Assembly (NCBI RefSeq): GCF_013426975.1
Contig: NZ_JACCPY010000001.1
Coordinates: 62,001 to 126,000 of the forward strand
Origin: Sphaerotilus sulfidivorans
GTDB lineage: Bacteria > Pseudomonadota > Gammaproteobacteria > Burkholderiales > Burkholderiaceae_C
DNA length: 64,000 nucleotides
Direction: 5' to 3'
The notes under the pieces are model-generated. The model saw nothing but the letters and a program-made list of their open reading frames with translations. It made no database searches and had not been told where the DNA came from. Positions 1 to 64,000 of this stretch are shown here, one piece after another. The stretch's first letter is position 1. Each line of letters begins with the position of its first letter. The translations under genes and the position numbers were made by a program.

Positions 1-2498
1 AGGCTGGCCTGGCGGCGCGGCAGCAGCGCACGCACCAGGCCCAGGCCGGAAACGGTGGCCGGCCGGTGATCGATGCGGAAGCCCTCGTGCAGCCGCCCGG
101 CATTGCGGATGACGATCTCGACCGCATCGGCCTGCAGCGCCAGCCGGCAGTGCACCGGCGCCTCGGCCGAGGCGCTGTGCTTGACCGCGTTGGTGAACAG
201 CTCGTTGAGCGTCAGCGCGATCGGGATCGACTCGGCCTCGGGCAGCACCCAGGCGGGCGCGCCGTCACGCTGATCGAGCTGCAGCTCGATCGGGTGCCCG
301 AAGGTGCGCTGCACCGACTGCGCGATCGCCTCGACCACGCTGCGCACCGCCAGCAGTCCGGTGTTGCCGACCTGCAGGCCGTAGACCTGCGCGATCGCCT
401 GGACCTGGCCGACCACCTCGGCGATCAGCGGACGCACTTCGGGGCGGCGGTTCGCCGCCTGCTGCATCAGGCCGGCCACGCCCTGCAGATTGTTCTTGAT
501 GCGGTGGTGAACCTCCTGCACCAGCATCTCGCGCTGCGCGATCGCCGCCTCCAGCTCGGCCTTCTGGGCCGCACGCTGGGCGCTGACATCGGTGGCCACC
601 ATCAGCAGCTGGTCGACCCGGCCTGCGCCGCGCGCCAGCGGCAGGAAGCGCGCGTCCCAGACCTCGTCGACCCCCTTGCGGCGCAGCATGTACTCGCGCT
701 GCGTCACGCCTTGCGGCTGCGCCAGCGCGGCGTCGAAGTCGGCGCGCAGCCGCTGCGCCACCTCCAGCGGATAGAGATCCTCGGGTGTGCGGCCGATGGC
801 CTGCTCGGGCGCGACCACGCCGCACAGGCCGGCGGCAACATGGTTGAGCTGCTGCACCGCCATCGTCGCGGCATCGCAGACCGCGATCGCCATCGGCGCG
901 GCCTCGATGATGCGCTGCAGCGAACTCTGCGCCTCCGCGATGCGGGCCTCGGCCTGGCGGCGCTGGTCGATGTCCATCATCGCGAAGGTCATCTCGCGCC
1001 GGCCGTCCAGCCCCTGGGTGGCCACCGCATTGCCGACGATCCAGAAGGTGCGCCCGTCGCAGGCCTGGACCTGGCACTCGAACTGCACCGCCTCGCCGTC
1101 GCGCAGCGCCTCGAACAGCGCCACCGTGCGGCGGAAGGGATGCGAGGCCTGCGTCGTGGCGACGATGTCGAGCGGCCGGCCGAGAAAGTCGCCCAGGTCA
1201 CCGCCGAACATGCGCCGCGCCGAGCGGTTCAGCCACAGGATGCGACCGCGCTCGTCGGCGGTCACGATGCCCACCAGCACCGAGTCGAGCACCGCACGGG
1301 TGCGGTCGGCCTGCTGGCCCAGCGCCAGCGCCATGCGCTCGCGCTCCAGCGCCAGATGCTCGAGCTCGACCTGCTGGGTCTTCAGCCGGGTGATCTCGCT
1401 GAGCACCGCGATCGCCTGCGGCGCCTCGCCGGGCGGGCCGATGCGGCGGATCGACAGCGCGTGCCAGTGGGCCTGGCCATCGTCGCCACGCACCTCGATC
1501 TCGGTCTCGTGCAGGCCGCCATCGGCCAGCGCCGCGCCGATCGGGCCGTCCTCGTCATAGGCGGTGTCGGCCGCCTCGCCGGTGCCGGTGCACAGCAGCC
1601 GGCGGATGTCGGCGCCCAGCGCCTCGCCGGCGGGCACCTGAAGCATGCGCTCGAAGCGCCGGTTGCTGTGCACCACGCGAAAGCCCCGCAGCGAGGCGAT
1701 GCCCACCGGCGAGCTCTCGACGATGCCGCGCAGCTCCTCCAGCATCTGCTCGGCCTGGTCGCGCTGGTGTTCGGCGCTGCAGTCCTCGATCAGACCGAGA
1801 TAGCGGCGCACGCCCTGGCGCAGGCCGCTGCAGCGCACCCGTGCACGCAGCCAGCGCCCGGTCTGGCCGGCGGACTCCTGCAGCTGGCACACCCGCCAGC
1901 TGCCGTCGCCAGGCTGCAGGCTGTCCAGCACGCCCTCGCCCCAGCCCAGCAGGCCGCGCAGCAGCGCGCCGGCCTCGCCCAGGTCGACCGGCACCTCGCC
2001 GACCAGCTGGGCCAGCCGCACATTCGACTGCAGCACCAGCCCGGTCGCGTCGAACAGCACCAGACCGACCGGCACCGATTCGAACCAGTGCAGATGCTCG
2101 TGCGACAGCCGCTCCAGCTGCTCGCGCAGCGCCGTCGCCTCGTCGGCGGGCAGCGACGCCAGATCCGGCCCGGCGGGGCCCTGAGCGGCCGGCAGCACCA
2201 GGGCCCAGCGCCCCTGGCCGAGCGCCACCAGCGCGCCGGCATCGCCCGGGGCGGGCGGCAGCGGCCTGTCTCCGACCAGCGCCGCATGCAGCCGGGCATG
2301 CAGGCGATCGCCCAGCACCGGGCGCAGATCGGCCAGTGCCGTTCCGGGCTCGAGCGCCAGACGGCGCAGCGCAGCACGGTTGAGCCGCTCGAGCCGCGCA
2401 TCCGGCCCGATCACCAGGACCGGGTCGGACAGCGCATCGAGCAGCGCGGACGGCAGCAGGAGAAGATCGGCGGCAGCCGACGGAGCAGGCGCGAACAT
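1..2498 (-). CDS. Multi-PAS sensor histidine kinase (HisKA_2 type), 3' end off the left edge
   Basis: The reverse strand reads open from an ATG at 2498 to the window edge (about 832 residues). I see PAS-like segments near residues 15-75, 135-230, 260-365, 400-505 and 530-640. They are followed by an H-box with HHRIKNNL around residue 663, an N-box NELFTNAVKHS around 766 and a G-box GLGL around 818. The HHRxKNNL signature places it in the HisKA_2 group, whose members autophosphorylate on the first His and pass phosphate to a response regulator. No signal peptide or membrane helix is visible, so it is probably a cytosolic sensor. Only the extreme C-terminus seems missing. It lies downstream of the flagellar operon on the same strand, which hints at motility or c-di-GMP signalling. 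The ligand is unknown. A TACACT hexamer lies 6 nt before the ATG. Confidence 0.85.
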   Translation of the reverse strand, partial: MFAPAPSAAADLLLLPSALLDALSDPVLVIGPDARLERLNRAALRRLALEPGTALADLRPVLGDRLHARLHAALVGDRPLPPAPGDAGALVALGQGRWALVLPAAQGPAGPDLASLPADEATALREQLERLSHEHLHWFESVPVGLVLFDATGLVLQSNVRLAQLVGEVPVDLGEAGALLRGLLGWGEGVLDSLQPGDGSWRVCQLQESAGQTGRWLRARVRCSGLRQGVRRYLGLIEDCSAEHQRDQAEQMLEELRGIVESSPVGIASLRGFRVVHSNRRFERMLQVPAGEALGADIRRLLCTGTGEAADTAYDEDGPIGAALADGGLHETEIEVRGDDGQAHWHALSIRRIGPPGEAPQAIAVLSEITRLKTQQVELEHLALERERMALALGQQADRTRAVLDSVLVGIVTADERGRILWLNRSARRMFGGDLGDFLGRPLDIVATTQASHPFRRTVALFEALRDGEAVQFECQVQACDGRTFWIVGNAVATQGLDGRREMTFAMMDIDQRRQAEARIAEAQSSLQRIIEAAPMAIAVCDAATMAVQQLNHVAAGLCGVVAPEQAIGRTPEDLYPLEVAQRLRADFDAALAQPQGVTQREYMLRRKGVDEVWDARFLPLARGAGRVDQLLMVATDVSAQRAAQKAELEAAIAQREMLVQEVHHRIKNNLQGVAGLMQQAANRRPEVRPLIAEVVGQVQAIAQVYGLQVGNTGLLAVRSVVEAIAQSVQRTFGHPIELQLDQRDGAPAWVLPEAESIPIALTLNELFTNAVKHSASAEAPVHCRLALQADAVEIVIRNAGRLHEGFRIDHRPATVSGLGLVRALLPRRQAS

Positions 2499-2611
2499 GG
2501 CTGCAGTGTAGGCAGCCCCCACGGACTTTTCCGGATCCAGCAGCCTGTCTGCCCGGCCTCAGGCCGGGGGCTGTCCGCTATGTCACGCCCTCATGGGGTG
2601 TCGCCTGCGGA

Positions 2612-3817
2612 TCAGCCCACATGCAGCGCGCTGCCCAGCGAGCGCAGCAGCGCCCGATTGACATGCCGCATCGACAGATTGCAGGCCTGGACATGGTCAC
2701 GCACATCCAGGCCGCTGCCCCCTTCCAGCGTGCGCACCAGCTCGAGCACGCAGTGGTAGGGGCCGCTCTCCCCGACCAGCGCCGCATGCACATCGGCGGG
2801 CACCGGCAAGGTCGACAGCAGCTCGTCGAAGGGCTTCTGGAACATCCGGTCCAGCAGCGAGAACACGCCGCAGATGAACATCTCGCTGCGCTCCTCGCTG
2901 CCGGCGTTCTCGCCGGCCAGCGCCTCCATCAGCAGGCCGCGACGCACCGCGGCGAACATGACCGGGCGCTGGTTCTGGTCATTGCCGGCGGTCACCAGCA
3001 GCAGCGACAGCCAGCGCTTCAGGCGCTGGTAGCCCAGCAGCATCACCGCATGCGAGAACGAGGTCACCTCGACCGTCAGCCCGAAGACCGGCGAGTTGAT
3101 GTAGCGCATCAGCTTGAAGGCCAGCGAGGGATCGCGCTTGAGCGTGGCCTCGAGCACCGACAGCGGCTCCTCGTTGTTGACCTGGTTGATCAGGTCGAGC
3201 GTGACCTGCAGGTCCGGGCGGATGCCGCCGCTGCTGCCGCGACGCGGCTTGACCGCCTCGTCGACCGGCCAGCCCAGCACCGCGATCGCGCCGCGCCGGA
3301 AGGCACCCTCCATCTGCGCGATCGTGGTCACGCCCTCCTGGAAGAAGCCGATCGAGCGGGTCACGCCCGGCGGCGGCGGTCCGGCATCGAGCCGGCGCTC
3401 GTCGGCCAGGTCGATGATCGAGTAGCGGAAGGCGCCCAGCAGCTCGCGCGGCAGCGGATGGTTGGGCCGCCCGGACAGCAGCAGCATGTTGCCGTTGGCC
3501 GCCAGCTGCAGGATGTCGTCGCGGTGCGCCGGATCGCCCGCCATGAACTTCGGCACCTCGATCACCACGTTGGCGGACGGCTGGACCATCAGCAGATCGG
3601 CCAGCAGGCTCTCGCAGCGCACCGACAGCACCACCTGAGGCCCGTCCTGCGGCCAGACCTCGCTGACGGTGCGCAGCAGCTCGCCCACCGGCAGCCAGCG
3701 GGCCTGCCCGAGCGGGAAGACCGTCAGGCGGGTGGCCATCACGTTGCGGTGACGGTCGATGATCGGGCAATAGCTCAGCGCGACCTGCCCGAGGATGGGG
3801 GCGTCCGGAAACAGCAT
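2612..3817 (-). CDS. EAL-like/HDOD domain signalling protein (YuxH type)
   Basis: This 401-residue protein has an N-terminal EAL-like half (about 1-190). Its opening, SYCPIIDRHRNVMATRLTVF, aligns with the usual QPIVD..G.ELLFR start but lacks the Glu-Ala-Leu catalytic motif. The C-terminal HDOD domain (about 205-335) carries the typical tract with KLMRYINSP and VMLLGYQRLKRWL. HDOD proteins of this arrangement act as non-enzymatic signalling adaptors, and the EAL half is predicted not to cleave c-di-GMP. It sits between flgL and the PAS kinase on the same strand, so a role in motility or surface-lifestyle signalling is a reasonable inference. The start is the ATG at 3817. Two further Met codons downstream are possible but would truncate the EAL-like half. 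Confidence 0.82.
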   Translation of the reverse strand: MLFPDAPILGQVALSYCPIIDRHRNVMATRLTVFPLGQARWLPVGELLRTVSEVWPQDGPQVVLSVRCESLLADLLMVQPSANVVIEVPKFMAGDPAHRDDILQLAANGNMLLLSGRPNHPLPRELLGAFRYSIIDLADERRLDAGPPPPGVTRSIGFFQEGVTTIAQMEGAFRRGAIAVLGWPVDEAVKPRRGSSGGIRPDLQVTLDLINQVNNEEPLSVLEATLKRDPSLAFKLMRYINSPVFGLTVEVTSFSHAVMLLGYQRLKRWLSLLLVTAGNDQNQRPVMFAAVRRGLLMEALAGENAGSEERSEMFICGVFSLLDRMFQKPFDELLSTLPVPADVHAALVGESGPYHCVLELVRTLEGGSGLDVRDHVQACNLSMRHVNRALLRSLGSALHVG

Positions 3818-3875
3818 GATGGGAAGATCGGGCTCGGGAGTTGATCGGCGGCGACGAGTCGCGCGGGCGGCGGCA

Positions 3876-5111
3876 TCAGGTGCCGATGTAGTCGAACAGC
3901 GACATCTTGCCCATGGTCGCGTAGGACTTCAGTGCCGCCTGGTAGACCGTTTCCTTGGTGCTCAGATCGGAGATCGCCTCGGCCAGATCCAGATCCTCGG
4001 CCTTGGAGCGGATGACCTGATCGGCCTCGATGCGGCTGTCGGTGCGCGACTCGAAGCCGTCGAGGCGATTGAGCGTGTCACCGGAGCGCGAGCGCATCAT
4101 CTGCAGGTTCGACAGCACCTGGTCGATGTCGCGCAGTCCGGAGTTGCGCGCCTGATCGAGCGCACCGCTGCCCGCCGACTTGTCCGACAGCACCGAGATC
4201 ACCTTGTCGAGCGCGTCGAAGACGCTGAGATCCTCGGTCGAGGGCTCGACGGTGAAGACATCGCCCGCCTGCGGCGTGCCGCTGATCGCGAAGCTCATGC
4301 CCGGCAGCGCGGTGATCGTCTGACCGGACACATAGGCCCGGGTGCTGCCAGCCGCATCCGGATAGGGCGAGCTGCTGCCGTCGGCCGCGATGCGGGTCAC
4401 GGTGTAGGTGGAACTGTCGGAGAAGGTCAGCGCATAGCTCTCGCCCGCGCCCAGCTCCAGCGCCGACGGGTTGCTGACGCTGCCTGCGCCGATCCAGGCG
4501 GTGCTGCCCGCGCCAAGGTTGCCGGGTGCGGTCTTGAACACGCCGTTGCCGCTGCGCGCGCCCAGCCAGGCGGCCTCGCCGTCGAGCGTCAGCGGCAGCG
4601 CCTCGTCGAGCGAGCCCTGCGCACTCTCGGCCACGCCATTGAAGACCACGCCGCCCGCGGTGTCGACGAAGGGCACCCGTTCGGCCGCCTGGCCGCCGAA
4701 GATGTAGTGGTCGCCGGTGTCGGTGGTGTTGGCCAGACGCAGCAGCTCGCCGCGCACATGCTTGAGGCTCTCGGCCAGCGAGGTGCGGTCGGCGGCGTTG
4801 TAGATGCCGTTGCCGGCACCCACGATCGTCTCGCGTGCGCCCTGCAGCAGCTCGATCGCGCCGCCCATCGTCGATTCGGCCAGCGACATCGCGGTGCGGC
4901 TGGCCTCCATCGAGCGCAGCAGACCCTCGCTGCGGGTCTGGTTGACGCGGGCCCGCTCGGCGCGGGCTGCGGCGGCCGGATCGTCGCTGGGCTTGTCGAC
5001 CCGACGCCCGCTGATCAGGCGCTCTCGCGCCTCGCTCAGGGACTTCTCGTGGCGCTGCAGCGCGATCAGGCTGGAATCCCGGCTCTGGGCCGAGGCGATG
5101 CGGTAGCTCAT
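3876..5111 (-). CDS. flgL: Flagellar hook-filament junction protein FlgL
   Basis: 411 residues. The N-terminus has the flagellin-type helical D0/D1 region, with RLISGRRVDKPSDDP near residues 30-45, and the C-terminus ends in the matching helix with KETVYQAALKSYA. FlgL (HAP3) polymerises between FlgK and the filament and is exported by the flagellar type III apparatus, which explains the lack of a signal peptide. The family member in Escherichia coli is shorter (about 317 aa). The extra length here is in the variable central region (about 150-330), which is rich in Gly, Ser and Thr as expected for an exposed domain. It is the last flg gene of the run, 37 bases after flgK. Confidence 0.93.
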   Translation of the reverse strand: MSYRIASAQSRDSSLIALQRHEKSLSEARERLISGRRVDKPSDDPAAAARAERARVNQTRSEGLLRSMEASRTAMSLAESTMGGAIELLQGARETIVGAGNGIYNAADRTSLAESLKHVRGELLRLANTTDTGDHYIFGGQAAERVPFVDTAGGVVFNGVAESAQGSLDEALPLTLDGEAAWLGARSGNGVFKTAPGNLGAGSTAWIGAGSVSNPSALELGAGESYALTFSDSSTYTVTRIAADGSSSPYPDAAGSTRAYVSGQTITALPGMSFAISGTPQAGDVFTVEPSTEDLSVFDALDKVISVLSDKSAGSGALDQARNSGLRDIDQVLSNLQMMRSRSGDTLNRLDGFESRTDSRIEADQVIRSKAEDLDLAEAISDLSTKETVYQAALKSYATMGKMSLFDYIGT

Positions 5112-5148
5112 GGCAAGGCTCCTGGTTCGTTGCCGTCTCAGGGCAGGC

Positions 5149-6828
5149 TCAGTTCATGATCGACAGGATGGTGTCGAAGATCTTCTGGGTGGTGGTCAGC
5201 ACCTTGGCCGCCACCTGGTAGTTCTGCTGGAACTGGATCAGGCGCGCTGCCTCCTCCTCGAGGTTCACGCCGGTCTCCGAGCTGATCTGCTCGGTGACCC
5301 GGTCGGCGACCTTGGTCGAGGCATCTGCATCGGACTCGGCGCGCTGCACCTTCACGCCCAGGTCGGCGACCATGCGCGAGTGCGCGTCGGTGAAGGAGCG
5401 GCCCTCGAAGGTCTTGGCGGTGGTCAGCGCCTGCAGCTTCAGCGCGTTGGCATTGCCCGAGCCGGCCGAGCTGGCGCCGGCTGCGGCGATGCGGCGGCCG
5501 TCGGTGATGGCCGAGCGGGCATTCTGGGCCGCCTGGCTGACCGGCTGCAGCGTGAAGCGGTCGCCCGTGGCCATCGCCGCACCGCTGATGTCGATCCGGA
5601 AGCCGTCGATGGTCGTGCCACTGGCCACGCCCGAGAAGACGGTGCCGTCCGAGGTCCGGGTGACCTGGTAGGCGGACGGATCGGCCGGATCGGCGCGCAG
5701 CTCGTAGTCGCTGGCGCGCAGCGCGCTGCCCTGGCCGGCGACCCGGGTGATCTGCACCGAGGTGGCCGGCTGGCCGAAGGCATCGCGGGCATTGCGGTCC
5801 GACGGGCGCACGGTGGCCTCGCCGACGCTGAGCAGGTCGCCGCCGGTGCGGCCGTCCAGATCGGTGCCCTGGGCATGCTGGGTGTTGATCGTGTCGGCCA
5901 GCACCGCGGCCAGCATGCCGAGCTGGCTGCGCGCCTCCGGCAGATCCTCGTTCTGGAAGCGCAGCAGGCCACCGATGCTGCCGCCGGTCACGCTGGCCGA
6001 ATCCAGCGGCCGCTTCGTGCCGCTGGCCTCGATCTCCAGGCTGGCCACCTGCGGCGAGCCCTGCGAGATGCGCACGCCCAGCTCGCGGGTGTCGCCCCCC
6101 AGCACCAGCGCCTGGCCGCCGGCGACGAACAGGCTGACGGTGCCATCGGGCTTGCCGTCGGCGCCGCGGGTCTCGACGCGGCTGACATCGATGTGCTGGC
6201 TCAGTTCCTTGATCAGCTGATCGCGCTGGTCGAGCAGATCGTTGGGCTGGTTGGCCTGGGCGCCGGTGCCAGCCAGCTTGCCGTTGAGCGTGGCGATCTT
6301 GGCGGTCAGGCCGTTGACCAGCGAGACCTGGTCCTCGATCTCCGACAGCGTCGACTCGTGCAGCTGCTCGATCTGGTCACCGGTGGAGCGGAAGCGCGAG
6401 GTCAGCTCCTGGACCTTGCCCAGCACCACCTCGCGCACCGACTCGTCCTTCGGTGCGCTCGACAGGTCGGAGAAGGAGGCATACAGATCGGCGGTGGCCT
6501 GGCCCAGACCCTCCTCGCCCATGCCGTAGGCGCTCTCGAGCTGCTCGAGCAGACCGAAGCGGGCCCCGTCGGCCGCGGCCTGCGACTGGGTCTGGATCAC
6601 CTGCCCACCGAGAAAGGTGTTGTGCGAGCGCTCGATGGTCTGCACCGACACGCCCCGGCCGATGTAGCCGGCGGACGTCTCCTGGCCGGCCATCGTGCCG
6701 AGCTTGACCTCCTGGCGCGAGTAGCCCTTGACGCTGGCGTTGACGATGTTGTGGCCTGCGGTGGCGATCTGCGCCTGCGCGGCGAACATCGCCTGCACGC
6801 TCATGTTCATCAGGATGGAGGTGCTCAT
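5149..6828 (-). CDS. flgK: Flagellar hook-associated protein FlgK
   Basis: 559 residues, near the usual FlgK length. The N-terminal rod-like motif is present (HNIVNASVKGYSRQEV, about residues 26-41), and the C-terminal coiled region ends with the typical run EEAARLIQFQQNYQVAAKVL. FlgK (HAP1) caps the hook and links it to FlgL. It is secreted through the flagellar export channel with the chaperone FlgN, which is also encoded in this window at 15866. The 107 bases between it and flgJ show no gene, and I could not identify a convincing separate promoter there. Confidence 0.95.
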   Translation of the reverse strand: MSTSILMNMSVQAMFAAQAQIATAGHNIVNASVKGYSRQEVKLGTMAGQETSAGYIGRGVSVQTIERSHNTFLGGQVIQTQSQAAADGARFGLLEQLESAYGMGEEGLGQATADLYASFSDLSSAPKDESVREVVLGKVQELTSRFRSTGDQIEQLHESTLSEIEDQVSLVNGLTAKIATLNGKLAGTGAQANQPNDLLDQRDQLIKELSQHIDVSRVETRGADGKPDGTVSLFVAGGQALVLGGDTRELGVRISQGSPQVASLEIEASGTKRPLDSASVTGGSIGGLLRFQNEDLPEARSQLGMLAAVLADTINTQHAQGTDLDGRTGGDLLSVGEATVRPSDRNARDAFGQPATSVQITRVAGQGSALRASDYELRADPADPSAYQVTRTSDGTVFSGVASGTTIDGFRIDISGAAMATGDRFTLQPVSQAAQNARSAITDGRRIAAAGASSAGSGNANALKLQALTTAKTFEGRSFTDAHSRMVADLGVKVQRAESDADASTKVADRVTEQISSETGVNLEEEAARLIQFQQNYQVAAKVLTTTQKIFDTILSIMN

Positions 6829-6935
6829 GACGGTCTCGGTGATGTCTGGATCGGAACGCTGGAATTCGGAAAGTCAGGATGTCGAGGCGGTGGCCAACCC
6901 GCATCACGCAAAGGCCGCACTCGAACTGCAAGAAC

Positions 6936-7904
6936 TCATGAGGTGATGTCGGCAGAACCCAGGTGGCGCTGAAGCCTGCGAGTCGTATCAATCACACGCT
7001 TGAGCTTGCCGGCGTAGTCCGGATCGGTCGCATAGCCGGCGCGCTGCAGGCTGCCGGCGAAGGCGGCGGCGTCGCCGGTCGAGCGCATCGCCTCGGCATA
7101 GCGCGGACTGGTGCCGATCAGCCGGGCGTAGTCGCGGAAGCTCTCCTCGTAGGACGCATAGGCGCGGAAGTTCGCCCGCACCTTGCGGGGCATGCCGTCG
7201 ATGACCTCGGTGGTGGTGATGGTCACCGTCGGGCCGGTCCAGCCGGCACCGGCCTTGATGCCGAACAGGTTGTGCGAGTTGCTGCCATCGCTGCCGCGGA
7301 TCTCGCGCCGGCCCCAGCCGGTCTCGTGGGCGGCCTGCGCCAGCATGAAGTCGGCCGGAATGCCGCTGCTGCGCGCCACCGCCTGCGCCGCCTCGGCATG
7401 GCGGCCGATGAACTGGCGGGCGCTGGCGCCAGGATCGCGCGCCACCGCGCCGGCAACGCTGGCCTCGTCGTCGCGGTCGACCGGCGCGACTGCAGGTGCG
7501 GCACGGCGCCCGGCCATCGCGTTCATCGCCCAGGTCGACATCGGCAGCATCGTCATCGCGCCCGGCTCCGGGGCAGCGCCGCCCAGGCCGGCGGCACCCG
7601 CCGGCAGACCGGCCTGACGCTCGAGCTGGCGCGCGATCGCCGCGGCCAGGCCGCCGGGCTGGCCCGACATCTGCACCGCGTACTGCTGGTCGAGCATGTC
7701 GCGGCCCATGCCGGTGGCCTGGTTCTCGAACAGGCCCTCCGACATCGTGGTGGAGCGCATGCTCTTCATCAGCTCCTGCATGAACAGCGCCTCGAACTGC
7801 TTCGAGACCTCGCGGATCGCCGCCTTCGGATCCTCGGCGGCGGCACGCCGCAGGGCCTGGAGGGAAGCGCCGCCGGCGGCGAGCTGCTGCGGGGACGAGA
7901 CCAT
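6936..7904 (-). CDS. flgJ: Flagellar rod-cap protein with muramidase domain, FlgJ
   Basis: 322 residues in two domains. Residues 1-110 form the rod-scaffold part, with KQFEALFMQELMKSMR. Residues about 165-315 form a glucosaminidase-type peptidoglycan hydrolase, with AHETGWG carrying the probable catalytic Glu and NLFGIKAG. A Pro/Ala-rich linker joins them. FlgJ caps the growing rod in the periplasm and locally opens the murein. The dual-domain form is the beta/gammaproteobacterial arrangement. The ATG at 7904 is separated from the flgI stop by a single base, so translation is probably coupled. Confidence 0.94.
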   Translation of the reverse strand: MVSSPQQLAAGGASLQALRRAAAEDPKAAIREVSKQFEALFMQELMKSMRSTTMSEGLFENQATGMGRDMLDQQYAVQMSGQPGGLAAAIARQLERQAGLPAGAAGLGGAAPEPGAMTMLPMSTWAMNAMAGRRAAPAVAPVDRDDEASVAGAVARDPGASARQFIGRHAEAAQAVARSSGIPADFMLAQAAHETGWGRREIRGSDGSNSHNLFGIKAGAGWTGPTVTITTTEVIDGMPRKVRANFRAYASYEESFRDYARLIGTSPRYAEAMRSTGDAAAFAGSLQRAGYATDPDYAGKLKRVIDTTRRLQRHLGSADITS

Positions 7905-7905
7905 G

Positions 7906-9087
7906 TCAGATCACCTCGAGTTCGGCCTGCAGGGCACCGGCCGCCTTGATCGCCTGCAGGATGGTCAGCAGATCGGCGGGCGTGGCGCCGAGCGAGTTCA
8001 GCGCCTTGACCACCTCGGTCAGCCGGGTGCCGGCGGGCAGCTGGATCAGCGCGCCGCCGTCCTGCTGCATCTTGATGTCGCTCTTCTCGGTCACCACGGT
8101 CTGGCCGCCCGACAGCGGCGCGGGCTGGCTGACCTGCGGCGTGGTGCTGATGGTCACCGAGAGATTGCCGTGCGCCACCGCGCAGGGACCGAGCGTGACG
8201 GCCTGGTTCATCACCACCGAACCGGTGCGGGCATTGACCACCACCTTGGCCGCCGGTGCGGCCATCTCGACCTTGAGGTTCTCGACCTCGGCCATGAAGC
8301 TGACCCGCTCGTCGGGCGTGGGCGGCAGACGCACCTTGACAACCCGGCCGTCGAGCGCCTGGGCGGTGCCGGCGCCGAAGCGGGTGTTGATCGCACCGGC
8401 CACCGCGCGGGCGGTGGCGTAGTCGCTGCTGGAGAGATCGAGCTGCAGCGCATCGCCCTGCCCCAGCGGGCTGAGCACGCCGCGCTCGACGGTGGCGCCG
8501 CCCGGAATGCGTCCGGCCAGCAGATGGTTGACCTGCACCTTCGAGCCACCGGCCGAAGCGCCGGCGCCGCCCACCATCAGGTTGCCCTGGGCCAGCGCAT
8601 AGATCTGGTTGTCGGCGCCGCGCAGCGGCGTGGCCACCAGCGTGCCGCCGCGCAGGCTCTTGGCATTGCCCAGCGAGGAGACGGTGATGTCGAGCAGCTG
8701 GCCGGGCTGCGCGAAGGGCGGCAGCGTGGCGGTCACCAGCACCGCGGCGACGTTCTTCAGCTGCATCGAGGTGCCGGCCGGCACCGTGACCCCGAGCTGC
8801 TGCAGCATCGCGTTCAGGCTCTGGGTGGTGAAGGGCGTCTGCGTGGTCTGGTCGCCGGTGCCGTCCAGGCCGACCACCAGGCCGTAGCCGATGAGCTGGT
8901 TGGGCCGCACGCCCTGCACGGTGGCGACCTCCTTGATGCGTGCGGTGGTGGCGGTGGCCGGCTGCACCACCGGCGCCGCCGCCGGCGCAGCCTGCACCGG
9001 CGTGACCCAGGCCGACAGCAGCGCCAGCAGCATCACCACGCCGACCGGCAGGACCGGCGAGCGCCGGAGCATCAGGAGACTGGACAT
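7906..9087 (-). CDS. flgI: Flagellar P-ring protein FlgI
   Basis: 393 residues from the ATG at 9087. This start gives an N-terminal signal peptide (RRSP, then a hydrophobic stretch to about residue 32, ending VQA-A) as required for Sec export to the periplasm. The mature part opens with [32 protein letters not shown] split over residues 48-79, the strongest FlgI signature. FlgI builds the P ring around the rod with the help of FlgA. The open frame continues upstream, but that extension overlaps flgH in another frame and is not coding. Confidence 0.95.
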
Positions 9088-9122
9088 CGGGAACTCCGCC
9101 GATCGTGCTGCCCGCAAGGGCC

Positions 9123-9830
9123 TCAGATCGGCATCAGGTTGAGAAAGAAGCGCGACAGCCAGCCGATCTGCTGCGCGTCGGCCTGGCCGCCCCGGCCCTT
9201 CTGCTCGACACGCACATTGGCGATCTGCGCCGACGCGACCTGGTTGCCCGGCTGGATCACCCGCGGATCGATCTGGCCGGAAAAGCGCAGCACGTCGACG
9301 TTGTCGTTGACGCCGATCTGCTTCTCTCCGGCGACGATCAGATGCCCGTTGGGCAGCACGTCGACGACGGTGGCGGTGATCGTGCCGCTGAAGTTGTTGC
9401 TGTTCTGGGTGCCGCCCTTGCCGCTGAAGGTGTTGGCACTGCTGCCGCCCACGCCCGCACGGGTGAAGGAGTTGGCCGACAGCATCGGCAGCGCGGTGAT
9501 CGAGCCCGACAGCTCGCCCTTCTTCTCGACCGTGCTGGTCGAGTTGGAGCTGGCGCTGACCCGCTCGATGATCTGCACCGTGATGGTGTCGCCCACCAGC
9601 CGGGCGCGGTGATCCTCGAACAGCGGCCGGTACTGGCTGGCCTGGTAGATCGAGCCGTTGGCGCGCACCGGCACCGGCTGCGCGTAGGGGCGCACCACCG
9701 GCGTCTCGGGCATGTCGACCTTGGCGACCGTGGGCAGCATCGTCGTCTGGCAGCCGGCCAGCAGCAGGGCGCCGGCCGACGCGATGCGCGCCGCACCCAG
9801 GACGCATCGCCGCGAAGCCGGCGCGGTCAC
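9123..9830 (-). CDS. flgH: Flagellar L-ring lipoprotein FlgH
   Basis: 235 residues from a GTG start at 9830, which overlaps the flgG stop by 4 bases (GTGA). No ATG is available before the signal peptide, and this start gives a length close to the 232 aa of the E. coli protein. A lipobox LLLAGC lies at about residues 21-26, so the protein should be lipidated and placed in the outer membrane, where FlgH forms the L ring. Typical segments [15 protein letters not shown] and GEKQIGVN are present. The overlap implies translational coupling with flgG. Confidence 0.93.
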
Positions 9831-10609
9831 AGCTGCGCCAGACGCTGCAGCATCTGGTCCGAGGTCGAGATCGCCTTCGAGTTCAGCTCGTAGGCGCGCT
9901 GGGTCTGGATCATGCCGATCAGCTCCTCGACCACATTGACGTTCGAGGACTCGACGAAGCCCTGCGCCAGGCTGCCGGTGCCGTCCGCGCCGGGCGCGGC
10001 CACGTTCGGCGTGCCCGACGAGGCCGTCTCGGTGTACAGATTCTGGCCGCGCGGCTCCAGACCGGCCGGATTGACGAAGTTCGCCAGCGTCAGCTGGCCG
10101 ACCTGCTGCGGCGCAGCCTGACCCGGCACCGCCACCGAGACGGTGCCGTCGGCGCCGACGGTGACCGACTGGGCATTGGCCGGAATCGTCACGCCGGGCA
10201 GCACTTGCTGGCCGTTGTTGGTCACCAGCTGGCCGGTCGAGCTGACCTGGAAGGCGCCGTCGCGGGTATAGCCGGTGGTGCCGTCGGGCATCTGCACCTG
10301 GAAGAAGCCGTTGCCCTTGATCGCGACATCCAGCGGATTGGTGGTCTGCTGCAGCGTGCCCTGGCTGAACTGGCGCGAGGTCGCCACCGTGCGCACGCCC
10401 AGGCCGACCTGCAGGCCGGTGGGCAGCTGCGCCTGCTCGCCGTTGGAGGCACCGGTCTGGCGCAGCGACTGGTACATCAGGTCCTCGAAGACCGCATGCG
10501 ACTTCTTGAACCCGTTGGTGGCCACGTTGGCCAGATTGTGCGAGACGACATCCAGCTGAGTCTGCTGGGCTTCCATGCCGGTCTTCGAGATCCACAGCGC
10601 GCGCATCAT
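9827..10609 (-). CDS. flgG: Flagellar distal rod protein FlgG
   Basis: 260 residues, the same length as the E. coli protein. It begins [20 protein letters not shown] and carries the rod/hook family motif [20 protein letters not shown] (about 27-46), plus the C-terminal [18 protein letters not shown]. FlgG forms the long distal rod crossing the peptidoglycan and outer membrane. The gene has a clear AAGGAG ribosome site 8 bases before its ATG. The spacer in front of it is built of 11-bp tandem repeats. Confidence 0.96.
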
Positions 10610-10639
10610 GGCGTCGGCTCCTTGTTCATGGTCGGTTCA

Positions 10640-10680
10640 GATCCGTTCGGGATCCGTTCGGGATCCGTTCGGGATCAGTT
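10640..10680. repeat. 11-bp tandem repeat between flgF and flgG
   Basis: The unit gatccgttcgg occurs three times without change at 10640, 10651 and 10662. A fourth, decayed copy (gatcagttc) overlaps the flgF stop codon. The repeat fills most of the spacer between two co-transcribed genes, so unit number would change the distance between the flgF stop and the flgG ribosome site. Confidence 0.9.
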
Positions 10681-11403
10681 CATCGACAGCAGCTGCTGGG
10701 CCTGCTGCTCGTCCTTCTCGGCGGTCTGCATCGCCTTGGTCTGGGCCTCGAACTGGCGCGCGGCGGCGATCATCGCCACCATCGTGCCGACGGCGCTGAC
10801 ATTCGAGCCCTCCAGCGCGCCCTGGGTGACGCGTGCGGTCGGCTCGGCCGCCAGATCGCCGCCCTCGGCGCGGAACAGGCCGTCGTCGCCCCGCTTGAGC
10901 GCGGCCTCCGGCACCACCAGCTTGAGCCGGCCGACCGCGGTCGAGGCGCCGCCCGGCACCTTGGCCGCGACGGTGCCGTCGTCACCGATCGTGACCTCGG
11001 CATTGGCGGGAATCGAGATCGGGCCGCCCTCGCCGATCACCGGCAGGCCGCCGGAGCGGGTCACCAGCGTGCCGTCGGCGGTGGTCTCGAAGCCGCCGGC
11101 GCGGGTGTAGGCCTCGGTGCCGTCCAGCGCCTGGACCGCAAACCAGGCATTGCCCTGAGCCGCGACGTCGAGCGCGCGGCCGGTGGCCATGACCTGGCCC
11201 GGCGCCGGGTTGTAGCCGGTCGTGGTCTCCAGCGCATAGGCCCGCGTCGTGGCGCCGTCGCCGCGCACCGGCACCGCGCGGAAGGCCTGCAGCTCCTCGC
11301 GGAAGCCTGCGGTCGACACATTGGCCAGATTGTTGGCCAGCACGTCCTGGCGCTGCATCGTCGCCTTCGCGCCCGACATCGAGAGGTAGATCCTGCGGTC
11401 CAT
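10675..11403 (-). CDS. flgF: Flagellar proximal rod protein FlgF
   Basis: 242 residues. It opens MDRRIYLSMSGAKATMQRQD, followed by the rod-family motif NNLANVSTAGFREEL, and ends with a helix containing MVAMIAAARQFEAQTKAMQ. FlgF is a proximal rod subunit exported by the flagellar apparatus. The length and both ends match the family. It lies between flgE and flgG in the standard order. The stop codon overlaps a decayed copy of the 11-bp repeat described separately. Confidence 0.95.
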   Translation of the reverse strand: MDRRIYLSMSGAKATMQRQDVLANNLANVSTAGFREELQAFRAVPVRGDGATTRAYALETTTGYNPAPGQVMATGRALDVAAQGNAWFAVQALDGTEAYTRAGGFETTADGTLVTRSGGLPVIGEGGPISIPANAEVTIGDDGTVAAKVPGGASTAVGRLKLVVPEAALKRGDDGLFRAEGGDLAAEPTARVTQGALEGSNVSAVGTMVAMIAAARQFEAQTKAMQTAEKDEQQAQQLLSMN

Positions 11404-11435
11404 CGCCGGCTCCGTTCAGTGGATGGGCCGGCCGC

Positions 11436-12659
11436 TCAGCGCAGGCTCACCAGCGTCTGCAGCACCGAATCCTGCGTCTTGATCGTCTGCGCATTGGCCT
11501 GGTAGAGGCGCTGCACGGTGATCATGTTGACCAGCTCGGCGGTCATGTCGACGTTGGACTCTTCCAGCGCCCCCGACTTCAGCAGGCCCAGCGTGGCCGA
11601 TCCCGGCACGCCGGCGATCGGATCGCCCGAGGCGAAGCTCGAGGCCCAGACATTGCCGCCCATCGACTTCAGGCCCTGCGGGTTGCGGAAGTTCGCCAGC
11701 TCGATCTGGCCGGCGGTCTGGGTCATGCTGTTCGAGTAGCGGGCGGTGATGACGCCGTCCTCCTCGATGGTGAGCTGGGTCAGCTGGCCCGGCGCATAGC
11801 CGTCCTGGCTGACATCGGTCACGCCGAAGTTGCCGCCGAACTGGGTCAGGCCGGACAGGTCGAGCTTGATGTTGCTGATCGGATCGTAGGCCGCACCGCC
11901 CCCCGGAATGTTCAGCGTCAGCTCGGTCACGCTGGGATTCAGGCCGTTGGAGTCGAAGGTCACCGCCGAGACGTCGATCTGCTCGGGCGTGCCGTCGCCG
12001 TTCACGTCCGGTGCGGTGGTGTAGATGTTCCAGCTGTCGGTGCCGGTCTTCTGGAAGTACAGCGTCACGTCGACCGGCTGGCCCTTGGCGTCGTAGATGC
12101 GCACCGAGGTGGCGTTGTGATAGGTGGCCGGATCGTCGTAGTCGATGGCACCGGCCACCGCGGTCTTGCGCGAGTCCAGGTTCATCTCGAACTTGACCTC
12201 CTCGGTGGCTTTCGGGGCGATGCCCACGGTGGGCAGCTGCAGCTGCGAGCGCACCTGCGTCACCAGATTGCCGACGTTGTCGACCGGATAGCCCAGCAGG
12301 CGATGCCCGGCGCCGTTGACGATGAAGCCATCGCTGTCGAGCTTGAACTGGCCATTGCGCGAATACAGCATCTGGCCGCTGGTGTCCTGCATCTGGAAGA
12401 AGCCGTCGCCGTTGATCGCCACATCCATCAGGTTGTTGGTCGAGACGATGCCGCCCTGGGAGAACTGCTGTGCGATGTTGGCCACCTGCACGCCGATGCC
12501 GGCCGCATTCGCGCCACCGAGCGAACGGGCATAGAGGTCGGCGAACTCGGCCCGCGCGGCCTTGGCGCCATAGGTGCCGGCATTGGCGATGTTGTTGCCG
12601 ATGACCTCGAGGCTCTTGCTGGTGGCGTTCAGGCCCGACAGGCCTTGCTGAAAGCTCAT
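11436..12659 (-). CDS. flgE: Flagellar hook protein FlgE
   Basis: 407 residues from the ATG at 12659, just downstream of a purine-rich ribosome site. The open frame extends 20 codons further, but the family begins MSFQQGLSGLNATSKSLEVI, so this start is preferred. The NNIANAGTYGAKAARAEFAD motif and the C-terminal AELVNMITVQRLYQANAQTI are diagnostic. FlgE polymerises into the hook under the FlgD cap. The central region (about 150-330) is variable in the family and includes a calcium-like acidic stretch DVNGDGTPEQID, which I note without assigning a function. Confidence 0.95.
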   Translation of the reverse strand: MSFQQGLSGLNATSKSLEVIGNNIANAGTYGAKAARAEFADLYARSLGGANAAGIGVQVANIAQQFSQGGIVSTNNLMDVAINGDGFFQMQDTSGQMLYSRNGQFKLDSDGFIVNGAGHRLLGYPVDNVGNLVTQVRSQLQLPTVGIAPKATEEVKFEMNLDSRKTAVAGAIDYDDPATYHNATSVRIYDAKGQPVDVTLYFQKTGTDSWNIYTTAPDVNGDGTPEQIDVSAVTFDSNGLNPSVTELTLNIPGGGAAYDPISNIKLDLSGLTQFGGNFGVTDVSQDGYAPGQLTQLTIEEDGVITARYSNSMTQTAGQIELANFRNPQGLKSMGGNVWASSFASGDPIAGVPGSATLGLLKSGALEESNVDMTAELVNMITVQRLYQANAQTIKTQDSVLQTLVSLR

Positions 12660-12702
12660 GGGGGACTCCTGGGGGGAAATTCGGGGAGAGAAGACGACGG
12701 GT

Positions 12703-13392
12703 TCAGCTGCCGAAGGCACGCACTGCGCTGTAGGCGACGGTCGATCCGTCCTTCAGCGTCAGGTTCATCGAGGCGCTGCCGCTGCTGCCGGCGGCCACCG
12801 AGGTGATCTGCTGGCTCTGCAGCGCGGTGCTGCTCACCGCGGCGGTGCCCCGGGTGGCGCTGACGCGGAAGCGCAGGCCGGTGGTGTCGACGCCCTCGGC
12901 CGGCGTCCAGCTGAACTGGTGGCGGCCGGAGGTCTCGGCGCCGATGTCGATGGTGTCGATCACCCGCCCGGCGCTGGAGAGCACATCGACCTTGACCGAG
13001 TCGGCCGCGCTGGACAGCTCGAACTGGCCGGTGGCCTTGCCGTCGGACACCGTCAGCGCGTTGCCCGGCACGATCACCGAGCGCCCGACCAGCGAGGCGC
13101 TCTGCATCGCCTGCATCTGCAGGAACTGGCTCGACATCGACGAGATGCTCTCGTTGACCTTCTCGAGGCCGGAGACGGTGTTGATCTGCGCGAGCTGGCT
13201 GGTGAACTGCGCGTTGTCGGTCGGGTTGAGCGGGTCCTGGTTCTGGATCTGCGTGATCAGCAGCTTCAGGAACTGGTCCGACATCGCCTTCGTGGTGCTG
13301 GCGGTGCCGCTCGAGCTGCCTGACGAGCTGGCGTTGATCTGCGCGACCAGCGCGCTGGTGGACGATGCGGTCGACGAAGTGGTGGTGGTCAT
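12703..13392 (-). CDS. flgD: Hook-capping protein FlgD
   Basis: 229 residues from the ATG at 13392. A Ser/Thr-rich N-terminus is followed by the conserved DQFLKLLITQIQNQDPLNPT (about 38-57), the FlgD signature. A FlgD_ig/tudor-like C-terminal region follows, with GRSVIVPGN and HQFSWTPAEG. FlgD forms the transient scaffold for hook polymerisation and is later replaced by FlgK. The open reading frame runs much further upstream on the same strand but would overlap flgC and flgB. The MTTTTSS start sits just after the flgC stop. Confidence 0.94.
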   Translation of the reverse strand: MTTTTSSTASSTSALVAQINASSSGSSSGTASTTKAMSDQFLKLLITQIQNQDPLNPTDNAQFTSQLAQINTVSGLEKVNESISSMSSQFLQMQAMQSASLVGRSVIVPGNALTVSDGKATGQFELSSAADSVKVDVLSSAGRVIDTIDIGAETSGRHQFSWTPAEGVDTTGLRFRVSATRGTAAVSSTALQSQQITSVAAGSSGSASMNLTLKDGSTVAYSAVRAFGS

Positions 13393-13418
13393 GGTGGTCC
13401 TGCGGCCTGGTGTCAGCC

Positions 13419-13832
13419 TCAGCCCTGGCCCATCTGCAGCGTCTTCAGCAGCAGGGACTTGGCGGTGTTCATCACCTCGACGTTGTTCTGGTAGGAACGC
13501 GAGGCGGAGATCATGTTGACCATCTCCTCCACCGGATTGACGTTGCTGAAGGTCACATAGCCCTCGGCATCGGCATTCGGGTGGGCGGGGTCGTGGATGC
13601 GGCGGCCCGGCGTGTCGTCCTCGCGCACCGCCGAGACCTTGACGCCGACGCTGCTGGCGTCGTCGCTCATCGGCAGGGTCTGGAAGACCACCTGGCGGGC
13701 CTTGAAGCTCTTGCCGTCCGGGCCGGCCACGGTGTCGGCATTGGCGAGATTGGACGAGACGGTGTTGAGCCGCTGGCTCTGCGCGCTGACCGCGCTGCCG
13801 GAGACATGGAAGATCCTGAGCAGAGACATCAT
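13419..13832 (-). CDS. flgC: Flagellar proximal rod protein FlgC
   Basis: 137 residues. It has FHVSGSAVSAQSQRLNTVSS and NLANADTV near the start and the C-terminal EEMVNMISASRSYQNNVEVM. Both are typical of FlgC, a proximal rod subunit. The start is ATGATG with the flgB stop TGA embedded in it (4-base overlap for the first ATG at 13832), so translation is coupled. The second ATG at 13829 is an equally possible start and would remove one Met only. Confidence 0.95.
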   Translation of the reverse strand: MMSLLRIFHVSGSAVSAQSQRLNTVSSNLANADTVAGPDGKSFKARQVVFQTLPMSDDASSVGVKVSAVREDDTPGRRIHDPAHPNADAEGYVTFSNVNPVEEMVNMISASRSYQNNVEVMNTAKSLLLKTLQMGQG

Positions 13833-14239
13833 TGCCCCTTGATGGCATCGAGCATGGTGCGCACGCTGCCGTTGATGAAGCGCAGCGAGGCCTCGTACTT
13901 GACCGCGTTGTCGGCGAAGCTGGCACGCTCGCGGTCCATGTCGACGGAATTGCCGTCGAGGTTGGTCTGGCTCGGCAGCGCGTACAGCAGCGAGGCCTCA
14001 CGTGTGGCGGGCAACCGGCCGATACCGAGGTGGCGCTCGCTGGTGCCGGCCATCGCCACCGCAGGCACCGTGGAGCCGCCGGTGGCCTGACGCAGCGCGG
14101 TGGCGAAGTCGAGATCGCGCGCCTGGTAGCCGGGCGTGTCGGCATTGGCGATGTTGCTCGCGATCAGCCGCTGGCGCTCGGCGCGCAGCAGCAGGGCCTG
14201 GGACTGGAAGCCCAGCGAGCTGTCGAGACGGTTCAGCAT
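13829..14239 (-). CDS. flgB: Flagellar proximal rod protein FlgB
   Basis: 136 residues. It begins MLNRLDSSLGFQSQALLLRA and contains the motif ASNIANADTPGYQARDLDF (about 29-47), the classic FlgB signature. It is the first gene of the minus-strand flg run and diverges from flgA, with 144 bases between the two start codons. FlgB forms the base of the rod next to the MS ring. The divergent spacer is GC-rich. I looked for a sigma-54 element there and did not find one with correct GG/GC spacing. Confidence 0.95.
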   Translation of the reverse strand: MLNRLDSSLGFQSQALLLRAERQRLIASNIANADTPGYQARDLDFATALRQATGGSTVPAVAMAGTSERHLGIGRLPATREASLLYALPSQTNLDGNSVDMDRERASFADNAVKYEASLRFINGSVRTMLDAIKGQ

Positions 14240-14369
14240 GACATCCTCGGCATCGGGGTCGGGGTTCGGGGATCTGGCGGCATTCTTGATGCCCCCCCGG
14301 GACCGCGCTCACCGGAAAAGGCCGACGCGTGCGCCCCATCTTGGGCACTGGAACGCCCGGGGCGCAACC

Positions 14370-14375
14370 TACAGT
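14370..14375 (+). promoter_or_regulatory. -10-like TACAGT just ahead of flgA
   Basis: TACAGT ends 8 bases before the flgA ATG. The same arrangement is seen before several other genes in this window. If it is a true -10 element, the flgA transcript would start at or within a base or two of the start codon. No good -35 hexamer is seen at 16-18 bp. Confidence 0.35.
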
Positions 14376-14383
14376 GGCGTGTC

Positions 14384-15169
14384 ATGATCGAGTCACCGTC
14401 CCCCTCTGCTGCCCTCGCTGCGCCTCGGCCTGCACCGTCTGCCCGGTGCACCGCGCCACGCCTGGCTCTGGCCGGGGCACGGACGCTCGCGGCGGTGGCC
14501 TTGCTGATGCAGGCGCTGGCGCTGCCGGCGCACGCCGACGCACCGACGCCAATTCCCATGCAGCAGCTGATGGAACTGGCCCGTGGCGGTGCCGCCGCGC
14601 TGCCCGCCGATGTGCGCATCGAGATCGAGCCCGGACAGCTCGATGCCCGCCTGAAGCTGGCGCCATGCCGGCGCATCGAACCCTACCTGCCGACCGGCTC
14701 GACCGCCTGGGGCCGCACCCGCGTGGGCCTGCGCTGCACCGACGGACCGGTGAACTGGAATGTCTTCCTGCCGGTCACCGTGCGGGTCTGGAGCCCGGCG
14801 GTGGTGAACGTCGGACCGCTACAGGCCGGCGCCGAGATCCGTGCCGAGGACCTACAGATCCGCGAGGTCGACATCGCCAGCGCCGCAGCGCCGGTGTTCC
14901 GCGATCCGCAGCTGCTGGTCGGACGGCTGCTCGCCGCCACGCTGCCGCCCGGCACCCCGCTGCGCCCGCAGCACCTGCGCGTGCGCCAGTGGTTCGCCGC
15001 CGGCGAGACGGTCACGCTGGTCTATGTGGGCGAAGGCTTCTCGGCCAGCACCGAGGCCCAGGCCCTGTCGAACGGCCTGGACGGACAGGCGGTCCGGGTG
15101 CGCACCCCTTCCGGCAAGATCGTGACCGGATGGCCTGCCGGCGAGCGTCGCGTCGAGGTGCGCTCATGA
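14384..15169 (+). CDS. flgA: Flagellar P-ring assembly chaperone FlgA
   Basis: 261 residues from the ATG at 14384. The Arg-containing N-terminus and a hydrophobic run ending PAHA-DA (about residues 32-53) form a signal peptide. The mature part shows the SAF/FlgA pattern: LAPCRRIEPYLP, VNVGPLQAGAEIRAEDLQ and LPPGTPLRPQHL, with the final SGKIVTGWP. FlgA is the periplasmic chaperone for FlgI. It diverges from flgB and is followed by flgM after 279 bases. Confidence 0.93.
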   Translation: MIESPSPSAALAAPRPAPSARCTAPRLALAGARTLAAVALLMQALALPAHADAPTPIPMQQLMELARGGAAALPADVRIEIEPGQLDARLKLAPCRRIEPYLPTGSTAWGRTRVGLRCTDGPVNWNVFLPVTVRVWSPAVVNVGPLQAGAEIRAEDLQIREVDIASAAAPVFRDPQLLVGRLLAATLPPGTPLRPQHLRVRQWFAAGETVTLVYVGEGFSASTEAQALSNGLDGQAVRVRTPSGKIVTGWPAGERRVEVRS

Positions 15170-15302
15170 GCCGCAAGATCCGCCGTGATGCCGAACGAGA
15201 CGGCCATCCCTGGCTTGCGGAGCCCGGGATGGCCCACGGACCTGAAGTGCATCTTCACGCAGATTTGATACACAAGCAGATACAACTTCTCCACGCTCCG
15301 GC

Positions 15303-15329
15303 TAAAGTGACCGGCGGGCAGACCGATAC
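15303..15329 (+). promoter_or_regulatory. Sigma-28 (FliA) promoter for flgM-flgN
   Basis: TAAAGTGA, an 11-base spacer and ACCGATAC match the FliA consensus TAAAGTTT-N11-GCCGATAA in 12 of 16 defined positions with exact spacing. It lies about 120 bases upstream of the flgM start, in the flgA-flgM gap. A late-class promoter for flgM is expected from the known FliA/FlgM circuit, where the anti-sigma factor is also made from a sigma-28 promoter. Confidence 0.82.
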
Positions 15330-15448
15330 CCAACTTGACACAGAGGTTGCGAGAATTCGGTCACACGCCACGACACAGGGGTTGTGTTCTGGCAGTCGAA
15401 TGCTCGACACCCGGAACAAGGACCACCCAAGGTCTGCAGGAGTACGTG

Positions 15449-15808
15449 ATGAAGATCGGCAACAGCAATCCCCTGAACACCCCGGCGCCAGCCCTGGCGG
15501 CGGTCAATCCAACGGCCCCGCCCGTCCGGCAGGAGGCCGCACCGCGTGATGCCACGCCTCCGGCTCCGACCAGCGGCACGCCGGCCGATGCCCCGGACAG
15601 CAGCACCAACGTGCAGATGTCCGAGACCAGCGCCGCGCTGCGCGAGGGTGGCATGGCCGACGCGAATGCGGAGTTCGACACCGAGAAGGTGCAGCGCATG
15701 CGCCAGGCCATTTCCGACGGTGTCTACCGCATCAATGCGGAAGCCATCGCCGACAAGCTGCTGGCCAATGCCCAGGATCTGCTGGGCCAGATCGGAACCG
15801 GTCGCTGA
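15449..15808 (+). CDS. flgM: Anti-sigma-28 factor FlgM
   Basis: 119 residues from the ATG at 15449, with GGAG 7 bases upstream. The N-terminal part is Pro/Ala-rich and probably disordered (MKIGNSNPLNTPAPA at the start). The C-terminal part, FDTEKVQRMRQAISDGVYRI followed by AEAIADKLLANA, is the sigma-28-binding helix region of the family. FlgM holds FliA inactive until it is exported through a finished hook-basal body. The location after flgA, with flgN next, is the standard arrangement. Confidence 0.93.
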   Translation: MKIGNSNPLNTPAPALAAVNPTAPPVRQEAAPRDATPPAPTSGTPADAPDSSTNVQMSETSAALREGGMADANAEFDTEKVQRMRQAISDGVYRINAEAIADKLLANAQDLLGQIGTGR

Positions 15809-15865
15809 GGACAGGGCGCCCTGCCCGCTCGCCGCGGCGACCGCCAACGCGAGACCCCGTCGACC

Positions 15866-16228
15866 ATGAACTCTTCACGACACACCCCGCCTCCCGCCCC
15901 GAACGCCCTGTCACCCGAAGCGCTGATGGGCCGCCTCGAGCGCGAGATCGCGCTGCTCGAGCATGCGCTGAGGCTTCAGGACCATGCTCGCATCGAGCCG
16001 CAGGCCCGGCGCCTGCATGAACTGCTGGCCTGCACGATGGACACGCTGACCCCGGCGGCCCGTCAGGGCCGGCTGTCGACAGCGATGCGCGACCGGCTGA
16101 GCCAGGCCTCGGGCCGCGTGCGCGAAGCCTTGGCGCGCCTGCAGCGCAGCCGTGCGCCGGTCGACCGGGCGGTGGCGGTGCTGGCCGGCGAGGAACAGGA
16201 TCCGGTCCGACGCAGCTACAGCGCCTGA
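15866..16228 (+). CDS. flgN: Flagellar export chaperone FlgN
   Basis: 120 residues, nearly all helix by appearance, with LEREIALLEHALRLQDHARI (about 24-43) and a second long amphipathic helix to residue 105. FlgN is the cytosolic chaperone for FlgK and FlgL, both encoded here. Sequence conservation in this family is low, so the call rests on length, helical pattern and position 57 bases after flgM. It ends shortly before a convergent gene. Confidence 0.82.
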   Translation: MNSSRHTPPPAPNALSPEALMGRLEREIALLEHALRLQDHARIEPQARRLHELLACTMDTLTPAARQGRLSTAMRDRLSQASGRVREALARLQRSRAPVDRAVAVLAGEEQDPVRRSYSA

Positions 16229-16264
16229 GCCAGAGGCCGGGTCGTCACAGGAAGCGACGGGAAG

Positions 16265-16639
16265 TCAGCGCGCAACGGCCTGCAGCAGGCCGAGCGAGGC
16301 CCGCACCACCTCGCCGATCAGCAAGGCGTCGACCGGCTGGCTGTAGCGGAACTTCAGGATGCGCATGCCCCGGCCGACGCCGTCGAGCTGGGGAAAGCGC
16401 ATCATCAGCTCCGCCCCGTTGAGCACCTGCAGATGCGCCTGGCCCTTGTGCAGCGCCATCGCCATCAGGTTGCTGCCGCGATACAGGAACATCAGATTGC
16501 CCCAGCGCACCGTCTGGGCCAGATCAGGCTCGGCAGCGATCACCGCCTGCTGGATCGCGGTTGCCGTCGCGACTTGCGCAGGCGGCAGCATGTCGAAGAA
16601 GTTGGCCACCAGTGCGGCGGGCCGGACAAGATGTCGCAT
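16265..16639 (-). CDS. DUF1801 (YdhG-like) protein
   Basis: 124 residues. The pattern TVRWGNLMFLYRGSNLMAMALHKGQAHLQVLNG, cited here across residues 43-75 only as a location, and the following GRGMRILKFRYSQPVD fit the DUF1801 fold. This is a small cytosolic alpha/beta domain of unknown biochemical role. The gene is convergent with flgN and separated by 36 bases. No signal peptide or membrane helix is visible. It could be a ligand-binding or stress protein, but nothing in the context decides. Confidence 0.75.
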   Translation of the reverse strand: MRHLVRPAALVANFFDMLPPAQVATATAIQQAVIAAEPDLAQTVRWGNLMFLYRGSNLMAMALHKGQAHLQVLNGAELMMRFPQLDGVGRGMRILKFRYSQPVDALLIGEVVRASLGLLQAVAR

Positions 16640-16771
16640 GGAGGAATTCCGTCGCGGCGGAATGTCTGGGGGAGCGGATGCGCCTCGTCCGTGGTGCCGC
16701 GATGCGGCAGGGTTTCACGCCCGACCCGCATTGACGGGATGGGACGAACAGCCGTTCGATGTTAGCAAAGC

Positions 16772-16792
16772 GCCCCGGAAACGGACCGGGGC
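16772..16792 (-). terminator. Possible hairpin terminator after dcd
   Basis: GCCCCGG and CCGGGGC (7 bp) enclose a 7-base loop, 17 bases past the dcd stop on the minus strand. Only a short T-rich stretch follows (GCTTTGC), so intrinsic termination would be weak. Confidence 0.35.
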
Positions 16793-16808
16793 AATCCCCC
16801 ATGGGCGC

Positions 16809-17378
16809 TCAGGTGCGCGGCAGCGTGACGCCGGTCTGGCCCTGGTACTTGCCGCCGCGGTCGCGGTAGCTGGTCTCGCAGATCTCGTCGGACTCGAAGA
16901 ACAGCACCTGCGCGCAGCCCTCGCCGGCGTAGATCTTGGCCGGCAGCGGCGTGGTGTTGGAGAACTCCAGCGTCACATAGCCTTCCCACTCGGGCTCGAA
17001 GGGCGTGACGTTGACGATGATGCCGCAGCGCGCGTAGGTGCTCTTGCCCAGGCAGACGGTCAGCACGCTGCGCGGGATGCGGAAATACTCGACCGTGCGC
17101 GCCAGCGCGAAGCTGTTGGGCGGGATGATGCAGACCTCGCCCTTGAAGTCGACGAAGCTCTTCTCGTCGAAGTTCTTCGGGTCGACCACCGTGGAATGCA
17201 CGTTGGTGAAGATCTTGAACTCGTCGGCGCAGCGGATGTCGTAGCCGTAGCTCGAGGTGCCGTAGCTGACGATCTTGTGGCCGTCCGGAGCGAAGCGCAC
17301 CTGGGACGGCTCGAACGGCTCGATCATGCCGTGCTGATCTGCCATGCGGCGGATCCACTTGTCGCTCTTGATGCTCAT
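16809..17378 (-). CDS. dcd: dCTP deaminase
   Basis: 189 residues, the normal length for the trimeric bacterial enzyme. Motifs are [13 protein letters not shown] (about 42-54), [23 protein letters not shown] and the C-terminal [14 protein letters not shown] that closes over the active site. It deaminates dCTP to dUTP, the first step of the main bacterial route to dTTP. The conserved Glu in the segment [16 protein letters not shown] is present. It stands alone on the minus strand, with a TAGAAT hexamer about 35 bases upstream of the ATG. Confidence 0.96.
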
Positions 17379-17412
17379 ACGGACTCGGGGTCGGAGGGGG
17401 AAACGGGGCGTG

Positions 17413-17418
17413 ATTCTA
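17413..17418 (-). promoter_or_regulatory. -10-like TAGAAT upstream of dcd
   Basis: On the minus strand TAGAAT ends 34 bases before the dcd ATG, in an otherwise GC-rich spacer. I cannot identify a matching -35 hexamer. The assignment rests on the -10 match and position alone. Confidence 0.35.
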
Positions 17419-17447
17419 TGCCCAGGCGACAGGCCGGCATCGGCCGC

Positions 17448-18302
17448 TCAGCGGATCAGCCCGGCCTGCCGGGCCGCATCGCGCACCGGATCGAAGGCCT
17501 CGGGCGGCGCCAGCACGAAGCGGCGGGTGCCGTGGCTGCGCAGGATGTCCTTGCCGCCGGGCACCGCCTCCAGCGCCAGGAAGGCCGCCGCGATCGCGTT
17601 GCGGTGGCCTTCGCCGAAATCGCCGCGCACGCTCAGCGAGCGGTCGGCGCGGGGCTCGGTGCTCATCAGCACCCGCCACTGGCGAGCATCGACGCGCGCG
17701 GCCGCGCTCCAGCCCTCCCAGGTGGACTGGGAGAACGCCGCCGCGTCGACCTGACCGGCCTGCAGTGCCTGCAGCACCGCGTCCTCGCTCTGCGCATGGC
17801 TGACCTTGAAATCGCGGCCGGGCTCGATCCGGGCCGCCAGCAGCGCCGCGCGCGGCATCAGGTGCGCCGCGGCGCTGCTGACCGGCCCGAAGCCGAGCGT
17901 GCGCCCCTTCAGGTCCTGCGGCTTGCGCAGGGCCGAATCGGCGCGCACGACGATGACCGAGCGGCTGCGCGCATCCTCGTCACGCTGCACCAGCGGCAGC
18001 ACCTGGCCGGGCGCCTGCGCCTGCAGCATCACCAGCGTGCCGGCCGGAATCCAGGCCAGGTCGACCTTGCGGGCCAGCAGCGCGGCCGAGAGCTGCGCCT
18101 CGGTCTTGAACGGCACCCACTGGGCGCGGGTCTTCAGCCGCTTCGACAGGTACTCGCCCAGCGGCTCGAACTGCTCGGCCTGCTGCTCCGGCGTGCGGCC
18201 GTCGGGCGCTGCACTGATGCGCAGCACGCTCTGCGCGGCGGCGGCGCCGGTCAGGCCGGCCAGCAGCAGGCTGGCGCCCCAGCGCAGCAGGAATCGGTTC
18301 AT
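17448..18302 (-). CDS. PhnD-type periplasmic substrate-binding protein
   Basis: 284 residues from the ATG at 18302. A signal peptide ends around AAAA-QS (residue 24). The mature part has the phosphate/phosphonate-binding PhnD pattern: FEPLGEYLSKRLKT, ARKVDLAWIPAGTLVML, DLKGRTLGFGPVSSAAAHLMP and DAAAFSQSTW. No ABC permease or ATPase gene is nearby. It follows the NarL-type regulator at 18340 by 37 bases on the same strand, so it may be a periplasmic sensory or input component rather than part of a transporter. The ligand is unknown. Confidence 0.75.
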   Translation of the reverse strand: MNRFLLRWGASLLLAGLTGAAAAQSVLRISAAPDGRTPEQQAEQFEPLGEYLSKRLKTRAQWVPFKTEAQLSAALLARKVDLAWIPAGTLVMLQAQAPGQVLPLVQRDEDARSRSVIVVRADSALRKPQDLKGRTLGFGPVSSAAAHLMPRAALLAARIEPGRDFKVSHAQSEDAVLQALQAGQVDAAAFSQSTWEGWSAAARVDARQWRVLMSTEPRADRSLSVRGDFGEGHRNAIAAAFLALEAVPGGKDILRSHGTRRFVLAPPEAFDPVRDAARQAGLIR

Positions 18303-18339
18303 GGCGATCGCTCCTCGTGTCGGGCCGGTTCGGTTCGTC

Positions 18340-19008
18340 TCAGTGGGGAAAACGCAGCCCCAGCCGCGCCGCGGTGACCACCGCCTCGGTGCGCGAGCCC
18401 ACGTCGAGCTTGCGGAACAGCGCCAGCAGATGCGTCTTGATGGTGGACTCGGCCAGATCGAGCTCGCGGCAGATGATCTTGTTCGACTGCCCGGCCGCCA
18501 GCAGCCGCAGCACGTCGACCTGACGCGGCGACAGGCCGAGCCGGTCGATGATCTCGGCATTGCGCGCGTCCTGCGACACCGAGGGCACCGAGGCCACCGG
18601 CGCAGGCGCCACCGCGTTGTAGACCGCTGGCGGCAGGTAGACGCCCCCGCCCAGCACCACCCGCAGCGCACTCTCGACGCCGCCGCCCCGGGTGGTCTTC
18701 GGGATGAAGCCCGCCGCGCCCTCGTTGAGCGCGGCGATCATGGTCTCGGCGTCATCGGTGGCCGACATCACCACGATGGTCAGCTCGTCGGACACCGCAC
18801 GCAGCTGGCGCAGCGTCGACAGGCCCTGGCTGTCGGAGACGCCCAGATCGAGCAGCACCAGCTCGATGTCGGGCTCGGCCTGCAGGCGCTCGAGCGCCTC
18901 GCGCACGCCGCCGGCCTCGCGCATCTCCACCTCGGGAAAACGGGCGGACAGCAGCATCATCAGGCCGGAGCGGAACAGCGTGTGATCGTCGACGAGGAGA
19001 GCCTTCAT
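18340..19008 (-). CDS. NarL/FixJ-type response regulator
   Basis: 222 residues. The receiver domain (1-120) has the acidic pair VDD at residues 6-8, the phospho-acceptor Asp in LVLLDLG (about 53) and the conserved Lys in GFIPKT. A linker leads to a LuxR-type helix-turn-helix (about 155-220) with GLSPRQVDVLRLLAAGQSNK and ESTIKTHL. It should bind DNA when phosphorylated. No histidine kinase gene lies next to it. Its only partner in the putative operon is the PhnD-like protein downstream. Confidence 0.9.
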   Translation of the reverse strand: MKALLVDDHTLFRSGLMMLLSARFPEVEMREAGGVREALERLQAEPDIELVLLDLGVSDSQGLSTLRQLRAVSDELTIVVMSATDDAETMIAALNEGAAGFIPKTTRGGGVESALRVVLGGGVYLPPAVYNAVAPAPVASVPSVSQDARNAEIIDRLGLSPRQVDVLRLLAAGQSNKIICRELDLAESTIKTHLLALFRKLDVGSRTEAVVTAARLGLRFPH

Positions 19009-19095
19009 GCAGCGGCCAGCGAATCGGAGGAGCCCCGACTATAGCCAAGCCGGCCTGCGTTCAGCTTGCAGGCGCCTGTGCCGCCCTCCGTGCTG

Positions 19096-20193
19096 TCACC
19101 GGTGTGGTGACAGCGCGTCGGCTGCCTCGGCCAGGCAGCGGCAGCCGGTCAGCGCCATCGCGATCTCCAGCTCGTCGCGCAGCAGGCGCAGCATGTGCGC
19201 CACGCCCTGCGCGCCGGCCACCGCCAGCGCGTGCACCTGCGGGCGGCCCACCAGCACCGCAGACGCGCCCAGGCCCAGCGCCTTGAGCACATCGGTGCCA
19301 CGGCGGATGCCGCCGTCGACCAGCACCGGCAGCCCGTCCGCCGCCGCGACGATGCGCGGCAGCAGCTCGGCGGTGGCCGGCAGGGTGTCGAGCGTGCGCC
19401 CGCCGTGGTTGGAGACGACCAGGCCTGCGGCGCCCGACTCGCGCGCCAGACGCGCATCCTCCGGATGCGTGATGCCCTTGAGCAGCACCGGCAGCCGGGT
19501 GTGCCCGACCAGCCAGGCCACATCGTCCCAGGTCGGCATGGCGGCCAGCAGGCCGTCGAAGAGTGCGCTCTGGCCGGGCAGCAGCGCCGGTGCCGGCGGC
19601 GGGCGCAGGCCCTCCAGATGCACCGCACGCACGCCCGGCGGCAGCCGGAAGCCGGTGCGGCGCTCGCGGTCGCGCGCGCCGCTGACGGGGGCGTCCACCG
19701 TCAGCACCAGCGCCTCGCAGCCGGCCGCTTCGGCACGGCGCACCAGCGCCAGCGTGAAGTCTCGGTCGGGCTGGATGTAGACCTGGAACCACAGCGGCCC
19801 CGAGTCCGGATCGCGGCGCATGATGTGCGCCACCGCCTCGACCGGCACGCTCGACTGGGTGCTGAGCACCATGCCCGCCTGCAGCGCGGCCGCCGCCTGC
19901 GCGGTGGCGAGTTCGCCCTCCGGATGCGCCAGGCGCTGGTAGGCCACCGGCGCCAGCAGCACCGGATGCGCCAGCGTGCGCCCGAGCAGCTCGACCCGGG
20001 TGTGCGCACCGGCCATCGGGCGCAGCACCCGCGACTGCAGCCCGATCTGCTGCCAGGCGCGCAGATTGGCCGCCAGCGTCAGCTCGTCGGCCGCGCCGCC
20101 GTCGAAATAGGCGCGGGCCTGGGCCTCCAGCCGCTCGGCAGCAGCGGCGGCATAGTCGGGCAAGGCGACCGGCAGCGCCACCGGCGGCGTCAC
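19096..20193 (-). CDS. FMN-dependent alpha-hydroxy-acid oxidase/dehydrogenase (LldD family)
   Basis: 365 residues with the complete family layout. PVAYQRLAHPEGE is the FMN-binding start, ALVLTVDAPVSGARDRE follows, LLKGITHPEDA carries the catalytic-region Lys, and SNHGGRTLD carries the active-site His (about 264). PVLVDGGIRRGTDVLKALGLGA is the FMN phosphate site. Members oxidise L-lactate, glycolate or mandelate type acids. The substrate cannot be read from sequence. Its ATG overlaps the exbD stop by 4 bases, so it is translated as the last gene of the TonB/ExbBD iron-uptake run, which is an unusual place for it. Confidence 0.88.
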   Translation of the reverse strand: MTPPVALPVALPDYAAAAAERLEAQARAYFDGGAADELTLAANLRAWQQIGLQSRVLRPMAGAHTRVELLGRTLAHPVLLAPVAYQRLAHPEGELATAQAAAALQAGMVLSTQSSVPVEAVAHIMRRDPDSGPLWFQVYIQPDRDFTLALVRRAEAAGCEALVLTVDAPVSGARDRERRTGFRLPPGVRAVHLEGLRPPPAPALLPGQSALFDGLLAAMPTWDDVAWLVGHTRLPVLLKGITHPEDARLARESGAAGLVVSNHGGRTLDTLPATAELLPRIVAAADGLPVLVDGGIRRGTDVLKALGLGASAVLVGRPQVHALAVAGAQGVAHMLRLLRDELEIAMALTGCRCLAEAADALSPHR

Positions 20194-20606
20194 GGCTCGG
20201 GCTGGCTGACGAAGCCGACCTTGCTCAGGCCGGCCTTCGTCGCATCGGCCAACGTCTGCGCGACATGGCGGTAAGGCACGTCCTGGTCGGCGCGCAGATG
20301 GATCTCGGGCTGCACCGGCTTGAGTCCCTCGGCCTGGAAGCGCAGGGCCGCCTCCTCGCGGCTGACGCGCTCGCCGTTCCAGTAGCGCTGGCCCTCGGCA
20401 TCGATGGCGAACTCGATCTTGTCGGGCACCGGCAGGTTCTCCTGGCTGGTGGCCTGCGGCAGCTGCAGCTTGACGGAATGCGTCAGCAGCGGCGCGGTGA
20501 CGATGAAGATCACCAGCAGCACCAGCATCACGTCGATCAGCGGCACCATGTTGATCTCCGACACCGGGGCGCCGGAGGACTGTCGGTCGAAACTGGCGAA
20601 GGCCAT
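20190..20606 (-). CDS. exbD: ExbD/TolR biopolymer transport protein
   Basis: 138 residues. There is a single N-terminal membrane helix (about 20-42), preceded by SEINMVPLIDVMLVLLVIFI, whose Asp in the helix is the proton-relay residue of this family. The rest is periplasmic. ExbD works with ExbB and TonB to energise outer-membrane receptors with the proton motive force. The adjacent exbB, tonB and siderophore receptor favour ExbD over TolR. It is 24 bases downstream of exbB and overlaps the next gene by 4 bases. Confidence 0.9.
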   Translation of the reverse strand: MAFASFDRQSSGAPVSEINMVPLIDVMLVLLVIFIVTAPLLTHSVKLQLPQATSQENLPVPDKIEFAIDAEGQRYWNGERVSREEAALRFQAEGLKPVQPEIHLRADQDVPYRHVAQTLADATKAGLSKVGFVSQPEP

Positions 20607-20630
20607 GTCGGTTCTCCCGGTTCCGCGCGA

Positions 20631-21485
20631 TCAGGCCGCAGCCGGACGCAGCGGGCGCACCGCACCGGCCTCGGCGCCACGATCGCGGCCGTTGTCGGCC
20701 AGCGTCGAGCCGGTCGACAGGAAGGTCAGCAGCTCGAAGGCGAAGGCGTCGAGCTTGGCATTGAGCACCCGGTTGCCACGGTTGAAGGCGTTGTAGGCGA
20801 TGACCGCCGGAATCGCCACCGCCAGACCGATGCCGGTCATGATCAGCGCCTCGCCGACCGGACCGGCGACCTTGTCCAGCGTGCCCGCACCGCTCATGCC
20901 GATGGCCAGGAGCGCGTGGTAGACGCCCCAGACGGTGCCGAACAGGCCGACGAAGGGCGCGGTCGCGCCGACGGTGGCCAGCAGCGTCAGGCCGTTCTCC
21001 AGCCGGGTGGTCTCCTCGTCGAGCACCTTCTTGATGGTGCGGGTGACGAATTCCTGGCCGGTGCCGGCCTCCTGCAGCTTGGCCGCGCCGTACTTGGCGT
21101 GGTGGGCCTGGGCATGGATCGCATGCGCGGCCAGGTGGCCGAAGGGATCCTGCACGCCATGGGCGCGGATCTCTGCATCCACCTCGTCGAGCGAGCGGGC
21201 ATTCCAGAAGAAGTTCAGGAACTTCTCGCTGCGACGACGGCGGATGAACTGCGACAGGCCCTTGATGATGATCAGGGCCCAGGAGGCCACCGACATCAGC
21301 ACCAGCACGCCCAGCAGCGCCTTGCCGACGAAGTCGGCCTGGGCGATGAAGTGGCCGAAGCCCATGGCCTGGCCGGCAGCGGCGGTCTGGGCGACCGCCT
21401 GGGTGGCGGTGGCGGCAGCGGCATCGGCCGCCGAGGCGGCCAGCGTGGCGGCCGAGGCCGCGGTATCGGTCGTGGACGGGTTCAT
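20631..21485 (-). CDS. exbB: ExbB proton-channel protein
   Basis: 284 residues. A long Ala/Thr-rich N-terminal extension (about 1-45) precedes the first membrane helix (about 55-77). Helices two and three lie near 165-190 and 205-230, with GLTLLATVGATAPFVGLFGTVWGV and GLAVAIPAVIAYN, given here as separate parts of the MotA/TolQ/ExbB domain. It forms the inner-membrane proton channel with ExbD. The N-terminal extension resembles that of ExbB proteins with extended periplasmic heads. Its upstream spacer contains 6-bp tandem repeats. Confidence 0.9.
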   Translation of the reverse strand: MNPSTTDTAASAATLAASAADAAAATATQAVAQTAAAGQAMGFGHFIAQADFVGKALLGVLVLMSVASWALIIIKGLSQFIRRRRSEKFLNFFWNARSLDEVDAEIRAHGVQDPFGHLAAHAIHAQAHHAKYGAAKLQEAGTGQEFVTRTIKKVLDEETTRLENGLTLLATVGATAPFVGLFGTVWGVYHALLAIGMSGAGTLDKVAGPVGEALIMTGIGLAVAIPAVIAYNAFNRGNRVLNAKLDAFAFELLTFLSTGSTLADNGRDRGAEAGAVRPLRPAAA

Positions 21486-21504
21486 CGGAGCTTCCGTTTC
21501 AGTC

Positions 21505-21522
21505 TGTTCGTGTTCGTGTTCG
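21505..21522. repeat. 6-bp tandem repeat in the tonB-exbB spacer
   Basis: tgttcg is repeated three times in a row and followed by the related gttcgtgttcatgttt. The run lies within the 77-base spacer between tonB and exbB. Confidence 0.8.
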
Positions 21523-21562
21523 GTTCGTGTTCATGTTTCCGGATGCGATCGGGCAGGCGCCC

Positions 21563-22309
21563 TCACTCCAGCTCGAAGGCCAGCGGCATCGCGATCCAGA
21601 ACTCGAAGGGCACGCCGTTCTCGGTGCGCGGCTTGACGCGGGCGCCCATCGCCGCACGCAGCGCCGCCTGGTCGAGGCGGGCATGGCCGGAGGAGCGCTG
21701 CAGCAGCACCTGCTTCGGCGCGCCGCGGGTGTCGATCAGCGCGCGCACGATCACGGTGCCCTCCTCCTTGAGCCGGCGCGAGGCCAGCGGGTACTCGATC
21801 TCGGGCACCCGCACCCAGTCGCTGTCGGTCAGCACCACGGTGCGCGGCGCCGCCGGTGCGGGCGCCGGCGGCGTCGGCGGTGCAGGAGGAGCCGGCGGTG
21901 CCGGGGGCGCGGGCGGCACCGGCGGCGCTTCCGGCGCGGGCAGCGGCGGCGGCTCGGCCGGTGGCGGCGGCGCGACGAAGGCCGGCTGCGGCACCGGCAG
22001 CGGCGGCGGCTTGGCCGCCAGCACCGGTGCGGGCGGCGGCGGCGGGGTCTTCGGGCGCGGCTGGGGCGGAGGCGGCGGCTTCGGCGCCTCGGGGGTCGGC
22101 GCGATCAGGTCGACCATCATCGGCGCCATCTCGGCGGCGGCCTCGCGCACGGCAGGCACCTGCAGCAGGGCCCAGCCGGCCAGCAGATGCGCGCCCAGCA
22201 TCGAGCCGACCAGCACGCGGCGCGCGCCCGGGCCCAGCGCATCGGGCGAGGCGCTGCCCAGGTGCAGCGGCGGCAGCGGTGCCGGCGGAAGGGGTGCGGT
22301 GGTGTCCAT
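21563..22309 (-). CDS. tonB: TonB energy-transducing protein
   Basis: 248 residues. A short cytosolic N-terminus leads to a membrane helix (about 31-50, VLVGSMLGAHLLAGWALL) and a long Pro/Ala-rich periplasmic spacer (about 72-155). The C-terminal TonB domain has VRVPEIEYPLASRRLKEEG and VIVRALIDTRGAPKQVLLQR. TonB transmits the ExbBD-generated energy to the plug of outer-membrane receptors. It starts 5 bases after the piuC-type gene stops and precedes exbB, so the receptor, hydroxylase and energy module probably form one Fur-controlled unit. Confidence 0.92.
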   Translation of the reverse strand: MDTTAPLPPAPLPPLHLGSASPDALGPGARRVLVGSMLGAHLLAGWALLQVPAVREAAAEMAPMMVDLIAPTPEAPKPPPPPQPRPKTPPPPPAPVLAAKPPPLPVPQPAFVAPPPPAEPPPLPAPEAPPVPPAPPAPPAPPAPPTPPAPAPAAPRTVVLTDSDWVRVPEIEYPLASRRLKEEGTVIVRALIDTRGAPKQVLLQRSSGHARLDQAALRAAMGARVKPRTENGVPFEFWIAMPLAFELE

Positions 22310-22314
22310 CGGGT

Positions 22315-23013
22315 TCAGGTGTCAGCCCACAGGCGCAGCAGGTTGTGGTACGAGCCGGTCAGGCCGACCACGCCGGCATCGGTCTCGCCGACGGTGCTGC
22401 GCAGGTGCATCAGGTGGCGGTCCATGTCGTGGAGCAGGCGGCGCTGCTCGTCGCTGCGCACCATGCTCTCGACCCAGAAGAAGCTGGCGACACGGTGGCC
22501 GCGCGTCACCGGCTCGACCCGGTGCACGCTGGTGCCGGGATAGACGACCATGTCGCCGGCGGCCAGCTTGACGCGCTGCTCGCCATAGGTGTCGTCGATC
22601 ACCAGCTCGCCGCCGTCGTAGTCGGCCGGATCGGCCAGGAACAGCGTGCAGCTGATGTCGGTGCGCACCCGCTCGGGCGGCAGGCCGCCGCGCGCCGGCA
22701 CATAGCGCACCGCGTTGTCGACATGGGCGCCGTAGGTGTTGGTCCGCCCGCCATAGCGGTTGAACATCGGCGGAAAGACCCGCTTGGGCAGCGTCGCCGA
22801 GAAGAACAGCGGGTGGCGGTCGAGCGCCGACAGGATCAGCCCCTGCAGCGCCTGCGCCACCGCGCTGCCGACCGGCAGCTGCTCGTTGTTCTTGACGGTC
22901 AGGGCCTGGGCGCCGGCGGTGACCGCGCCGTCGCTCCACGGCGCATCGGCCAGCAGGCGCCGGGCCTGCGCGAGTGCCGCGGCATCGAGCACGGCGGGAA
23001 TGCGGATCAGCAT
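22315..23013 (-). CDS. Fe(II)/2-oxoglutarate-dependent hydroxylase, PiuC/PKHD type
   Basis: 232 residues. The cupin-like oxygenase core has the iron-binding triad: YGAHVDNAV (His and Asp at about 93-95) and the distal His in [17 protein letters not shown], where the final Arg binds 2-oxoglutarate. [11 protein letters not shown] and [17 protein letters not shown] are further family marks. PiuC-type proteins are commonly encoded next to TonB-dependent siderophore receptors, as here, and are iron-responsive. Their exact substrate is not established. Confidence 0.9.
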
Positions 23014-23032
23014 GGCGCCCGGCCCTTTCCGA

Positions 23033-25336
23033 TCAGAACTTCAGCGAGCCGGTGACCTGGATCAGGCGGCCGGCACCCGGCACATAGTGGCCGGAGTACA
23101 GCGAATCCGCATACAGCTTGTTGGTCACGTTGCTGACATTGGCCTTGACGGTGAAGTCCTCGCTGACCTTGTACTCGGCCATCAGGTCGCCGGTGATGAA
23201 CTTCGGTGCGGCCCAGCCGGGGTTGCGGTTCGGGGTCTGGCTGCTGCGGGCGTTCAGGCCGCCACCGACACGCACCTTCGGGGTCAGCTGGTAGGTGGTC
23301 CAGATGGTGCCGCTGTGCTTGGGCGTCAGCGACGGACGGGTGCCCTGGCCTTCCGAGCCGGCCACGCCGACATCGATGTTGGCCACCGGCAGCCACATGT
23401 ACGAGCCGAAGACTTCCCACGCCGGCGTCAGGCGGCCCGACAGGTCGATCTCGGCGCCCGCCACATGGCGCTTGCCCGACAGCGTGACCAGCGCGCTGTC
23501 CGGATCGGTGTTGCGCTCATGCAGCTTGGTGGTGCGGAAGATCGCGAAGCGGCCGGTGAAGTTGCCGTCGGCCGAGGTCAGGTAGCCACCGAACTCAGCG
23601 TTGATCGACTGCTCCGGCGGCACCGCAGCGTTGCCCGCGCTCAGCGAGTAGGCATCACCCGAGGTGTTGAACGAGGTCGCACCGGTCAGATGGAAGGACA
23701 TGCGCTCGCTCGGCTGGAAGATCACGCCGGCGCGCTTGCTCCACTCCGAAACTTCCATCTTGTAGCTGGTGGTGGTGACCGGGCTCAGCGAGGCGGTCGG
23801 CACGGTGTAGATGTCGTAGTCGCCATCCAGTCGGTCGTAGCGGGCACCGACCAGCACCTTCCACATCGGCGCGACCTGCACCAGATCCTGGGCATAGAAG
23901 CCCACGCCGCGCGAGACGTACTCGTTGCCGGTGCGGAAGCTGCGCAGGCTCTCGTCGACCCAGCCGCTGCCGCTGTCGGCGCCGACGGTGGTGGTGGCCT
24001 TGGTCGGCACCACGCCGCCCTGGGCCGCGGTCACCTGCGCGTAGACCTTCTTCTTCTCCAGCGCGTAGTCGGCACCGGCAAGCACCTCGTGCCTGACGCC
24101 CAGGCCCTCGAACTTGCCGCTGAAGTCGGTCTGCGCATAGATGTTGCGCACGTTCTGCACCTTCAGCTGCGTGCCGCGGGTCAGCACCGTCGCATTGCTG
24201 AAGTTGGCCAGGCTGGCCGCGACGCCGCCGGGCTGCAGGGTCGCCGCCGCCAGACGCACGGTCGAGGCGCGCTGGTTGCGGTCGTAGTCGCCGATGCGCA
24301 CCTTGGTGTTCAGCTCCATCGTCGGCGAGAAGCGGTGCACATGACCGAAGCCGACGGTGGTGGCCTCGCCCTGGTTGCGGTCGCTGGTCATGCCGTAGTA
24401 GGCGCTCGGATCGACCGGCAGCAGCGTGGTCGTGCCGACGGCGGACGTCGCGGTCGGGCGGACCCACGGCAGGCCGTAGTTCATGCCGTTGTCGTTGTCC
24501 AGATGGTAGAAGGACAGCGTGAACTCGTCCTTCTCGCCGATGCCGGTGCGGTAGGTGCCGGCCAGGCCGGTCTTGTTGATCGACGAGCCGGCGCCGTTGT
24601 TGTCGGCCTGGGTGTCCATCACGCCCAGACGCAGCGCCGAGCTGTCGCCAGTGCGGATGTTGAAGTCGCCCACCACCCGCAGGTAGCTGTGGCTGCCGAC
24701 GGTCACATCGACCTGGTTCTCGTTGATCAGACGCGGGGTCTTGGTGACCTGGTTGACCGCGCCGCCGGTCGAACCCCGGCCGAACATCATCGACGCCGAG
24801 CCACGCAGCAACTCCAGACGATCCAGGAAGAAGGTATCGCGGTCGTAGAAGGCCGGATCACGCATGCCGTCGACGAAGACGTCGCCGGTCGACTGCAGCG
24901 GGAAGCCGCGCAGGCGGATGTCCTCCTCGCCGCCTTCGGCCGCCAGGAAGCTGATGCCGGCGGTGTTTTTCAGCACATCCTTCATCGTGTCGAGATTGCG
25001 ATCGTCGATCAGCTTCTCGGTGACCACGGTGACCGACTGCGCCACGTCGCGCAGTTCCTGCCGGCCCTTGCCGATGGTGGTGGTGGTGGCCTGCAGGCTG
25101 TCCTTGCCGCGCTCCTCGTCCTTCTTGCCCTTGACGGTGATCTTGCGCAGCGTCGAGACCTCGGCGGCAGCCGGCTCGGTGGCGGCGGCAGGCGCCTGCT
25201 GGGCCAGCACCTGCGGCGCCAGGCAGGCCAGGCCGAAGCCGGCGGCCAGCGCGCCCAGCGGCAGCGCCTGGGCCAGAGAAGGACGGGTTGCGGGAGCTGC
25301 TGGCGCAGCAACGGAGCGGGAACGACGGCGAGCCAT
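23033..25336 (-). CDS. TonB-dependent siderophore receptor
   Basis: 767 residues. An Arg-rich N-terminus and signal peptide end around LAQ-QA (about 46). The plug domain follows (about 85-205), with [36 protein letters not shown] and [21 protein letters not shown] beta-barrel runs to the final Phe (VTGSLKF), as expected for an outer-membrane protein. The pairing with the PiuC-type gene suggests a catecholate-type receptor of the Fiu/CirA group, but the ligand is inferred. A Fur-box-like site lies 89 bases upstream of the ATG, so expression should rise when iron is scarce. Confidence 0.93.
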
Positions 25337-25424
25337 GTCGGAGTCCTGATGCAGTGAAGTCGTTGGGGAGAGCGCGATGCATCGACGATCTGCCTGGCTC
25401 GCGGCTGGGTGTCATCGTCAGTTC

Positions 25425-25443
25425 ATTAATGATAACGATTCTT
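25425..25443. promoter_or_regulatory. Fur box upstream of the siderophore receptor
   Basis: attaatgataacgattctt matches 13 of 19 positions of the Fur consensus GATAATGATAATCATTATC. It lies 89 bases before the receptor ATG in an AT-rich patch. It differs by a single base from the site upstream of hemP, which strengthens the call. Confidence 0.78.
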
Positions 25444-25615
25444 ATTATTTTGACTGCAACCCTTCTTGATCTTGCTGGAGCGCAGGCGCTGCAGAAGGCA
25501 AAACCGTCGCCAAAGAGCAACAGATCATGGGCAAAGAAGAAGTCGAGACCTTTGAACGTGCGTCAGATCACATCCGACACAAAAATAACATTAGTAAGAA
25601 TGAGTCGCAAAAAGA

Positions 25616-26851
25616 TTGCCGCCAGATCGGTGCATGCTTCGCACAGGTGCCCTTTCCCCCATGCAGTTCCCGCACACCATGCCCACGCCCCTGAACGCCT
25701 CCTCGTCGACCCGCAACGGACTGGAGATCCTGCAAGGCCGCAGCGGCTTCGCGCAGCTCGCGCCGGAGTGGCGGCGGCTGGTGGAGACGCAGACGCCGGC
25801 GCAGACCAGCCCTTTCCAGCATCCGGACTGGATCGGCGCCTGGCTGGCATCGATCTGCACCGAGCCGGACGGGCTGCGGCTGCTGGCGCTGCGCCACCAC
25901 GGCGAGCTGGTCGCGGTGCTGCCGCTGGTGCCGCATGCCTGCCCGCTGGCGCGGCTGCTGCCGCAGTGGACGATGATCCAGGGCCCGCACATGGTGCTGA
26001 CCGAGCTGGCCGGCGGCCCCTCGCGCTGGCCCGCGATGCTGCAGGCGCTGCTCAGGCAGCGCACGCTGCGCTGCAGCGCGCTGCAGCTGCCGGCGGTGAT
26101 CCATGAACTCGCCCCGGCCGCCGAGGCCCTGCCCGCTGGCAGCACGATGCGCCGGGTGCACCGCAGCGAATCGGCCTGGCTGGACTGCAGTGGCGACATC
26201 GAGCAGGCGCTGGCGCGGGTGCAGCGCTCCTTCCGGCAGAACCTGCGCCGGCTCGGCCGTCGCGCCGACAGCCAAGGCCAGGTCGCGCTGGAGGTGGCCG
26301 ACACGCCCGCGGCGCTGGAGGAGGCGCTGACGCATTTCCTCGACATCGAGGCCTCCGGCTGGAAGGGCCGCAGCGGCTCGGCGATCCGCGACGATGCGCG
26401 GCTGGTCGGCTTCTACCGCGCGCTGGTGCGCGACTTCGGCGCACGCGGCCAGTGCCGCATCCACCGGCTGACGCTCGACGGCCGCACCGTCGCGGCCCAG
26501 TTCGCGCTGCGGAGCGGGCGGCAGCTCAACCTGCTGAAGATCGGCTACGACGAAGCCTTCTCGGCGATCGCGCCCGGCCATCTGCTGATGATGCGCATCA
26601 TCGAGCGCAGCTGCGCCGACCCGGATCTCGACCGGCTCAGCCTGGTCACCCATCCGTCATGGGCGCATCTGTGGAAGCCGCAGCTGGCCGAGGTCGATCA
26701 CCTCACGCTGACCATGCCGGGCTGGGACGGCCGGCTGCTGGGCCGCCTGATGCAGTGGCGCGACCAGCGCCGCGCCCGCACGGCCGCGACTCCGGACGAG
26801 CCGGCGGCCAGCTCGGGCCTGCCGACCCGGACTCAGTTCGACGGCACCTGA
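25616..26851 (+). CDS. GNAT-fold acyltransferase of the CelD/BcsL (Acetyltransf_6) type
   Basis: 411 residues from the first ATG. An ATG at 25661 (MQFPHT) is a possible later start, and no ribosome site decides. The protein resembles the CelD/BcsL and FemAB-like group, with PFQHPDWIGAWLASI early, ALARVQRSFRQNLRRLGRR in the middle and a C-terminal GNAT half. That half carries FLDIEASGWKGRSGSAI, FYRALVRDF and GRTVAAQFALRSGRQLNLLKI. These proteins are linked to polysaccharide or lipid acylation in other bacteria. The product here is unknown. It diverges from the Fur-controlled receptor, and its last 19 bases overlap the end of the convergent DUF2325 gene. Confidence 0.75.
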   Translation: MPPDRCMLRTGALSPMQFPHTMPTPLNASSSTRNGLEILQGRSGFAQLAPEWRRLVETQTPAQTSPFQHPDWIGAWLASICTEPDGLRLLALRHHGELVAVLPLVPHACPLARLLPQWTMIQGPHMVLTELAGGPSRWPAMLQALLRQRTLRCSALQLPAVIHELAPAAEALPAGSTMRRVHRSESAWLDCSGDIEQALARVQRSFRQNLRRLGRRADSQGQVALEVADTPAALEEALTHFLDIEASGWKGRSGSAIRDDARLVGFYRALVRDFGARGQCRIHRLTLDGRTVAAQFALRSGRQLNLLKIGYDEAFSAIAPGHLLMMRIIERSCADPDLDRLSLVTHPSWAHLWKPQLAEVDHLTLTMPGWDGRLLGRLMQWRDQRRARTAATPDEPAASSGLPTRTQFDGT

Positions 26852-28170
26852 GCCGCAGCCGTCGAGATGGCCTGCTCCAGCCCGCGCACCAGACCGCTGG
26901 CGCTCGGCCGGTCGACGAAGACGCACTGCTTGCCGGTGCGCCGGCAGTGGTCCTTCACCCGCCAGTAGGCGTTGTGGCTGATGCAGCCGGCCTGGCAGAT
27001 CACCAGATCGGCCGCCGCCAGATGCGCATCGAGCTGGCCGGCGGCATCCTCCTCGCCGCCGTCATGGTGCAGGAAACGTGCGCCGCGCACCTCCACCAGC
27101 TGCCGGTAGACCGGCACGCTGGCGGTGCGGCCGCCCACGCAGAGCACCGCCTTGTCGCGCAGATCCTCGGCGACCAGCACCGCACCACCGGGCGGGACCG
27201 CCGCGACCGGCACGGCCACCACCGGCGACGGCACCGGCCGGCCGGCATCGGCCCGCTCGGTCGGCCGTGGCGTCTGCCACTGACGACGGCTGCCCTGCAG
27301 CCGCATCTCCAGCTCGCGGATGCGTGCCTGCTGCTGCTCGATCTGGCGCGCCATCGCCTGGCGGCTGCGCAGCGAGGGGGACGCGTCCTCGAGCTGCGCG
27401 ACCTGGGCGCGCAAGTCGTCGATGGTGGTGTCGCGGGTGATCAGCCGCGCGCGCAGCCGCACCAGCTCGGCCTGCTGGCGCTCGATCTGTGCCGACTTCT
27501 CGGCCAGCATCTGGGTGGTGCGCTGCTGCGCGGCGGCCAGCTCGCGGCCCAGCGTGCCGTTCTCGCGCTGCAGCGCGTCCAGGCGCTGCACGTCGGCGCG
27601 CACGCCCACGCCGGCCTGATGCTGCAGCATGTGGATGTCGCGCTGCACCTGTTCCTCGAGCGCGGCATCGCAGTCGGGATGGGTCAGCGTGACCCACAGC
27701 GCCGCGGCCACCTCGCTGCCCGCGCAGGCCTGGCGCCAGTGCGCGACCAGCGCCGCATGGCCCTTGATGGCACGCGACTGGCGCACCGCCCGCTCGAAGC
27801 GGGTGTCGAGCTCGCGCTGCAGCCGCTCGGACAGCTCGCTGCGGCGCGCGCTCTCGGCGATGGCGCGGCAGTGCAGCTCGTAGTCGTCGACGGCCGCGCA
27901 GTCGGGCAGCACCGCCGCCGTCAGCCGGCGCAGCCGGTCGATCGTCAGGCAGGTGCCCAGCACCGGACAGAAGACATTGCGCGGCAGCTCCCAGAGCCGC
28001 CGGCGCCGGGACGAGCGCTCGACCGGCACGGGCTCCGTGGCCGCACCGGCTCTGGCCTGGACCTGGCGGGCGACCGCGCGAGCCAGGTCGGAGCCCGCCG
28101 CGTCATCGGACGCCGCGAAGCCGCGGCGCAGCAGATCGCTCAGCGGGGTGGAAGAGGAGGTCTGGCACAT
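26833..28170 (-). CDS. DUF2325 protein with long coiled coil
   Basis: 445 residues. An N-terminal helical part contains LPRNVFCPVLGTCLT near 65-80. A long coiled coil follows (about 200-295, many Gln/Arg/Glu heptads). A Pro/Val-rich linker leads to a C-terminal DUF2325 domain (about 345-440), with VLCVGGRTASVPVYRQLVE, FLHHDGGEED and LVICQAGCISHNAYWRVKDH. The DUF2325 Cys and His residues suggest metal or heme/redox sensing, but this is inference. It is the last gene in the fur-hemP-hemS-like direction. A 15-bp tandem repeat fills the spacer before it. Confidence 0.8.
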   Translation of the reverse strand: MCQTSSSTPLSDLLRRGFAASDDAAGSDLARAVARQVQARAGAATEPVPVERSSRRRRLWELPRNVFCPVLGTCLTIDRLRRLTAAVLPDCAAVDDYELHCRAIAESARRSELSERLQRELDTRFERAVRQSRAIKGHAALVAHWRQACAGSEVAAALWVTLTHPDCDAALEEQVQRDIHMLQHQAGVGVRADVQRLDALQRENGTLGRELAAAQQRTTQMLAEKSAQIERQQAELVRLRARLITRDTTIDDLRAQVAQLEDASPSLRSRQAMARQIEQQQARIRELEMRLQGSRRQWQTPRPTERADAGRPVPSPVVAVPVAAVPPGGAVLVAEDLRDKAVLCVGGRTASVPVYRQLVEVRGARFLHHDGGEEDAAGQLDAHLAAADLVICQAGCISHNAYWRVKDHCRRTGKQCVFVDRPSASGLVRGLEQAISTAAAQVPSN

Positions 28171-28190
28171 CGAATCGATCCCGCGTTTCT

Positions 28191-28220
28191 GCTCGTCTCA
28201 GTTCAGCTCGTCTCAGTTCA
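28191..28220. repeat. Exact 15-bp tandem duplication
   Basis: gctcgtctcagttca occurs twice in a row (28191-28205 and 28206-28220), covering the stop codon of the HemS-like gene and most of the spacer to the DUF2325 gene. The copies are identical, so the duplication is probably recent. Confidence 0.9.
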
Positions 28221-29052
28221 GCGCCTGCTGCAGCGCCAGGCGCCAGCCGCAGGGATCGCCCCGGCCGGCGCTTGCCGCCGGACCGAGACGCGCCAGCAGC
28301 TCGCCACCAGGCCCGCCCAGCTCCAGTCGCTGGTGCAGCCCCCGGGCGCTGGCATGGCCGACCAGCTCCAGACGGGCCAGCCGCATCTCGTCGAGCTGCC
28401 AGAGCCGCGCCTCGCCCCGCACCGTCAGCCGCCGCCGTCGCATGCACAGCGCGACCTGCTCCGGCATGAAGCCGATCTGCAGGCGGGCGGCCTCGCCACC
28501 CACCTCGGCCTGCAGCGCCAGCCGCTGCAACCGGGCCTCGTTCAGGATCTGGTGCAGGACCTCGATGTCGCAGCCCTGGCGCCAGGCCGGATCGACAGGC
28601 ACCCCAGCGGCGGGATGCGCATCGAAGCCCGTCGGCGCCGTCCAGGCCAGGCCTTCGCTGCCGCAGGCCAGCAGACTCTCCCAGGCCAGGGTCGGCACGG
28701 GCGAGCGCCATTCCAGCGTCAGCACCGTCTGCCCGCACACATCATGGAACTGCAGCCGGCGCCAGACGGCACCGCGCGGCGAGAGCATCTCGAGCGCAAA
28801 GCCCCGGGCCCAGCGCCGCGGGTCGGCCTCGAGCCGGGCGGGCAAGCACTGCGGCGAGTCCGCCGCCACCAGCGCCAGCCGTCGGGCCGACGCCGGCACC
28901 CGGCACCACCGCGCATCGACCTCGATGCGGCAGCTCGCGTCGCCGCAGCCGAGCCGGGCCGGACCGAAGGCCTCGATCCGGTCGAACAGCCCGGGCATGT
29001 CCTCAGGCAGCCGCACCGCGCGCAGCACCACCTCCTCAGGCCCTCTTTCCAT
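28213..29052 (-). CDS. Diverged HemS/ChuS-like hemin-utilisation protein
   Basis: 279 residues without signal peptide. Two halves each keep a faint HemS pattern. The first has DMPGLFDRIEAFGPARL, then RWARGFALEML and LQFHDVCGQTVLTLEW. The second has RLELVGHASARGLHQRLELG and GELLARLGPAA followed by a final GWRLALQ. In HemS/ChuS the equivalent segments are the FDxxGxAVHKVY and SLELFDxxG strands and the C-terminal FGxRKPG region. The protein is about 70 residues shorter than the family and the matches are weak, so heme degradation cannot be assumed. Its place after hemP supports a heme-related origin. Confidence 0.55.
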   Translation of the reverse strand: MERGPEEVVLRAVRLPEDMPGLFDRIEAFGPARLGCGDASCRIEVDARWCRVPASARRLALVAADSPQCLPARLEADPRRWARGFALEMLSPRGAVWRRLQFHDVCGQTVLTLEWRSPVPTLAWESLLACGSEGLAWTAPTGFDAHPAAGVPVDPAWRQGCDIEVLHQILNEARLQRLALQAEVGGEAARLQIGFMPEQVALCMRRRRLTVRGEARLWQLDEMRLARLELVGHASARGLHQRLELGGPGGELLARLGPAASAGRGDPCGWRLALQQALN

Positions 29053-29108
29053 CGCGACTCCTCGGACCGACGACAGGATTCATCGGGAGAAAAAAGCGCG
29101 GGCTGGCA

Positions 29109-29126
29109 GGAACCCGGCCGGGTTCC
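29109..29126. repeat. 18-bp perfect palindrome between hemP and the HemS-like gene
   Basis: ggaacccggccgggttcc is a perfect 18-bp palindrome in the 186-base spacer. As RNA it could fold into a 7-bp stem with a GGCC loop. As DNA it could be an operator. No T-tract follows on the minus strand, so simple termination is unlikely. Confidence 0.6.
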
Positions 29127-29238
29127 CTGGTGACAGGCTGGCTGGCGCAGACAAAAGGCAGGCGGACCGCCAGGACCGTTCTGCCACCCTCATTCGAGGA
29201 CCGGCGACTCTTGTCGCCGATCCGGTCACTTCATCACT

Positions 29239-29451
29239 TCACTTCGTCAGGATCAGCTTGCCCAGCGCGGTGACACGCAGCCGGTACAGCATGCCCTCAT
29301 GCTCGATCTCGACCTCGCGGGCCGGGCCCAGCAGATCGCGGCTCGACAGGCGCGGCGCCGACGGCTGGGCCGGCCCGACACCCGAGCTGGCCAGGATGCG
29401 GGCATCGGCGCGTTCGTGGGACATCGGCTGGGGGAGTGCGGAAGTGATCAT
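29239..29451 (-). CDS. hemP: Hemin uptake protein HemP
   Basis: 70 residues. The C-terminal half has the family signature: SSRDLLGPAREVEIEHEGM leads into YRLRVTALGKLILTK at the very end. HemP is a small cytosolic protein encoded at the head of heme-uptake loci. In Burkholderia it is reported as an iron-regulated factor needed for heme receptor expression. A Fur-box-like site sits 9 bases upstream of the ATG, so iron-repleted Fur should repress it. No heme receptor or ABC transporter gene is seen in this window. Confidence 0.88.
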   Translation of the reverse strand: MITSALPQPMSHERADARILASSGVGPAQPSAPRLSSRDLLGPAREVEIEHEGMLYRLRVTALGKLILTK

Positions 29452-29459
29452 GGCTCGAT

Positions 29460-29478
29460 ATTAATGAGAACGATTCTT
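29460..29478. promoter_or_regulatory. Fur box upstream of hemP
   Basis: attaatgagaacgattctt is 18 of 19 identical to the site in front of the siderophore receptor. It ends 9 bases before the hemP ATG, overlapping the probable promoter, which is the standard layout for Fur repression. Confidence 0.8.
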
Positions 29479-29505
29479 ATATGCAAGAAAAATCTCGCCA
29501 GGGCC

Positions 29506-29973
29506 TCAGCCGATCGTGCCCCCACCCGGCGGACGCCGGCGCGCGGTCCCGATGCCGGGACGCTCCTGGCTGCAGCCGCCGCAGATGCCGAACATCGCCA
29601 GCCGGTGCTCCACCAGCGAGAAGCCGCGGCTGCGCGCCACCTCATGCTGCAGCGCCTCGATCTGCGGATCGAAGAACTCCTCGACACGGCCGCAGTGCAC
29701 GCACACCAGATGGTCGTGATGGCCGCCGTGCTCGATCTCGTACACCGCCCGACCGGCATCGAACACATTGCGGCGCACGATGCCGACCTGCTCGAGCTGG
29801 CCCAGCACCCGATAGACGGTGGCCAGGCCGATGTCCTCCCCCTGGAGCAGCAGCCGGCGATGGATCTCGTCGGCGCTCAGATGCGCGCGCTCCTCGCGCA
29901 GCACATCGAGCACCTTCATCCGCGGCAGCGTCGCCTTCAGGCCGTGAATGCGCAGGTTGTCGTCATGGTTCAT
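29506..29973 (-). CDS. fur: Ferric uptake regulator Fur
   Basis: 155 residues. The winged-helix DNA-binding part has LKATLPRMKVLDVLRE and GLATVYRVLGQLEQVGIV. It is followed by the metal-binding His cluster HGGHHDHLVCVHCG and the CGGC pair near the C-terminus (about 133-136) that ligates structural zinc. With Fe(II) it represses iron-uptake genes. Targets visible here are the receptor unit at 25336 and hemP. A Fur-box-like sequence lies just upstream of its own start, consistent with autoregulation. It diverges from ahpC. Confidence 0.93.
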   Translation of the reverse strand: MNHDDNLRIHGLKATLPRMKVLDVLREERAHLSADEIHRRLLLQGEDIGLATVYRVLGQLEQVGIVRRNVFDAGRAVYEIEHGGHHDHLVCVHCGRVEEFFDPQIEALQHEVARSRGFSLVEHRLAMFGICGGCSQERPGIGTARRRPPGGGTIG

Positions 29974-29981
29974 GCAGTCAT

Positions 29982-30000
29982 GATAATCATTCCCATTAAT
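29982..30000. promoter_or_regulatory. Possible Fur autoregulatory box
   Basis: gataatcattcccattaat keeps 12 of 19 consensus positions and starts 8 bases upstream of the fur ATG on the minus strand. It is weaker than the other two boxes. Confidence 0.55.
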
Positions 30001-30028
30001 AGCGAAAAGCCGTCGACAGCGATCTTGA

Positions 30029-30043
30029 ATAGCAAATGGCTAT
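30029..30043. promoter_or_regulatory. OxyR half-site upstream of ahpC
   Basis: ATAGcaaatggCTAT fits the OxyR dyad ATAG-N7-CTAT exactly. A complete OxyR site has two such dyads 7 bp apart. The flanking dyad positions here are poorly conserved. The site lies 46 bp upstream of a TAAGAT -10-like hexamer, the right place for activation of ahpC. Confidence 0.55.
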
Positions 30044-30089
30044 CTGAAACAAAAAAACAGTCAATTGGCACTATGTACCGGGTCGAGCC

Positions 30090-30095
30090 TAAGAT
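30090..30095 (+). promoter_or_regulatory. -10-like TAAGAT for ahpC
   Basis: TAAGAT lies 97 bases before the ahpC ATG, preceded by TTGGCA with a long 19-bp spacer (30065-30070). Poor spacing is common for promoters needing an activator. Confidence 0.35.
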
Positions 30096-30192
30096 TCATC
30101 CCGTCGGTGCTGCAGTTCCCGGCCGGTGCAGCCGGCCCGCACCGCACCCAGACACCTGTCGATCCATCAACCCAGCTCGAGGAGCGCGATTC

Positions 30193-30768
30193 ATGTCCCT
30201 GATCAACACCCCGGTCCAGCCGTTCAAGACCACCGCCTTCGTCAACCGCGCCGGCAAGGGCGAGTTCATCGAGGTCACCGAGGAGAGCCTGAAGGGCAAG
30301 TGGTCGGTCCTGATCTTCATGCCGGCCGCGTTCACCTTCAACTGCCCGACCGAGATCGAGGACGCCGCCGACAACTACGCCGCCTTCCAGGCCGCCGGCG
30401 CCGAGGTCTACATCGTCACCACCGACACCCACTTCTCGCACAAGGTGTGGCACGAGACCTCGCCGGCGGTCGGCAAGGCCAAGTTCCCGCTGGTGGGCGA
30501 CCCGACCCACACCCTGACCAACGCCTTCGGCGTGCACATCCCGGAAGAAGGCCTGGCGCTGCGCGGCACCTTCGTGATCAATCCGGAAGGCGTCATCAAG
30601 ACCGCTGAAGTGCACTCGAACGAGATCGCCCGCGACGTGTCGGAAACCCTGCGCAAGCTGAAGGCCGCCCAGTTCACCGCCGCCAACCCCGGCCAGGTCT
30701 GCCCGGCCAAGTGGAAGGAAGGCGCCGCCACCCTGGCCCCGTCGCTGGACCTGGTCGGCAAGATCTGA
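30193..30768 (+). CDS. ahpC: Alkyl hydroperoxide reductase subunit C (peroxiredoxin)
   Basis: 191 residues from the ATG at 30193, preceded by GAGGAGCG. The peroxidatic Cys sits in AAFTFNCPTEIEDAADNY (about residue 51) and the resolving Cys in GQVCPAKW (about 174). This is the typical 2-Cys AhpC arrangement. It reduces H2O2 and organic hydroperoxides and is re-reduced by AhpF, encoded next. The upstream open frame is non-coding extension through the fur region. An OxyR-like half-site and a -10-like hexamer lie upstream. Confidence 0.95.
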   Translation: MSLINTPVQPFKTTAFVNRAGKGEFIEVTEESLKGKWSVLIFMPAAFTFNCPTEIEDAADNYAAFQAAGAEVYIVTTDTHFSHKVWHETSPAVGKAKFPLVGDPTHTLTNAFGVHIPEEGLALRGTFVINPEGVIKTAEVHSNEIARDVSETLRKLKAAQFTAANPGQVCPAKWKEGAATLAPSLDLVGKI

Positions 30769-30780
30769 TCCTGCTGCCGT

Positions 30781-30803
30781 GCCTGCCCCTCGCCGGGGCA
30801 GGC
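30781..30803 (+). other. Perfect 9-bp hairpin in the ahpC-ahpF spacer
   Basis: GCCTGCCCC and GGGGCAGGC enclose a TCGCC loop, 13 bases after the ahpC stop. No T-tract follows, so it is more likely an mRNA-stabilising or partial-attenuation structure that would keep ahpC mRNA above ahpF than a full terminator. Confidence 0.6.
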
Positions 30804-30963
30804 CTCGGGCGGGACCGGTTCTCGCTCCCGCCCGCTCGCCTCGATCCCCGGGGCCCCAAAAAAGACCTCAACCCCTCGCCGACGGACCCGAAGGATTGCA
30901 GAGCCTGCAGCCCTTCCGGCCTGACACGCCCGTACCCCACCCCCCTCTCAAGGAGCACCCACC

Positions 30964-32544
30964 ATGCTGGACAGCAACCTCAAGACCGCACTGAAGGGCT
31001 ACCTCGAGCGCCTGGTGCAGCCGATCGAGATCGTCACCTTCGCCGACGACGGCGAGAACTCGCGCCAGATGCTCGAACTGGTCGCCGACATCGCCTCGGT
31101 CGCGCCGGCCGGCCGCCTGAGCGTGCGCAGCGGCTCGACCGCCGGCGAGCGCCTGCCCTCCTTCCAGATCACCCTGGCTGGCCTTGACACCGGCGTGCGC
31201 TTCGCCGGCCTGCCGATGGGCCACGAGTTCACCTCGCTGATCCTGGCGCTGCTGCAGACCAGCGGCTACCCGGCCAAGGTCGAGGCCGACCTGATCGAGC
31301 AGATCAAGGCGCTCGAGCCGGCGCAGGAACTGGTCTTCGAGACCTACATGTCCCTGACCTGCCACAACTGCCCGGACGTGGTGCAGGCGATCAACCTGAT
31401 GGCGGCGCTGAACCCGAAGATCCGCCACACCACCATCGAAGGCTCGATGTTCCAGGCCGAGGTCGAGTCGCGCCAGATCATGGGCGTGCCCTGCGTGTTC
31501 CTGAACGGCGAGATGTTCGCCAGCGGCCGCATGGAGCTGGGCGAGATCCTGGCCAAGATCGACACCGGCGCGGCCGACCGCGAGGCGAAGAAGCTCTCGG
31601 CCAAGGAGGCGTTCGACGTGCTGGTGGTCGGCGGCGGCCCGGCCGGCGCGGCGGCGGCCATCTACGCCGCCCGCAAGGGCATCCGCACCGGCGTGGCGGC
31701 CGAGCGCTTCGGCGGCCAGGTGCTCGACACCCTGGGCATCGAGAACTTCATCTCGGTCAAGGAGACCGAGGGGCCGAAGCTCGCCGCCGCGCTGGAGCAG
31801 CACGTCAAGGAATACGACGTGGACATCATGAACCTGCAGCGCGCCACCGCCCTGGTTCCGGCGGCCGCGCCGGGCGGCCTGATCGAGGTCAAGCTCGAGA
31901 ACGGTGCCAGCCTGCGCAGCAAGAGCGTGATCATCTCGACCGGCGCGCGCTGGCGCTCGATGAACGTGCCCGGCGAGGCGGAATACCGCACCAAGGGCGT
32001 GGCCTACTGCCCGCACTGCGACGGCCCGCTCTTCAAGGGCAAGCGCGTCGCGGTGATCGGCGGCGGCAACTCGGGCGTCGAGGCGGCGATCGATCTGGCC
32101 GGCATCGTGGCCCATGTGACGCTGATCGAGTTCGACTCGAAGCTGCGCGCCGACGCGGTGCTGCAGACCAAGCTGCGCAGCCTGCCGAACGTCACGATCC
32201 TGATGTCGGCGCAGACCACCGAGGTGCACGGCGACGGCCAGAAGGTCAACGGCCTGTCGTACAAGGACCGCGTCAGCGGCGAGCTGCGCCGCGTCGATCT
32301 GGAAGGCATCTTCGTGCAGATCGGCCTGCTGCCCAACAGCGACTGGCTCAAGGGCACGGTCGAGCTGAGCCCGCGCGGCGAGGTCATCGTCGACAGCCAC
32401 GGCCAGACCTCGGTGCCGGGCGTGTTCGCCGCCGGCGACGTGACCACGGTGCCCTACAAGCAGATCATCATCGCGATGGGCGAAGGCGCGAAGGCCTCGC
32501 TGGGCGCCTTCGACCACCTGATCCGCAGCAGCGTGGCCGGCTGA
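30964..32544 (+). CDS. ahpF: Alkyl hydroperoxide reductase subunit F
   Basis: 526 residues. The N-terminal double thioredoxin-fold domain (about 1-200) has the redox pair in [10 protein letters not shown] (about 134-137). The thioredoxin-reductase-like part starts [21 protein letters not shown] (FAD), has the active CPHC near 348-351 and [17 protein letters not shown] (NADH), and ends [17 protein letters not shown]. It passes electrons from NADH to AhpC. It has a strong GGAG site just before the ATG and probably shares the ahpC transcript. Confidence 0.96.
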
Positions 32545-32749
32545 CCCCCCTGCCCCCCCTGGCTCGCGATGCCGGCGAGCCGGCCGGCTGCAGGTGCGGC
32601 CGGGCAGAGAGCGCGCAGATCTGAAAGAACGTGACCCCGATCACGAAACGCTCAGACTGCCGGCGCACAGGTCGATAAGCGTGATGGATCCCCGGCCCCG
32701 TTCCGGGGGGTTCAGACGACCCGACCCTCTGCCCGAATCATGCCGAACC

Positions 32750-32755
32750 TAGCAT
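32750..32755 (+). promoter_or_regulatory. -10-like TAGCAT just ahead of the DUF1800 gene
   Basis: TAGCAT ends 8 bases before the ATG at 32764, repeating the spacing seen before metH, flgA and others. If functional, the transcript would be close to leaderless. Confidence 0.3.
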
Positions 32756-32763
32756 CGCGGTCC

Positions 32764-34920
32764 ATGAAAACCTCTCTTGCGCTGCTGATCGGCGCCCTGC
32801 TGCTGGGGGGCGCGGCCGCCGGCGGGCGAGCACAGCAGATCACCACGCTGTCCACCGGCTCGAGCCTGGTCCCGCAGGGCATCACGCTGCTGTCGCGCAC
32901 ACCGCAGCTGGTGCTGCGGGTACGCGGCTCGCTGGTGCGCGGGGTCGGCCCGCGCATGACGGTGCGCCTGAACGGCCAGCCGCTCGGCACCGTCGCGGTC
33001 GACCACACCGACTGGCGCGACCATGCCTTCACCGTGCCGGCGCTGCTCGCCAGCGGCACGACGCTGGAGATCGTCTTCGACAACGACGCGGCGGCCGGCG
33101 GCGAGGACCGCAATCTCTTCATCGCCTCGGTCGGTCAGGGCAGCACCCGCTTCCAGCCCGGCCCGCTGCAGTCGGTCTATGACCGTGGCGCCGGTGCGCG
33201 GGCCTTCGACGGCCGGGAGGTGTCGGCTGGCCGCAGCGATCTGCCCTGGGATGGCGCACTGCGCATCACCTGGCCTGAAAGCTTGACCCCGCTGGCCACC
33301 ACCGCGCGCCTGCAGCGCCAGCAGGCCGCACGGCTGCTGCAGCAGGCCAGCTTCGGCGCCCTGCCCGGCGAGATCGAGCAGCTCGCCGTCACCGGACTGC
33401 CGGCCTGGATCGACCGGCAGCTGGCCCTGCCGGCCTCGGCCGACTTCGTCGGCGCGGTCCAGGCCCGCTACGACCTCGGCCCGGAACACCGGCCGCGCGG
33501 CGCGCAATACCACCCGCACCAGATCGGACACCATTTCTGGCGCCATGCCAGTCAGGCGCCGGACCAGCTGCGCGCGCGCACTGCCTTCGCGCTGCACCAG
33601 ATCTTCATGGTCTCGCAGCATGACGACAGCCTGTGGCTGCATGCACGCGCCTACGCCAGCTATCTCGACCTGCTGAACCGCCAGGCCTTCGGCAATTTCC
33701 GCGACCTGATCGAGGAGATCGCGCTGTCGCCGGCGATGGGCCTGTACCTGTCGCACATGCGCAACCAGAAGGAAGACCCCACCCGCGGCCGCCTGCCCGA
33801 CGAGAACTTCGCCCGCGAGCTGATGCAGCTCTTCACCATCGGCCTGCATGAGCTGCGACCGGACGGCAGCGTGGTGACCGACGCCAGCGGACGACCGGTC
33901 GAGACCTACGGCAATGCCGACGTGATGGCGCTGGCACGGGTCTTCACCGGCTACGGCTGGGCCTTCCCGGACAGCGAGCTGACCGAGGCGAAGCTGCGCG
34001 CCGGCTGGCCCGACTACAGCGCTGACGGCGACCGGCGCATCGACCTGCAGCGCATGAAGGCCTATCCGGGACAGCACTCGCCGCTGGAGAAGCGCCTGTT
34101 CACCGGCAAGCCCTGGGAGCGCAGCATCGCGGCCGGCGGCAGCGCCGCCAGCGACCTGAAGATCGCGCTCGACACCCTGTTCAACCATCCGAACGTGGGC
34201 CCCTTCATCGGCCGGCAGCTGATCCAGCGCCTGGTGCGCAGCGACCCCAGCCCGGCCTATGTGGGCCGCATCTCCGCGGTCTTCGCCAACAACGGCCGGG
34301 GCGTGCGCGGCGATCTGGGCGCGGTGGTGCGCGCCATCCTGCTCGACCCGGAGGCACGCAGCCTGCCGACCGCCGGCACCGGCCACAAGCTGCGCGAACC
34401 GGTGCTGCGGGTGACGCAGTGGATGCGCGCCTTCGAGGCACGCTCGCAGACCGGCCAGTTCCGCATCGACACCGAGATGGATGCCACCGGACAGCGGGTG
34501 ATGATGTCGCCCTCGGTCTTCGGCTACTTCCGTCCGGGCCATGTGCCTGCCGGCACGGCGATGGGTGCGCAGAGCCGCACGCTGCCGGAGTTCCAGCTGG
34601 TCAGCGAGACCTCGATCGCGACCTGGGCCAATCTGGCGCTGCGCATGAGTGGCGCCGGCCTGGGCTGGACCGGCTCGAGCGCCGACGTGAGCGCGCGCTA
34701 TGACGCGCTGGCCGAGCTGGCCGGCCGCGGCGATCTCGAGGGCGTCGTCGACCAGCTCGATCTGCGCCTGTTCGCTGGCGGCATGAGCGCCGGCCTGCGC
34801 CAGACCCTGATCGACACCATGGCCGATGTTCGCGGCCATGACGCGACCAGCCATCTGAACCGCGTGCGCGCGGCCGTGCTGTTCGCGCTGGCCTCGCACG
34901 AGTACCTGATCCAGCGCTGA
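32764..34920 (+). CDS. Secreted DUF1800 protein with N-terminal carbohydrate-binding-like domain
   Basis: 718 residues from the ATG at 32764, which gives a clean signal peptide (KTSLALLIGALLLGG to GRA-QQ). An ATG 8 codons earlier is less likely. Residues about 35-120 resemble the calcium-dependent xylan-binding module CBM60: LVLRVRGSLVRGVGPRMTVR, then WRDHAFTVP and IVFDNDAAAGGEDRNLFI. The DUF1800 domain follows (about 180-710), with RLLQQASFGAL, PDENFARELMQLFTIGLHEL, FTGYGWAF and LFNHPNVGPFIGRQLIQRLV. DUF1800 proteins are secreted and paired with DUF1501 proteins, as here. Their function is unknown. Confidence 0.82.
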   Translation: MKTSLALLIGALLLGGAAAGGRAQQITTLSTGSSLVPQGITLLSRTPQLVLRVRGSLVRGVGPRMTVRLNGQPLGTVAVDHTDWRDHAFTVPALLASGTTLEIVFDNDAAAGGEDRNLFIASVGQGSTRFQPGPLQSVYDRGAGARAFDGREVSAGRSDLPWDGALRITWPESLTPLATTARLQRQQAARLLQQASFGALPGEIEQLAVTGLPAWIDRQLALPASADFVGAVQARYDLGPEHRPRGAQYHPHQIGHHFWRHASQAPDQLRARTAFALHQIFMVSQHDDSLWLHARAYASYLDLLNRQAFGNFRDLIEEIALSPAMGLYLSHMRNQKEDPTRGRLPDENFARELMQLFTIGLHELRPDGSVVTDASGRPVETYGNADVMALARVFTGYGWAFPDSELTEAKLRAGWPDYSADGDRRIDLQRMKAYPGQHSPLEKRLFTGKPWERSIAAGGSAASDLKIALDTLFNHPNVGPFIGRQLIQRLVRSDPSPAYVGRISAVFANNGRGVRGDLGAVVRAILLDPEARSLPTAGTGHKLREPVLRVTQWMRAFEARSQTGQFRIDTEMDATGQRVMMSPSVFGYFRPGHVPAGTAMGAQSRTLPEFQLVSETSIATWANLALRMSGAGLGWTGSSADVSARYDALAELAGRGDLEGVVDQLDLRLFAGGMSAGLRQTLIDTMADVRGHDATSHLNRVRAAVLFALASHEYLIQR

Positions 34921-34968
34921 ATCCAGCACGGAACCCCGCACTGAAGCCGATCGGCCGGAGATTTCCGC

Positions 34969-36411
34969 ATGAGTTCTTCATCCCCCTCTTCCCGCCGCGC
35001 CTTCCTGCGCACGCTCGGCCAGCTCGGGCTGCTGGGCGGCCCGGTGGCGGCGGCGCGACCGGCCTTCACGCTCGGCCTGGCCGGCCTGGGCGCAATGGCG
35101 GCGCAGTCGTCGAGCGCCGCACAGCTCGACCGGCCCTATCGCGCGCTGGTCTGCCTGTTCATGAACGGCGGCAACGACGCGCACAACTGGCTGGTGCCGC
35201 TCGACAGCGCCGAGCATGCGGCCTACACCCGCGCACGGGGCGATCTGGCGCTGCCGGCCAGCGCGCTGCTCGAGATCGCCAGCCGCAGCCAGCAGGCGGG
35301 CCGGCGCTTCGGCCTGGCGCGCGAGCTGCAGCCCCTGAGCACCTGGTACGGGCGCGGGCGCTGCGCCTTCGTCGCCAATGTCGGCCCGCTGAGCCAGCCG
35401 ACCACGCTGGCCGATGTGCAGGCCGGCCGCGGACTGCCCGCCAAGCTCTACTCGCACAACGACCAGCAGGCGACCTGGCAATCCCTGCAGCCCGAAGGCA
35501 TCGCACGCATCGGCTGGGGCGGCCGGATGGCCGATCTGCTGGCCTCGGCCAACCAGAACACGGTGCTGACGACGATTTCCGCCGCCGGCCAGGCGATCTT
35601 CCTGAACGGCAGCGGCGTGCAGCCCTACCAGATCGACCCGGAGGGCCTGGTGGACGTGCGTGCGCTGCAGTCCGGCGCCTGGCTGCACGGCAGCGCCGGC
35701 GCGCAGGCGCGGCTCGAGGCCCTGCTGCGCAGCAATGGCAGCACCGACCTGCAGGCCGAGCACGCCCGGGTGACCCGCCGGGCGCTCGACACCGCAGCGC
35801 AGCTGCGCGGTGCGCTGGCCGGCACGCCGGAGCTGCCGCTGGGCGCGGTCACGCTGACCGACGGCAGCCGGCTCGATCTGGCGAAGGATCCGCTGGCGCG
35901 CCAGCTGCGCATGGTCGCGCGGCTGATCGCCGCCGCGCCGGCGCTCGGCCTGCGCCGCCAGGTCTTCATGGTCTCGATCGGCGGCTTCGACACCCATGCG
36001 CAGCAGGCGGCGCGCCATCCGCTGCTGGGCGCGCGGGTCGCGCATGCGGTCGACGCCTTCCTGAACGGCCTGCAGGGCCTGGGCCGGCTCGACGATGTGC
36101 TGCTGTTCAGCGCCAGCGACTTCGGCCGCACCCTCACCAGCAACGGCTCGGGCAGCGACCATGGCTGGGGCGGACACCATTTCGTCGCGGGCGGTGGCAT
36201 CCGGGGCGGCGACATTCTCGGCCGCTTTCCCACGGTCGCGCTGGGCACCAGCACCGATGTCGGCTCCGGCCGGCTGCTGCCGACCACCTCGCTGACCGAG
36301 TACGCCGCCTCGCTCGGGCGCTGGATGGGCCTGAGCCCCAGCGAGCTGCTGACGGTGCTGCCCGGACTGGAGCGCTTCGCCACCGCCGGGCCGGATCTGG
36401 GCGGAGGCTGA
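34969..36411 (+). CDS. DUF1501 protein with Tat-like signal
   Basis: 480 residues. The N-terminus SSRRAFLRTLGQLGLLGG has a twin-Arg pattern and a hydrophobic stretch, suggesting Tat export. The body has the DUF1501 (sulfatase-like fold) motifs: LVCLFMNGGNDAHNWLVPL, LYSHNDQQATWQSLQPEG, SIGGFDTHAQQ and SASDFGRTLTSNGSGSDHGW, the last with metal-binding-type Asp/His residues. It starts 48 bases after the DUF1800 gene. The pair is a conserved, exported two-protein module of unknown function. Confidence 0.85.
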   Translation: MSSSSPSSRRAFLRTLGQLGLLGGPVAAARPAFTLGLAGLGAMAAQSSSAAQLDRPYRALVCLFMNGGNDAHNWLVPLDSAEHAAYTRARGDLALPASALLEIASRSQQAGRRFGLARELQPLSTWYGRGRCAFVANVGPLSQPTTLADVQAGRGLPAKLYSHNDQQATWQSLQPEGIARIGWGGRMADLLASANQNTVLTTISAAGQAIFLNGSGVQPYQIDPEGLVDVRALQSGAWLHGSAGAQARLEALLRSNGSTDLQAEHARVTRRALDTAAQLRGALAGTPELPLGAVTLTDGSRLDLAKDPLARQLRMVARLIAAAPALGLRRQVFMVSIGGFDTHAQQAARHPLLGARVAHAVDAFLNGLQGLGRLDDVLLFSASDFGRTLTSNGSGSDHGWGGHHFVAGGGIRGGDILGRFPTVALGTSTDVGSGRLLPTTSLTEYAASLGRWMGLSPSELLTVLPGLERFATAGPDLGGG

Positions 36412-36487
36412 GCGCCGAGCCCGTGGTCCAGCCCGACAACCCCTGGCAGCGCTGGCCTCGGCCGCGCTGAGCGCCAAACGCCGGACT

Positions 36488-37702
36488 TCAGCCGGCGAAG
36501 CGCGAGAACACCAGCGTCGCGTTGGTGCCGCCGAAGCCGAAGCTGTTCGACATCACGGTGTCGACGCGACCGTCGCGGCGCTCGCGCAGGATCGGCAGGC
36601 CTTCGGCGGCCGGATCCAGCGTCTCGATGTGGGCCGAGGCGGCCAGGAAGTCGTTCTGCAGCATCAGCAGCGAGTAGATCGCCTCCTGCACACCGGCCGC
36701 ACCCAGAGAGTGGCCGGTGATCGACTTGGTCGAGCTGATGAAGGGCACTTCCTCGCCGAAGACCTGGCGCACCGCGCCCAGCTCGGCCAGATCGCCCACC
36801 GGGGTGGAGGTGCCGTGGGCGTTGATGTAGTCGATCGGCGTCTTCACGGTCGACATCGCCTGCTGCATGCAGCGCATCGCGCCCTCGCCCGACGGGGCCA
36901 CCATGTCGTGGCCGTCGGAGGTGGCGCCGAAGCCCACCAGCTCGGCCAGGATGGTGGCGCCGCGCGCCTGCGCATGCTCCAGCGACTCCAGCACCAGCAT
37001 GCCGCCGCCGCCGGCGATGACGAAGCCGTCACGGCTGGCATCGAAGGCGCGCGAGGCGTTGGTGCCCGGCTCGTTGTACTTCGAGGACATCGCGCCCATC
37101 GCGTCGAACAGCAGCGACAGCTCCCAGCTCTCCTCCTCGCCGCCGCCGGCGAAGACCACGTCCTGGTTGCCCCAGGCGATCAGCTGCGCGGCATGGCCGA
37201 TGCAGTGCGCGCTGGTGGCGCAGGCCGAGGTGATCGAGTAGTTGACGCCCTTGATGCCGAACGGGGTGGCCAGGCAGGCCGACACGGTGCTGCCCATCGT
37301 GCGGGTGACCATGAAGGGGCCGACGCGCTTGATGCCCTTGGCGCGCAGCGTGTCGGCGGCCCAGACCTGGTTCAGGCTGGAGGCCCCGCCTGAGCCGGCG
37401 ACCAGGCCGGTGCGCGGGTTGGAGACCTGCTCCGGGGTCAGGCCCGACTGCGCGATGGCCTGCTGCATCGACAGGAAGGCGTAGGACGCGGCGTCGCCCT
37501 GGAAGCGCAGGTCGCGGCGGTCGATCGCCGCCGCGAGGTCGATGTCCGGGCGGCCGCTGACCTGCGAACGCATGCCCTTTTCCGCATAGACCGGGTTGAA
37601 CTTCAGGCCGCTGCGCGCCTCGCGCAGGCTGGCGGTGACTTCCTCGGCGTTGTTGCCGATGCTGGAGACGATGCCCAGGCCAGTGACGACGACACGGCGC
37701 AT
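36488..37702 (-). CDS. fabB: 3-oxoacyl-ACP synthase I
   Basis: 404 residues from the ATG at 37702, two bases after the fabA stop. The family length and active-site triad are intact: Cys in [12 protein letters not shown] (about 163), His in [12 protein letters not shown] (about 298) and His in [14 protein letters not shown] (about 333). KAS I elongates cis-3-decenoyl-ACP, so with FabA it makes unsaturated fatty acids. The fabA-fabB pairing is the classic anaerobic unsaturation operon and supports FabB over FabF. Confidence 0.96.
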
Positions 37703-37704
37703 GA

Positions 37705-38277
37705 TCAGAAGTCCTGGGTCGAGGTGAACAGGCCGACCTTCAGGTCGGTGGCGGTGTAGATCTCGCGGCCGTCGACGAACATCTGGCCGTCGGCGATGCC
37801 CATGACCAGCTTGCGCTCGATGACGCGCTTCAGGTGCAGGCGGTAGGTGACCTTCTGCGCGGTCGGCAGCACCTGACCGAAGAACTTGACCTCGCCGGAG
37901 CCCAGCGCGCGACCGCGCCCCGGGTTGCCGCGCCAGCCCAGCCAGAAGCCGACCAGCTGCCACATCGCGTCCAGGCCCAGGCAGCCGGGCATCACCGGAT
38001 CGCCCTCGAAATGGCAGCCGAAGAACCAGAGGTCCGGGTTGATGTCGAGCTCGGCCTCGATCAGGCCCTTGCCGTGGTTGCCGCCGGTGTCGTCGATGCG
38101 GACGATGCGGTCCATCATCAGCATGTTGGGCAGCGGCAGTCGCGCGTTGCCCGGGCCGAACAGCTCGCCGCGGCCGCAGGCCAGCAGCTCTTCGCGGCTG
38201 TAGGCGTGACGACCCAGTTCTCGCTGGCTGGTGGTCGGGGGGGCAGAAGTCATGGTGGGGTCGGTGGAGCGGGTCAT
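37705..38277 (-). CDS. fabA: 3-hydroxydecanoyl-ACP dehydratase/isomerase
   Basis: 190 residues from the ATG at 38277. An ATG at 38253 would give 182, closer to E. coli (172), but neither has a strong ribosome site. The core has [34 protein letters not shown] and the active-site His/Asp segments [20 protein letters not shown]. It dehydrates and isomerises the C10 intermediate for unsaturated fatty acids. A perfect hairpin at 38282-38303 sits against this start, and a TAAGAT hexamer lies upstream, so the 5' leader may control translation. Confidence 0.93.
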
Positions 38278-38281
38278 CGGA

Positions 38282-38303
38282 CTCTTGCCCGCGAGGGCAA
38301 GAG
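38282..38303 (-). promoter_or_regulatory. Leader hairpin against the fabA start
   Basis: CTCTTGCCC and GGGCAAGAG pair perfectly (9 bp) around a 4-base loop. The 3' arm contains the only purine-rich stretch (AAGAG) before the ATG at 38277. Folding would therefore hide the initiation region for that start but leave the ATG at 38253 accessible. Confidence 0.6.
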
Positions 38304-38357
38304 AGAAGGGAAATCGCTGCGGGCGGCCCGGCGCTGCCGGACCTCGCAAAGTTCCCG

Positions 38358-38363
38358 ATCTTA
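38358..38363 (-). promoter_or_regulatory. -10-like TAAGAT for fabA-fabB
   Basis: TAAGAT on the minus strand, in an AT-rich patch of an otherwise GC-rich spacer, lies 80 bases before the fabA ATG. Transcription from here would place the hairpin at 38282-38303 in the mRNA leader. Confidence 0.4.
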
Positions 38364-38451
38364 TTACGCCCGCTGCCGACCGACCTGACACCCGGCTCCG
38401 GGTGGGGTCCCGGAGCGGGTCTGGGAAGGCAGAGAAAGGATCAGTCCGGCC

Positions 38452-38682
38452 TCAGGCGGCGCTGTCGGCCGCAGCCGCCTTGCGCAGGATGACGTAGAGC
38501 TGGTCCTTCAGATGCAGCTTCTCCTTCTTGAGCGTCTCGATCTCCTCATGGGTGCCGCCGACGATGTGGGCCTCCATGTTCTTGATCTTCTGGTCCAGCT
38601 CGTTGTGGCGGTCGAACAGGTTCACGAAGTGATGGTCAGTGGTCTTGAGCTGGGTGATCAGGTCGCGGTATTCGGGGAACAT
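38452..38682 (-). CDS. YdcH-type DUF465 protein
   Basis: 76 residues, mostly one long charged helix pair: MFPEYRDLITQLKTTDHHF, FDRHNELDQKIKNME and ETLKKEKLHLKDQLYVIL. This is the DUF465 (YdcH) pattern, a small cytosolic coiled-coil hairpin of unknown function, common in proteobacteria. It lies on the minus strand 175 bases downstream of fabB-fabA and has a TCCGAA-rich upstream with an AGGAGTCCG ribosome site. Confidence 0.88.
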   Translation of the reverse strand: MFPEYRDLITQLKTTDHHFVNLFDRHNELDQKIKNMEAHIVGGTHEEIETLKKEKLHLKDQLYVILRKAAAADSAA

Positions 38683-38820
38683 CGTTCGGACTCCTGGTGT
38701 GTGCGGTGAAGGGGGACGCCTCCAATCTAAGCCCGCGGCGACGGCTCAAACTCGATCCAGGTCAAGGTCTGCTCAGGTGCGGGGCGTCAAGTGCTTGCCA
38801 CTCGGCATGGGCGCTCCTGA

Positions 38821-38826
38821 GACAAT
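38821..38826 (+). promoter_or_regulatory. -10-like GACAAT, probably the original tgt promoter
   Basis: GACAAT ends 7 bases before an ATGCTG at 38834, the same -10-to-start spacing seen before metH and flgA. The ATGCTG and its four preceding C residues are copied in front of tgt at 40924-40933. I infer this was the tgt promoter before the ATPase module intervened and now drives the module. Confidence 0.45.
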
Positions 38827-38829
38827 CCA

Positions 38830-38839
38830 CCCCATGCTG
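38830..38839 (+). repeat. 10-bp direct repeat, left copy
   Basis: ccccatgctg, identical to 40924-40933. The two copies bracket exactly the ATPase and DUF4276-like genes. The right copy contains the tgt start codon and its second codon. Confidence 0.75.
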
Positions 38840-38881
38840 ATCTTCCCGCCCACTTGCTTGCACAGGAGCCGCCAATGCTGA
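38834..38881 (+). CDS. 15-codon leader ORF, likely relic of the tgt start
   Basis: ATGCTG opens a frame encoding MLIFPPTCLHRSRQC, ending in a TGA at 38879-38881 that overlaps the fourth-to-seventh bases of the ATPase gene. The first two codons equal those of tgt (Met-Leu). It may be only the abandoned tgt start, but its stop/start overlap could couple translation of the ATPase to initiation at the old tgt site. No protein function is proposed. Confidence 0.35.
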   Translation: MLIFPPTCLHRSRQC

Positions 38882-40295
38882 CACGCCTGCAGATCAAAGG
38901 CTTCAAGAATCTGCATGACGTGGACTTGCGCTTCGGTCCGTTCACCTGCATCGCCGGGCGTAACGGGGTAGGCAAGTCGAACCTGTTCGACGCGATCACC
39001 TTCCTGAGCGACTTGGCCTCGATGCCCTTGCTGGCGGCGGCCCTGAAGGTGCGGGGAACGGGTGACCGCATCGGCGGCATCGAGAACCTGTTCGCTCGAT
39101 CGGATGCCGAATCGAAGCAGATGACGCTGATCGCGGAGATGATCGTTCCGGGCGAAGTCACGGACGACTATGACCGCCAGGCCACAGCAAGCGCGACCTT
39201 TCTTCAATACACACTGGTCCTGGGCCTAGACACCCAGCGATCTGACGATTTAGGGAGGGATCCGATCTACATAGAAAAGGAAGAACTGATTGCGCGCAGC
39301 TCGAGTGACGCGGCAAAGCAGTTGCCTTTCCAGCCGAGCAAGGAGTGGCTGATGCGCCATGTCATTGGCCCGGGCAAACGCACAACCCCGTTCATCGCCA
39401 CCGAAGGCATCGAAGAGCCCGCCATCAAGATTTACGGCGAAAAGACCAGCGCCCGTCGCCCGTCGACAGTTCCTGCCAAAAAGTCACCTCAGACCGTCTT
39501 GTCAGGCGTCAATGCCTCGTCACACCCGACTGCGCTGGCGGCTCGCCGTGAAATGCAGTCGTGGCGACTGCTGCAGCTTGAACCCAGCGCACTGCGCGCG
39601 CCCGACGAGTATCGTGGTCCGGCACGCCTGAGCGCCACCGGCGGCCATCTGCCCAACACGCTGATGCGCATCGGCAGCCAGAACGAAGTGGCTGAGCAAC
39701 TGGCCGAACTGATTCCGGGCATCGTCTCGGTGGATGTGGACAGCGACGACGTCCGCCAGCAGCGCACGCTGGGCGTCACGATGCGCAACCGGGAGCGCTA
39801 TGCGGCCAGTTCACTGTCTGACGGCACGTTGCGCTTCCTGGCACTGGCCGTGCTGGCTTCGGATCCACAGGCCTCTGGACTGACCTGCCTGGAAGAGCCA
39901 GAAAACGGCATCCACCCTCAACGCATTCCAGAAATGCTTCGGCTGGTGCGCCGGCTGGCCGAGGAGGTCGAGCCAGAGGAGAAGCACTTGGTGCCCCCGT
40001 TGCGCCAGGTGATCATCAACACGCACTCACCTCTGGTGGTCGCCGAATTGCACGATGGCGATCTGCTGATGGCCGAAACCCTTCGAGCTCGCCGAGCAGA
40101 GTGGATCCACTTCAAGCCTCTGGGCAACACCTGGCGCGCCACGGGTCTGGAGCCCACGGAACTGATCAGCAAGGGTGAGCTTCAGGCCTACCTGGGCGGC
40201 CCGACCACACGTGCTCCCGGCACGCAGCGGAGGGTGCTCGATCATTACAACCAGCAGTTGGACATGTTCAATGCACCCGCCGATCGGAGCGCCTG

Positions 40296-40296
<1 letters not shown>
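38875..40296 (+). CDS. AAA family ATPase (SMC/OLD-like, AAA_15/AAA_21 type)
   Basis: 473 residues from the ATG at 38875, preceded by AGGAG. An N-terminal strand KGFKNLHDVDLRFGPF leads to Walker A GRNGVGKS (28-35). The ABC-type signature SSLSDGTLRF lies near 312-320, Walker B LTCLEEPENGIHP at 336-348 and the His switch INTHSP at 381-386. The middle region (about 60-290) is a helical lid/insert. This layout is that of ATPases paired with nucleases in OLD, Gabija, PARIS and AbiL-like defence systems. There is no C-terminal TOPRIM here. That role would fall to the next gene, which overlaps the stop by one base (TGATG). Confidence 0.85.
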
Positions 40297-42067
<1,771 letters not shown>

Positions 42068-42520
42068 ATGCGCATGAGCGACGCACACGCCGCCCTCGAG
42101 GCCGGTCTGGCCGCGCTGGCCGCCGCGCTGGGGCAGCCGCTGCCGGCGGACTACCTGGCCTTGCAGCGCGCGCCCGGCCCGGTGCCCGGCCCCTTCGGCG
42201 CCCATGAATGGCTGCGCCCGGCCGCCGCCCTGGCGCAGTGGCAGCAGAACCAGGAACTGCACGGCAGCGGCACGCTGCGCGCGCTGCCGGTGGCGGCCGA
42301 TGCCGGGGTGCGGGCCCAGGCCTGGCATCCGGGCTGGCTGCCGCTGACGCACGACGGCGCCGGCACCCTGGCCGCACTAGATCTCGCCCCGGCCGAGGGC
42401 GGCCAGGCCGGACAGGTCATCCTGGTCGATGCCGAGGGCGGACGGCGGCGCCGGCTCGGCCGCGATCTGGCGGACTGGCTGGCCCGCCCTGGTGCCGGCC
42501 TGGCGGACGACGCGGGCTGA
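42068..42520 (+). CDS. SMI1/KNR4-like protein
   Basis: 150 residues starting immediately after the tgt stop (an ATG six bases later is also possible). The segment AWHPGWLPLTHDGAGTLAALDL followed by GQVILVDAEGGRRR fits the SMI1/KNR4 fold: the first part lies at 92-113. In bacteria this superfamily includes immunity proteins of polymorphic toxin systems and regulatory proteins. No toxin gene is next to it and its composition is native, so an immunity role is not supported here. It is convergent with glcF. Confidence 0.68.
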   Translation: MRMSDAHAALEAGLAALAAALGQPLPADYLALQRAPGPVPGPFGAHEWLRPAAALAQWQQNQELHGSGTLRALPVAADAGVRAQAWHPGWLPLTHDGAGTLAALDLAPAEGGQAGQVILVDAEGGRRRRLGRDLADWLARPGAGLADDAG

Positions 42521-42529
42521 GCGCCCGAC

Positions 42530-43792
42530 TCAGCTCGCCAGCAGCTCGTCGATCACCTCGATCCAGTGCCGCACCGGCGTCGGGGTGCCGCTCTGTAGAT
42601 GCTGGATGCAGCCGATGTTGCCCGAGACGATCAGCGGCGCCTCGCGCGCGGCCAGGGTCTCGAGCTTGCGGTCGCGCAGCCGGTAGGCGATGTCGGGCTG
42701 CAGCACCGAGTAGGTGCCGGCCGAGCCGCAGCACAACGCCGCGTCCTGCAGCGGCAGCCGCACCTCGAAGCCCAGCGCGCCCAGCGCCGCCTCGACCTGG
42801 CCGCGCAGCTGCTGGCCATGCTGCAGCGAGCACGGCGGGTGATAGGCCAGCACCCCGCTGGCGCGCCGGTTGCCGAGCGCCGACTTCAGCGCTCCGGTCA
42901 GGCCCGGCAGCAGCTCGGAGAGATCGCGGGCGACCTCGCTGACGCGCCGCGCCTTGTCGGCATAGTCCGGATCATGGGCCAGCGCGCGGCCGTAGTCCTT
43001 GACCGACACGCCGCAGCCGGAGGCGTTGACGACGATCGCCTCGACCGGATCGAGCCCGCCCAGGCCCTCGACCTGCGGCCACCAGGCGTCGATGTTGCGG
43101 CGCATGTCGACCAGCGCACCCTCATGGTCGCCGAGGTGGTCGCGCACCGCGCCGCAGCAGCCCGCCTCGTCCGAGACCAGGGTCTGGATGCCGCAGGCGT
43201 CGAGCACGCGGGCGGTGGCGCTGTTGATGTTGGGCGCCAGCGAAGGCTGCACGCAGCCCAGCAGCATCAGCACCTTGCGGGCATGCTGGCGGGTCGGCCA
43301 GCGCTGCGCATGGGCCAGTGCGCGGGCGCTGGGCTTCGGCGGCACCTTGTTCTTGAGCATCGCCGGCAGCAGCGCGCGCACGTTCTGGCCGGCACGCAGC
43401 GCCGGACCGAAGCTCGGCGAGGTCATGCCCTCGCGCAGCATCCAGCGCACGCCGCGCTCGGCACGGCTGCGCTCGACCTTGCGATCGACGACCTTGCGGC
43501 CGATCTCGAGCAGGTCGGCGTACTCGACGCCCGACGGGCAGGTGGTCTCGCAGCTGCGGCAGGTCAGGCAGCGGTCCAGATGCTCCTGGGTGCGGCGGGT
43601 GGGCATCGCGCCCTCCATCACCTGCTTGATCAGGTAGATGCGTCCGCGCGGGCCGTCGAGCTCGTCGCCGAGCAGCTGGTAGGTCGGGCAGGTCGCGGTG
43701 CAGAAGCCGCAGTGCACGCAGCGGCGCAGGATCTCCTCGGCGCGTTCGCCTTCGGGGGTGTCCTGGAATTCGGGAGCCAGATGGGTCTGCAT
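42530..43792 (-). CDS. glcF: Glycolate oxidase iron-sulfur subunit
   Basis: 420 residues from the ATG at 43792, 5 bases after the glcE stop. Two ferredoxin-type clusters are seen: CVHCGFCTATCP (about 25-36) and CLTCRSCETTCP (about 75-86). Two CCG domains follow, with AGCCGAVRDHLGDH and ALCCGSAGTYS. GlcF passes electrons from the GlcD/GlcE flavoproteins toward the respiratory chain. An in-frame upstream extension overlaps glcE and is rejected. E. coli GlcF is 407 residues. Confidence 0.94.
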   Translation of the reverse strand: MQTHLAPEFQDTPEGERAEEILRRCVHCGFCTATCPTYQLLGDELDGPRGRIYLIKQVMEGAMPTRRTQEHLDRCLTCRSCETTCPSGVEYADLLEIGRKVVDRKVERSRAERGVRWMLREGMTSPSFGPALRAGQNVRALLPAMLKNKVPPKPSARALAHAQRWPTRQHARKVLMLLGCVQPSLAPNINSATARVLDACGIQTLVSDEAGCCGAVRDHLGDHEGALVDMRRNIDAWWPQVEGLGGLDPVEAIVVNASGCGVSVKDYGRALAHDPDYADKARRVSEVARDLSELLPGLTGALKSALGNRRASGVLAYHPPCSLQHGQQLRGQVEAALGALGFEVRLPLQDAALCCGSAGTYSVLQPDIAYRLRDRKLETLAAREAPLIVSGNIGCIQHLQSGTPTPVRHWIEVIDELLAS

Positions 43793-43797
43793 GCGTC

Positions 43798-44922
43798 TCA
43801 GAGCCCCGGATAGAGGCGGCCGGGATTGAACACGCCGTCGGGATCGAAGGCCTGCTTCAGCTCCTGGTGAATGCGGTCGAGCGGTGCCTTCAGCGGCGTG
43901 AACACGCCCAGCCCGCTGGAGGCGACGGCCTTGTCGCGGGCCCGGAACAGCGTGGCATGGCCGCCGCTGGCCGCGGCGATCTGGCGCACCCGCGCAGCCG
44001 ACTCGCGGGTGACCCACCAGCGCTGCGCCCCGCCCCACTCGATCAGCTGCTCGCCGGGCAGCGGCACCGGCGGCGCCCCGGCCGGCAGCGACAGCCGCCA
44101 CAGCGCCGCGCCCTCGGCCAGCGAGCGTCGGGCATCGACGAAGAAATCGTCGGTCTGGTCGCGCATGCCCAGCCAGAAGCGCTGCGCCAGCGCGTTGTCG
44201 ATCGGCTCGCCGCCCATCTTCTGGTTGGCCGAGGCCACCGCTGCGGTGGCACCCGCCAGGCGCACCACCAGCGCGCCCTGCCACCAGGCGGTGGCGTTGA
44301 CCGGCAGCGGCTGGCCGGCCCAGCGCTGCATCAGGTCGAGCGCCTCGCCCTCCGAGCAGTCGAAGCGCAGCGTGCTGGTGTAGGACGGCACCGGCATGAC
44401 CTTCAGCGAGACCTCGCAGATCACGCCCAGGATGCCCAGCGAGCCGGTGACCATGCGCGCCACGTCATAGCCGGCGACGTTCTTCATCACCTGGCCGCCG
44501 AAGCTCAGCACCTCGGCCTTGCCGGTGAGCAGGGTCAGGCCGAGCACATAGTCGCGCACGCCGCCCACCGCCGCGCGCGACGGCCCGGCCAGGCCGGTGG
44601 CGACCATGCCGCCGATGGTGCCGCCGCGCTGGCCGGGGCGCTCGATGTCGGGGTAGCGCGGCGGCTCGAAGGCCAGGTACTGGTTGCGCCGCGCCAGCTC
44701 GGCCTCGACCTCGGCGATCGGGGTGCCGGCGCGCGCGGTGATGACCAGCTCGCTGGGCTCGTAGCGGGTGATGCCGCTCAGGCAGCGCACGTCAAGCAGG
44801 CGCCCCTGGACCGGCTCGCCGTAGAAGGACTTGGTGCCGCCGCCACGGATCGCCAGCGTGCCGCGCGCCTCGCGGGCCACGCGGACCCGCTCGATCAGGC
44901 TGTCGAGTGCCTTGATGCTCAT
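43798..44922 (-). CDS. glcE: Glycolate oxidase FAD-binding subunit GlcE
   Basis: 374 residues from the ATG at 44922. It has the FAD-linked oxidase N-terminal fold, with LAIRGGGTKSFYGEP, TARAGTPIAEVEAELA, RGGTIGGMVATGLAGPSRA and QVMKNVAGYDVARMVTGSLG. The end, AFDPDGVFNPGRLYPGL, is typical. GlcE is the smaller flavin subunit of the glycolate dehydrogenase complex and lies between glcD and glcF as usual. A 7-bp tandem repeat (tgtgttc) lies just upstream of its ribosome site. Confidence 0.94.
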   Translation of the reverse strand: MSIKALDSLIERVRVAREARGTLAIRGGGTKSFYGEPVQGRLLDVRCLSGITRYEPSELVITARAGTPIAEVEAELARRNQYLAFEPPRYPDIERPGQRGGTIGGMVATGLAGPSRAAVGGVRDYVLGLTLLTGKAEVLSFGGQVMKNVAGYDVARMVTGSLGILGVICEVSLKVMPVPSYTSTLRFDCSEGEALDLMQRWAGQPLPVNATAWWQGALVVRLAGATAAVASANQKMGGEPIDNALAQRFWLGMRDQTDDFFVDARRSLAEGAALWRLSLPAGAPPVPLPGEQLIEWGGAQRWWVTRESAARVRQIAAASGGHATLFRARDKAVASSGLGVFTPLKAPLDRIHQELKQAFDPDGVFNPGRLYPGL

Positions 44923-44928
44923 GGGAGG

Positions 44929-44942
44929 TGTGTTCTGTGTTC
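44929..44942. repeat. 7-bp tandem repeat between glcD and glcE
   Basis: tgtgttc is repeated twice in a row in the 56-base spacer, next to the GGAGG-like ribosome region of glcE. It is similar in character to the other spacer repeats in this window. Confidence 0.7.
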
Positions 44943-44978
44943 TTCGGTTCGTCGTCGGGTGCGGTGCGGCGGCCGGGC

Positions 44979-46526
44979 TCAGAAGCGCGGCAGCTCGCTG
45001 AAGGGCAGCAGCCCGCGGCGCACATGCATCTTGCCGTATTCGGCACAGCGGTGCAGCGTCGGGATCGCCTTGCCGGGATTGAGCAGGCCGGGCGCATCGA
45101 AGGCGTGCTTGACCGCGATCATCATCGCCAGTTCCTCGGGCGAGAACTGCACGCACATCGAGTTCAGCTTCTCGACGCCCACGCCGTGCTCGCCGGTGAT
45201 CGTGCCGCCCATCTCGACGCTGAGCTCGAGGATCTCGGCGCCGAAGGCCTCGGCGCGGCGCAGCTGGTCGGGATCGTTGGCATCGAAGAGGATCAGCGGA
45301 TGCAGGTTGCCGTCGCCGGCATGGAAGACATTGCAGCAGCGCAGGCCGTGCCTGTCCTCCATCGCGGCGATCGCGCGCAGCATGTCGGCCAGGCGACGGC
45401 GCGGAATGGTCGAGTCCATGCACATGTAGTCGGGGCTGATGCGCCCCGAGGCCGGAAAGGCGTTCTTGCGACCCGACCAGAACTTCAGGCGCTGCGCCTC
45501 GTCGCGGCTGACCTCGATGCCGCTGGCGCCGCAGCGCGTCAGCACCTCGGTCATGCGGCCGATCTCCTCCTCGACCTCCTCGGGCGTGCCGTCGCTCTCG
45601 CACAGCAGGATCGCGGCCGCGTCCAGGTCGTAGCCGGCATGCACGAAGTCCTCGACCGCGGCGGTCATCGGCTTGTCCATCATTTCCAGGCCGGCCGGAA
45701 TGATGCCGCTGGCGATGATCTCGGCCACCGCCTCGCCGGCGGTCTCGACGGTGGGGAAGCTTGCCATGATGCAGCGTGCCAGCTGCGGGCGCGGGATCAG
45801 CCGCACCACCACCTCGGTGACGACCGCGAGCATCCCCTCGCTGCCGATGACCACGCTCAGCAGGTCCAGCCCCGGCGCATCCAGCGACAGGCCGCCGAAC
45901 TCGACCGCCTCGCCGTCGATGGTGTAGCCGCGCACCTTCAGCACGTTGTGCAGCGTCAGGCCGTACTTCAGGCAGTGCACGCCGCCGGAGTTCTCGGCGA
46001 CATTGCCGCCGATGGTGCAGGCGATCTGGCTGGACGGATCGGGCGCGTAGTAGAGGCCGTAGGGCGCCGCCGCCTCGCTGATGGCGAGGTTGCGCACGCC
46101 GCACTGCACGACGGCGACGCGCTCGCGCGGATCGACCTTCAGGATGCGGCTGAACTTCGCCAGCGACAGCGTGACGCCGTCGCGGTGCGGCATCGCGCCG
46201 CCGGACAGGCCGGTGCCGGCGCCGCGCGCCACCACCGGCACCGACAGCTCGCGGCAGGTCCTGAGCACCGCGGCGACCTGCGCCTCGGTCTCGGGCAGGG
46301 CCACCAGCAGCGGACGCTCGCGGTAGGCGCTCAGGCCATCGCACTCGTAGGGAATCGTGTCTTCGGCATGCCACAGCAGCGCGTGGGCCGGCAGCACGCC
46401 GCTCAGCGCCGAGACCAGACGCTGCTGGCGCTCGCGGCGGGCCGACAGGGTCTGAGCGGTATCAGGTCGCACGCTGCCAGCGGCCGGGCCGGCGGCCAGC
46501 GCATCCTGCGGCAGGGGGGCATTCAT
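44979..46526 (-). CDS. glcD: Glycolate oxidase subunit GlcD
   Basis: 515 residues from the ATG at 46526 (E. coli 499). The FAD/PCMH fold shows VVARGAGTGLSGGAMPHRDG, PDPSSQIACTIGGNVAENSG and LKYGLTLHNVLKVRGYTIDG. The C-terminal oxidase part has NVFHAGDGNLHPLILFD and TITGEHGVGVEKL. GlcD binds FAD and oxidises glycolate to glyoxylate (related members act on D-lactate). The gene heads glcD-glcE-glcF. An upstream in-frame extension is not supported. No glcC regulator or glcB is in the window. Confidence 0.94.
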   Translation of the reverse strand: MNAPLPQDALAAGPAAGSVRPDTAQTLSARRERQQRLVSALSGVLPAHALLWHAEDTIPYECDGLSAYRERPLLVALPETEAQVAAVLRTCRELSVPVVARGAGTGLSGGAMPHRDGVTLSLAKFSRILKVDPRERVAVVQCGVRNLAISEAAAPYGLYYAPDPSSQIACTIGGNVAENSGGVHCLKYGLTLHNVLKVRGYTIDGEAVEFGGLSLDAPGLDLLSVVIGSEGMLAVVTEVVVRLIPRPQLARCIMASFPTVETAGEAVAEIIASGIIPAGLEMMDKPMTAAVEDFVHAGYDLDAAAILLCESDGTPEEVEEEIGRMTEVLTRCGASGIEVSRDEAQRLKFWSGRKNAFPASGRISPDYMCMDSTIPRRRLADMLRAIAAMEDRHGLRCCNVFHAGDGNLHPLILFDANDPDQLRRAEAFGAEILELSVEMGGTITGEHGVGVEKLNSMCVQFSPEELAMMIAVKHAFDAPGLLNPGKAIPTLHRCAEYGKMHVRRGLLPFSELPRF

Positions 46527-46620
46527 CGGACATCTTCTCCAGCTGGGGCGGGCAGCTCGCCGGCTGCCTCGCATGGGGGCGCACTGTAATGGCTTGACCC
46601 CCTGTTTTGCGGGCTTGCGC

Positions 46621-47832
46621 TCAATATTCCACGAAGACCGTGAGAACTCCGGTGTACCCGTACAGATGGCGCCGGGCGATCTCGCCCCCCGCGAAGAAGC
46701 CGACCAGCGGCACCTCGCCCAGCGCATGGCGCAGGATCTGCAGCTCGGCCGACGGTCCGCCGAAGTGCGGGCCGCCCCGGCCGGAGCAGCTGACATAGAT
46801 CGCGCCGAGAATGCGGCCCGGCGCACTGCCGTCCTCGGGCGAGAGCTCCTCGCGGATCTCGGCGCAGATGCGCATCAGGTCGCGCCGCGCCGCCTCGGCA
46901 TCGCGCCGGCAGAAGGTCATCGACATGCCCGCCTCGACCCGGTCGGCGATCGCCACCGCCGAGCGCATCGGGTCGAGGCCGATCAGGTGGCGCACCCGGG
47001 TGTCGGCGCCGAACTGGCCGCGCGAGAGCACATCGTCGCCGGCGTCGGTCAGGCCGACCAGCGTGGAGCGCAGCCGGGGCACCGCCTCGCGCGGACGGCC
47101 CAGGTCGATGCCGAGATCGTCGAGCAGGCACTGCAGCGCGCTCTGGCCGTCGAGCTTCAGCACGATGTTGTCCTGCGCGGCCTCGACCCGGCGCACCGGA
47201 CCGACCGGCTGGCAGCCCTGGGTGACCCGCGACAGCAGCGCGACCTCGGCGGTGAAGGCGACGCCGGACATGCCGCTGTCGTAGAGGCCGGCCGGCGCCG
47301 GCAGCCCGGCAGGCGGCACCGGCGCGCAGAACTGCACCCCGCGCCGGCGCGAGGCGCTCAGGCCGCCGAACAGGTAGCCGCTGCCGACCCGCCCGGCCAG
47401 CTCGCCCACCAGCTCGCCGATGTCGGGCATCGCCCCGTCGGCATGCACCAGCGCGGCGTGCAGATCGTCGCGCAGCAGCGGACGCTCGCCGCTGAACAGC
47501 TCGAAGCTGCCCGGCGGCAGCTCGGCCAGCATCAGCACCAGCGCCGGCTCGTCGAAATACTCGACCCCGCAGACCGCCACCCCGATGCCGACCGAGCCGA
47601 CCCAGGGCACGCCCGGCCAGCGCAGCTTCAGCTCGGCCAGCAGCGCGTCGGCCTGGTCGGCATGGTGGTCGGTGATGTAGATGAAGCCCAGCGGTGCCAG
47701 ACGCCCGCGATCGACCGGCGCACGCGAGGCGCGCTGCCCGTCGAGCTGGGCGGCCGCCAGCGCCAGCGCCATCGTCGCGTCGGGATGGGTGGCATGGGCG
47801 ATCAGGAAACCGGGGGTCGGCACGCGGGACAC
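46621..47832 (-). CDS. FIST-domain protein
   Basis: 403 residues with FIST_N (about 30-225; GSVGIGVAVCGVEYFDEPAL, GSGYLFGGLSAS) and FIST_C (about 240-380; GLDPMRSAVAIADRVEAGM and CSGRGGPHFGGPSAELQIL). FIST domains are predicted small-ligand sensors in signalling proteins. No output domain is fused here. It is on the same strand as glcDEF, 94 bases away, and follows the PhaM-like gene. The ATG at 47832 gives a full FIST_N. Confidence 0.85.
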   Translation of the reverse strand: MSRVPTPGFLIAHATHPDATMALALAAAQLDGQRASRAPVDRGRLAPLGFIYITDHHADQADALLAELKLRWPGVPWVGSVGIGVAVCGVEYFDEPALVLMLAELPPGSFELFSGERPLLRDDLHAALVHADGAMPDIGELVGELAGRVGSGYLFGGLSASRRRGVQFCAPVPPAGLPAPAGLYDSGMSGVAFTAEVALLSRVTQGCQPVGPVRRVEAAQDNIVLKLDGQSALQCLLDDLGIDLGRPREAVPRLRSTLVGLTDAGDDVLSRGQFGADTRVRHLIGLDPMRSAVAIADRVEAGMSMTFCRRDAEAARRDLMRICAEIREELSPEDGSAPGRILGAIYVSCSGRGGPHFGGPSAELQILRHALGEVPLVGFFAGGEIARRHLYGYTGVLTVFVEY

Positions 47833-47856
47833 CTGCTGCTCGGGGCCGGCCGCCGC

Positions 47857-48624
47857 TCAGGTCTTGCGCGACGCGGCCGCGGTCTTGCGGGCGGCCTTCC
47901 TGGCCGGCGCCGGCGCCGATGCAGGCTCTGCAGGCGGGCTGCGGCGCGCGGCAGCCTTCTTCGCCGCGGCGGGCGCCGGCTCCGGTGCGGCCGGGGGCGT
48001 GACGGCGGCCGCGGCCACGCTGCTCATCACATCCTGCATCGCGCCGGCGGCACGGGCCTGGGCCTCGGCGGCGGCGCTCGAAGTGGCCTGCACGGTCTGG
48101 GTGGCCAGCTCGGTGAACTGCTGGGTGAGCGCACCCCACCACTGCATCGGATCAACCGCCGGCGGCGCCGGCTCGGCGGCGGCCGGGGCCGGGGCCGCTG
48201 TGGCCGGAGCGGGCGCCGGGGCCGGGGCGGATGCCGGCGCCCGGGCCGGAGCGGCCGCGGCCGCGGCCGCGCTGAAGACATCGGGCACCCGCACCTTCAG
48301 CGCCTCGCCGAGATCGGCCATCGGCACGTTCATCGTGCGCAGCGTGCCCAGCGTCATGCGCTGGACCTCCAGCGCCTGCACGGTGGTGGCGATCATTCGC
48401 GCGTTCTGCTCGAGCCAGAACTGCACGGTGCGCAGCTCGCCGATGCGCTTGTCGAGCTCCTGCGGATCCAGGGTCGGCGCCACCCACTGCCCGATGCTGG
48501 GCAGGGTCTGGCCGGCGTTCTTCACCAGGCCCTGCAGAAAGTCGAAGCCGGGCACGAACTTGGCGAAGGCCTCGGTGCAGGCCTGCGAGTAGGTGTTGCC
48601 GAACGGGTTGCTGCTGTCGCTCAT
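47857..48624 (-). CDS. phaM: PhaM-like PHA-granule-associated protein
   Basis: 255 residues. The N-terminal part (about 1-115) has GFDFLQGLVKNAG, IGQWVAPTLDPQELDKRIGE and LQTVQFW-like RTVQFWLEQNARMIATTVQA, the family region. A Pro/Ala linker and a helical stretch follow, then a Lys-rich C-terminus (AAAKKAAARR, ARKAARKTAA). In Ralstonia PhaM activates PHA synthase PhaC1 and anchors granules to the nucleoid through this Lys-rich tail. The symbol is inferred from architecture, and related phasin-like proteins remain possible. Confidence 0.75.
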   Translation of the reverse strand: MSDSSNPFGNTYSQACTEAFAKFVPGFDFLQGLVKNAGQTLPSIGQWVAPTLDPQELDKRIGELRTVQFWLEQNARMIATTVQALEVQRMTLGTLRTMNVPMADLGEALKVRVPDVFSAAAAAAAPARAPASAPAPAPAPATAAPAPAAAEPAPPAVDPMQWWGALTQQFTELATQTVQATSSAAAEAQARAAGAMQDVMSSVAAAAVTPPAAPEPAPAAAKKAAARRSPPAEPASAPAPARKAARKTAAASRKT

Positions 48625-48759
48625 CGGATGCTCCTCATGTCTTCGTGCCGTCGTGTTCGTGTGTCTTCAGGAAGCGCAGGATGCCTGCATTTCCTTCATT
48701 TCCACCGCGCCGGCCCATTGTGCCGACCGATGCCGGACGTGTCACTGACGTCGCCGACG

Positions 48760-49764
48760 TCAATGACGCCCCGCCTGCGGCAGCAGCAGCTCGACCTGGA
48801 AGCCGCGCCGGGCCAGCAGCGCCGGCAGCCCCTCGGGGCCGGTCATGTGCAGGGCGCCGACCGCGGCGAAGACCCGCGCGCCGCGCTGATGCAGCGTGGC
48901 GATGCGCTCGGCCATGGCGGGATTGCGCGCCAGCACGCCCGCTTGGTGCGCCTGGCGCTCGGCCTCGCTCTCGAGGCAGCCGCACCACTGCGCGAAGTTC
49001 TCGATCGCGGCCAGATCCGACGCGGCCCAGTGCTCGGCCAGCCGCAGCGCCACCCGGCGGGTGGCCGGATCCTCCAGCTCGTCGAGGCCGCGGCGCACCA
49101 CCGTCGCCACCTCGGCGGGACGCGGCGCCACCAGGAGCGCGACCTGCTGCTCCGGCGTCTCCAGCGAGAGCACCGTCTGGCGACGCGCATGGGCCAGCCG
49201 CGCCAGCCAGCCGTCGATGCCCCAGGCCGGATCGAGCCCGTCGCCGCGCAGCGACAGCGACACCAGCGTGATCACCTGCAGCTCGGGCCTCAGACCCTCG
49301 AGCAGGCTGCCGACGCAGGCCAGCGAGCGCTGCTGCGCCAGGCGCTCGGCCAGATCGTCCGGCAGACGGGGCTGACCGGCCGGAACACGGGCGGCGCGCT
49401 GCAGGCGCTGCAGCACATCCGGATCGAGCAGATCCAGCTCGAAGGCGACCCGGTCGGCGGCCGCCAGCGCCGCCATCACCTGGGACCCCGGCGAGATCCA
49501 GTCCGGGCGACCGACATGCACCGTGCCATAGAGATGCGAGACGCGCCCGTCCTTCTCGATCCGCCACAGCAGGCCGCGATCGACCGGGCCGGGCAAGGCC
49601 TGCAGCCACTGCGCCTGCGCCGGCGGTTCGGCCAGCGGCGGGCACAGCGCCTCGGCGGCCAGCGGCGCCTCGAGCGCCTGAGCCCGCAGCAGACCCGGTG
49701 CCATCAGCAGCGGCAAGGACAGCAGCACGGCCAGCAGCCGGCGCGCAAGCAGCTTGGAGAGCAT
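48760..49764 (-). CDS. TraB/GumN family protein
   Basis: 334 residues. A signal peptide at the N-terminus ends near LLRA-QA (about 29), so it is exported. The body has the TraB/GumN motifs: HLYGTVHVGRPDW (about 77-89), the central Glu in VAFELDLL and the C-terminal RVFAAVGALHMTGPEGLPALLA. This fold is related to metal-dependent Tiki/erythromycin-esterase-like hydrolases. The substrate is unknown. It is followed after 12 bases by the FAH-like gene upstream on the same strand. Confidence 0.85.
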   Translation of the reverse strand: MLSKLLARRLLAVLLSLPLLMAPGLLRAQALEAPLAAEALCPPLAEPPAQAQWLQALPGPVDRGLLWRIEKDGRVSHLYGTVHVGRPDWISPGSQVMAALAAADRVAFELDLLDPDVLQRLQRAARVPAGQPRLPDDLAERLAQQRSLACVGSLLEGLRPELQVITLVSLSLRGDGLDPAWGIDGWLARLAHARRQTVLSLETPEQQVALLVAPRPAEVATVVRRGLDELEDPATRRVALRLAEHWAASDLAAIENFAQWCGCLESEAERQAHQAGVLARNPAMAERIATLHQRGARVFAAVGALHMTGPEGLPALLARRGFQVELLLPQAGRH

Positions 49765-49776
49765 CCGCCTCGGCCC

Positions 49777-50619
49777 TCAGTCGCGCCGCAGCCGGCGCAG
49801 GCCGACGTCCAGCGTGCCGAGCGGCATCTGGCCACGCGGCGCCAGCGCCGCCAGCACCACCCGCTCGACCTCGCCCAGCGGCTGCGCCGCCGGACCCAGC
49901 GCCAGCAGCGTGCCGGCCCGCACGCCCCGCGCCCGGGCCAGCCGGGCCAGCAGCGGCCCGATCGGCGTCGAGGGCTGCACCGGCGCGCCGGCCGGTGGCA
50001 GGCCCTCGGGCGCCAGGCTAGGCGTCAGGCTCAGCGCCAGCCGGCCGCGCCCCTCGCCACGCTCGCCCGCCTGCAATGCGTCCGGCGTCATCAGCACCGG
50101 CGCCAGGCTCAGCCAAGGGCGCGGGCAGGCCTCGTCCCGCTGCTGCCACTGCAGGCCTGCACCGACCAGACGCACGCTGCCCAGCGCCTGCTCCGGCGAG
50201 GCCCCGACCGGCAGCTCGCCGCTCAGCACGATCCAGCGGGGCGCCACCGCCAGCGTGGCCGCCGGGCCCGCCAGCGACACCTCGTCGCAGGCGCCCAGCA
50301 GACCGTCGCCCGGCAGCGGCTGCCAGGCCTGGGCCTCGTCCCCGCCCGATTCGTCGCCAAGCTGCACCTCGACCGCCCGGCAGGCGCGCGGCAGCGGCGC
50401 CATGCACATGCGCGGATCGAAGGGAAAGGCATGGCGGGCCCGGCCCTCGTCGAGCGTGCGCGCCAGATCCTGCAGCTGCGGTGACAGGAAGGACCAGTCA
50501 TCGAGCACCTGCTGCAGCCGCGAGGCGATCGCGCTGACATGGTGGGCGGTGGTCAGATCGGACGAGACGACGACGAGCTGGCCGTCGCGCGAGCCGTCCT
50601 TGTAGGTCGCGAGCTTCAT
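49777..50619 (-). CDS. Degenerate fumarylacetoacetate-hydrolase-family protein
   Basis: 280 residues from the ATG at 50619. The N-terminal about 95 residues match the FAH N-terminal domain very well (MKLATYKDGSRDGQLVVVS, ASRLQQVLDDWSFLSPQLQD, RHAFPFDPRMCMAPLPRA). After that the family core is hardly recognisable. The expected acidic metal ligands (the ExE motif and the following Asp) cannot be placed, and the protein is about 50 residues shorter than usual. It keeps an open frame with native codon use, so it is expressed-looking but probably not a hydrolase. Confidence 0.65.
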   Translation of the reverse strand: MKLATYKDGSRDGQLVVVSSDLTTAHHVSAIASRLQQVLDDWSFLSPQLQDLARTLDEGRARHAFPFDPRMCMAPLPRACRAVEVQLGDESGGDEAQAWQPLPGDGLLGACDEVSLAGPAATLAVAPRWIVLSGELPVGASPEQALGSVRLVGAGLQWQQRDEACPRPWLSLAPVLMTPDALQAGERGEGRGRLALSLTPSLAPEGLPPAGAPVQPSTPIGPLLARLARARGVRAGTLLALGPAAQPLGEVERVVLAALAPRGQMPLGTLDVGLRRLRRD

Positions 50620-50688
50620 GGGCGCAATGATCGCAGACGTGGCAGACTGGGGCGAACGCCACTTGAATGCGCCACGGAGGTCCGCCGC

Positions 50689-51771
50689 TTGCTGCCCGAT
50701 CGCCCTGCCCTTGCGGCCCCGCGCCGCGCCGTGCGCTCCCGACGGGCGCTGGCCGGCCTGCTGGCGCTCAGCGCCGGGCTGCATCTGTGGCTGATCGACC
50801 GCTGGCAGCCGGCAGCGGCGACTTCTTCCTCTGCATCTGCCACCGCCCCTGCCCCTGCATCCGTTGCGGCTGCGCCTCCCGCACCGGCCCGCCCGGTCGA
50901 GCTGCTGTCGATCCCGGCGCCGCTGCCTCCGCAGGCAGCGCCCGTGCCGCCCGCACCGGCTGCGGCCCTCGTCACCCAGGCGCAGGTTCAGGCCCCCGCG
51001 CCGATGCCGGCGCCCCGCGCGCCTGCCGCCCCCGCACGATCGGACCCGCCGGTCCAGGCCCTGCCCGCCCCGATACAGACAGCCGCCACCCAGTCCGAGA
51101 CCCCGCCAGCCGAACTGCTGGCCGTGGCAGCCCGGCCGCTGGTGTCGCTGCCAGCGGCCGGGCCGGTCGTGCCGCCTTCGGTCCGACTTGACTACCGCAT
51201 GAGCCGCGGCGCGCTGGTCGGCCGGGGTCAGATCGACTGGGACAGCGACGGCCAGCGCTACCGCATGCGGCTGGAGGCCCGCGTGCCGGTGGTCGGGCTG
51301 ATCCTGGCGCAGAACAGCAGCGGCCGCATCGATGCACAGGGCGTCGCGCCCGAGCGCCACACCGAGCGGCGACTGCGCCGCAGCGAGCGCGCGGTCAGCT
51401 TCGTGCGCGAGGGCGCCAGCCCGCATGTGAGCTTCTCCAGCCGCGAGGGCCAGGAGCCGCTCGAGCCCGGCATGCAGGACCGGCTGAGCTGGATCGCGCA
51501 GCTGACCGCGCGGCTCGATGCCCCCGGCCTGAAGCCGGGCGGGCAGATCCTCATGCCAGTGGCCGGCACCGGCGGCGAGGTGCAGCACTGGGTCTTCACG
51601 CTGATCGAGCGCGACGAGGCCGGCCGCTGGCACCTGCGCCGCGAGCCTGAGGGCCCCTTCGACACCCGCGCCGAGGTCTGGACGCTGCCGCAGGCGCCGC
51701 ACTGGCCGCAGCGGCTGCGCCTGAGCGAGGCCGACGGCGACGCGCTCGAGCTGCTGCTGCTCGCGTCTTGA
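50689..51771 (+). CDS. DUF3108 protein with N-terminal membrane anchor
   Basis: 360 residues from a TTG start at 50689. This start has a GGAGG ribosome site 8 bases before it, and no ATG fits. Residues about 18-38 (LAGLLALSAGLHLWLIDRW) are a signal anchor. A long Pro/Ala-rich region runs to about 165. The DUF3108 domain follows, with VRLDYRMSRGALVGRGQIDW, AQNSSGRIDAQGVAPERHTE and the C-terminal PQRLRLSEADGDALELLL. DUF3108 proteins are periplasmic beta-sheet proteins of unknown function, common in betaproteobacteria. Confidence 0.82.
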   Translation: MLPDRPALAAPRRAVRSRRALAGLLALSAGLHLWLIDRWQPAAATSSSASATAPAPASVAAAPPAPARPVELLSIPAPLPPQAAPVPPAPAAALVTQAQVQAPAPMPAPRAPAAPARSDPPVQALPAPIQTAATQSETPPAELLAVAARPLVSLPAAGPVVPPSVRLDYRMSRGALVGRGQIDWDSDGQRYRMRLEARVPVVGLILAQNSSGRIDAQGVAPERHTERRLRRSERAVSFVREGASPHVSFSSREGQEPLEPGMQDRLSWIAQLTARLDAPGLKPGGQILMPVAGTGGEVQHWVFTLIERDEAGRWHLRREPEGPFDTRAEVWTLPQAPHWPQRLRLSEADGDALELLLLAS

Positions 51772-51800
51772 ATCCCGCCGCGCCTGCCCCAGATTTCCTC

Positions 51801-51830
51801 CAACCGTCACTCAACCGTTCCTCAACCGTT
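51801..51830. repeat. 11-bp period repeat before the DUF3567 gene
   Basis: caaccgt occurs at 51801, 51812 and 51823, exactly 11 bases apart, within related decamers such as ctcaaccgtt. It lies directly before the AAGGAG ribosome site of the next gene. Confidence 0.75.
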
Positions 51831-51846
51831 TCCCAAGGAGATCACG

Positions 51847-52092
51847 ATGCACATGCTCTACAACTCCGAGAACTTCGCGGTGATGCAGCACATGGGCGAC
51901 GGCCATCCGCACGGCGGCTTCGAGATCGTCGACAAGACCTCGCGGCGCGAGATCTATCTGGCGGGCCTGCTGGCCGAGCATTTCCAGGCCGGCGTCGAGC
52001 GGCTGATCGGCGACGAGGTCGACGAGATGCACATCGACGATTTCCTCGCGGCCTACACCACGCTGGCCCACCATCCCGTGGTGCTGCACTGA
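51847..52092 (+). CDS. DUF3567 protein
   Basis: 81 residues: it begins MHMLYNSENFAVMQHMG, has GGFEIVDKTSRREIYLAG and ends in LAHHPVVLH. This short cytosolic family is found mainly in Burkholderiales and has no known role. AAGGAG lies 7 bases before the ATG. It stands between the DUF3108 gene and the tandem AAA+ gene on the same strand and may share their transcript. Confidence 0.88.
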   Translation: MHMLYNSENFAVMQHMGDGHPHGGFEIVDKTSRREIYLAGLLAEHFQAGVERLIGDEVDEMHIDDFLAAYTTLAHHPVVLH

Positions 52093-52263
52093 ACCTCGGG
52101 CGTCGGGCCGGTCGCGCGCCGTCGCCCCATCACCCCCGGACCGCGTCGGGGCGCGCGGTCCGGCCTTGCATGTCTCGCCCGGTTGGCGCGAAGATGGCAG
52201 ACCAGCAGGCCGAAGAAGGCCTCGAGATGGCCCGAGAATTTCCCGAGATCGCGAGGAGACCGC

Positions 52264-54621
52264 ATGCGCAAGGAAGTGTCCCGCCCCGAGCCGGTCCGCC
52301 GCTCGCGCAGCCGCAAGGGCGGCGCGCCGGTGCTGCTGTCGCCGGGCCTGCTGGACTCGCCGGTGCTCGATCAGCTCTGCACCCATTTCGTGCTGACGCT
52401 GACGCTGCGCCAGGCCGGCCGCTTCGCCGGGCGACGCGACTGGAACAGCCTGCTGTCGCTGACCGCGCGGCATCTGGTCTGGCCGGTCAGCGTGCTGCAG
52501 CGGCTGCGCGAGTTCCTGGGCCGCCGGGTGCGCGACCATGAGGCCTGGTCGGACCATGCGCAGCTCGACGACGCGGCCTTCCTGGAGCGCCACGGCTGGT
52601 GGGGCGGCCCCTACGAGGAAGGCACGCTCTACTTCTACCTCGACGAATACATCAAGGACGCGCCCAAGGACCTGATGGCGATCCTGGGCACCACCGGCGA
52701 CTGGCTGGCGCAGCACCTGCGGCAGAACGACACGCTGGTCGAGAAGAACGTCGAGCTGCTGGCCGGCCTGCTGCAGCTCAATCCGGCCGAACGTGCGCTG
52801 ATCCTGTACGGCACGCTGGCGCGCTACCAGCGCGACCTGCGCGGCCTGCTGGTCGAGTTCAAGGTCGCCAGCGCCCAGGAGGCCTACGCGACGCTGGCCG
52901 AGGTGGCCGGCGTCGACCAGCGCGATGTGGCCGAGGCGCTGCGCGCCGGCAGCCGGCTCGAGCGCATCGGCATGATCGAGAACCTGATCTCCGAGCACAA
53001 CATCACCGACCTGGCCGACCTGATGAAGGTCTCCGACCAGCTGCCGCCTGTGCTGATGCGCGAGTACCGCGACCCGCAGGACCTGATGGCGGTCTTCACC
53101 CGGCCCTCGGTCAAGAGCGAGCTGACGGCGGCGGACTTCCACTTCGTCGCCGACGAGGTCGAGGTGCTGACCGCGCTGCTGAGGAACGCGGTCGCGCGGC
53201 GCGAAGGCGGCGTCAACGTGCTGATGTACGGCCCGCCCGGCACCGGCAAGACCGAACTCGCCCGGGTGGTGGCGCAGCAGGCCGGACTCGAGCTCTACGA
53301 GGTCGAGCATGCCGACCGCGACGGCAATTCGCTGTCGGGCCGCGACCGCTACCGCTCGCTGCAGATCAGCCAGGTCTTCCTGAAGGCCAGCCCGGAGGTG
53401 GCGCTGCTGTTCGACGAGGTCGAGGATGTCTTCCCGCCGATCTCCTCGGACGCGGCGCAGCTGATCGCCCGGCTCGAGAGCAGCGGCGATGGCGGCGCCT
53501 CCGGCTCGGTCAACGGCAAGGCCTGGGTCAACCAGATCCTCGAGAGCAATCCGGTCCCGGTGATCTGGGTCACCAACCGCATCGAGCAGATCGATCCGGC
53601 CTTCCGGCGCCGCTTCCAGTACCACCTGGAGCTGAAGTCGCCACCGCCGGGCGCGCGCGAGGCGCTGGTGCGCCGGGCGCTGGGCCCGGCCGAGGTCAGC
53701 GCCGAGTTCATCGAGCGGCTGACGCAGCGCAAGGCGCTGACGCCGGCGCAGATCCGCACCGCGGTGCGCTTCGCCCGGCTGGTCGGCGAGACGACACCCG
53801 GCGACGCCACGGCGCTGGAGCGCCTGATCGAGCGCCAGATCGCGCACGCCGACCTGGCGCTGGGCAACACCGACGCGACCCGCCCGGCCGCGCGCCCGGC
53901 GGTGACCGGCTATGACCTGGCGCTGCTGAATGTCGAGAGCCGCTTCGAGGTGCCGCGCATCGTCGAGGCGCTGCGCCGGCGCGGCCACGGCGCGCTGTGC
54001 TTTCACGGCGCGCCCGGCACCGGCAAGACCGCGCTGGCCGAGCACATCGCGCAGGCCCTGGGCCGCCCGCTGATGATCCGCCAGGCCAGCGACCTGGTGA
54101 GCAAGTTCGTCGGCGAGACCGAGCAGAACATGGCGCGCATGTTCGCCGAGGCCGGCGCCGAGCAGGCGGTGCTGCTGCTCGACGAGGCCGACAGCTTCCT
54201 GCGCACCCGCCGCCGCGCCGAGCGCAGCTACGAGGTGACCGAGGTCAACGAGATGCTGCAGGGCATGGAGCGCTTCGGCGGCGTCTTCATCTGCACCACC
54301 AACCTGTTCGAGGATCTCGACGAGGCAGCCCTGCGGCGCTTCACCTTCAAGATCCGCTTCCTGCCGCTGCGCGCCGAGCAGCGCGAGCGCATGTTCGTCG
54401 CCGAGGCGCTGGGCGGCGCGGCCGAGCGGCTGAGCGACGAGCAGCGCCGGCGCCTGGCGCTGCTCGACCAACTCGCCTGCGGCGACTTCGCTGCGGTGCG
54501 CCGCCAGGTCGACATTCTCGGCGAGGCCTTCGAGCCCGACGAGTTCCTGGCCCAGCTCGAGAGCGAGCACCGGGTCAAGCCGCAGGTGCGCGAGCGCCGC
54601 TCGATCGGCTTCACGCACTGA
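52264..54621 (+). CDS. Tandem AAA+ ATPase
   Basis: 785 residues from the ATG at 52264 (GAGGAG upstream). A helical N-terminal region (about 1-290) precedes two AAA+ modules. Module 1 has Walker A GPPGTGKTE (near 322), Walker B ALLFDEVEDVFPP and an Arg finger in DPAFRRRFQYHLEL. Module 2 has GAPGTGKTA (near 582), VLLLDEADSFLR, the second region with CTTNLFEDLDEAALRRFTFK. Both sets are intact, as in Cdc48/p97 or SpoVK-like remodelling ATPases. The substrate is unknown. The protein is related to uncharacterised proteobacterial double-AAA+ proteins and has no membrane segment. Confidence 0.85.
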   Translation: MRKEVSRPEPVRRSRSRKGGAPVLLSPGLLDSPVLDQLCTHFVLTLTLRQAGRFAGRRDWNSLLSLTARHLVWPVSVLQRLREFLGRRVRDHEAWSDHAQLDDAAFLERHGWWGGPYEEGTLYFYLDEYIKDAPKDLMAILGTTGDWLAQHLRQNDTLVEKNVELLAGLLQLNPAERALILYGTLARYQRDLRGLLVEFKVASAQEAYATLAEVAGVDQRDVAEALRAGSRLERIGMIENLISEHNITDLADLMKVSDQLPPVLMREYRDPQDLMAVFTRPSVKSELTAADFHFVADEVEVLTALLRNAVARREGGVNVLMYGPPGTGKTELARVVAQQAGLELYEVEHADRDGNSLSGRDRYRSLQISQVFLKASPEVALLFDEVEDVFPPISSDAAQLIARLESSGDGGASGSVNGKAWVNQILESNPVPVIWVTNRIEQIDPAFRRRFQYHLELKSPPPGAREALVRRALGPAEVSAEFIERLTQRKALTPAQIRTAVRFARLVGETTPGDATALERLIERQIAHADLALGNTDATRPAARPAVTGYDLALLNVESRFEVPRIVEALRRRGHGALCFHGAPGTGKTALAEHIAQALGRPLMIRQASDLVSKFVGETEQNMARMFAEAGAEQAVLLLDEADSFLRTRRRAERSYEVTEVNEMLQGMERFGGVFICTTNLFEDLDEAALRRFTFKIRFLPLRAEQRERMFVAEALGGAAERLSDEQRRRLALLDQLACGDFAAVRRQVDILGEAFEPDEFLAQLESEHRVKPQVRERRSIGFTH

Positions 54622-54687
54622 CGCTGGGCGACGGCGCCCCCCGGGAGACTGCGCCGCCGGGCGCGTCCCGGCCGGCGGGGCCTGGCC

Positions 54688-55161
54688 TCAGCGGCGCACG
54701 CCGCCCTTGAGCTCGGCGGCCAGCGCGGCGAAGCCAGCCTCGTCGCCGGCGGCCAGCAGCGCGGCCTGCTGCGGCCAGCTGGCCGGCTGGGCCAGCCGGA
54801 AGCGCGGGCCGGCTGCGGCCAGCACCGCCGCCAGTTGCTCCGCATGCGCGTCCGCCAGCGCGGCAAAGCCGGTGATGCCGGCTTCCTTCAACAGCGTGGC
54901 GATGCGCGGGCCGATGCCCTCGATGCGGGTCAGATCGTCGTCGACGGCAACCGCAGCCACCGGAACCGGATCGGCCACGGGCGCCGGCTCGACCGGCTCG
55001 ACCGGCTCGGCCGGCGGCTCCGGCGTGGCCGTGCCCCCCTGCGAGGCCGGTGGCAGCCAGGCCGCCCAGGACATCCAGGCCCACCACTACGCTGCTGCGC
55101 CCATCAGCGCCAGCATCTGCTGTCCGGCCTGCACCGGCTCGAAGTCCTGTGTCGTGTCCAT
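54688..55161 (-). pseudogene. Membrane-anchored helix-hairpin-helix protein interrupted by an amber codon
   Basis: From an ATG at 55161 with a GAGGAAC site upstream, the frame reads [20 protein letters not shown], then GAAA and a TAG stop at 55087-55089. The same frame then continues [15 protein letters not shown], a Pro/Glu-rich linker and an HhH domain ([21 protein letters not shown]) to a stop at 54688. Together MLALMGAAA[12 protein letters not shown] would be one membrane helix. The downstream ATG at 55074 alone gives 128 residues without the full helix. Either the gene is newly broken (TGG to TAG would do it), the amber is read through, or there is a sequencing error. Confidence 0.65.
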
Positions 55162-55264
55162 CCGTTCCTCTTTCTCTCCAGAGATCATCGAAAGCACGCT
55201 TCCCGCATTGAATCACCCTTGTCCTGCGGCACTGTTGCATCCCCGCCGCAGCAGCACGATTACC

Positions 55265-55270
55265 TACAAT
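55265..55270 (+). promoter_or_regulatory. -10-like TACAAT just ahead of metH part 1
   Basis: TACAAT ends 8 bases before the ATG at 55279 in ccTACAATctgccgccATG. No ribosome site lies between, so a start of transcription at the ATG (leaderless mRNA) is likely. I see no cobalamin or SAH riboswitch in the 117-base upstream spacer. Confidence 0.5.
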
Positions 55271-55278
55271 CTGCCGCC

Positions 55279-56334
55279 ATGACCGCCCCGACCCCCGCCT
55301 ATACCCGCGCCGCCCGCCTGCCCGAGCTGCTCCAGCAGCGCATCGTCATCCTCGACGGCGCGATGGGCACGATGATCCAGCGCTACAAGCTCACGGAAGC
55401 CGACTTCCGCAGCGAGCGACTGAAGGACCACCCCAAGGACCTCAAGGGCAACAACGACCTGCTGGTGCTGACCCGCCCGGACGTGATCGGCGAGATCCAC
55501 CGCCAGTACCTGGCCGCCGGCGCCGACCTGATCGAGACCAACACCTTCGGCGCCAACCGGGTCGCGCAGGACGACTACGACCTGGGCGCGCTGTCCTACG
55601 AGATGAACGTCGCCGCCGCGCGGCTGGCGCGCCAGTGCTGCGACGCGTTCAGCACGCCGGAGAAGCCGCGCTTCGTCGCCGGCGCGATCGGCCCGACGCC
55701 GAAGACCGCCTCGATCAGCCCGGACGTCAACGATCCCGGCGCGCGCAACACCAGCTTCGACGAGCTGCTCGAGGCCTACAAGGAGCAGGCGCGCGGCCTG
55801 CTCGACGGCGGCGCCGACCTGTTCCTGATCGAGACCATCTTCGACACGCTCAACGCCAAGGCCGCGATCTTCGCGGTCGACGAGCTGATGGAGGAGACCG
55901 GCGAGCGTCTGCCGGTCATCATCTCCGGCACCGTCACCGACGCGTCCGGGCGCATCCTGTCGGGCCAGACGGTGGGCGCGTTCTGGAACAGCGTGCGCCA
56001 CGCCCGCCCGATCGCGATCGGCCTGAACTGCGCGCTGGGCGCCACGCTGATGCGGCCGTATGTGGAAGAACTGTCGAAGATCGCTGGCGACACCTTCATC
56101 TCCTGCTACCCGAACGCCGGCCTGCCCAACCCGATGAGCGACACCGGCTTCGACGAGACGCCCGACATCACCGGCCGGCTGGTCGAGGAGTTCGCGCAGG
56201 CCGGCTTCCTCAACATCGCCGGCGGCTGCTGCGGCACCACGCCGGACCATATCCGCGAGATCGCCGAGCGGGTCGGCAAGTACCAGCCGCGCTGCCGCCA
56301 TGCCGCGCCGTTCACCTCCCTCATCGGCGACTGA
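55279..56334 (+). CDS. metH: Methionine synthase MetH, homocysteine-binding part
   Basis: 351 residues: the N-terminal homocysteine-methyltransferase barrel of B12-dependent methionine synthase, encoded alone. Motifs are [40 protein letters not shown] and the zinc-binding Cys residues in GLNCALGA and [12 protein letters not shown]. It transfers the methyl group to homocysteine. The rest of the enzyme is the next gene, 21 bases downstream. The split into two genes is common in Burkholderiales and is not a frameshift, since the second gene has its own start. Confidence 0.95.
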
Positions 56335-56355
56335 AGCCTGCAGGACCACAAGAAC

Positions 56356-59100
<2,745 letters not shown>

Positions 59101-59133
59101 TCCGAGCCGGCGCCAACAGCCGGCAGCAAGCAG

Positions 59134-59160
59134 AAAGGGCACCCCGAGGGGTGCCCTTTT
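59134..59160 (+). terminator. Intrinsic terminator after metH
   Basis: aaagggcaccc pairs with gggtgcccttt (11 bp) around a cgag loop, and the 3' arm ends in a T-run. It lies 34 bases after the metH stop and faces a convergent gene, so it may serve both strands (A-run on the left side). Confidence 0.88.
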
Positions 59161-59211
59161 GCAAGGAGCGCACCGCGGACATCGTCCGCGGAAGACGCTC
59201 GCCGCGGTGAC

Positions 59212-59796
59212 TCAGCCCAGGCGAGCCGCGCCCTTGCGGCGACGCGACATGAAGCCCAGCGCGCCCAGACCGGCCAGCATCATCGCGTAGGTCTCGGGCT
59301 CCGGCACCGGTGCCGAGATCGCGACGTTGTCGAGGGTCACGCCCGAGCCGAAGCCCGAGAAGTACAGATGGTAGGAGGTACCGGCCACGCCATTGAAGTT
59401 GTAGCTGGCGGTCACCGGGGTCGAGCCCCAGTCGGTGACCTCGTTGAGCACCGTGCCGCTGGTAGCCACCGGCGTGGTGAAGTTGCTCAGGCCGACATCG
59501 CTCGACAGGAACAGGCGCGAGCGGCCTTCGCCGGCCACGGTGAAGCTGATCTGGTAGACCGCCGTGCTCAGCACCGAGAAGGACTGGTAGACCGAGTCGC
59601 CTGCGTCCAGATCCAGCATGCCGCCGACCAGCTCGGGCGTGCCCGAGCCGATGCTCCAGGAACCGTTGGCATAGCCGAGATCCGAGGCGCTGAAGGTCGG
59701 GTCGAGCAGAGAAATGGACTGGGCCTGGGCGGCGCCCGCCAGAGCGGTCAGCAGGGCGGCGGCCAGCGGCAGGCGCTTCAGGAATCGGGTGGTCAT
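59212..59796 (-). CDS. PEP-CTERM exported protein
   Basis: 194 residues. A signal peptide ends near AQA-QS (about 26). The body is a beta-rich, Ser/Gly/Thr-rich domain with no strong family match. The C-terminus has VPEPETYAMMLAGLGALGFM followed by SRRRK, the PEP-CTERM sorting signal. Such proteins are processed by exosortase (EpsH/XrtA) and usually displayed at the cell surface or in exopolysaccharide. No exosortase gene is in this window. It is followed by the convergent metH terminator. Confidence 0.88.
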   Translation of the reverse strand: MTTRFLKRLPLAAALLTALAGAAQAQSISLLDPTFSASDLGYANGSWSIGSGTPELVGGMLDLDAGDSVYQSFSVLSTAVYQISFTVAGEGRSRLFLSSDVGLSNFTTPVATSGTVLNEVTDWGSTPVTASYNFNGVAGTSYHLYFSGFGSGVTLDNVAISAPVPEPETYAMMLAGLGALGFMSRRRKGAARLG

Positions 59797-59938
59797 CGGG
59801 GAAATCTCCTGGACATGGATCGGCAGACGCGATTGCTGCCGTGGTTTTCCAGTCTAGGCAAGCCCTGCGAACACGCCACCCTCATTCACGGGGTAGGTCG
59901 CGAAGACCGTCAGGCAATTCACCGACTTATTTCATGTT

Positions 59939-59955
59939 CCCCCGGAAACCGGGGG
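59939..59955 (-). other. GC hairpin downstream of proB
   Basis: CCCCCGG and CCGGGGG pair around an AAA loop, 26 bases after the proB stop. No T-tract follows on the minus strand, so any termination would be inefficient. Confidence 0.35.
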
Positions 59956-59980
59956 GACACCCCCGGGAACTCCTTGGGAT

Positions 59981-61099
59981 TCAGAGCCGGACCAGGTTGT
60001 CGCGATGGATCAGCTCGGGCTCGTTGGCATAGCCCAGCAGCCCCTCGATCTGCGACGAGGGCTTGCGCGCGATGCGCCGGGTCTCGCTGGCAGCGTAGTT
60101 GGCCAGACCGCGCGCGATCTCGGCGCCGGCAGCAGTGCGCACCGCGATGACATCGCCGCGCGCGAACTCGCCGCTGACCTCGATCACGCCGATCGGCAGC
60201 AGGCTCTTGCCCTCGTCACGCAGCTTCAGCGCCGCGCCGTCGTCGACGACCACCGCGCCGCGCAGCTGCAGGTGATCGGCCATCCACTGCTTGCGCGCGG
60301 CGACCTTCTGCGTCGCCGCCACCAGCAGCGTGCCGATCGATTCGCCCTCAACCAGGCGCAGCAGCGCATCCTGCTCGCGGCCCCAGGCGATCACGGTGCT
60401 GGCACCGCTGCCGGCTGCGCGCTTCGCGGCCAGGATCTTGGTGATCATGCCGCCCTTGCCGATCGAGCTGCCGGCGCCGCCCGCCATCTGCTCGAGCTCC
60501 GGCGTGCCAGCCACCGCCTCGTGAATGAACTTCGCGTCCGGATCCTTGCGCGGATCGGCCGAATAGAGGCCCTTCTGGTCGGTCAGGATGACCAACGCAT
60601 CGGCCTCGATCAGATTGGCCACCAGGGCGCCGAGCGTGTCGTTGTCGCCGACCTTGATCTCGTCGGTGACCACCGTGTCGTTCTCGTTGATGACCGGCAC
60701 CACGCCCAGCTCCAGCAGCGTCAAGAGCGTCGAGCGGGCGTTGAGGTAGCGCTCGCGGTCGGCCAGGTCGGCGTGCGTGAGCAGCACCTGCGCGCTGCCC
60801 AGGCCCTGCTCGCGCAGCGAGGTCTCGTAGATCTGCGCCAGGCCCATCTGGCCGACGGCGGCCGCGGCCTGCAGCTCGTTGATCTCCTTGGGCCGGGTCG
60901 CCCAGCCCAGGCGCTTCATGCCCTCGGCGATCGCGCCCGAGGACACCATCACCACCTCGCGGCCCTGGCGCACCAGCGCCGCCAGCTGCACGCACCAGGC
61001 GTGGATCGCGGCGGCGTCGAGCCCGCGCCCCTCGTTGGTGACCAGGCTGGAGCCGACCTTGACGACGATGCGGCGGGCGTTCTTCAGGACATCACTCAT
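59981..61099 (-). CDS. proB: Glutamate 5-kinase
   Basis: 372 residues: an amino-acid-kinase domain (about 1-255; [71 protein letters not shown]) and a C-terminal PUA domain (about 270-355). It phosphorylates glutamate in the first step of proline synthesis and is feedback-inhibited by proline in the family. proA is not adjacent. It lies 44 bases after obgE, in the common obgE-proB order of betaproteobacteria. Confidence 0.95.
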
Positions 61100-61143
61100 G
61101 GCAGCGGGCCGCGGCGACCGCGGACGAAGAGGTGGAGACGGAA

Positions 61144-62334
61144 TCAGCGGAAGCGGGGATCGTCGGAGTCGGGCACGTAGGCGGCCTCGTCGTCCTTCGG
61201 CGCGGTCGGCTTCAGCGCAGCCTTGGCACGGCGGCGCGGCGCGGGCGCGGCGACCTCGACCGGCGCCGGCTCGGCCGACTCCTCGATGAAGCGCACATCC
61301 GGGGCCTCGATCGGCGGCGCATTCAGCTTCGAGACATGGTCATAGAGCGCATGCACCAGCGGATCGCAGCCCTCGCGGGTCAGGGCGGACAGCTCGAACA
61401 CCGGGCCCTTCCAGCGCAGCCGGCGCACGATGTCCTTCACCCGCGCCTTGCGCTCGACCGGATCGGGCAGCATGTCGAGCTTGTTGAGCACCAGCCAGCG
61501 CGGCTTCTCGTAGAGCGCCCTGTCGTACTTCTTCAGCTCGCGGGCGATCGCGCGGACCTCGGCGACCGGGTCGACGTTCTCGTCGAAAGGCACCGCATCG
61601 ACCAGATGCAGCAGCACGCGGGTGCGCTGCAGGTGGCGCAGGAACAGGTGGCCCAGGCCGGCGCCCTCGGAGGCGCCCTCGATCAGGCCCGGCACGTCGG
61701 CGACGACGAAGCTCTGACTCGGACCGACGCGCACGACACCCAGGTTCGGATGCAGCGTGGTGAAGGGATAGTCGGCGATCTTCGGCCGCGCGTTCGAGAT
61801 CGCGGTGATCAGCGTCGACTTGCCGGCGTTGGGCATGCCCAGCAGGCCGACGTCGGCCAGCACGCGCAGCTCCAGCTTGAGCGCCTTGATCTCGCCGGGC
61901 CAGCCCGGGGTCTTCTGGCGCGGCGCGCGATTGGTGCTGGACTTGAAGTGCAGGTTGCCGAAGCCGCCGTCGCCGCCCTTGGCCAGGACGATCTTCTCGC
62001 CGTGCTCGAGCAGCTCGGCGATGATCTCCTCGGTCTCGGCGTCGCGGATGATCGTGCCCACCGGCATGCGCAGCACCACGTCCTCGCCAGCAGCGCCGAA
62101 CTGGTCCGAGCCGCGACCGGCCTCGCCATTGCGCGCCTCGTGGCGGCGGGTGTAGCGGAAATCGACCAGCGTGTTCAGGTTGCGGTCGCCCAGCGCGTAG
62201 ACATGGCCGCCGCGGCCGCCATTGCCGCCATCGGGGCCGCCAAAGGGAATGAACTTCTCGCGCCGGAAGCTCGCGCAGCCGGCACCACCGTTTCCGGCGG
62301 CCACGTCGATCGTGACCTCATCGACAAATTTCAT
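61144..62334 (-). CDS. obgE: Obg family GTPase (ribosome assembly)
   Basis: 396 residues from the ATG at 62334. The glycine-rich OBG domain (about 1-158) has [35 protein letters not shown] and [14 protein letters not shown]. The G domain shows the P-loop GMPNAGKST, switch [22 protein letters not shown] and the SAL motif. A charged C-terminal tail follows. ObgE binds the 50S subunit and links ribosome maturation to (p)ppGpp. Its position behind rplU-rpmA is the standard one, but a hairpin with T-run separates it from rpmA. Confidence 0.96.
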
Positions 62335-62367
62335 GCGTGTTCTCCGGACGAGAGATCTTTGCAATGC

Positions 62368-62392
62368 AAAAAGCCCCGGCACGCCGGGGCTT
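62368..62392 (-). terminator. Terminator between rpmA and obgE
   Basis: On the minus strand AAGCCCCGG and CCGGGGCTT (9 bp) enclose a 4-base loop and are followed by TTTTTGC. It lies 39 bases after the rpmA stop. It should reduce readthrough of the abundant rplU-rpmA message into obgE-proB. Confidence 0.85.
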
Positions 62393-62430
62393 CATGCGCA
62401 TGAGGCGAAAGGACAGGTGTGTCCGTTCGC

Positions 62431-62688
62431 TCAGACCGGCGTGACGACGACGGTCTTGCGGTTCTCGGCGCCCTTGACGGCGAACGAGATCGTGCCGTCG
62501 ACCAGCGCGAACAGCGTGTGGTCACGGCCCATGCCAACGCCCGGACCGGCGTGGAAACGGGTGCCGCGCTGACGCACGATGATCGAACCTGCGCTCACGA
62601 CCTGGCCACCGTAGGCCTTGACGCCGAGCATCTTCGGCTGGGAATCACGGCCGTTCCGTGTGGAACCGCCGCCTTTTTTCTGTGCCAT
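62431..62688 (-). CDS. rpmA: 50S ribosomal protein L27
   Basis: 85 residues. It begins [20 protein letters not shown], the typical Lys/Gly-rich tail that reaches the peptidyl transferase centre, followed by [20 protein letters not shown] and [18 protein letters not shown]. There is no cleavable N-terminal extension. The gene lies 38 bases after rplU, and its mRNA probably ends at the hairpin at 62368-62392. Confidence 0.97.
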
Positions 62689-62726
62689 GTTTCAGCTCCT
62701 GGGAGATCTGGAATGAGGACCGGGGA

Positions 62727-63038
62727 TCAGGCCACGACCGCGCTGATCTGCAGCTCGGTGTAGTTCTGGCGATGGCCCTGGCGCTTCTGGTAGTGCTTGC
62801 GGCGACGCATCTTGAAGATGCGGACCTTGTCGTGACGACCGTGCGAGACGACGGTGGCCGTCACCGAGGCGCCATCCACCAGGGGTGCACCGACCTTGAG
62901 CTCCGCGCCGTTGCCGACGGCGAGCACCTGGTCGATCACGATCTCCTGGCCGACGTCCGCAGTGATCTGTTCTACCTTGATTTTTTCGCCGGCTGCAACC
63001 TTGTATTGCTTGCCACCGGTTTTTATGACCGCGTACAT
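62727..63038 (-). CDS. rplU: 50S ribosomal protein L21
   Basis: 103 residues. It opens [20 protein letters not shown] and ends with the basic [20 protein letters not shown] region and ISAVVA. L21 binds 23S rRNA in the 50S subunit. Longer in-frame extensions upstream are not coding, since the family starts at this Met. A TACAAT hexamer lies about 94 bases upstream on the minus strand, back to back with the ispB promoter. Confidence 0.97.
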
Positions 63039-63131
63039 GTCAACCCTTTCGTGGGGAAAAGAACTTCCTGATCGCGCGCCGTGGCCTGCCTGCCTTGTGA
63101 AGCAGCAGACCCGTTCCGCGCGAAGCCGAAG

Positions 63132-63137
63132 ATTGTA
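63132..63137 (-). promoter_or_regulatory. -10-like TACAAT for rplU-rpmA
   Basis: TACAAT on the minus strand, 93 bases before the rplU start. TTGCGG occurs 20 bp upstream of it and TTGCAT nearer, neither at ideal spacing. The -10 match and location in a ribosomal leader support the call. Confidence 0.45.
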
Positions 63138-63245
63138 GCACGGCTCATGCAAGCAGTCCGCAATCCTGTCGGATCGGGCCGACGCACCCGCGCCGCCGGA
63201 CTGTCGGGCGATACCGTCACGGGCAGGCGGGGGCCGCAGGCTTCC

Positions 63246-63251
63246 TATAAT
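63246..63251 (+). promoter_or_regulatory. -10 TATAAT for ispB
   Basis: A perfect TATAAT lies 9 bases before the in-frame GTG at 63261 and 39 before the GTG at 63291. No convincing -35 is visible. If the first GTG is used, the mRNA would be nearly leaderless. Confidence 0.5.
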
Positions 63252-63290
63252 CCACGGATTGTGCCCTCCCGACCTGAGAAGTCCTCCCTC

Positions 63291-64000
63291 GTGAGCCTCG
63301 CCACCGATTCCTCGAACAACCAGGCCGCCATCACCGAACTGATGGCCGGCGAGATGGCGCAGGTTGACGCCGTGATCCACCGTCGGCTCGCCTCCGAGGT
63401 GGTGCTGATCAACCAGATCTCGCACTACATCGTCAGCGCGGGCGGCAAGCGGCTGCGCCCGATGCTGGTGCTGCTGTTCTCGCGCGCGCTCGGCTTCGAG
63501 CAGCCGGCCCGCTTCGAGCTGGCCGCCACCGTCGAGTTCATCCACACCGCGACGCTGCTGCATGACGACGTGGTCGACGAGTCCTCGCTGCGACGCGGCC
63601 GCCAGACCGCCAACGCGCTGTTCGGCAATGCCGCCAGCGTGCTGGTGGGCGACTTCCTGTACTCGCGCGCCTTCCAGATGATGGTGTCGGTCGACAGCAT
63701 GCGGGTGCTCGAGGTGCTGGCCGACGCAACCAACGTCATCGCCGAGGGCGAGGTGCTGCAGCTGCTGAACATGCATGACCCCGACATCTCGGTCGAGGAC
63801 TATCTGCGTGTCATCCGCTACAAGACCGCCAAGCTCTTCGAGGCCAGCGCCCGCATCGGCGCGGTGCTGGCCGGCAGCGACAGCCCGCTCGAGGAGGCCT
63901 GCGCGGCCTACGGCCAGGCGCTGGGCACCGCCTTCCAGATCGTCGACGACCTGCTCGACTACGAGGGCACCACCGCTGCGCTGGGCAAGAACGTCGGCGA
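63291..64000 (+). CDS. ispB: Octaprenyl (polyprenyl) diphosphate synthase, 3' end off the right edge
   Basis: About 236 residues are in the window. The start is a GTG at 63291 or, 10 codons earlier, a GTG at 63261. No ATG precedes the conserved region. [18 protein letters not shown] and the first Asp-rich motif [20 protein letters not shown] are intact. [34 protein letters not shown] and the second Asp motif [13 protein letters not shown] follow. This is a trans-long-chain prenyltransferase making the ubiquinone side-chain precursor. Its position divergent to rplU-rpmA is typical for ispB. Chain length cannot be read from this part. Confidence 0.93.

Follow-up and report, generated by a model that had tools for sequence, protein, structure and literature searches.

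A DUF1800-DUF1501 gene pair of Sphaerotilus sulfidivorans with a CBM60-like domain and counterparts on viral contigs: a candidate surface-glycan enzyme

What might two exported proteins of families named only as DUF1800 and DUF1501 do together, when one of them carries a domain resembling a carbohydrate-binding module? Two adjacent genes on the forward strand of a 64,000-nucleotide stretch of Sphaerotilus sulfidivorans DNA, the window of our analysis, raise this question. The first (32,764 to 34,920, with a second in-frame ATG upstream at 32,740) encodes a 718-residue DUF1800 protein with an N-terminal CBM60 domain, and the second (34,969 to 36,411) encodes a 480-residue DUF1501 protein; the open reading frames and Pfam assignments agree with the coordinates given in a preliminary description of this DNA. 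AhpC- and AhpF-like genes lie upstream of the pair and FabB- and FabA-like genes downstream. The preliminary description had proposed a polysaccharide as the target of the pair, and this is still the best reading, although no polysaccharide gene was found beside the pair in the flanks read. Neither window protein was matched by PADLOC, and an anti-phage defense role was dropped on that ground.

The two genes form a unit of their own. Among 60 genomes (the source genome and its relatives), DUF1800 scored over its cut-off in 42 and DUF1501 in the same 42, and 73 of the 76 DUF1800 matches in those genomes were followed within 1.5 kb by a DUF1501 gene of like orientation, confirming the earlier claim that the pair recurs. 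Both families matched in the same two of 14 control genomes, and a phylum-wide sample contained DUF1800 in 20 of 120 genomes. Across ten sources listed, DUF1800 and DUF1501 were the sole genes common to most. The source genome itself holds two further DUF1800-DUF1501 pairs, both lacking CBM60.

The DUF1800 protein begins with a Sec-type signal peptide (32,764 to 32,835), read by eye from a hydrophobic core followed by GRAQQ, in keeping with the export motif described earlier. Residues 49-134 match CBM60 (PF16841) at 48.4 bits against a cut-off of 28.2 (E = 1.3e-12), and the AlphaFold2 model of the protein contains a beta-sandwich domain at residues 47-171 (32,902 to 33,276) whose best VIA-align match is vCBM60 (2xfd_A; Z 13.0, rmsd 3.0, 104 residues aligned); the runner-up was 2xhh (Z 12.0), and the following row, a lipoxygenase, reached only Z 7.2. 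A CBM60-like domain after the signal peptide, as previously suggested, is thus borne out by both Pfam and fold, structure prediction being the check on which that description had staked the idea, but the range of residues 35-120 given for it gives way to 47-171. CBM60 copies keep D86 in 50 of 53, N107 in 53 of 53 and R116 in 51 of 51. Other searches were less informative: Foldseek of the model against the PDB returned nothing at E ≤ 0.001 and did not place vCBM60 among its best 50 rows, PDB sequence searches with the full protein and with the CBM60 part alone gave no usable match, and a profile built from 18 CBM60 copies did not retrieve vCBM60 from the PDB, its top row being a collagen adhesin (0.0041) that we took as chance. 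The remainder of the protein is a helical DUF1800 domain (PF08811, 290.2 bits; residues 190-715, 33,331 to 34,908) with the subfamily motif RELMQLFTIG, for which no solved fold was found among the matches listed, the VIA-align rows being dominated by the CBM part.

The usual fusion partner of CBM60 is a glycoside hydrolase, whereas the CBM60 of the window is fused to DUF1800, and relatives depart further from vCBM60 in carrying up to 11 tandem copies (11 in each of three, L015, L017 and L019). CBM60 occurred in 13 of 200 genomes of the family, in 12 of them over cut-off, and a hand count placed it on a DUF1800 frame in at least nine of the 13. The signal peptide of the window protein lacks a lipobox, which by a pattern of our own is present in 12 of the 14 N-termini of relatives examined; the first protein of the pair in other Burkholderiales is mostly a lipoprotein.

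The DUF1501 protein (PF07394 at residues 58-456, 129.3 bits, over cut-off) carries the predicted Tat-type signal that had been noted before: its N-terminal region (residues 1-51, 34,969 to 35,121), modeled with low confidence, contains SRRAFL at residues 8-13, and all 15 partners aligned share R9 and R10. The model of the domain (35,140 to 36,336) matches the alkaline-phosphatase superfamily fold. VIA-align superposed it on an NPP phosphodiesterase (7mw8_C; Z 17.5, rmsd 3.4, 245 residues aligned) and gave Z of at least 8 for 490 of 998 chains. Foldseek reached 4.8e-6 with choline sulfatase at low TM-scores (0.31 and rmsd 19.5 for the best row), and the fold assignment therefore rests on VIA-align. 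Like the NPP phosphodiesterases, sulfatases, BcsG and EptA of this superfamily, DUF1501 combines the fold with a conserved Asp/His set, but identity to the superfamily matches is 8-15% and sequence links are absent or weak. A PDB search with the protein sequence found no related match, and a 22-row profile gave weak matches only, with an unrelated anti-sigma factor on top (0.1), sulfatases around the SDFGR segment at E 0.35-1.5 and Ras-related proteins at 0.64-2.1.

The structural matches of DUF1501 extend to the phosphoethanolamine transferases MCR-1 and EptA, and this fits a reading in which the target is another surface ester (a lipid A or phospholipid head group, or a glycoprotein) and CBM60 merely parks the enzyme. 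The scarcity of CBM60 relative to the pair points the same way, most pair-bearing genomes lacking the module. However, the same fold also serves polysaccharides in the cellulose synthase subunit BcsG (6pcz), a further Foldseek match and itself a phosphoethanolamine transferase, and both the CBM60 arrays and a published link to chitin-synthase operons, discussed below, point to a glycan. We give this reading a low probability.

Conservation delineates a candidate site in DUF1501 comprising D70, S162, H163, D341, H343, D/E384, D397 and H398, a set that fits a putative two-metal site. H163, D341, H343, D/E384 and H398 were present in 42 of 42 rows and D397 in 41, a count that leaves out 11 partial rows (L084 among them) and also L080 and L083, which are cut by contig ends and fall below the length floor. 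D70 and S162 were kept in all 31 rows called bacterial-type, for part of which signal peptides were checked. S162, the candidate nucleophile, fits by position, directly before a helix at 163-172. In the 11 rows from viral contigs, D70 is replaced by Cys in two and S162, Ser in eight, by Ala or Asn in three. The residue after D/E384 is Phe in DUF1501 versus His in two sulfatases compared. Profiles, models and conservation thus agree with the metal-site-like Asp/His motifs of the preliminary description; the metal ligands themselves are proposed from conservation because hhalign of DUF1501 against relatives' sulfatases and phosphodiesterases, with shallow profiles and one sulfatase row of 89 residues, gave no alignment. 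Binding alone would not demand such invariance, which argues against the pair being a non-catalytic surface adhesin or scaffold in which CBM60 binds glycan and DUF1501 is a degenerate alkaline-phosphatase-fold binder, serving in phages as a receptor-binding tail part. The 11-copy CBM60 arrays do resemble an adhesin, D70 and S162 are lost in some viral copies, and a tail-fiber-like start of one phage DUF1800 protein (below) would suit receptor binding; we nonetheless consider this account unlikely.

That the pair has no known function, as previously stated, holds within the literature searched, yet passages of a 2016 report place DUF1800-DUF1501 pairs in bacterial chitin-synthase operons (BMC Evol Biol, PMC5122149). 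The window pair shares with those both protein families, an arrangement predicted to be an operon, a DUF1501 with a twin-arginine motif and a link to polysaccharide, but differs in the CBM60 on DUF1800 and in a genome with no match to Chitin_synth_2; the same passages contain neither structures nor phage tail copies, and mark some chitin-synthase regions as prophage or island. Excerpts from other papers describe a Dickeya DUF1501 gene adjoining a glycosyltransferase gene (PMC6329079) and a metagenome correlation that puts DUF1800 among DNA-metabolism families (PMC3597751); a 61-residue "DUF1501" of a Pseudomonas phage (PMC5418858) is a weak CDD match only and was set aside. A role as chitin-synthase companion in this genome was dropped, a profile search of it with PF03142 returning no match and the flanks holding no such gene.

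Sphaerotilus natans is a sheathed bacterium, and its counterpart of the window protein shows 95% identity. This, together with the published chitin-synthase operons, would suit a pair that aids in making or exporting the cell's own polysaccharide (sheath, exopolysaccharide or a chitin-like polymer) rather than in attacking one. However, the flanks read hold no synthesis gene, the pair with CBM60 is also present in Rhodoferax, Roseateles and others, which are not known to form a sheath, and pairs lie beside virion genes on viral contigs; we judge a role in synthesis or export quite improbable.

In IMG/VR, 15 contigs carry the pair, with export signals nearly always absent, and all 24 viral loci scanned on these contigs have both genes. 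Tail, baseplate, portal or terminase genes lie alongside the pair on nine of the 12 viral contigs tested. The remaining loci, L028 (the same as L071), L073 and L077, gave no virion-gene match with one neighbor tested each; the neighbor of L073 looks response-regulator-like by eye, and for these reasons some of the contigs may not be phage. In a tree built by a quick method, leaving out L131 and four partial rows and classing L023 (an exported-type copy on a viral contig) as bacterial, all 14 viral DUF1800 proteins fell inside the clade of the window protein, 11 of them in a main viral clade and L071, L073 and L084 outside it. The DUF1800 protein of L081 has weak matches near its start, to phage tail fibers at residues 41-103 (2e-3) and to gp9 baseplate connectors at residues 57-86 (3e-3), and it matches phrog_677 at 2.2e-4. 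The N-terminus of L083, which resembles that of L081 by eye, had no PHROG match, and a PHROG search with ten viral and window proteins yielded one short match of unknown function and otherwise none. Since D70 or S162 is substituted in some viral copies, and L084 matches the C-terminal part of the DUF1501 Pfam model only, some may be inactive. The phage-borne pairs and the CBM60 arrays are additions to the preliminary description.

The occurrence of the pair among phage tail genes suggests that bacterial and viral pairs act on cell-surface sugar coats. In their neighborhood the viral pairs resemble phage tailspikes and depolymerases. The architecture of those proteins is a beta-helix, unlike a mostly helical DUF1800 with an alkaline-phosphatase-fold partner.

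We consider it close to an even call that the two proteins work as a two-part enzyme on surface glycans, with DUF1501 as catalytic subunit, DUF1800 as partner and CBM60 as anchor, and with a signal-less version on phage virions. Whereas the fold, conserved candidate site, pairing, export motifs and phage gene neighborhood rest on the results above, we infer catalysis, the substrate class, a physical complex, presence on the virion and use in infection. Its substrate would be a polysaccharide of the cell surface or of the environment, reached beyond the inner membrane. The Tat pathway would export DUF1501 in folded form, and this subunit, a putative metalloenzyme of the alkaline-phosphatase superfamily, would cleave or transfer phosphate, sulfate or a comparable ester on the glycan; its helical partner DUF1800 would leave through Sec. 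CBM60, in one copy here and in as many as 11 in relatives, where the protein bearing it is mostly lipid-anchored, would tether both proteins to the polymer. In tailed phages the signal-less pair would be part of the virion, and in some at least part of the tail; there it may act on or bind the sugar coat of the host.

Tentatively, and with well short of an even chance, DUF1800-DUF1501 could represent a class of two-subunit enzymes for surface glycans that has yet to be described, exported by bacteria and aimed by up to 11 CBM60 copies, and, on the tails of uncultured tailed phages, serving for entry or for altering the receptor and bearing no relation to the tailspike depolymerases known so far. 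With the alkaline-phosphatase-type fold of DUF1501, the sugar-binding modules on DUF1800 and phage copies next to virion genes, two families of no known function now come with a hypothesis that can be tested: a metal-dependent enzyme that acts on the polysaccharides of the cell surface. Should the phage copies prove to be virion enzymes, they would constitute an unrecognized means by which phages deal with bacterial coats.

The combination of DUF1800 and DUF1501 is a gene pair that is already known, yet unexplained. In the window it comprises a gene for a 718-aa protein (32764-34920, + strand), whose signal peptide was recognized by eye and which also carries CBM60 and DUF1800 domains, followed by a gene for a 480-aa DUF1501 protein (34969-36411, + strand) whose Tat-type start reads SRRAFL, in agreement with the Tat-like signal assigned to it in a preliminary description. 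The same description held the pair to have no known function, and none is shown for either family (PF08811/PF07394, COG5267/COG4102) in the excerpts of the open-access literature searched. Within such excerpts, a link between the pair and bacterial chitin synthases has been proposed (PMC5122149), DUF1501 is listed next to a glycosyltransferase in Dickeya (PMC6329079), and both DUFs appear in a table of genes associated with orphan type VI secretion genes (PMC6653060). DUF1800 has also been placed by correlation among DNA-metabolism families (PMC3597751) and is enriched among calcium-raised genes of a coccolithophore (PMC7563939), while both COGs are among the abundant uncharacterised families of SAR202 (PMC6946804). 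A role as companion of a chitin synthase does not hold for this genome. No paper in the open-access literature searched was common to the work on DUF1800 and that on CBM60 (calcium, CBM36).

The claim that the pair recurs in bacteria was borne out among 60 genomes of relatives, the host's included. DUF1800 exceeded the cut-off in 42 genomes and DUF1501 in exactly the same 42; one more genome, 68% complete, held a 22-residue DUF1800 fragment, and of 14 control genomes, the two that match one family also match the other. For 73 of 76 DUF1800 matches, DUF1501 lay within 1.5 kb downstream on the same strand, the exceptions being the 22-residue fragment and two matches in one genome (G021) where the contig ends 613 and 48 bases downstream. 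By the same rule 8 of 81 DUF1501 rows were unpaired: four are the second fragment of a gene that is paired, and the other four, of which two score below the cut-off, lack a DUF1800 neighbour. Among the 10 locus sources listed, no gene besides these two was common to more than two other loci.

The host genome contains three such pairs, and CBM60 is found on the window pair only. Similarity to the nearest named relative, Sphaerotilus natans ATCC 13338 (95% identity), breaks off exactly at the DUF1501 stop codon (window 36411; 9636 in the S. natans locus, L008), downstream of which lie a FabB-like gene in the window and imelysin and di-haem oxidoreductase genes in S. natans. Separately, 2.4 kb from the pair, an AAA ATPase gene and a small partner (38854-40919, + strand) match PADLOC HEC-01A (1.2e-98) and HEC-01B (2.6e-28), marking them by sequence as a candidate anti-phage system. 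Another AAA ATPase gene (L086:11339-12427, - strand; PADLOC PDC-M38A, 8.4e-128) lies near a second pair of this genome, perhaps by coincidence.

A CBM-like fold after the signal peptide had been set beforehand as the condition on which the preliminary description of the first protein would stand. In the AlphaFold2 model (17 rows, mean pLDDT 81.5) the fold was recovered with different borders, as a beta domain at residues 47-171 and not 35-120. Its best VIA-align match is vCBM60 (2xfd_A; Z 13.0, rmsd 3.0, 104/109 residues), with 2xhh next (Z 12.0), after which lipoxygenases and other proteins reach Z 7.2 at most; Foldseek by itself gave no match to the model at E ≤ 0.001. A scan of genome contigs yielded 15 relatives. 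Searching with the window CBM60 stretch detected the domain in 14, all with the DUF1501 gene next; the fifteenth (L022), in which Pfam finds DUF1800 and no other domain, is cut shortly past DUF1800. The same search counted 11 CBM60 copies apiece in L015, L017 and L019, a number that Pfam likewise gives for L015 and L017, and 7 in L021, whose array is cut by a contig end. A lipobox, by our own pattern, is present in 12 of 14 N-termini examined (12 loci), those of S. natans and L019 lacking it. Among genomes of the family, 13 of 200 have CBM60, in 12 cases over the cut-off; among those of the order, 4 of 250 have it, in 2 cases over the cut-off. At least 9 of the 13 family genomes carry it on a DUF1800 frame, as tallied by hand from motif-bearing frames in loci of ~3 kb, plus the window. 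At two other loci (L087:9277-11169, - strand; L023:4392-6569), the DUF1800 protein has a Cys-containing repeat at its N-terminus, seen by eye and without a Pfam match, that may be a further sugar-binding module.

The DUF1501 model (22 rows, mean pLDDT 76.8) resembles sulfatases, phosphatases and phosphodiesterases by both Foldseek and VIA-align. Foldseek matched a choline sulfatase at 4.8e-6, yet with TM 0.31 and rmsd 19.5, and VIA-align an NPP phosphodiesterase (Z 17.5, rmsd 3.4, 245 residues). We compared 42 near-complete sequences (31 bacterial-type, including L023, and 11 from viral contigs), leaving out 11 partial rows. H163, D341, H343, D/E384 and H398 are invariant and D397 is present in 41 of 42; D70 and S162 occur in all 31 bacterial-type sequences and in 9 and 8, respectively, of the 11 viral ones. 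In keeping with the metal-site-like Asp/His motifs of the preliminary description, these residues fit a two-metal site of the alkaline-phosphatase superfamily, with S162 as candidate nucleophile, a mapping that is putative because a profile alignment to true sulfatases was unsuccessful.

DUF1800 itself falls into two subfamilies, parted with support 100 in a quick tree of 54 rows. The window-type motif, REx[ML]QL[FY][TS][ILM]G, occurs in 14/14 viral proteins and in 5 of 24 phylum-sample loci; 17 of those loci have the alternative RE[ILV][LM]ELHT[LM]G and 2 have neither. All 14 viral rows lie in the window's half of the tree, where a single clade (99) unites 11 of these.

Four viral-contig scans found pairs on 15 IMG/VR contigs, two of them nearly identical and one bearing two pairs. 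DUF1501 directly follows DUF1800 in all 24 viral loci scanned, although contig ends cut it in L080 and L083. One viral pair (L023/L067) is of the exported type and bears both a twin-arginine motif and a signal peptide. None of the other viral DUF1800 N-termini (n=14) has a lipobox or a window-like hydrophobic stretch (15-residue hydrophobicity mean at most 1.2, versus 2.34 in the window), and RRxF is found in 0 of 13 other viral DUF1501 N-termini. The 322-kb IMGVR_UViG_3300037882_003354 (L067/L085) carries the exported-type pair as well as a signal-less pair by a tail-fibre-like gene.

When neighbours picked by eye on 12 contigs were compared with PHROGs, genes for virion parts or for packaging (terminase, portal, baseplate wedge, tail fibre, head decoration and minor tail) lay beside the pair on nine, the match at L069 being weak; the neighbours tested at L028, L073 and L077 gave no such match. 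In one viral DUF1800 protein (L081), N-terminal residues 41-103 match Methylophilales phage tail fibres (2e-3), residues 57-86 match the cyanophage baseplate connector gp9 (3e-3), and the start matches phrog_677 (2.2e-4). A PHROG comparison of ten proteins yielded a single short match, to a family without known function (0.0011). Among 50,697 phage records, the window DUF1501 and two viral proteins had no match, the L025 DUF1501 matched only the unannotated MT837425.1, and the L081 DUF1800 matched that record plus nine others via its N-terminal stretch. MT837425.1, a 6.9-kb 'Bacteriophage sp.' record from human faeces, has matches to both families. An uncultured Caudovirales phage already has an entry in BFVD that is annotated as 'DUF1800 family protein' (6.4e-21), and therefore DUF1800 in phage sequence is not in itself new.

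Our main reading, to which we give slightly less than even confidence, is that the pair may be an exported two-part glycan enzyme, in which DUF1501 would be the catalyst, DUF1800 its partner and CBM60 an anchor. The Foldseek TM-scores and the weak tail-fibre E-values slightly reduced our confidence in it. We infer that its chemistry would be cleavage or transfer of phosphate or sulfate esters, and we likewise infer its substrate, the formation of a complex and a place in the virion. On this reading, phages bear a signal-less version of the pair.
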